This document shows, piece by piece, positions 1-22,401 of a stretch of 22,401 nt of DNA. Source of the DNA: a virus. The DNA lies in the IMG/VR virus record IMGVR_UViG_3300025137_000328, positions 1 through 22,401 of that record. One strand, 5' to 3'. The notes under the pieces are model-generated. The model saw only the letters and a program-made list of their open reading frames with translations, was not told the origin of the DNA and made no database searches. Within the stretch, counting starts at the first letter, position 1, and every line of letters starts with the position of its first letter. The position numbers and the translations under genes were made by a program.

Positions 1-892
1 TGCCTTGTGCGTTCCTACCACATACTTTTATTAGTGCGTTTAATATTTTTTCAATCCAATCACTTGGTAAAAATTTAGTTGAACCATCTTCTTTGGCCAG
101 TGCATACATTTTAACCAATCCGATATAGATACCTTGATTGATTTCACCGCCATCTTCAGCACCATAATAAGTTTTTATACCGTTAAGAATACTTTCTAAC
201 ACATCAGCATCGCCTGTCATATCTATGCCTTTATATGCGTAATCAAAATGTGAGAAGTAGTGTTTGTTTGGTCCACATTTGCCAGATGATTTTCTAACAC
301 GTTTAGGTTCAAGATCTATTTCACATTTTTTAAACAGACTATCAACTGTATATGCAGTTTTTACTCTAGGATTGTTTCTGTCATTTTGTGCATCGGGATC
401 ATTGTTCCATCTATGTATTAGTCCTCTGTGTATCTCTTCTGTGCCTGCTCTTAGAATACCAGTGTCATTAAGTATTTCAAATGCAATAGCGTCAAAAGAT
501 TGATGAGAAGTTTCTACCCATGTCATTGGCACTGCTTCAAATCCTAATACCGAAAGTGCTACTGACGTGTGCTGACCGTCAAACAAATAGTATTTGCCAT
601 CTCTTTTTACTGCTGATGCTGGCCTCACAACTCTTGGATCAAATTTTTCGCATATTCTTACAACGTGCGATGGCCTTAAGTCTCTTTGCACAGAGTAATT
701 GAAACAAAGATCATCGTTTATCTCAACCTGAGTTATCCCCTGAGGCAGTTGCATTTCTGCATTTTTTTGTAAATCTTTAAGTCTATCTTTTGCTGTTTGT
801 ATTCTTGTTTTGAAATTGGCTACTTCTTCTTCACCCTCTTTGTAGAATTCATCTACCACTTCTCGAAGTGTCTTTACTGTTTTAGTCAGCAT
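1..892 (-). CDS. ParB-like domain protein, C-terminus cut by window edge
   Basis: Reading the minus strand from an ATG at 892 gives an open frame of at least 297 codons that runs off the left edge. GGAG at 897-900 lies just upstream of the ATG. After a charged, probably helical N-terminus (about residues 1-50), residues 55-125 resemble the ParB/sulfiredoxin-like fold: a QRDL segment near 69, CEKFDPR near 81, and the diagnostic DGKYYLFDGQHTSVAL at about 98-113, matching the DGQHR/GxxR phosphate-binding motif of ParB-like nuclease domains. The usual Arg after QH is replaced by Thr-Ser, so catalysis is uncertain. The remaining 170 residues have no motif I recognise. Such proteins in phages are often called ParB-like nucleases; here it is probably DNA-binding or a CTPase/nuclease-fold protein rather than a partition protein, as no ParA is seen. 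The domain call is fairly sure, the function is not. Confidence 0.75.
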   Translation of the reverse strand, partial: MLTKTVKTLREVVDEFYKEGEEEVANFKTRIQTAKDRLKDLQKNAEMQLPQGITQVEINDDLCFNYSVQRDLRPSHVVRICEKFDPRVVRPASAVKRDGKYYLFDGQHTSVALSVLGFEAVPMTWVETSHQSFDAIAFEILNDTGILRAGTEEIHRGLIHRWNNDPDAQNDRNNPRVKTAYTVDSLFKKCEIDLEPKRVRKSSGKCGPNKHYFSHFDYAYKGIDMTGDADVLESILNGIKTYYGAEDGGEINQGIYIGLVKMYALAKEDGSTKFLPSDWIEKILNALIKVCGRNAQG

Positions 893-919
893 TTGTCTCC
901 TTTTATAATACAAGTTACG

Positions 920-950
920 AGAATTATGTACTCAAAGAATACGTTCTCAA
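920..950 (-). promoter_or_regulatory. candidate promoter with tandem near-repeat before the ParB-like gene
   Basis: Two adjacent near-identical direct repeats occupy 920-935 and 936-950 (AGAATTATGTACTCAA and AGAATACGTTCTCAA on the plus strand). On the minus strand they carry TTGAGA (945-950), a 16-base spacer, and CATAAT (923-928), a plausible sigma70-like promoter for the ParB-like gene starting at 892. The repeat pair inside the promoter suggests a dimeric operator. This is inference from sequence only. Confidence 0.4.
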
Positions 951-984
951 TATGTGTACAATTATAGCAGATTAGTTAACAATG

Positions 985-1254
985 TCAATCTATAAACTTC
1001 TTACAAAGCTCTTTTGCTTGGTCATGCCAGTAGACACCGCTGTCTCTTAATTTTTCGTTAGCAGTTCTAAGTTTTTCCATCAGTCTATCAATTTTCTTTT
1101 TTTGTGTTTTCTTAATTACTTTACCATCTACAATAAGGTCTTCTATAATTTTTAATACAGTATCAATATCAGGACAGGTAATATCAGGCACCTTGGGGGC
1201 TTTTTTTCTAATAGCAGACCAAACTGATCTTTTTTTTCTGCGGTAGTTGAACAT
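985..1254 (-). CDS. hypothetical small basic protein, 89 aa
   Basis: This minus-strand ORF has a very basic N-terminus (MFNYRRKKRS), a middle segment with CPDID near residue 27, and a Lys-rich helical C-terminal half ending in a segment with Leu-Arg, Gly-Val-Tyr-Trp and a terminal charged helix. I do not recognise a named family. It lies downstream of the tmRNA gene on the same strand and has a shared promoter-like motif (1283-1302) just upstream, so it may be transcribed on its own or by read-through from the tmRNA promoter. There is no obvious Shine-Dalgarno site. The base composition, charge pattern and lack of a competing ORF support a real gene. Nucleic-acid binding would fit the charge but is not shown. 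Confidence 0.6.
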   Translation of the reverse strand: MFNYRRKKRSVWSAIRKKAPKVPDITCPDIDTVLKIIEDLIVDGKVIKKTQKKKIDRLMEKLRTANEKLRDSGVYWHDQAKELCKKFID

Positions 1255-1282
1255 TGTTCTATTATTTAAATTGTTAAGGAAA

Positions 1283-1302
1283 AAAATTAAGTGCTACTAT
1301 GA
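1283..1302 (-). promoter_or_regulatory. shared promoter-like motif (copy 1)
   Basis: The minus strand reads TCATAGTAGCACTTAATTTT. Nearly the same 20-base block occurs upstream of the PAAR gene (3970-3989) and of nrdA (7604-7623), each time before a minus-strand gene. The TATA(A/G)T part looks like a -10 element, and the AGCA(C/G)TT that follows would lie around the transcription start. Here it would serve the 89-aa gene starting at 1254. Confidence 0.45.
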
Positions 1303-1312
1303 TAGTAATAAT

Positions 1313-1340
1313 GCAACTTTTCTGTTGCGAGGAAAGTTGC
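1313..1340 (-). terminator. hairpin at the 3' end of the tmRNA gene
   Basis: Perfect 8-bp arms GCAACTTT (1313-1320) and AAAGTTGC (1333-1340) enclose a 12-base loop that itself contains GTTGC, able to pair alternatively with the left arm. It lies about 20 bases after the tag stop codon. No T-run follows on the minus strand, so it may be a late tmRNA pseudoknot/stem or processing signal rather than an intrinsic terminator. Confidence 0.35.
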
Positions 1341-1615
1341 CAACCCCAGAGTTTAGTGGACTAGGCCGCTAATCTCAATTCAGATGTGCTTGTTGGCATT
1401 ACTACCAAGTCAGCAAATCTTAATGCTTTTTTGTTTGCATTTAAAAACTGGCCGTTACCCCGTACCATTGGAAGCTCTCCACAAACTTTTAGACGTCAAT
1501 CGATACCATTACACCCCCGAAAGGGATTACATAAGCCACCTGCCTAGTCATGGTGGAGGTGACCGGAGTCGAACCGGTGTCTTGCCCGTTTATTACTTTT
1601 GCTTCAACAAACTTA
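1313..1615 (-). ncRNA. ssrA: permuted two-piece tmRNA
   Basis: On the minus strand the acceptor piece comes first: a T-arm ACCGG-TTCGACT-CCGGT followed by CACCTCCACCA with CCA at 1551-1553. After about 32 intervening bases the 5' end of the coding piece follows, GGGGGTG at 1512-1518, which pairs with CACCTCC of the acceptor piece (7 bp with one G-U); next comes GGTATCGATTGACG, like the conserved tmRNA GGATTCGACGG region. P2-like pairing is visible: GTCT and GTTTGT in the coding piece match AGAC and ATAAAC in the acceptor piece. The tag frame opens at resume codon GCA (1436-1438) and ends at TAG (1361-1363): 25 residues, beginning ANKKALRFAD and ending ELRLAA, a protease-type degron. This order, acceptor before coding half, is the circularly permuted form known from alphaproteobacteria. 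tmRNA rescues stalled ribosomes and tags their products. The outer limits are approximate. Confidence 0.9.
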
Positions 1616-1620
1616 ACAGT

Positions 1621-1649
1621 ATTTAAACACAGGTTGACCAAAAAGTCAA
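1621..1649 (-). promoter_or_regulatory. candidate tmRNA promoter
   Basis: The minus strand shows TTGACT (1644-1649), a 17-base spacer, and TTAAAT (1621-1626). Transcription would start near 1614, giving an acceptor RNA of about 64 bases up to the CCA at 1551, a sensible size for a permuted tmRNA. The element overlaps the oppositely directed promoter of the bL12 operon. Confidence 0.55.
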
Positions 1650-1662
1650 ACTGTATTATAAT
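1634..1662 (+). promoter_or_regulatory. promoter of the 89-aa / 40-aa / bL12 operon
   Basis: TTGACC (1634-1639), a spacer of exactly 17 bases, and a perfect TATAAT (1657-1662) form a near-consensus sigma70 promoter. The start point would fall at about 1669, at the ATG (1668-1670) of the first gene, so the transcript would be essentially leaderless. Its -35 box and that of the tmRNA promoter form an inverted repeat (TTGAC-CAAAAA-GTCAA, 1634-1649). Confidence 0.7.
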
Positions 1663-1667
1663 GAATT

Positions 1668-1937
1668 ATGGACGCAGAAAAACAAAAAATACAAAAAGCA
1701 TTTCAACCATTAATAGACGCAAAAGGTAAACGTAAACTTTCAATGAGAATTACTGATTTAAAAGAATATGATGAGACTAAAGAAGGATTATCATTTAAAA
1801 AAATTATTAAAAGTATACAATCCGGATTACCAAAAGGCACAAAAGAAGTAAGTGTTGAATACACAAATAGAAAAGGCCAAAAGATTGAGAGAATGGTCAA
1901 AATTCCTATTGGACGTAAAAAGAAGCTTTCTAGATAA
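1668..1937 (+). CDS. hypothetical protein, 89 aa, first gene of bL12 operon
   Basis: This small, Lys-rich protein (MDAEKQKIQK start) has a helical N-terminal part, a central segment with DLKEYDETKEG at about 30-40, and a strand-like C-terminal part (EVSVEYTNRKGQK) ending in a very basic tail, GRKKKLSR. I recognise no family. The ATG sits 5 bases after a TATAAT, so translation would start from a nearly leaderless message; there is no Shine-Dalgarno site. It is followed by a 40-aa ORF and bL12 on the same strand, so it is probably co-expressed with bL12 and may also act on translation. That role is guilt by association only. The basic tail would fit RNA or ribosome binding. Confidence 0.65.
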   Translation: MDAEKQKIQKAFQPLIDAKGKRKLSMRITDLKEYDETKEGLSFKKIIKSIQSGLPKGTKEVSVEYTNRKGQKIERMVKIPIGRKKKLSR

Positions 1938-1946
1938 ATTAGTTAT

Positions 1947-2069
1947 ATGAACATAAAAAGACTAATTGTTAGACTAAGAATGTGGTATGCAGACATAAGA
2001 GGACACCATGGCAAACGTTGGGACTATGAACCAGGTGAATGGTACATGGGTCGTCACAAAAGGAAATAA
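1947..2069 (+). CDS. hypothetical micro-protein, 40 aa
   Basis: A short ORF (ATG 1947-1949, TAA 2067-2069) fills the gap between the 89-aa gene and bL12. It encodes an Arg/Trp/Tyr-rich peptide starting MNIKRLIVRLRMWYADIRG and containing WDYEPGEWYMGRHK, an aromatic-rich segment that does not look like random translation. It begins 9 bases after the previous stop and ends 2 bases before the bL12 ATG. The bL12 ribosome binding site (AGGA at 2061-2064) lies in its last codons, so translation of the two is likely coupled. Family unknown. The evidence that it is real is the tight fit in the operon and the amino-acid pattern. Confidence 0.55.
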   Translation: MNIKRLIVRLRMWYADIRGHHGKRWDYEPGEWYMGRHKRK

Positions 2070-2071
2070 CA

Positions 2072-2437
2072 ATGGCAGACATTAACTCAATAGTAAAAGA
2101 ATTAGGGCAATTAACACTACAAGAAGCGGCAGATCTTGCCAATATGCTTGAAAAAGAATGGGGAGTTACAGCGTCAGCAGGAGTAGTAGCGCCACCAGTA
2201 GCAGGTACTCCAGCAGAAGCCAAGTCTACAGCAACAGTAATGATAACTGGATTTGCTGATGGCAAAAAAATAAGTGTACTTAAAAAGGTTAAAGAAATAC
2301 TAGGACTAGGCTTGTTAGAAGCCAAGAACTTTGTTGAAGGCTTACCCAAAGCAGTCAAGGAAGACATTGATAAATCTGAAGCTGAAGAGATGAAAAAAGC
2401 TCTTGAAGCCGAAGGTGCCTCAATTGAATTAAAATAA
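2072..2437 (+). CDS. rplL: ribosomal protein bL12 (L7/L12), phage-borne
   Basis: The 121-aa protein aligns along its full length with bacterial bL12. It has an N-terminal dimerisation/bL10-binding helix pair (MADINSIVKELGQLTLQEAADLANMLEKEW), a short Ala/Pro/Val hinge (about 33-52) and the C-terminal factor-binding domain with KKISVLKKVKEILGLGLLEAKNFVE and the ending EAEGASIELK. The ATG at 2072 is chosen over an upstream in-frame codon at 2039 because it gives the canonical MADI start and has AGGA about 8 bases upstream. bL12 forms the ribosomal stalk that recruits EF-Tu, EF-G and other GTPase factors; phage copies are known from marine phage genomes and could replace host stalks during infection. 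The hinge is short but within normal variation. It converges with the next minus-strand gene with no gap. Confidence 0.95.
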   Translation: MADINSIVKELGQLTLQEAADLANMLEKEWGVTASAGVVAPPVAGTPAEAKSTATVMITGFADGKKISVLKKVKEILGLGLLEAKNFVEGLPKAVKEDIDKSEAEEMKKALEAEGASIELK

Positions 2438-3655
2438 TTAACTTAAACTATCTATAGATTGTTGTGTAGTAATTTCAATTTTTACAAGCTCTCGATCATT
2501 ATTATTCATATTTTCTAAAAGAGAGTTGCTCAAAGCAAATGTAGTTTTGTTTCTTTTGTCAATTTTAAGCACATCACAAGCATCTTCAATTATTTCTTCA
2601 CTTGTTTTGCCTTGTGTTTTAAGCACAGTTGCTAGTCTGATATCTTTGGTGGCCTTGTTGGCTACAGAATCTATATCTTGAAAGTCAACTACATCTGGTA
2701 AACCTTTTAATTTAAGCACTTCTTCTATTTTAGAATCAAGAGAACTATCAATAATATCTGAATAAAGTGGATTTAATAACGATTGTCTTTTTGCAAAATT
2801 TTCAAAGTATTCTTTAAAACTTTTATTGTTTGATGTTCTTATTATGAGACTTCTTACTGCATCGTCTGTGGCTAAATTTACGTAAACACTTATATTAGCT
2901 AGTGCATCTTCATATGTTCTTATTGTTCCTAGATTTGCTATCTCTAATGCTATTTGATCTACTACAATTTTTCTGCCATTAATAAGATCTGTACGATATG
3001 AAGTGTAGGCGTTGCCGGCTAATACTGCGTTAAAATTGTTTGCGGCAGTAACGTACGCCGCTCTAAGGCTGTTAAAACTGGTGTTATTGGCATCAGTACT
3101 GCCATCTAATGTTGTAAGAAAATTGTTTAAGTTTGTGATAGCAGTTTGAAAAGCTGTATCTGTTGACAAAGTTTTGTCAGTGATTTGTACAACAGCTTTA
3201 CGCAAAGTTTCCATTGCTGTGCCTAATGTGCCATCAACTGTGCCAAAATGTCCTGGTATTCCTTTGTTTATTGAATCTGCTGTGTAACCATATAGAAATG
3301 GTATAGTACTAATAAATCCTTGCACTGATTGTACATGATCTAAAAATGTACCTGTGTTAGGACGATCGTCATTTAAATCCTGTTGTCCTAATACACCTGT
3401 AAAAATTTTTTGTGTGTGCAATGATAAGTCTTCTAAAACCCTACCTAGATTCAAATATTCGTGAGTAGCAAGGTCATTGGCTAAATCGTTTTTTTGACTT
3501 CCAGTAAGAACTGTGCTGGTATCTATTTTTTGTGCTAGTAATCTTGATTTTGCCACCCACCCTACATTAACAACAGCAATTAAATTGTCAATGCCTTTGT
3601 TATCAAATTCTGGTTGGTTTTCTGCTAAAGTTTTTAATCCTTGATTTACTGACAT
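2438..3655 (-). CDS. probable virion (baseplate/tail-associated) protein, 405 aa
   Basis: The ORF starts at an ATG directly abutting the TAG of the PAAR gene, with an excellent AGGAGG inside the end of that gene, so the two are translationally coupled. The product is rich in Asn, Thr, Ala and Leu, almost lacks Cys, and has a long alpha-helical middle. There is no signal peptide or membrane segment and no catalytic motif that I can see. Coupling to a PAAR spike-tip protein suggests a baseplate, spike or tail-fibre-attachment component of the virion. No family is recognised. The C-terminal part (from about residue 290) has several charged helices with DVVDFQDIDS and may form a separate domain. 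The stop codon lies immediately next to the bL12 stop on the other strand. Confidence 0.6.
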   Translation of the reverse strand: MSVNQGLKTLAENQPEFDNKGIDNLIAVVNVGWVAKSRLLAQKIDTSTVLTGSQKNDLANDLATHEYLNLGRVLEDLSLHTQKIFTGVLGQQDLNDDRPNTGTFLDHVQSVQGFISTIPFLYGYTADSINKGIPGHFGTVDGTLGTAMETLRKAVVQITDKTLSTDTAFQTAITNLNNFLTTLDGSTDANNTSFNSLRAAYVTAANNFNAVLAGNAYTSYRTDLINGRKIVVDQIALEIANLGTIRTYEDALANISVYVNLATDDAVRSLIIRTSNNKSFKEYFENFAKRQSLLNPLYSDIIDSSLDSKIEEVLKLKGLPDVVDFQDIDSVANKATKDIRLATVLKTQGKTSEEIIEDACDVLKIDKRNKTTFALSNSLLENMNNNDRELVKIEITTQQSIDSLS

Positions 3656-3952
3656 CTATCCTCCTACAAATACGTTAGGTGATCCTTGAACAACTCTGGT
3701 GCAAGTTCTATCGCCAACTCTGCCTACTCTTGTGCCTTCAGCAAATACTGATCTTGTTGAAGCTCTTAATGAAGCTGAATGTGGACAACAACAAACAGGA
3801 CACTTGCAAGGTTTTAGATGCACTGTGTTTGCGTGTCCATCACCAGATACAGGTATGCCATTTGCAAATACAGATCGAAATGCACCCTTACGTTTAGGTC
3901 CTGAACAATGCACTGCTTCTCTGTCACCTTTTCTAGCTATTGGTCTTGTCAT
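3656..3952 (-). CDS. PAAR-domain spike-tip protein
   Basis: The 98-aa protein has the PAAR layout: N-terminal RPIARKGDREAVHCSG, then two copies of a RSVFA(N/E)G-V-x-GD unit (residues 27-39 and 68-82) around the central loop, the second ending in GDRTC. The loop carries a dense Cys cluster, C49, C51, C54-C56 and H58, plus C16 and C84. PAAR proteins cap the cell-puncturing spike of phage tails (T4 gp5.4) and T6SS, holding a metal ion at the tip; the Cys/His cluster suggests zinc or iron binding, richer in Cys than the usual three-His-one-Cys site. It is followed without a gap by the 405-aa gene. A T4-late-like box CATAAATA ends 5 bases before the ATG, and a shared promoter motif lies a little further up. 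Confidence 0.85.
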   Translation of the reverse strand: MTRPIARKGDREAVHCSGPKRKGAFRSVFANGIPVSGDGHANTVHLKPCKCPVCCCPHSASLRASTRSVFAEGTRVGRVGDRTCTRVVQGSPNVFVGG

Positions 3953-3957
3953 GTCAA

Positions 3958-3965
3958 TATTTATG
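3958..3965 (-). promoter_or_regulatory. T4-late-like promoter box before the PAAR gene
   Basis: The minus strand reads CATAAATA, one change from the T4 late consensus TATAAATA and identical to the box before the structural cassette (18408-18415). It sits only 5 bases from the PAAR ATG, so a transcript from it would be nearly leaderless. Confidence 0.4.
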
Positions 3966-3969
3966 GAGT

Positions 3970-3989
3970 AAAATTAACTGCTACTATAA
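3970..3989 (-). promoter_or_regulatory. shared promoter-like motif (copy 2)
   Basis: The minus strand reads TTATAGTAGCAGTTAATTTT, matching the blocks at 1283-1302 and 7604-7623. It lies in the nrdB-PAAR gap and would start transcription about 20 bases before the PAAR ATG. No convincing -35 element is visible. Confidence 0.45.
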
Positions 3990-4019
3990 TGATGTTGATC
4001 TAACGTATGAATTGTAATG

Positions 4020-5120
4020 CTACAATTTGAATTTGGAGAATTGACCTTTTTTGACGTCTTGTTTTACACCGCCAACAATATAGCTTTCAACTTCTGTTTC
4101 TTGTGGTGCGACTTGCATACCTTTTGAACTTAACCAGTGTTGTGTCCATGGTAATGGATTTTGTGATGCTGACACATCGTATATTGGGTCATATCCCAAT
4201 GCTCTCAATCTCTTGTTGGCAATCCATTCTACATAGTTGCCCAACAGTTTCTCATTAAGTCCTATGATAGAACCATCTTTAAACAGATACTTGGCCCATG
4301 CTTTTTCTTCTTCAACACAATCTTTAAACATTTGAATAACAAGTTTATCTGTACCTTTCATTGCTTTGGTCATTTCAGTATCATCACCTTTTTGCCATGC
4401 TTTGATGACGTGTGTAGATAGATTTAAGTGTGTTGCTTCGTCTCTTGCAATTAATGAAAGTATTTTTGCTGAACCTTCCATAAGTTTCAGTTCACCAAAT
4501 GCAAATGTACAAGCAAACGATACATAAAAACGTAAACCTTCTAATAGGTTAACAGTGTTCATTGCTAGGTAAAGTTGTTTTTTGAGATCAATCATGTCAA
4601 TTTTTTTACCTACTGCATAATCTAATGCCATTTTACCAAACTTGTCGTACTCACCAGTAACACTTTTTGCTCTCTTTAGAATTTCTTTGTCTTCTAGTAT
4701 TGTGTCAAAAACCTCTGTAGGATCACTGTAAACGTTCTTCATTATGTGTGTGTAAGAACGAGAGTGTATAGTTTCAAAAAAATCCCACGTCACTATGCAA
4801 CCTTCTAGTTCTGGATTGCTAACGTATGGCAAGAACATAAGACTTGGACCTCTGCCTTGCACACTGTCTAATAGTGTTTGGTATTTTAAATTACTTGTGA
4901 ATATGTGTTTTTGTTCTGGTCTAAAGTTCATGAAGTCTGCTCTATCTTTTTGCAGTGATACCTCTTCTGGTCTCCAGAAGTAACCGATCATTGTTTGATT
5001 TAGTTTGTCAAACTGTGGATATTTAAAGTCGTCGTATCTTTGTATACCACCATCCTCACCAAAAAACATAGGTTGTTTAGTGAAGTCAACTTTATTTTGA
5101 TTAAAAACTGTTTTTGCCAT
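4020..5120 (-). CDS. nrdB: class Ia ribonucleotide reductase, beta (radical-generating) subunit
   Basis: The 366-aa protein matches E. coli/T4 NrdB throughout. The diiron ligands are all present: D85 (LLDSVQGR), E116 and H119 (WDFFETIHSRSYTHI), E194 (NLLEGLRFY), E228 and H231 (IARDEATH). The radical tyrosine is Y123. NrdB houses the diiron-tyrosyl radical cofactor that NrdA needs to reduce ribonucleoside diphosphates to deoxy forms for phage DNA synthesis. The C-terminal tail, which docks on NrdA, ends in GQFSKFKL. The gene starts 14 bases after the nrdA stop and is presumably transcribed from the nrdA promoter; no clear Shine-Dalgarno site is present. Length is close to that of the family. 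Nothing is missing and the enzyme should be active. Confidence 0.97.
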   Translation of the reverse strand: MAKTVFNQNKVDFTKQPMFFGEDGGIQRYDDFKYPQFDKLNQTMIGYFWRPEEVSLQKDRADFMNFRPEQKHIFTSNLKYQTLLDSVQGRGPSLMFLPYVSNPELEGCIVTWDFFETIHSRSYTHIMKNVYSDPTEVFDTILEDKEILKRAKSVTGEYDKFGKMALDYAVGKKIDMIDLKKQLYLAMNTVNLLEGLRFYVSFACTFAFGELKLMEGSAKILSLIARDEATHLNLSTHVIKAWQKGDDTEMTKAMKGTDKLVIQMFKDCVEEEKAWAKYLFKDGSIIGLNEKLLGNYVEWIANKRLRALGYDPIYDVSASQNPLPWTQHWLSSKGMQVAPQETEVESYIVGGVKQDVKKGQFSKFKL

Positions 5121-5134
5121 ATTTTAATATTGAT

Positions 5135-7573
5135 TTAAATTGTACAAGCTTCGCACTCGCCGTCGTCGCTATTTACTTGATTTTCTGTTTTAAGTTCCAA
5201 TTCAACATCTTCACCATCGTCTGTCGATACTGTATCTTTGATACCAGCTGGTTGGACTTCCTCTTCCTCACCTTTAAAGTCATAGGTATTTTGATAATAA
5301 GCTGTTTTCCATCCTAGCTTGTATGCTGTCAACATATCGTTTGCCATTGTAGATAAAGGCACCTCATTTTTTTCAAAGTGTAAAGGATTGTAACTCCAAT
5401 TGCCTGATATAGCTTGATCAAAATATTTCTGCATCATTGCAACAACATTAATATAACCATCATTGTTTGGCATATCCCAAAGCAAAGTATATTGATTTTT
5501 TAATTTTGGAAAACCGGGTACTATTTGTTTTAATGGACCTTTTTTTGATTTTTTAATTGATAACAATGCTCTAGGTGGTTCAATGCCGTTAGTTGCATTA
5601 CTTACAACAGATGAACTTTCACTTGGCATCTGTGCTGATAGTGTGCTGTGTCTTAGTCCGTATTTGGCAATGTCTTTCCTTAGACTTTCCCAAGCCATTC
5701 GTTGTTTGTGTGCGACAACTTTGTCTACATCTTTTTTGTAGTGATCAATTGGCAATAAACCATCTGCGTATTTTGTTCTTTCAAAACCATCACACTTGCC
5801 TTTTTCTTTTGCAAGGTCATTGCTTGATCGTAATAGATAAAACTGAAAAGCTTCACTTAATCTATCTACACTTTCCCAAGCACCTTTATCAGAATACTTC
5901 CAACCTTGCTTTGCAAGATAGTGTGCTAGTCCAATATAACCAACACCTAACGATCTTCTTTTCTTTGTGCTTACCTCTGCCGCTTTGACCGGATAATCTT
6001 GATAGTCAATTATGTTGTCTAAAGCTCTCACACTTAGATCACATAAATTTTGTAGCTCTTCCAAGTTGCTTAATGTTCCAACATTTATTGCTGAAAGGAT
6101 ACATAATGCAATTTCACCTTCTTCATCATCTATGTGTTGTATTGGTGTTGTAGGCAATGTAATTTCTTGACATAAATTTGACATAGATACTTTGTCCTTA
6201 AAACTTGAATGGGTATTACAGTGATCAATATTCATGATATAGATACGTCCTGTTTCTGCTCTTTCTTTTAACATATCTGAAAATAAGTTTTGAGCCTTTA
6301 CTTTCTTTTTAGGAATAGTATTATCTTTTTCATACTTCTCATATAGTTTGTCAAATTTATCTGTACCAAATGCTTCATAAAGTCCAGGTGCCATGTGTGG
6401 AGAAAACAAAGTGATATCTGTGTCTTCTATAAATCTTTCATAAAATAATTTTGAAATTTGTATTGAGTAATCCATTCTTCTTACTCTGTTGTCTTCTGTA
6501 CCTTTGTTATTTTTTAAAACCAAGATATCTTCAATCTCTGTGTGCCATATTGGAAAGTGAACAGTTGCATTTCCTCCACGGACTCCGTTTTGTGTGCAAC
6601 ATCTTACAGTTGACTCAAACTTTTTAAGGAACGGAATAACTCCTGTGTGTTGAACTTCTCCGCCTCTTATCTTAGAATTGATTCCGCGAATTCTACCAGC
6701 ATTGATACCAATACCTGCACGCCTTGCCACATATAAACCAATGGCCATATCACTAGAAAAAATACTAGACAAAGTGTCGTCACTATCAACCAATACGCAA
6801 CTTGCAAACTGACGTATTGGAGTACGTACACCAGACATGACAGGGGTTGGAATATTAATTTTGTGTTGTGAAATTGCATCATAATATCTCCTTACATAGT
6901 TTAATCTTGTTTTTTCTGGATAGTCAGCAAACAATGTTGCCGCAATCATCATGTACATATCTTGAGGAGTTTCGTATAACTGCCCTGTTGATCTATCTTG
7001 TACAAGATATTTGTCTACTACCTGTCTTAATCCTGCATAGGTAAACTTTAAATCTCTATCTCTTTTAATCCAGGTGTTACACTTTTTTATTTCTGTTTTA
7101 GAATACTTGTCTACTATACCTTTATCATACACTCCTAGTCTAACATTTCTTAAAATTAACTTTAGCAGTGGCATATATTCATATTGCCCATGTGCTTCTT
7201 TTCTTACATCATAAGAAAGCAGTCTTGCCGCGGCAAACTGATAGTTAGGATTTTCTAAAGTGATTAGATCATTTGCTGAACGAACTAAAACGTTTTGGAT
7301 ATCTTTTGTTGTTATGCCATCGTAGAATTGAATGTTGGCATTCATTTCAATTAGTGAAGCAGATACACCAGCGAGTCCATCACAGGCTTCCTCTACTACA
7401 AAATGAATTTTGTTAATGTCTAATAATTCTTTTTTGCCATCTCTTTTTTGAACTTGAATCGAAGATGTGTTCAATGATGGCATAATATTTTTATTAGTTC
7501 CGTTGATTTTTGTTTTTGATAAAGCTATATTTATCGGATTTTTTAGTTTAGAGTTTAAAAGGATCTCTGACAT
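5135..7573 (-). CDS. nrdA: class Ia ribonucleotide reductase, alpha (catalytic) subunit
   Basis: The 812-aa protein has an N-terminal extension of about 38 residues, then an ATP-cone (about 38-130, VQKRDGKKELLDINKIHFVV), which binds ATP/dATP and implies overall allosteric control. The ten-stranded catalytic barrel follows. Active-site residues are C259 (ASCVLVDSDD) and C491 (LCILSAINVGT), the redox pair, and N466, C468 and E470 (SNLCQEITLP) with the thiyl-radical cysteine C468. Radical-transfer tyrosines are Y759-Y760 (TAYYQNT). The flexible tail ends CEACTI with the reducing pair C807/C810, so reduction by thioredoxin or glutaredoxin is expected. Together with NrdB it converts ribonucleotides to deoxyribonucleotides. 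It is first in a two-gene operon with a sigma70-like promoter at 7617-7645. Keeping the ATP-cone is worth noting, since some viral RNRs lose it. Confidence 0.97.
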   Translation of the reverse strand: MSEILLNSKLKNPINIALSKTKINGTNKNIMPSLNTSSIQVQKRDGKKELLDINKIHFVVEEACDGLAGVSASLIEMNANIQFYDGITTKDIQNVLVRSANDLITLENPNYQFAAARLLSYDVRKEAHGQYEYMPLLKLILRNVRLGVYDKGIVDKYSKTEIKKCNTWIKRDRDLKFTYAGLRQVVDKYLVQDRSTGQLYETPQDMYMMIAATLFADYPEKTRLNYVRRYYDAISQHKINIPTPVMSGVRTPIRQFASCVLVDSDDTLSSIFSSDMAIGLYVARRAGIGINAGRIRGINSKIRGGEVQHTGVIPFLKKFESTVRCCTQNGVRGGNATVHFPIWHTEIEDILVLKNNKGTEDNRVRRMDYSIQISKLFYERFIEDTDITLFSPHMAPGLYEAFGTDKFDKLYEKYEKDNTIPKKKVKAQNLFSDMLKERAETGRIYIMNIDHCNTHSSFKDKVSMSNLCQEITLPTTPIQHIDDEEGEIALCILSAINVGTLSNLEELQNLCDLSVRALDNIIDYQDYPVKAAEVSTKKRRSLGVGYIGLAHYLAKQGWKYSDKGAWESVDRLSEAFQFYLLRSSNDLAKEKGKCDGFERTKYADGLLPIDHYKKDVDKVVAHKQRMAWESLRKDIAKYGLRHSTLSAQMPSESSSVVSNATNGIEPPRALLSIKKSKKGPLKQIVPGFPKLKNQYTLLWDMPNNDGYINVVAMMQKYFDQAISGNWSYNPLHFEKNEVPLSTMANDMLTAYKLGWKTAYYQNTYDFKGEEEEVQPAGIKDTVSTDDGEDVELELKTENQVNSDDGECEACTI

Positions 7574-7603
7574 TTTATAATTTTCTATGTTCGTATTAGG
7601 TTG

Positions 7604-7645
7604 TTAATAAAGTGCTATTATAAAACAAAAAGAGTTTTTTGTCTA
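7604..7645 (-). promoter_or_regulatory. nrdAB promoter, including shared motif (copy 3)
   Basis: On the minus strand TAGACA (7640-7645), exactly 17 bases and TATAAT (7617-7622) form a sigma70-type promoter, followed by AGCACTTTATTAA. The block 7604-7623 (TTATAATAGCACTTTATTAA) matches the motifs at 1283-1302 and 3970-3989. The start would be near 7610, giving a leader of about 37 bases before the nrdA ATG at 7573. Confidence 0.65.
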
Positions 7646-7685
7646 TAAAAGAAATATTGGTATATTATGATTTTACAACTGACGG

Positions 7686-9305
7686 TTAAACCAATTGTGT
7701 GGATTCAACGTCCATGGTAACGTCTGATGTTGAATTTGTTGTGGTAAATTTTACTATAACGCTTTTATCTGTTGCTGTTGAATCTTCTCTATCAATCACT
7801 GCAGAAAGAGTAACACCTACTGTGGTGCTGTTTTCAATAAAGTCGTCATGGTAAGCAACTGTACTAGCATTCACACTGATACAAAACTGTCCTGTTCTTA
7901 ACAATGCTCCTCTTTCCATTTTATAATTTAGAACAATACTTTTGCCTAAAGTTCCTGAACCAACAGGAAATTCAATAGTAGTGGTGGCCGCCGGTCCTGT
8001 GTTGTTTGCTAGTGTAACCTGTTTAACTGAATTGGTAAGTCTTCCTATTCCTTGAACCTCTGGAGCCATGTTTAGTTCAGTACTGCCATCTGCTCTTCTT
8101 AATTCTGTTCTTTCAAAAAAGTCTAAATGCGATGCACATTCATCATTGTTATATTGAATGACTGGCACTTCTCTAATTGATCCAACGCCTTCAAAGTTGT
8201 TTGCAACTGTTTGTGCGTACCAATTAGCACTTGAAATAATATTCCGAGGACCTGTGCCTGCGTCTGCTCCGGCTGTTGGTGCAACTAAAATTGCTTGTTG
8301 TCCAATAGTACTCCAACTGCTTGAATTAAATTGCACATCTCTTGGTCCATTAGAAAGACCTGCTGTTGATCCATCCATTTCTGCTCCAATTAACGCACCA
8401 TAATAGCCTGTGTTAAAATCACAGTTTGTAAATCTTACATTTAATACATCTTGAGACATATCAACTAGTCTTGCAAATTTAGTTAACACACAAGATTCAA
8501 AATATATTTTGTTACAAGTGTTTGTGCTTGTTGATAAAGTTGTAACTCCTTTAGAATTAACTGCATCAGAGCCTCCAGCGGCATAAGAACCTTTTATTTC
8601 TACCCTATGAAATTTTATATTAGTTGCTTGTTCTATTTCAACTCCTGCATATGCAACTGAATTATAAATTGTTAAATCTTCAAATGTAATATTTTGTGGA
8701 ATAGTTGCTGAACTGTTACCAATGTTGCTATCTATATTTTTTTCATCGTCTTGGAATGTTATCACAGCATTGTTACCTGAATTCATAATCACTGTTTTGT
8801 TCATTCCTTCTCCCCGTAATGTTGCAAATGGAGGAACTTTTAAACTTGCATTTATTCTATAATCACCTGCAGGAAAAAATAATACTCTTCTTGCACGTTC
8901 GTCATCTTTATCTGTATCACAATATAATTCATCTAAAGCTCTTTGAATAGCTGTAACATCATTTGTAGATCCATCACCCAACGCACCAAAATCTTTTACA
9001 GAAACAAAGTCGTCTATTTTGGTTTGTAATGTTCTTGTAAAATTTCCTGAGGCTCCTGTAACAACAGTAGTTGATGCTCCTAGATATCCTTTGTACACAT
9101 AACTTAAAGCAGTTGATACACTAGATGAGCCCGATGTAAGAATTTCTGTGTTGCCCACTGCTGGTGCACCATCTGATACTTTGCCGTTACCTATGTATAG
9201 TTTTTGATCGTCAACAACCCAACCTAATTCTCCAGCCGCTAATTGAGGCAGGTCAGTTGCTAGACCTCTTCGATGTTGAATACGTGATATTTGTACGACT
9301 GCCAT
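7686..9305 (-). CDS. tail spike/fibre: Mtd-like N-terminus and pectate-lyase-like beta-helix
   Basis: In this 539-aa protein, residues 3-45 (ISRIQHRRGLATDLPQLAAGELGWV...KLYIGNG) match the N-terminal repeat typical of major-tropism-determinant and other phage receptor-binding proteins that attach to the virion. From about 101, VSVKDFGALGDGSTNDVTAIQRAL is the classic opening of the pectate-lyase superfamily (single-stranded right-handed beta-helix), followed by FFPAGDYRI and GEGMNKTVI, then coils through about 400. The C-terminal 130 residues look like a separate beta-rich trimerisation or receptor-binding domain. Tail spikes of this build bind and often cleave surface polysaccharide; whether this one is enzymatic cannot be told, as no conserved catalytic set is certain. 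A late-like box lies just upstream (9319-9326). Confidence 0.85.
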   Translation of the reverse strand: MAVVQISRIQHRRGLATDLPQLAAGELGWVVDDQKLYIGNGKVSDGAPAVGNTEILTSGSSSVSTALSYVYKGYLGASTTVVTGASGNFTRTLQTKIDDFVSVKDFGALGDGSTNDVTAIQRALDELYCDTDKDDERARRVLFFPAGDYRINASLKVPPFATLRGEGMNKTVIMNSGNNAVITFQDDEKNIDSNIGNSSATIPQNITFEDLTIYNSVAYAGVEIEQATNIKFHRVEIKGSYAAGGSDAVNSKGVTTLSTSTNTCNKIYFESCVLTKFARLVDMSQDVLNVRFTNCDFNTGYYGALIGAEMDGSTAGLSNGPRDVQFNSSSWSTIGQQAILVAPTAGADAGTGPRNIISSANWYAQTVANNFEGVGSIREVPVIQYNNDECASHLDFFERTELRRADGSTELNMAPEVQGIGRLTNSVKQVTLANNTGPAATTTIEFPVGSGTLGKSIVLNYKMERGALLRTGQFCISVNASTVAYHDDFIENSTTVGVTLSAVIDREDSTATDKSVIVKFTTTNSTSDVTMDVESTQLV

Positions 9306-9318
9306 AATAATTTAATGT

Positions 9319-9326
9319 TATTTATT
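9319..9326 (-). promoter_or_regulatory. late-like promoter box before the tail spike
   Basis: The minus strand reads AATAAATA within AATAAATAACATT, 13 bases before the spike ATG and overlapping the last codon of the upstream nuclease gene. The same 13-base string occurs at about 15905-15917. No Shine-Dalgarno site follows. Confidence 0.4.
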
Positions 9327-10029
9327 AAAGGACAGACTTGTAATATTGTTCTAATTTGGCATACCATTTGCCAACCCATTTATCGTAGTTTTCTATTTCA
9401 AATGATTGAAATTCGTTGTTTTGTGTGCATATAAACATACGGCCATTTTGTATTTTTGTACCGTACTGTTTATTGTGTGCTTCAGCATATGCAGTCAATT
9501 GTAGGTAGTAGTCTTCAACCCATTCTTTTTTCTTTAATCTACGTGACTGTTTGAAGTCACCTATAAATGGTTTTCCTTTGTAGATGCCAACTAAATCCGT
9601 AGTCCCTGCATAAAGTTCTGGATAGTATAGAGACACCTCAGATCCCCACACTTCACTAACATCTTTAAGTCCGTTATCTATAATAACATTTGCCATTGTA
9701 TGAGCTTTCTGTTGTATCAAATTTGATCCCGGAGTACGGTCATGGCCCTTAACGTGTTTTTCTAAACTGCGGTGCATAACTGTTCCAATATTTGCGGATT
9801 CTGTTGTAATCTGTTGAGCCTTTTGTTCGCCAATACGTTTTCTCCATGCATGAAGATGTGTCATATCCTTAGTTGCAGATAGTACCGTGGTCACACTAGG
9901 AACCTGTCTACCATCAGGAGTTTCGTAGTGTCTTTTTTTGTTTTTTAAAACTTTGGATAAATCTTGGTAAGGAAATTTGTCTAATAAAGCAATACCTTTG
10001 CTTTCAAAGACATTTTTAGGTATTTTCAT
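9325..10029 (-). CDS. PD-(D/E)XK superfamily nuclease (RecB/Cas4-like)
   Basis: The 234-aa protein carries the conserved order of the RecB-type nuclease fold: VPSVTTVLS near 43-51, GTVMH (82-86, with the family histidine H86), E131, D145 in GTTDLVG, the D158-x-K160 couple in FIGDFKQS, and the Q177-x-x-x-Y181 motif (QLTAYAEA). These make a complete metal-dependent nuclease active site. There is no CxnC iron-sulfur cluster of the Cas4 kind. T4-like marine phages often carry such a gene, annotated as exonuclease; it probably degrades or processes DNA in recombination or host genome breakdown. It starts 21 bases from the divergent radical SAM operon, so that operon's promoter must overlap this gene's 5' end. 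Confidence 0.85.
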   Translation of the reverse strand: MKIPKNVFESKGIALLDKFPYQDLSKVLKNKKRHYETPDGRQVPSVTTVLSATKDMTHLHAWRKRIGEQKAQQITTESANIGTVMHRSLEKHVKGHDRTPGSNLIQQKAHTMANVIIDNGLKDVSEVWGSEVSLYYPELYAGTTDLVGIYKGKPFIGDFKQSRRLKKKEWVEDYYLQLTAYAEAHNKQYGTKIQNGRMFICTQNNEFQSFEIENYDKWVGKWYAKLEQYYKSVL

Positions 10030-10030
10030 A

Positions 10031-10045
10031 TATGATAATTATACT
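10031..10045 (+). promoter_or_regulatory. weak candidate promoter of the radical SAM operon
   Basis: Two -10-like boxes, TATGAT (10031-10036) and TATACT (10040-10045), lie in the 21-base divergent gap. AAGACA (10007-10012) is 18 bases before the first, a poor -35. Either box would put the start within a few bases of the ATG at 10051, so the message would be near-leaderless. No Shine-Dalgarno site is present. Confidence 0.3.
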
Positions 10046-10050
10046 ACACA

Positions 10051-11058
10051 ATGGCTTATATCACAACTGATAATTTAACACACATAATGGCAGAGATGAC
10101 TGATTACTGTAATGCGGCCTGTCCTTTGTGTCAAAGATATGATTGGAATCTTAATTTGTCAGAAACAGTCAATAAGAATCACACAACTTTGCAGTTTGTA
10201 AAAGAGAGAATTGGTAATACCATTATAGCCCAACTTGATACATGGATGTGCCAAGGCACCTATGGTGATGCCACAATGAATCCTGAAACTGTTGAAATAT
10301 TTTTATATCTACGAGAAGTAAATCCAAACATTAGAATTGAAATGTGGAGTAATGGTGGAGCCAGAGATGCACAGTTTTGGCAGAGAATGGCCGAACTAAA
10401 AGTTAATGTAATTTTTGGTATTGATGGTTTAGAAGATACTAATCATTTATATAGAAGAAATGTTAAATGGTCTCATCTAATTAGAAATGTAAAAAGTTTT
10501 ATAGACAATGGTGGAAAAGCCACTTGGAGTTTCCTAATATTTAAACACAATCAACATCAAGTACAAGAGGCAACACAGTTATCAAAAGAAATAGGGTTTA
10601 CTCATTTTGAATCAAACTTTAGCGAACGTTGGCAAGACTTTAATAGTGCAGGTGAATATAGAGACATTGAAACAATTACAGTTGACGATTACAAACTTGA
10701 AAAGCCTGAACAACCTAAAGACTTTATAAAACATACAGGAGACGTTGTTCTAAGCAAAAATACAATGCACGAAGAAACAGATGATTTCTTAAGTAAAAAA
10801 ATACAATGTGATTCATGCTTACCAAGAAAGAAACAAATATATCTAAGAGCCAACGGTTATGTGAGTCCGTGTTGTTTTTTAGGAGATGTTGAAGTAAATG
10901 AACCTAAAAATATTATTAATGATTACAAACAAATTAATTTAAATTATACAAGCCTACAAGAAATATTAAATGGTGAATATTTCTTTGATCTTTATCAAGG
11001 TATAAATGGCAGTGAAAAAAGATTAAGAAGCTGTTATAATATGTGTGGAGTAAACTGA
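10051..11058 (+). CDS. radical SAM protein 1, with C-terminal SPASM/twitch-like Cys cluster
   Basis: In this 335-aa protein the radical SAM signature CxxxCxxC is C20, C24, C27 (TDYCNAACPLCQRY), binding the [4Fe-4S] cluster that cleaves S-adenosylmethionine to a 5'-deoxyadenosyl radical. A Gly-rich SAM-binding segment (MCQGTYGDATMNPE near 67-80) and IEMWSNG and FGIDGLEDTNHLYRR segments follow as in the TIM-barrel core. C-terminal cysteines C253, C256, C274, C275, C328 and C332 look like a SPASM/twitch auxiliary cluster domain, typical of peptide- and protein-modifying enzymes. It is the first of three coupled radical SAM genes; its TGA overlaps the next ATG. The substrate is unknown. The start at 10051 keeps the usual short lead before the motif, although no ribosome binding site is visible. 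Confidence 0.9.
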   Translation: MAYITTDNLTHIMAEMTDYCNAACPLCQRYDWNLNLSETVNKNHTTLQFVKERIGNTIIAQLDTWMCQGTYGDATMNPETVEIFLYLREVNPNIRIEMWSNGGARDAQFWQRMAELKVNVIFGIDGLEDTNHLYRRNVKWSHLIRNVKSFIDNGGKATWSFLIFKHNQHQVQEATQLSKEIGFTHFESNFSERWQDFNSAGEYRDIETITVDDYKLEKPEQPKDFIKHTGDVVLSKNTMHEETDDFLSKKIQCDSCLPRKKQIYLRANGYVSPCCFLGDVEVNEPKNIINDYKQINLNYTSLQEILNGEYFFDLYQGINGSEKRLRSCYNMCGVN

Positions 11059-12242
11059 TGCCAATTGAATGTAAACTTGTAAAGCTAGGATTAAATTTAG
11101 ACATGAGTGGTATGGTTCAACCTTGTAATGTCGCTACTAATGAAAGCATTTGTAAAAAAGAAAATGGTAGCAACTATAATTTATTGAACGATGACATACA
11201 AGAAATTTGGAATAGCAAAAGCAGAAAAAAAATAATTGAAGATCATAAAAATGATATCCGTACACCTTTGTGTAAAAATTGTTGGGAACCAGAAGAAGCT
11301 GGCATTAAAAGTCCTAGACAAATTTATAATGAAAAACTTGCTGATTTAGAAGTTTTAGAAAATCAACCTAGGATAATGATTGTCAAGCCTGGTAATCTTT
11401 GTAACAATGCTTGTAGAAGTTGTAATGCTCATACCAGTAGTATGTGGTACAAAGATGATCATAAACTTAATCATCAGGATAAAGATTTTAAAACATACTT
11501 AAAATTTTTCCATCCACATAAGTTTGCATACAAGGACAATAAATTGTTGGAACAAAGACTTGCCGAATGGGAAGATGGAATTGTTTTATGGGATATGTAT
11601 GGTGGTGAGCCAATGATAATACCTTTAAATTTTAAAATATTAGACCAAGCAGTTGTAAACAAAAATGCTAAAACCAAAGACTTTAATATACATTCTAATG
11701 GTATGATTTATAAAGATGATCTAATAAAAAAATTATCTAAATTTAAACACTCAAATTTTGCCATAAGCATAGATGCCACAGGCAAAAAAAATGACTATAT
11801 TAGATATGGAAGTAAATGGAATAACATAATCTCTAATTTAAAAAAGTATATTGAAGATGCTAAACAATATCCTAATGTGTGCTTAGAAGTTAGGATAACT
11901 TTAACACCTCTAAATTTATATCATTATGATGAAACAGTTGCATTTTTTAAAAGTATAAATGTAAGAGCTGTTGGTTTATGGTGTGACGACGAACCTTGGA
12001 ACGATGTAAGATACCTACCAACTAACATTAAACAAAAAGTAATCACTAAATGGAGAAAAACACAAGATAAAGATTGGTTAAAAGAAGTTAACAAATATGA
12101 AAAATGGCTTATGACAGAACCTAATGACTATAATGGTTTGCAAAATTCGTTTATTGAATTTAATAAAAAATTAGATAGTGTAAGAAACGAAAAATTTAAT
12201 GAAGTGTTTCCAGAATACTCAAAACTTTTTGAGGAAGTTTAA
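11058..12242 (+). CDS. radical SAM protein 2, N-terminal twitch type
   Basis: The ATG at 11058 overlaps the previous stop (TGATG) and is preferred over an in-frame GTG at 11043. The 394-aa product has an inverted arrangement: an auxiliary-cluster region comes first (C23, C32, C72, C75; LNLDMSGMVQPCN and LCKNCWEPEEAG), then the radical SAM core with C115, C119, C122 (GNLCNNACRSCNAH) and the GGEP SAM-binding motif (182-185, WDMYGGEPMIIPL). FNIHSNG and FAISIDATGKKNDYIRYGSKW complete the barrel. This matches the family of radical SAM proteins with an N-terminal twitch domain. Those enzymes are of unknown function; related SPASM/twitch proteins modify peptides. The reaction here cannot be told from sequence. 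The gene is locked between the other two by one-base stop/start overlaps. Confidence 0.9.
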   Translation: MPIECKLVKLGLNLDMSGMVQPCNVATNESICKKENGSNYNLLNDDIQEIWNSKSRKKIIEDHKNDIRTPLCKNCWEPEEAGIKSPRQIYNEKLADLEVLENQPRIMIVKPGNLCNNACRSCNAHTSSMWYKDDHKLNHQDKDFKTYLKFFHPHKFAYKDNKLLEQRLAEWEDGIVLWDMYGGEPMIIPLNFKILDQAVVNKNAKTKDFNIHSNGMIYKDDLIKKLSKFKHSNFAISIDATGKKNDYIRYGSKWNNIISNLKKYIEDAKQYPNVCLEVRITLTPLNLYHYDETVAFFKSINVRAVGLWCDDEPWNDVRYLPTNIKQKVITKWRKTQDKDWLKEVNKYEKWLMTEPNDYNGLQNSFIEFNKKLDSVRNEKFNEVFPEYSKLFEEV

Positions 12243-13549
12243 TGGGAATTAGTAAACAACCACCAAAATTATTTCCTTTAGCAAACAAAGGAGTGGCGTG
12301 TCAATTAAAGTGGACACACTCAACAGTGTACCTCACAGATGGAGTATCTGCCAGCTGTCACAAGGCGGGCTTTGGCAAGTACGACACAAAAGGTGATGTG
12401 CTAAACTTTCATAACATCCCCAACAAGCTAGAAGATAGAAGAAAAATGTTGAAAGGTCAATGGCCAGGTAATGGATGTGAACACTGTAAACACATCGAAG
12501 AAGCCGGAGGCAAGTCAGATAGACAGATACACTTAAAATTGGAAAACACCACAGCTCCACCAGAACTTGATACTGATTTAGAAGCTGTTGATGTAACGCC
12601 AAGACAGCTTGAAGTATACTGGGGCAACACCTGTAATCAAAAATGTATATACTGTGCGGCTCATTACAGCAGTCAGATACACCAAGAAGAAAAACGTTTT
12701 GGTAGATTTAACAAAGATGGAGTAGTGCTTGATTATGATCATTTTAAAGTAAATCCAAACATAGAACGTGATACTGAATTATTATTCAAATGGTTTGATA
12801 AAAACATACACAAATTACATAAGCTCTTTATATTGGGCGGTGAGCCTTTTTTACAAAAAGAAACTTTTCGAATGATTGAATACCTAGAAAAAAGAGACTT
12901 ACCTGATTTGACTTTAGTATTTTTCAGTAATCATAATGTTGAACATGAAAGATTTAAAAATTGGGTTGGGAGATTAGATAAACTTGTGAAGTCGGGTAGA
13001 TTGGACAAATTACAAATTACTGGTTCGTGTGATGCTTGGAACCAAGAAGGAGAATATGTAAGGACAGGACTTGATTTAAAATTGTTTCAAAAGAACTTTG
13101 AATATGTGTTATACAACACAGATACTTTACAACAAATTAATTCAGCTTTAACAGCCACAGCAGTTCCAGGAATGCCAGCAATGGTCAAACTGATAAATCA
13201 TTGGAGCAAGACAAGGCCAGTGTATTGGTCAATGACCAAAGCGGCAAACAGAAATGACGGACATCGTGCCTATCTGTATCCAGGAATATTTGGTGGTGCA
13301 GTAAACAATTGGGGACTACAAGAAGCAGTAGATTTATTTGATGTAACTGTAAATGGACATCCTGATAGTGTTAAAGTTTTACATAAAGAATTTATGCAAG
13401 GCAATATAAAAGAATTTGATTCGGTTGACCCAGATTTAATAAGACAAAAACAATTAAAAATTTATTTGAAAGAATTGGATAGAAGGCGTAATACTGATTA
13501 CACAAAAATATATCCAGATACTATTGCTAAATTTTTAGATAAAGTTTAA
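12242..13549 (+). CDS. radical SAM protein 3, N-terminal twitch type
   Basis: The start overlaps the previous stop by one base (TAATG). The 435-aa protein has the same order as its neighbour: N-terminal cysteines C20, C39, C79, C82 (CEHCKHIEEAGGKSDRQ, close to the CKNCWEPEEAGIKSPRQ of protein 2), then C131, C135, C138 (GNTCNQKCIYCAAHYSS) and GGEP at 199-202 (LFILGGEPFLQ). The radical SAM core and one auxiliary [Fe-S] site are therefore both predicted. A clear core-level resemblance to protein 2 suggests duplication followed by strong divergence. The role is presumably consecutive or joint modification of one substrate with proteins 1 and 2. The gene ends exactly against the stop of a convergent minus-strand gene, with no terminator between. 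Confidence 0.9.
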   Translation: MGISKQPPKLFPLANKGVACQLKWTHSTVYLTDGVSASCHKAGFGKYDTKGDVLNFHNIPNKLEDRRKMLKGQWPGNGCEHCKHIEEAGGKSDRQIHLKLENTTAPPELDTDLEAVDVTPRQLEVYWGNTCNQKCIYCAAHYSSQIHQEEKRFGRFNKDGVVLDYDHFKVNPNIERDTELLFKWFDKNIHKLHKLFILGGEPFLQKETFRMIEYLEKRDLPDLTLVFFSNHNVEHERFKNWVGRLDKLVKSGRLDKLQITGSCDAWNQEGEYVRTGLDLKLFQKNFEYVLYNTDTLQQINSALTATAVPGMPAMVKLINHWSKTRPVYWSMTKAANRNDGHRAYLYPGIFGGAVNNWGLQEAVDLFDVTVNGHPDSVKVLHKEFMQGNIKEFDSVDPDLIRQKQLKIYLKELDRRRNTDYTKIYPDTIAKFLDKV

Positions 13550-13906
13550 TTATTTTCTTTTATTCATGGCTGACTTGGCCATTTTCTTAACTACGTCTGT
13601 AGAACCTTGATTATCAAAATCCATTGCTGGATCTTTTTCAGCCTGCTTTTCTGTCTTTAAAACAATTTTTTCTTGATCAAAATCATCAACAACATTTTTT
13701 AGTGTTTCGCTTTTGTTAAAAATTGTTTTGAAAAGATCATAATTGAAAGTAGGATATCCAGTATTTTTCATTAGTTGATCAAGAGCGTCAAAACTTATTT
13801 GTGCTGTTTGATCATCGTCATTAGCATCACCTCTCATATTCGTAAGGGTATTAACCAATGCTGATTCTAAATCTTTGTCTGTGGATTGAAATTCATTGAA
13901 TCTCAT
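13550..13906 (-). CDS. hypothetical protein, 118 aa
   Basis: This acidic N-terminal protein (MRFNEFQSTDKDLESALVN) has a DDDQTAQISFDALDQLMKN-type segment, a TGYPTFNYDLF motif near residue 50 and a basic tail (KKMAKSAMNKRK). The pattern of a helix followed by a small winged-helix-like unit and a hydrophilic tail resembles short conserved proteins of unknown role in marine T4-like phages, but I cannot name a family. It starts 4 bases after the stop of the 301-aa gene, with a GGGAAG about 9 bases before the ATG, so the two are probably one operon. It may be a virion or assembly component, by neighbourhood only. Confidence 0.6.
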   Translation of the reverse strand: MRFNEFQSTDKDLESALVNTLTNMRGDANDDDQTAQISFDALDQLMKNTGYPTFNYDLFKTIFNKSETLKNVVDDFDQEKIVLKTEKQAEKDPAMDFDNQGSTDVVKKMAKSAMNKRK

Positions 13907-13910
13907 AGAA

Positions 13911-14816
13911 CTACTTCCCTGCTAGTTTGGCAAGTATTCTATTTGACTGTTCAAAAACTTCTTTGGATTCTCTTTGTTCTCTACCTTCAGGTTCAGTGCC
14001 GCCTGCTTCTGCGTCAGTGGCTCCAAATTCATCTGCTTCTGCATCAGCTTCTGGATTTTCTAAACTGTCTAGATCAGTGTCAGTGTTCATGGTGTCTGTG
14101 TCTAATGTGTCTGTACCAATTGAATCTGTAGACTGTTCTTCGCCTGTTAGTATTCTTACACCTGCATCTAGATCTTGTCTTGTTTGTGACAATGTTGATT
14201 CTGCTTGTTCTATTGCTGGTTGAATTTTTTGTAGGAATGCATCTGACTTTTCAGCACCCATTTCATCTCTAATTCTATCTGAAAGTTCTAACATACCTTC
14301 TGTTTTCATTGTTGCTAAATCTTCTAAATAACCTGTAACCTTGTCCATCATATCCTTTGCGGCAAGTATTAATTCTGATTGTTCTTCTACACCTTCACTT
14401 GCAACCATTTTGCCTGTTCCTTTTGGCATTTTTGCCATTTCTTTAGGTAAAACTTTTGCAACTGTTTTTCTTTCATCTGGTGTTAGTGCTTGACCTTTTT
14501 CTAATTTGTTTTGTGCTGACATACCTTGTGCGGCCGCCTTTGCTTGTGGATCCATTTGGGCTCCACCATACTCTTTAATACTTTGATTTAAAATGTCTAA
14601 CATCATTTGACTCTTTTGATATTCGTTATCATTAAGTTCTTTGCCAAAATGCAAGTTATCAGTAATTGTGTGTATTTTAGTTCTTACACTATTTGCTAGA
14701 TCTTCTAAGTTTTCTTTAGTCAATCCTTCAAGATTCATAGTTTGACCAAATCTAGACTCAAACTGATTTAGTAAAGTAGTGCTGTTTACTGGTTTTGTAA
14801 GTTCAAATGATTGCAT
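13911..14816 (-). CDS. hypothetical acidic helical protein, 301 aa
   Basis: The product is helix-rich in residues 1-220 (many Gln, Glu, Met and Lys; KMVASEGVEEQSELILAAKDM in the middle). It then has a highly acidic low-complexity stretch of Thr-Asp repeats (TDTLDTDTMNTDTDLDS) and an Ala-Glu-Asp run, ending in a charged helix, KEVFEQSNRILAKLAGK. There is no enzyme motif. A helical body plus acidic linker and short terminal helix is the sort of design seen in scaffold/prohead-core proteins or virion proteins with flexible linkers, but this is a suggestion only. It forms an operon with the 118-aa gene downstream. A TAAATATA stretch precedes the ATG by about 9 bases, resembling a late box. Confidence 0.6.
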   Translation of the reverse strand: MQSFELTKPVNSTTLLNQFESRFGQTMNLEGLTKENLEDLANSVRTKIHTITDNLHFGKELNDNEYQKSQMMLDILNQSIKEYGGAQMDPQAKAAAQGMSAQNKLEKGQALTPDERKTVAKVLPKEMAKMPKGTGKMVASEGVEEQSELILAAKDMMDKVTGYLEDLATMKTEGMLELSDRIRDEMGAEKSDAFLQKIQPAIEQAESTLSQTRQDLDAGVRILTGEEQSTDSIGTDTLDTDTMNTDTDLDSLENPEADAEADEFGATDAEAGGTEPEGREQRESKEVFEQSNRILAKLAGK

Positions 14817-14837
14817 ACTGATATATTTAGCTAGTCC

Positions 14838-15329
14838 TTACTTGAACAAGCTATTAAAATTGGCTTGTATTTGATGCTTTAATGCATCTGCGGCTCTGTT
14901 TGCTTCTACAAACTTATTCTCATATATAAATTCAGAGTCTTCATCTTTTAGTTTTATAGCTTCTTTCATCATACGTTTAAAATTGCTTATGTCAAACAAC
15001 TTTGAAGCAAAACGTTTATCGTTATCAAGTAAATGTTCAGGCACAATAGTTTGATCTGCAAGATAGTGCGAAATCATAATTGCAGTCTGTTTTAAACTAA
15101 TATTTTCATAAAGGACTTTGGCTTCAATCATGTCAGCAATTACATAAACATATCTAGTTTCTGTATGCTTCTTTGGAACAATAGCAATGTTGCCAATTAA
15201 AATACCTTTACTAAATTGTTTGGGTAAATGACGGAACGGTCTTTTTTGCTCATCCCGTTGGGCTATGTCTTTCAATTTACTTGAAAGGTTATAACTTTCT
15301 ATCTGTTTTACTAATTCGTTTTTATTCAT
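14838..15329 (-). CDS. hypothetical protein, 163 aa
   Basis: A Lys-rich soluble protein starting MNKNELVKQIESYNLSSKL. A central strand-rich part (GILIGNIAIVPKKHTETRYVYVIADM, about 43-68) is followed by helices to the end (ADALKHQIQANFNSLFK). There is no motif I recognise, no signal peptide and no membrane segment. It overlaps the end of the 74-aa gene by 8 bases, so translation is probably coupled. A perfect 8-bp hairpin (15330-15350) sits immediately before its ATG and may limit initiation until the upstream gene is translated. It likely belongs to the same late unit as its neighbours. Confidence 0.6.
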   Translation of the reverse strand: MNKNELVKQIESYNLSSKLKDIAQRDEQKRPFRHLPKQFSKGILIGNIAIVPKKHTETRYVYVIADMIEAKVLYENISLKQTAIMISHYLADQTIVPEHLLDNDKRFASKLFDISNFKRMMKEAIKLKDEDSEFIYENKFVEANRAADALKHQIQANFNSLFK

Positions 15330-15546
15330 ATAAGAACTTTATGTTCTTATTTAAATTATATTGAGTGGTAGTTGTAAGTTTTTTCCTCACAAATATTGTT
15401 TTATCGCCTAAACGTGTGGCCATTTGTCGCTGTTCAATTGGTAAATTTGCCAACAAGAATGGTACTTTGTCTTTTACTGACACAACAAATTGATATTCTT
15501 CTTTGGTAATGTACACCCGAATTCCTCGAGCAATTTCGCATTTCAT
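15322..15546 (-). CDS. hypothetical small protein, 74 aa
   Basis: This short basic protein (MKCEIARGIRVYITKEEYQFV) has alternating hydrophobic strands in its first half and a Thr/Lys-rich tail (KLTTTTQYNLNKNIKFLYE). Family unknown. It follows the 101-aa membrane protein by 12 bases and overlaps the 163-aa gene by 8 bases, so the three are probably co-transcribed. Its last codons form the hairpin arms described at 15330-15350. The real-gene call rests on the tight packing and on an amino-acid composition like that of the neighbours. Confidence 0.55.
   Translation of the reverse strand: MKCEIARGIRVYITKEEYQFVVSVKDKVPFLLANLPIEQRQMATRLGDKTIFVRKKLTTTTQYNLNKNIKFLYE
15330..15350 (-). promoter_or_regulatory. 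hairpin covering the start region of the 163-aa gene
   Basis: Perfect arms ATAAGAAC (15330-15337) and GTTCTTAT (15343-15350) enclose a 5-base loop, directly adjoining the ATG at 15327-15329. In the minus-strand RNA it would hide the initiation region and be opened by ribosomes finishing the 74-aa gene, a typical coupling device. Confidence 0.4.
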
Positions 15547-15558
15547 TAAGGGGGTAGC

Positions 15559-15864
15559 CTACGCAGGCATTTTCATCAGGATTACTACTACCGTTGATAA
15601 TAGTCCTGCAATAACTGTTCCGGCTGTTGCTATGATTGTTTTAGTCTGACTTTTATGTCCAGCACTCATTTCTTCGTTCATTTTACTTAAACGAACTTCA
15701 ATGGCACTTAATCTATCGTGTAAACCTTTGTATCTTTCTGAACAAAGATCAACGTGTGCTTCTAGGTTTTGTTTTTCTAATTCTGTTGTACTCATAATTC
15801 TTAATTCCTTTTTTACATCGCTCAGATGCCTTTTTATAGCCTGGAATTGTGCCTGGGTCTGCAT
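15559..15864 (-). CDS. coiled-coil protein with C-terminal membrane segment (XhlA/holin-like layout)
   Basis: In this 101-aa protein, residues 1-70 are charged and heptad-like (AIKRHLSDVKKELRIM; HDRLSAIEVRLSKMNEEM). Residues about 76-97 form one hydrophobic membrane segment (IIATAGTVIAGLLSTVVVILM) with only four residues after it. This layout, amphipathic coil then a single C-terminal helix, is that of the XhlA-type haemolysin/holin accessory proteins and of some tail-associated phage proteins, so a part in lysis is possible. No endolysin is seen nearby, so the call stays tentative. The chosen ATG has AGG about 5 bases upstream. A late-like box (15910-15917) lies about 45 bases up. Confidence 0.6.
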   Translation of the reverse strand: MQTQAQFQAIKRHLSDVKKELRIMSTTELEKQNLEAHVDLCSERYKGLHDRLSAIEVRLSKMNEEMSAGHKSQTKTIIATAGTVIAGLLSTVVVILMKMPA

Positions 15865-15908
15865 TGCCTATGAGTGCCTATTAATGTATTAGTTTGCCTT
15901 AATCAATG

Positions 15909-16379
15909 TTATTTATTTTGATCGGGTACAAAAGTAAAGTATGTGTTTATAGTTTGTGGGTCTGTAGTAATAAAAGCATTAGCAGGAAAGGTTGCTGTTT
16001 CTTTACAAAAATTTATTACAGGAATCATATCAAAATCATCTACCAGCTGTCCATATTGATCCATTTCTTTAGTGTATACTTCCTGTTGTTCTACTTGCCA
16101 CATAAAGTTCCAAACCGTGTGTTTGCCTTGATAAGCTGTACCAAAACGCATATTAACAATATTTTCATGTATTTTTATAGGTGTATGTTCCCATACTATA
16201 TTGCCTCTTAACTGCAATGCTTGAATCAGTGTTGTAAAATTACTTTGTTGATTTTTAGCAATCTGCAAAGTTTCTTTATCGTGTACAATTTCACTTGATT
16301 TTGTTTTAAAAGGAAACTGTTCTTTTAATGGTCCGTTTTCTGTGATATCAATAAGGGTATGGATACAAAAAGTGTACAT
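15909..16379 (-). CDS. hypothetical protein, 156 aa
   Basis: Its ATG overlaps the stop of the ParB-like gene by one base (TAATG), so translation is coupled. The protein (MYTFCIHTLIDITENG start) is soluble and mixed in structure, with QNQQSN-like and IVWEHTPIKIHENI segments in the middle and an aromatic-rich stretch (TVWNFMWQVEQQEVY, about 87-101). No known motif is visible. In this phage it probably belongs to a small conserved gene pair with the ParB-like protein. Its terminal codons overlap the AATAAATA box that may serve the 101-aa gene. Confidence 0.6.
   Translation of the reverse strand: MYTFCIHTLIDITENGPLKEQFPFKTKSSEIVHDKETLQIAKNQQSNFTTLIQALQLRGNIVWEHTPIKIHENIVNMRFGTAYQGKHTVWNFMWQVEQQEVYTKEMDQYGQLVDDFDMIPVINFCKETATFPANAFITTDPQTINTYFTFVPDQNK
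15910..15917 (-). promoter_or_regulatory. late-like promoter box before the 101-aa gene
   Basis: The minus strand reads AATAAATAACATT, identical over 13 bases to the element before the tail spike (9319-9326). It overlaps the stop codon of the 156-aa gene and is 45 bases before the next ATG. Confidence 0.4.
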
Positions 16380-16843
16380 TATTTTTTCTTTTTAAATCCT
16401 TTTGTATTTTCAGTAATATCTCTAAATGCACCTGCCCAAGCAACCATTTGAAAAAAGTCAGGTTGTACAATTACATCAACATGAGTATAACCTAATTCTT
16501 TAGCTACTTGGAAACGTTGTCTACCTGACCAAACTATATGAATTCTGTTTGCTTTTTTTGTTTGGTTATTTGGTAGTCGCACATCAACTTCTATTTCTGG
16601 TGCAGTTTCAGGTAAGCCTGGTGAGCCACTTTTGTAATTGGCTAGATGTTGTACAGTGTAATATTCTTGATCACTTTGATAAACAAGCAAAGGATACTCC
16701 ATTTCACCAGTGCCTATAATAGTTTTTAAAGTTTCATAATCAGGAATTTGTTCGTACAATGAACAAGGAACAAGATCTTTCATTTCCATAGTAATGACTT
16801 TTTGTCCACGCCACACTGTTTCTTTAGCTTTGAGATGTTTCAT
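16379..16843 (-). CDS. second ParB-like domain protein, 154 aa
   Basis: The protein has the ParB/Srx-like layout: N-terminal strand and helix (LKAKETVWRGQKVITMEMKDLVP), a PLLVYQSDQEYYTV strand pair near 51-64, and the key loop-helix SGRQRFQVAKELGYTHVDVIV (106-126), the counterpart of GHHRxxAAxxLGxxxVPVIV. The catalytic-type Arg (R108 or R110) is present here, unlike in the ParB-like protein at the left edge. The end is a Lys-rich tail. It is coupled to the 156-aa gene. Function is uncertain: nuclease-like, CTP-binding or DNA-binding. Its ATG lies only 9 bases after the T-run of a strong terminator, so transcription must arise from read-through or from the TTTAAATA just before the ATG. Confidence 0.75.
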   Translation of the reverse strand: MKHLKAKETVWRGQKVITMEMKDLVPCSLYEQIPDYETLKTIIGTGEMEYPLLVYQSDQEYYTVQHLANYKSGSPGLPETAPEIEVDVRLPNNQTKKANRIHIVWSGRQRFQVAKELGYTHVDVIVQPDFFQMVAWAGAFRDITENTKGFKKKK

Positions 16844-16851
16844 ATGCGTAT

Positions 16852-16896
16852 TTAAAAAGAAAAAGGGCGAACCTAAAAAAATAGATCCGCCCTTTT
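16852..16896 (-). terminator. strong intrinsic terminator of the structural cassette
   Basis: In minus-strand RNA, AAAAGGGCGGAUCUA pairs with UAGGUUCGCCCUUUU (15 bp including two G-U pairs) around a U-rich loop of about six bases, and is followed by UUUUUCUUUUU. It lies 33 bases after the stop of the 183-aa gene. This is the clearest intrinsic terminator in the window. Confidence 0.85.
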
Positions 16897-16928
16897 GGTA
16901 ATTGTTTAGTCAGGATGACTAAGAGTGA

Positions 16929-17480
16929 TTATGCATCACCTCTTTGGTCAAACATTCCATAAACTGAATCATCACCTGTTGCCGCTACGCCATCGTTTGG
17001 TAGGTATCTAATACTTACGTAAACGTTTTTAGCAGAGTCACCTACAGCTACTCTTGTTAGAATATCTGCTTCCATGTCTGCTTCTGCGTCAGCAATCACT
17101 CCTGGATCAGAAGTTTCTTTCTGATGAGGGTCATGATTTACATCGCCTGTAGAATCAGCTGTATTGAATGTAGCTGGACCGCCTTCAACGATAAATTGAT
17201 ATACGTCGATTGAGTCTGCCGCTTCGATTGTTGATTCTGCCGCGTCTTTGTCAGTGGCTTTAGCACCTAATCTGTAAGATTGTGCAAGTAAAGTACCACC
17301 TGATATAGGACCACCTAATACTGAATCTCTAACTTTTTGGAAGTTTGAGTCTTTTGTATCTGGAGTAGTCGCTGTTGCTGTGATGATGTCATCGAAAACC
17401 ACTTCGATAAAAGTTAAACCTTTACCGTTGAATGATTGTCTTCTTGACATAATCGCTGTGTTGTTTGATGTTATTGGCAT
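16929..17480 (-). CDS. probable structural protein C of a three-gene cassette, 183 aa
   Basis: This is the last gene of the cassette. Its N-terminus, MPITSNNTAIMSRRQSFNGK, and the following LTFIEVVFDDI strand match the layout of the two genes before it (M-A-I-x-x-NN start, then a FTV(V/D) strand about 23-30 residues in), indicating a shared N-terminal domain. The rest is acidic and Ala/Asp/Thr-rich, with a loop DPHQKETSDPGV and an ending GMFDQRGDA. No catalytic motif, signal or membrane segment is seen. A consensus AGGAGG lies 8 bases before the ATG. High-strength translation signals and a terminator directly behind it suggest an abundant virion protein, such as decoration, fibre or tail. The exact role is unknown. 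Confidence 0.65.
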   Translation of the reverse strand: MPITSNNTAIMSRRQSFNGKGLTFIEVVFDDIITATATTPDTKDSNFQKVRDSVLGGPISGGTLLAQSYRLGAKATDKDAAESTIEAADSIDVYQFIVEGGPATFNTADSTGDVNHDPHQKETSDPGVIADAEADMEADILTRVAVGDSAKNVYVSIRYLPNDGVAATGDDSVYGMFDQRGDA

Positions 17481-17502
17481 TTGTTATCCTCCTATGCTAA
17501 TA

Positions 17503-17910
17503 TTATACTGCAACCGTTAGTGTTTTCAACGTTACCGTTGCCGCACTAAAGTTTGCTGTGTTTCGTGGAGTAGCCGTTGCCGCTCTACCCGCAGTATCAA
17601 CCGCTCTGATTGCGTTTCTTAAAGTGTCATTGTTTGTCACTAAAGTTGCGCCGTCAAATGAGTCTTCTCTTACCATGTATGTCAGTTCTGTACTAGAGTT
17701 CCCTAAAGGACCTGTTCCTAGGATATTGATTCCTAAGTTTTCGATCGCTTGTTGAACTAAAGCCAAACCTGCTACAAGTGAGTTCGCTTGTGGATCACCT
17801 ACTTCACTAGCCATCGAATTGATAAAATCAACTGTGAATAATGAAAGTTCTACACCTTCTTGCTCTTTTGCTACTGGTAATGAAGTAAAATTATTTCTGG
17901 TTATTGCCAT
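17503..17910 (-). CDS. probable structural protein B of the cassette, 135 aa
   Basis: The middle gene encodes MAITRNNFTSLPVAKEQEGVE, then LSLFTVDFINS, sharing the N-terminal pattern of genes A and C. The remainder is Ala/Thr/Asn-rich, with a helical part (ANSLVAGLALVQQAIENLG) and a strand-rich end (FSAATVTLKTLTVAV), as in self-assembling shell or tube proteins. A consensus AGGAGG lies 10 bases upstream of the ATG. It has no Cys and no enzyme motif. It sits 14 bases after gene A and 22 before gene C, so one message carries all three. Likely an abundant particle component. Identity is not known to me. Confidence 0.65.
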   Translation of the reverse strand: MAITRNNFTSLPVAKEQEGVELSLFTVDFINSMASEVGDPQANSLVAGLALVQQAIENLGINILGTGPLGNSSTELTYMVREDSFDGATLVTNNDTLRNAIRAVDTAGRAATATPRNTANFSAATVTLKTLTVAV

Positions 17911-17924
17911 GATTCATTTCCTCC

Positions 17925-18344
17925 TTATACTAGGGTATCAGCTGTAACGGTTGAACCAGATATATCTGCTCTGCCATCTTCTGTTGTAGATGTTGCTGAA
18001 AATCTGAATGCCATTGCTACTGATGAACCACCATTGTCTAAAGCTACTGCAAGGTTTGCCGCTGTTGCAAATTGACCTTCCATGCCTACTGTGATAGTTC
18101 CACTGTTATCGTTTTTCACGTTATGTAACGCGATTGTTCCTCTTGTCATGATTGCTCCTAAGATTCTGTCTAAAAGACCATCTTTATGAAACGCACCTGC
18201 TGAGGAATCGTGTGCTCTTAGGTCCACTGCTGTACCTGAAGCGTCTTTAATTACTACTGTAAAGAATTGTTTTTCAATTCCGTCATTAGTTGAAAGAACT
18301 CCGATATTTGCACCTAAGTCGTTGTTGTTTGTTACTATTGCCAT
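17925..18344 (-). CDS. probable structural protein A of the cassette, 139 aa
   Basis: The first gene encodes MAIVTNNNDLGANIGVLSTND, then KQFFTVVIKDASGTAVDLRAHD, the same start pattern as B and C. The rest is rich in Ala, Gly, Thr and Asp, with predicted strands (GTIALHNVKNDNSGTITVGM) and an ending SGSTVTADTLV; it has no Cys. AGGAGG lies 8 bases before the ATG. The leader from the late box at 18408-18415 is about 60 bases and holds a stable hairpin. These signals fit a very highly expressed late gene. Tail tube, head decoration or fibre roles are all possible, and sequence alone does not decide. Confidence 0.65.
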   Translation of the reverse strand: MAIVTNNNDLGANIGVLSTNDGIEKQFFTVVIKDASGTAVDLRAHDSSAGAFHKDGLLDRILGAIMTRGTIALHNVKNDNSGTITVGMEGQFATAANLAVALDNGGSSVAMAFRFSATSTTEDGRADISGSTVTADTLV

Positions 18345-18376
18345 TTTAAATCCTCCTTTTTTCTCTGATTAAATGA

Positions 18377-18400
18377 CTTCGATGTCGCTCAGACATCAAG
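18377..18400 (-). promoter_or_regulatory. 5'UTR hairpin of the structural cassette
   Basis: The minus-strand leader has CTTGATGTC (18392-18400) pairing with GACATCGAAG (18377-18386) around TGAGC, with one bulged base. It sits between the late box and the Shine-Dalgarno site of gene A and may stabilise the message against 5' decay. Confidence 0.45.
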
Positions 18401-18407
18401 TTGCATT

Positions 18408-18415
18408 TATTTATG
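18408..18415 (-). promoter_or_regulatory. T4-late-like promoter of the structural cassette
   Basis: The minus strand reads CATAAATA within ACCATAAATAAATGC, one base from the T4 late consensus TATAAATA. It lies about 64 bases before gene A in an 106-base non-coding gap that otherwise holds only the hairpin and a Shine-Dalgarno site. Confidence 0.55.
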
Positions 18416-18450
18416 GTAAAGATTGGTAAATTATGCGATATTATAACAAA

Positions 18451-19017
18451 TTAGCTGTTTTGTGCCTCAATTTGTCTAAGAATGTCAGTGCCACCCAATT
18501 TAGCTCTCAAAAGTTTTAACAACTTTGCTGTTGCTATTTTTTTTCTTCTAGTTTCTAAATTTTTAAAGTCTGATATTGCCATACGCAGACCTTTATAGTC
18601 TACATTGCTTATTCCTAATGATCGTTCAATCTGTGTCAGGAATTTATAATCATTATCAAATGTTCTAAGATATCTTCTTACTGCCATTGTAGGTAGCGGG
18701 TGTCTTTGGCGTAATGCTTTGGCCTGTGTCTTGTTTGATAACTTGTCTAAGATATCATCGTTGCCATCAAGCACTGCTAACATATTATGAAGATCATTTG
18801 CAGTAGTTCTAACTCTTTCAAATCCACCGTAGGTCAAAGTGCTATTTGCATATTGTTTGGTAAATGTTTCTTTGTCATTGAAGTTTTTTAAAAAACTTAA
18901 GGCTAGGAATGTAAGGTAAACTCTTTCTTCAATCTCTTGATAAGTGTACCTGGACAAATCATCTTGACGTCTCACTATACGAGCTTCAGATACATACTTT
19001 AAAAAGGGTGTTATCAT
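18451..19017 (-). CDS. hypothetical protein, 188 aa
   Basis: I choose the ATG at 19017 (MITPFLKYVSEARIVRRQDD). A further upstream in-frame ATG at 19086 would overlap the divergent gene by 54 bases and add residues that look unrelated. AGGT lies just before 19017, and TAAATA a few bases further up. The product is basic and helical, with RYTYQEIEERVYLTFLALSFL (about 23-43) and a Lys/Arg-rich C-terminal half (NLETRRKKIATAKLLKLLRAKLGG). No membrane segment is certain and no known family is recognised. It lies upstream of the structural cassette but is separated from it by that cassette's own promoter. Confidence 0.6.
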   Translation of the reverse strand: MITPFLKYVSEARIVRRQDDLSRYTYQEIEERVYLTFLALSFLKNFNDKETFTKQYANSTLTYGGFERVRTTANDLHNMLAVLDGNDDILDKLSNKTQAKALRQRHPLPTMAVRRYLRTFDNDYKFLTQIERSLGISNVDYKGLRMAISDFKNLETRRKKIATAKLLKLLRAKLGGTDILRQIEAQNS

Positions 19018-19032
19018 ATACCTATTTACCGT

Positions 19033-20115
19033 ATGCACAAAGCTAATTTTATTCTCACAGACATTATGAAAACTGGTAATCACCAAAGTTTAGAAGGCTT
19101 TATCAAATTTAATACTCTCACCAATGAAAGAATAGATGTAGAAGGAGAATATTACACACTTCACAATTACAAACTAGAATCCTACGATAGGAAATTAGCA
19201 ATACTTGACGTTAGAATAGAAAACATAAGATTGAACGTTGATCATTTCTATATAGAACTTGGAAGGCGATTAGAAAAATTGTCAAAGCAAGGCTTCAAAT
19301 TTATCTATGCTACTCCATGGGAATCAAAAGCTAATTTTGATGATCAAAAAAATAAATTCATACCTCAACCAGATCCTAAAGTTTACACAGGATATCATTG
19401 GTTTGGTGGAGTAAGTTGGTTCTGGTATTTCATGATCATGAAGCACATCACTAGAAGATATGATTTGAAACATAATGAAAAAAAATATGACTTCTTGTAT
19501 CTAAATAAAGTTCCAAGACAACATAGGAAAGATCTGTACAAACATTTAAAAAGCAAAAACTTAATTGATAATTCACTTACAAGTTTTACCAAACACCCAA
19601 CAAACCCTCATGACTTAGACAAAGATTATGAACTGCCATGGTTAAAACGTACGGAATTTTATCCTGCATACGGCATGGACCAAGAAGTATATGCCAAACC
19701 ATACGAAGCTACAATGGCAAGTATTGTTTCAGAAACAAACGTAAACAATACGGACGTGTTTATCACTGAAAAATTATGGAAAGCAGTACTAATGGAACAC
19801 GTGTTTGTTGTGCATGGCAATCAACACTATCTTAAAACAATACAAGGAATGGGCTTCAAGACTTTTAGCAATATTATTGATGAATCCTATGACAACGAAC
19901 CAGACCAACAAAAACGTATAGAAAAATTAACAAAAACTATTGAAGATTTAAAAAGAAAAGACTGGAAAGAAATATATCAACAAACTGAAAGCATTAGAAA
20001 ACATAACAAACAACACTTCTACAACAAGAAAAGTTTTAGTGAACAAGTTAATAAAGAAATGTTATCTTGGTTTAAATTTTTTGATAGCAGTCAAGTTTCT
20101 TCTACTAAATCCTAG
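19033..20115 (+). CDS. glycosyltransferase-like protein, 360 aa
   Basis: The C-terminal half matches proteins with a fucosyltransferase-like (GT10-type) nucleotide-sugar domain. KYDFLYLNKVPRQHRKDLYKHLKSKNLIDN (about 151-180) and ASIVSETN...VFITEKLWKAVLMEHVFVVHGN (229-263), then LKTIQGMGFKTFSNIIDESYD (267-287), are the hallmarks of this group, which is common in phages and marine bacteria. The conserved S-E-T...ITEK-W-K segment is where GT10 enzymes bind the nucleotide sugar. The N-terminal 120 residues are not recognised. It could glycosylate a virion protein, modify DNA or change the host surface; the acceptor is unknown. It is a lone plus-strand gene: it starts 15 bases from a divergent gene and its last 54 bases overlap the end of the convergent ligase-like gene. 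Confidence 0.7.
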   Translation: MHKANFILTDIMKTGNHQSLEGFIKFNTLTNERIDVEGEYYTLHNYKLESYDRKLAILDVRIENIRLNVDHFYIELGRRLEKLSKQGFKFIYATPWESKANFDDQKNKFIPQPDPKVYTGYHWFGGVSWFWYFMIMKHITRRYDLKHNEKKYDFLYLNKVPRQHRKDLYKHLKSKNLIDNSLTSFTKHPTNPHDLDKDYELPWLKRTEFYPAYGMDQEVYAKPYEATMASIVSETNVNNTDVFITEKLWKAVLMEHVFVVHGNQHYLKTIQGMGFKTFSNIIDESYDNEPDQQKRIEKLTKTIEDLKRKDWKEIYQQTESIRKHNKQHFYNKKSFSEQVNKEMLSWFKFFDSSQVSSTKS

Positions 20116-21279
20116 TCTATCAACAAGTTTCACCGCTCCACCTTGTTTATCAACTGCAACAAAACCTTCTGGTTCTGTAACTTCTAAACCATTTTCTGTT
20201 TGTGAAAATGATCCTATCTGCATAGCTTGATTCATTTTTTGAAGAACAAGAGACTTCATTGCTTGAGTCTGTTTGTAAAAGTTAAGCATAGCTTGTAAAG
20301 GCCTTTTAAGTCTATTAAGAAATGTAGGCATATCTTTCATTTTTTGTTGTCTTAGTGCTAAAGCCTTTTGTGCTTTAAGTCCTGCAATTTGTTGTTGCAT
20401 TCTATCTGCATAAAATTTTCTAAAACCTAAAACAAATTGATTTGCGTTGCTAGGTAGCTTTCCTTGTTTAACTTGATCATTTATAAACATCTGAAAGTAA
20501 GGCACAAAGTCTTGATTGCCTTTAAACATATCACTTAAATTTCTTGGTATGTTTACTAATAACTTTTCTAAGTTATCAATTTGTTGCATAAATTTTGCAG
20601 TTTCTTCTTTAGTAAATTTAGCACTGCCAGATACATCTTTATAAGATGCATTGTCAAAGAACACACTTGGATTTTTTGTAAAACTTTGTACGTCTGCTCC
20701 GGCCTGTGCATCCATGTTTGTTAAACTTTCTCCTACATATGTAGTATGAAATATAATTCCAACCTTTGCCACTTCAATTTGTTTTGCTATATCTGTACCT
20801 TCTTCAACAGCATAAGTGATTGTGTTTGGAGTAAAAATAATGTTTTGTTTACCACCAATTGGTTTACGTGTGAGGTCATCCTCTGTAAACAACAGGTCAC
20901 CTTGCACTACACCCTGAATATTTAATTTCTTAATGTGTACTAGACACTTTAATAATTTTTGTCCTAAATCATCTGTGCCATGATTACGTGCAATATCTGA
21001 TTTAGTGTAATTAATTTTTGGTGTTTGGGCAAAGACTGACTTTGTTCCAACAAACCATTTGCCGTTGTCAGGATTTATTCCACAAACCACTGCAGGTGCT
21101 CCGTCCCATTTCACGCTAACTTTAAGTGATTCTGCAGATGTGCCTTGTAGCGTAACTAAAAGTCCTCGATAATAATCAATAACTGCTTGTCCACCTTGGA
21201 AGCCATTTGTTAATATAATGTCTTCAATATGTTCAAGGTGTGTTCTCTTGAACTCATTAAGTACTTCTTCAACTAACAT
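20062..21279 (-). CDS. nucleotidyltransferase with DNA/RNA-ligase motifs, 405 aa
   Basis: The motif order fits the covalent nucleotidyltransferase (ligase/capping) superfamily. Motif I KxDG is KWDG with candidate AMP-accepting lysine K57 (VSVKWDGAPAV), followed by WFVGTKS (75-81, motif Ia/III-like), VVQGDLLF (124-131, like the E/D-G-E-L segment of motif III) and GIIFHTTYVGE (174-184). Motif IV EGFV is at 371-374 and a motif V-type lysine is K384 (AVKLVDR). Motifs IV and V lie unusually far downstream, after about 190 helical residues rich in Gln, Lys and Met, so the fold would carry a large insertion or the enzyme may be permuted in function. It resembles an uncharacterised conserved protein of marine T4-like phages. 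Strand joining, RNA repair or adenylylation are possible. It starts 2 bases after the 99-aa gene, with GAGGA before the ATG. Confidence 0.7.
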   Translation of the reverse strand: MLVEEVLNEFKRTHLEHIEDIILTNGFQGGQAVIDYYRGLLVTLQGTSAESLKVSVKWDGAPAVVCGINPDNGKWFVGTKSVFAQTPKINYTKSDIARNHGTDDLGQKLLKCLVHIKKLNIQGVVQGDLLFTEDDLTRKPIGGKQNIIFTPNTITYAVEEGTDIAKQIEVAKVGIIFHTTYVGESLTNMDAQAGADVQSFTKNPSVFFDNASYKDVSGSAKFTKEETAKFMQQIDNLEKLLVNIPRNLSDMFKGNQDFVPYFQMFINDQVKQGKLPSNANQFVLGFRKFYADRMQQQIAGLKAQKALALRQQKMKDMPTFLNRLKRPLQAMLNFYKQTQAMKSLVLQKMNQAMQIGSFSQTENGLEVTEPEGFVAVDKQGGAVKLVDRLGFSRRNLTAIKKFKPR

Positions 21280-21281
21280 TA

Positions 21282-21581
21282 TTATTCCTCGTCTTTGAAT
21301 TCACCTTGTTTAACAATTAGTGAATTTTTTACATCTTTAAGTTCTTTAAGTCTGCTAACTCCTCGATGAAATTTTTTACTGTCTAAGTTTTTTATTGCTG
21401 AATTAAATTTTTTCTCAAGTGTATATGCGGTTTGATTGTCAAAATTTTCTCGTATATAATGTATAAGATTAATTGCTGAATCAATTATGTGTGAAGCTCT
21501 GCTTTCAACAAAGTTTTCAGGTTCTTTATTGAATCTAACGTTTGCTAGTTCTTCTAAAATGCTGTTAGTTTTTTTCTGCAT
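21282..21581 (-). CDS. hypothetical protein, 99 aa, partner of the ligase-like gene
   Basis: This small helical protein starts MQKKTNSILEELANVRFNKEP, has a central HIIDSAINLIHYIRENFD helix and a charged end, KQGEFKDEE. No motif is recognised. The stop codon is 2 bases from the ligase-like ATG, and its last codons form that gene's Shine-Dalgarno site, so the two are translated together and may form a complex. A TAAATA stretch lies about 8 bases before its own ATG, as at several other minus-strand starts in the window. Confidence 0.6.
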   Translation of the reverse strand: MQKKTNSILEELANVRFNKEPENFVESRASHIIDSAINLIHYIRENFDNQTAYTLEKKFNSAIKNLDSKKFHRGVSRLKELKDVKNSLIVKQGEFKDEE

Positions 21582-21647
21582 CGTTGTATTTAATGTAACT
21601 TTAACACAATTAAAGCATTTGTCTATGCAAAAACTAAGGAATTTTGG

Positions 21648-22301
21648 TTAAATTTTCCTATAAACAAAGTATTTTCTCTTATTAGTATCATCTCTAATAT
21701 CTAATACTTGTAAATTTAATTTTTTTGCTAATTCTAATATAAATGGCACGTTCCATGCAAAGAAGTCTATCCACTTAGATTCTGGTTTGTCGTGTGGAAC
21801 ACCTGGGTTGACCCTAAAGAACATGATACCGTCTTGCTCTAGTAAGCTGGCACAATGAGCAACTTCTGTTTCTATCTTGGACTGCGAGCCAAAGTTAATT
21901 GATCCCAAACATAATATTACATCAAATTTTTCTTTGGATTTATAATCTATAGTGTTTATGACAACGTCTGCTCTATCATTGTAAGGATCTATTCCTATCA
22001 AATATTTAATTTTGCCTTTGAACTCGTTATAACCGCAACCAACATCAAGCACTGCTCTTGGCCTTAACTTATTGACTTCATCAATTAGTTGTAGTCCACT
22101 GTGTTTCCATTTTTTCATATCTGATTGCCACACCTTAGAAAAGTACCTGTGTAGGACTGCGTCATCGATTGCCTGTGCATACTGTTCTACATTGTTATAA
22201 TTTTTGTCTAAATCTATATCAAAGGTACTTTTGATATATTCGGGCGTGATCCCACCTTTGCCAAGATCTAGTATCAGTTGATTAAGAATTTTTTGATTCA
22301 T
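21648..22301 (-). CDS. class I SAM-dependent methyltransferase, 217 aa
   Basis: The Rossmann methyltransferase motifs are clear: motif I VLDVGCGYNEF (84-94) for SAM binding, motif II acidic residue D105 in IGIDPYND, and motif IV FDVILCLGSINFG (126-138), followed by the usual CASLLEQDGIMFFRVNP helix-strand. The first 80 residues are helical and may hold the substrate-binding lid; QAIDDAVLHRYFSKVWQSD is reminiscent of small-molecule or protein methyltransferases. There is no DPPY/NPPY motif, so an N6-adenine DNA methyltransferase is unlikely. The substrate cannot be told. It is the first full gene of a minus-strand group, and 8 bases separate it from the gene before. Confidence 0.85.
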   Translation of the reverse strand: MNQKILNQLILDLGKGGITPEYIKSTFDIDLDKNYNNVEQYAQAIDDAVLHRYFSKVWQSDMKKWKHSGLQLIDEVNKLRPRAVLDVGCGYNEFKGKIKYLIGIDPYNDRADVVINTIDYKSKEKFDVILCLGSINFGSQSKIETEVAHCASLLEQDGIMFFRVNPGVPHDKPESKWIDFFAWNVPFILELAKKLNLQVLDIRDDTNKRKYFVYRKI

Positions 22302-22309
22302 GCTTTATT

Positions 22310-22401
22310 TTACAATATACTTCTACATCTGTAAACCGCAAATAACTCATACTTTGGATTCCTAGTGTTTTTTGTAGTTGAATGTTGTCGTTTAAAGAAT
22401 A
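22310..22401 (-). CDS. 3' end of an upstream gene (partial)
   Basis: A minus-strand frame is open from the right edge to a TAA at 22310-22312 and encodes about 29 residues ending NPKYELFAVYRCRSIL. The ending resembles the last strand of methyltransferase-type proteins, and the spacing of 8 bases to the methyltransferase ATG is natural. A second open frame (stop at 22282-22284) competes, so this is tentative. Confidence 0.4.
   Translation of the reverse strand, partial: FFKRQHSTTKNTRNPKYELFAVYRCRSIL

Follow-up and report, generated by a model that had tools for sequence, protein, structure and literature searches.

In the two-piece tmRNA of Alphaproteobacteria (RF01849, RF04321) an acceptor half ending in CCA precedes the coding half, the pieces share a 7-bp acceptor stem with the G3.U70 pair and an inter-piece P2, and the coding half has a TAAATGC-A resume region, a tag ending in AA and a 3' hairpin with GCAACAGAA. 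All of these are found in the gene described here. It differs from the alphaproteobacterial form in its match to the cellular model (60 bits, versus mostly 175–240 bits in the order sampled) and in the length of its tag (25 aa versus 9–10 aa).

Phages are also known to encode tmRNAs, and 79 bacteriophage sequences are held in the tmRNA database (PMC11915505). Those of mycobacteriophages Bxz1 and Wildcat and of Bacillus phage G are one-piece, listed without being marked as two-piece, and DS6A has a tag-less, tRNA-like domain only (PMC4131195), whereas the gene described here is permuted and has a full tag. Permuted, alpha-like tmRNAs are known from T4-like marine phages, namely Melnitz, a phage of a gammaproteobacterium (PMC9004378), and the Pelagibacter phages Mosig and HTVC008M. 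Mosig and HTVC008M differ in their short ARAGORN tags and in their position in the tree, and the tmRNA of Melnitz carries a glutamine riboswitch in its 3' domain, while the glnA riboswitch family is absent from our Rfam matches in the window up to E = 1. Since phage two-piece tmRNAs (Melnitz, Mosig; PMC9004378) and the 79 database entries were available before, the kind is already known; new here are the conserved 22–25-aa phage tag of the lineage and the recurrent divergent bL12 neighbour.

The window analysed, 22,401 bases long, is a whole IMG/VR virus record with phage genes for NrdA, NrdB, a tail-spike-like protein, virion structural proteins and an exonuclease. Its NrdB shares 64–65% identity with the NrdB proteins of HTVC008M and Mosig and is roughly as close to those of cyanophages. 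Judging from the sequence comparisons below, we consider it highly likely that the locus is a complete, full-length permuted tmRNA gene of a T4-like marine phage, which is under selection and performs ordinary trans-translation with host factors.

Architecture of the permuted gene and its predicted promoters

Both covariance models match the window on the minus strand: tmRNA_permuted (RF04321) at 1613–1406 with 90.6 bits (gathering score 47, E = 1.4e-16) and alpha_tmRNA (RF01849) at 1653–1310 with 60 bits (gathering score 50, E = 1.8e-14). A permuted tmRNA is also called, independently, by ARAGORN, which reads the tag ANKKALRFADLVVMPTSTSELRLAA*. A first-pass annotation, made from the letters of this DNA, had proposed a phage-borne, circularly permuted two-piece tmRNA and had named the alpha-tmRNA model as a check; the proposal is strongly supported by the two matches above gathering, by ARAGORN and by the covariation described below. 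Matches to L20_leader and snoZ267 in the window are under the gathering score and were taken as chance.

The acceptor half occupies about 1614–1551 (minus strand; placed by the cmscan start at 1613 and by covariation). It begins with the 5' P2 strands, followed by the T-arm ACCGG-TTCGACT-CCGGT (1578–1562), the acceptor 3' strand CACCTCC (1561–1555), A73 and the CCA at 1553–1551, the last base being the end predicted by the first-pass annotation. The T-loop TTCGACT is of the tRNA type; it is GGCAGTA in 13 of 31 relatives. A 32-nt internal transcribed spacer (1550–1519, minus strand) lies between the CCA and the acceptor 5' strand and would be expected to be removed during processing. The coding half (1518–1313, minus strand; cmscan and ARAGORN) comprises the acceptor 5' strand GGGGGTG (1518–1512), a D-loop read from the sequence as TAATGGTATCGA, the P2 strand (1499–1493 and following), the tag frame and the 3' hairpin. 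The tag frame runs from the resume codon GCA at 1438 to the stop TAG ending at 1361, as assigned by ARAGORN and by its codon pattern. The hairpin GCAACTTT..AAAGTTGC (1313–1340, minus strand) encloses the alpha-tmRNA motif CCT.GCAACAGAA, recognised with RF01849; its stems vary in sequence, with complementarity kept in most relatives. The order is thus permuted, with the CCA-bearing acceptor half upstream of the coding half and every part on the minus strand. The first-pass annotation had given the same order on one strand and left the strand unstated. Its lower bound of 1313 is exactly where the conserved hairpin ends; its upper bound of 1662 has to be drawn in, because 1615–1662 is not tmRNA and holds two overlapping promoter-like sites that point apart.

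The core of the spacer, GGTGGCTTATGTAATCCCTTYC, is common to most family members, even where the T-arms and P2 diverge, and it was found in no fetched locus outside the family. In the precursor, the GGTGG of the spacer and the CCACC at the acceptor end could form base pairs.

The predicted tmRNA promoter is of the sigma-70 type and covers 1649–1621 on the minus strand (TTGACT at 1649–1644, a 17-nt spacer and TTAAAT at 1626–1621). In 29 of 31 family members an exact TTGACA is followed by a -10-like hexamer ending 40–43 nt before the T-stem. TTGACT-17-TTAAAT stands at the same place in the window and in its 97% relative L064, where it was read from the sequence and the automatic scan favoured another site. 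This position predicts an RNA start at about 1614; the cmscan match, beginning at 1613, agrees with it. A second promoter-like site, TTGACC-17-TATAAT (1634–1662, plus strand; 11/12 in the consensus scan), overlaps the first and would serve the plus-strand genes. Of 30 members, 14 show the TTGAC..GTCAA arrangement, though for most a promoter on the opposite strand falls short of significance. At 1634–1649 the two divergent promoters have interleaved -35 elements, so polymerase may bind in only one direction at a time.

Covariation of the two halves in a phage family

The T-arm/acceptor/spacer pattern, sought in 2.9 million viral contigs, was present in 110 stretches. When part of the tag frame alone was sought, 38 stretches were found, and their tags all belong to one family; an acceptor half can be made out in each except 3, which end at a contig edge. 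After removal of duplicates the family has 34 distinct members in IMG/VR phages, counting the window, and most of them occupy the same locus. The acceptor region is usable in 31 of the 34, and 23 distinct ungapped tRNA-like domains entered the covariation analysis. Searched with blastn against 50,697 phage records, the tmRNA gene gave only short matches of ~30–45 nt around the T-arm and acceptor, and 8 kb of a relative gave no match in phage records.

GGGGGTG (1518–1512) pairs with CACCTCC (1561–1555) at 7/7 positions, the G3.U70 wobble among them, just as the first-pass annotation had paired them. The acceptor strands are 7/7 paired in 31 members, where the alanine identity pair G3.U70, together with the CCA, is invariant (31/31), pair 5-68 is GC, TA or CG, and pair 6-67 is TA or GC.

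Covariation of the halves in related phages had been set as a further check, and it is found. Over P2a, T-stem and acceptor, 96.1% of cells are paired in the 23 domains versus 43–50% when the partner is slid and 75.0% on shuffling. Changes on both sides are seen in 12 of 18 pairs and amount to 80 cells, against 7–12 in the slid and 23.7 in the shuffled control. They affect all 6 pairs of P2a, which joins the halves and was placed at a fixed distance from the T-stem and D-loop, and 2 of the 7 acceptor pairs, the other 5 being constant; the strands were located partly through their own pairing, a procedure somewhat biased towards the acceptor stem. P2 duplexes with their own partner have a mean energy of -14.1 kcal/mol versus -11.5 kcal/mol for swapped partners (permutation p = 5e-5), with shared descent remaining in both the covariation and the P2-swap controls.

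The P2 proposed by the first-pass annotation, GTCT/AGAC with GTTTGT/ATAAAC, is indeed the minimum-energy duplex of the window, but it is not the helix that covaries in the relatives. As the conserved P2 it is displaced by CAA/TTG with ACG/CGT, that is, ACG..CAA (1589–1582) paired with TTG.CGT (1499–1493). The GAC of the proposed AGAC is an invariant linker in 23 of 23 domains.

The folding energy of the window tmRNA as a single sequence is not unusual (z = -0.56), so the structural case stands on homology and covariation. This ordinary energy counts against our explanation, as does the RF01849 score of 60 bits, far below the cellular 175–240 bits. Other sequenced phages do without a tmRNA, which we also count against it. 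We conclude from the comparisons that the window tmRNA is very probably functional. The family is also a natural source of compensatory changes within a two-piece tRNA-like domain.

In one member, L242, the T-arm, acceptor, spacer and D-loop are as in the window, and P2 and the upstream part are as in L239; it is an apparent recombinant within the tmRNA gene.

The tag peptide and the proposed mechanism

The family tags read AN.KALGFADLTVGMSELRLAA or a close variant and are 22–25 aa long (25 aa in the window, L064, L114 and L010). Parts of codons 1–10 are fixed by the tag scan, so the fair test of selection is codons 11–22. There pN/pS is 0.37 (20 distinct 22-codon tags), and 6, 2 and 11 of 12 columns vary at codon positions 1, 2 and 3, respectively (p = 0.001 for third positions). 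In four members found without the tag requirement pN/pS is 0.27 over all codons. The frame ending in AA, noted in the first pass, is also what ARAGORN reads, with an RLAA end. RLAA terminates 23 of 23 distinct tag peptides, and L, V, I or M followed by AA ends 41 of 43 ARAGORN tags from a wider set of phage tmRNA loci. By its codon pattern, the tag frame evolves like translated sequence, and the open frame with the hydrophobic AA end is selected as a protein.

The RNA might alternatively be a decoy or inhibitor, acting chiefly by titrating host SmpB, EF-Tu or ribosomes and thereby lowering host trans-translation; the tag-less, tRNA-like form of DS6A does resemble a tmRNA-inhibiting molecule (PMC4131195; PMC11915505). 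Such a role needs neither an intact tag frame with a translated-type codon pattern nor the RLAA end, and both are kept here, which makes it very unlikely.

We suggest that the gene acts in ordinary trans-translation, by a pathway whose steps are taken from established tmRNA biology. Transcription from the sigma-70-type promoter would give a single precursor of acceptor half, spacer and coding half, from which host RNase P and 3' processing enzymes would cut out the spacer, the processed pieces remaining paired via the acceptor stem and P2. The CCA end would be charged by host AlaRS, and host SmpB would bring the charged tmRNA to stalled ribosomes, which would resume at GCA, append ANKKALRFADLVVMPTSTSELRLAA and terminate. 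The RLAA end would then mark the product for ClpXP-type proteases. The phage would probably benefit by keeping ribosomes recycling while infection yields truncated mRNAs. The architecture, inter-piece covariation, alanine identity pair, tag selection, synteny and lack of SmpB in the relatives searched are read from the genomes themselves; expression, processing, charging, use of SmpB, proteolysis and the benefit are what we infer. Phage control of ribosome rescue is plausible and would fit the selection on structure and tag.

The tags share the conserved core KALGFADLTV, and this conserved middle exceeds what the RLAA degron alone requires, a point that we also count against our explanation. 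The core was not found described in the literature searched, which covers part of the literature only, and tblastn of a 22-aa tag against phage records gave no match, weak evidence for so short a query. A long tag could give host or phage proteins another fate, through an adaptor, a protease or amino-acid recycling, with this as the selected benefit instead of ribosome release. The tag core is absent from the sampled Alphaproteobacteria, cellular tags in the order sampled have 9–10 aa, and recycling of tagged host proteins has been proposed for Melnitz (PMC9004378). However, the conservation of codons 1–10 is partly built in by the search pattern, and such tagging adds to trans-translation and does not replace it. 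As the selected benefit we therefore regard it as quite unlikely and retain ribosome rescue by trans-translation. The family makes it testable whether phages gain from the rescue itself or from the tag.

Long tags occur in other phage permuted tmRNAs too (for example ATQRDSMRKNNVLAFVPRFVAPMQMAA, AEKADTFDFTAMSFTGNTVSGKSKVALAA and ANLKASGNVTFVDFKAKLPTNEQVFALAA; loci such as L048, L049 and L117), so the lengthening may be a wider phage trend.

Gene neighbours, origin and host class

Divergent from the tmRNA on the plus strand lies a gene for an 89-aa protein (1668–1937), which has no match in Pfam or PHROG and has homologues near the tmRNA in 22 family loci. Homologues of ORF 985–1254 are found near the tmRNA in 21 family loci and NrdB in 20. 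The recurrence of these three marks the tmRNA as an established part of this phage lineage.

Two genes along on the plus strand, likewise divergent, is the gene for ribosomal protein bL12 (L7/L12; 2072–2437; PF00542, E = 7.5e-25; PF16320, E = 7.1e-12). A bL12 gene adjoins the tmRNA in L112, L113, L114, L318 and L340 and also in the more distant L117/L118, L119 and L121; many bL12 contigs have no tmRNA, and two carry both, far apart. bL12 is a possible functional partner of the tmRNA, as judged by this adjacency, which was not found described in the literature searched, itself a part of the literature only. Genes for bL12 have been described in phages, and one such protein entered 70S ribosomes when tested in E. 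coli (PMC6375957); tmRNA is unmentioned in that paper, and here bL12 is divergent beside one. The neighbour ties the tmRNA to the known habit of phages of carrying exchangeable ribosomal proteins (PMC6375957). One may go further and propose that tmRNA and bL12 form a ribosome-takeover cassette in several phage lineages, with the tag giving a non-host fate, so that host rescue is replaced and not supplemented. If so, tagged products might meet another protease adaptor, for example, or phage proteins might be spared. We hold this unlikely and keep to trans-translation with host factors.

SmpB was found in none of 18 phage records, among them the 172-kb relative G003, the complete HTVC008M and Mosig, in a search that included positive controls; host SmpB would therefore be used. 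In the 172-kb relative (L114/G003), which carries the tmRNA, the Rfam tRNA model detects no tRNA gene; its tmRNA therefore does not belong to a tRNA cluster.

In the tree the family is one phage-only clade (support 0.977), and its neighbour is another phage tmRNA group; the tmRNAs of Mosig and of two bL12 phages group with cellular tmRNAs. The alignment is short and structurally uneven, host sampling is partial and the tree is midpoint-rooted, so it shows separation and not the direction of transfer. The nearest cellular bL12 sequences, ~50% identical to the phage protein, come from marine alphaproteobacterial genomes. In the order of one of these genomes alpha_tmRNA matches 115 of 150 genomes, nearly all at 175–240 bits. 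Of 30 loci fetched, 18 have the tag ANDNRLAIAA, 9 have ANDNRLALAA and three have variants; cellular tags there have 9–10 aa and are mostly the 10-aa ANDNRLA(I/L)AA. Across 385 sampled Alphaproteobacteria genomes the best match of the window tmRNA is 30 nt long, and the phage tag pattern is absent from an equally large sample of this class.

These comparisons bear on a further alternative, a decaying ssrA recently captured from a host, for instance at an attachment site. The ssrA gene is a common integration site, and capture has been suggested for Melnitz (PMC9004378). Against such a passenger stand the same neighbours across phages, the covariation and the selection on the tag, the phage-only clade, the lack of a close copy in the 385 genomes, and the lack of a recognised integrase among the scanned window proteins (several short ORFs lay outside the scan). 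We consider it extremely improbable. By these sequence matches, with hosts partially sampled, the window tmRNA has no close cellular match and is not a recent host capture. The phage-only clade, the covarying halves and the family's own conserved tag turn a feature of few isolates into a lineage-wide selected trait.

The first-pass annotation had also taken the permuted form to point to the host class. The alpha-type gene and the NrdB, nearest to HTVC008M and Mosig, speak for this, but this tmRNA lineage is confined to phages and stands well apart from the cellular tmRNAs sampled. Melnitz infects a gammaproteobacterium and yet has an alpha-like tmRNA, so reading host class from tmRNA type is unsafe; we regard the type as a weak pointer.

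Elsewhere in the window, a run of three radical-SAM genes occupies 10051–13549 on the plus strand; two of them have SPASM-type domains.
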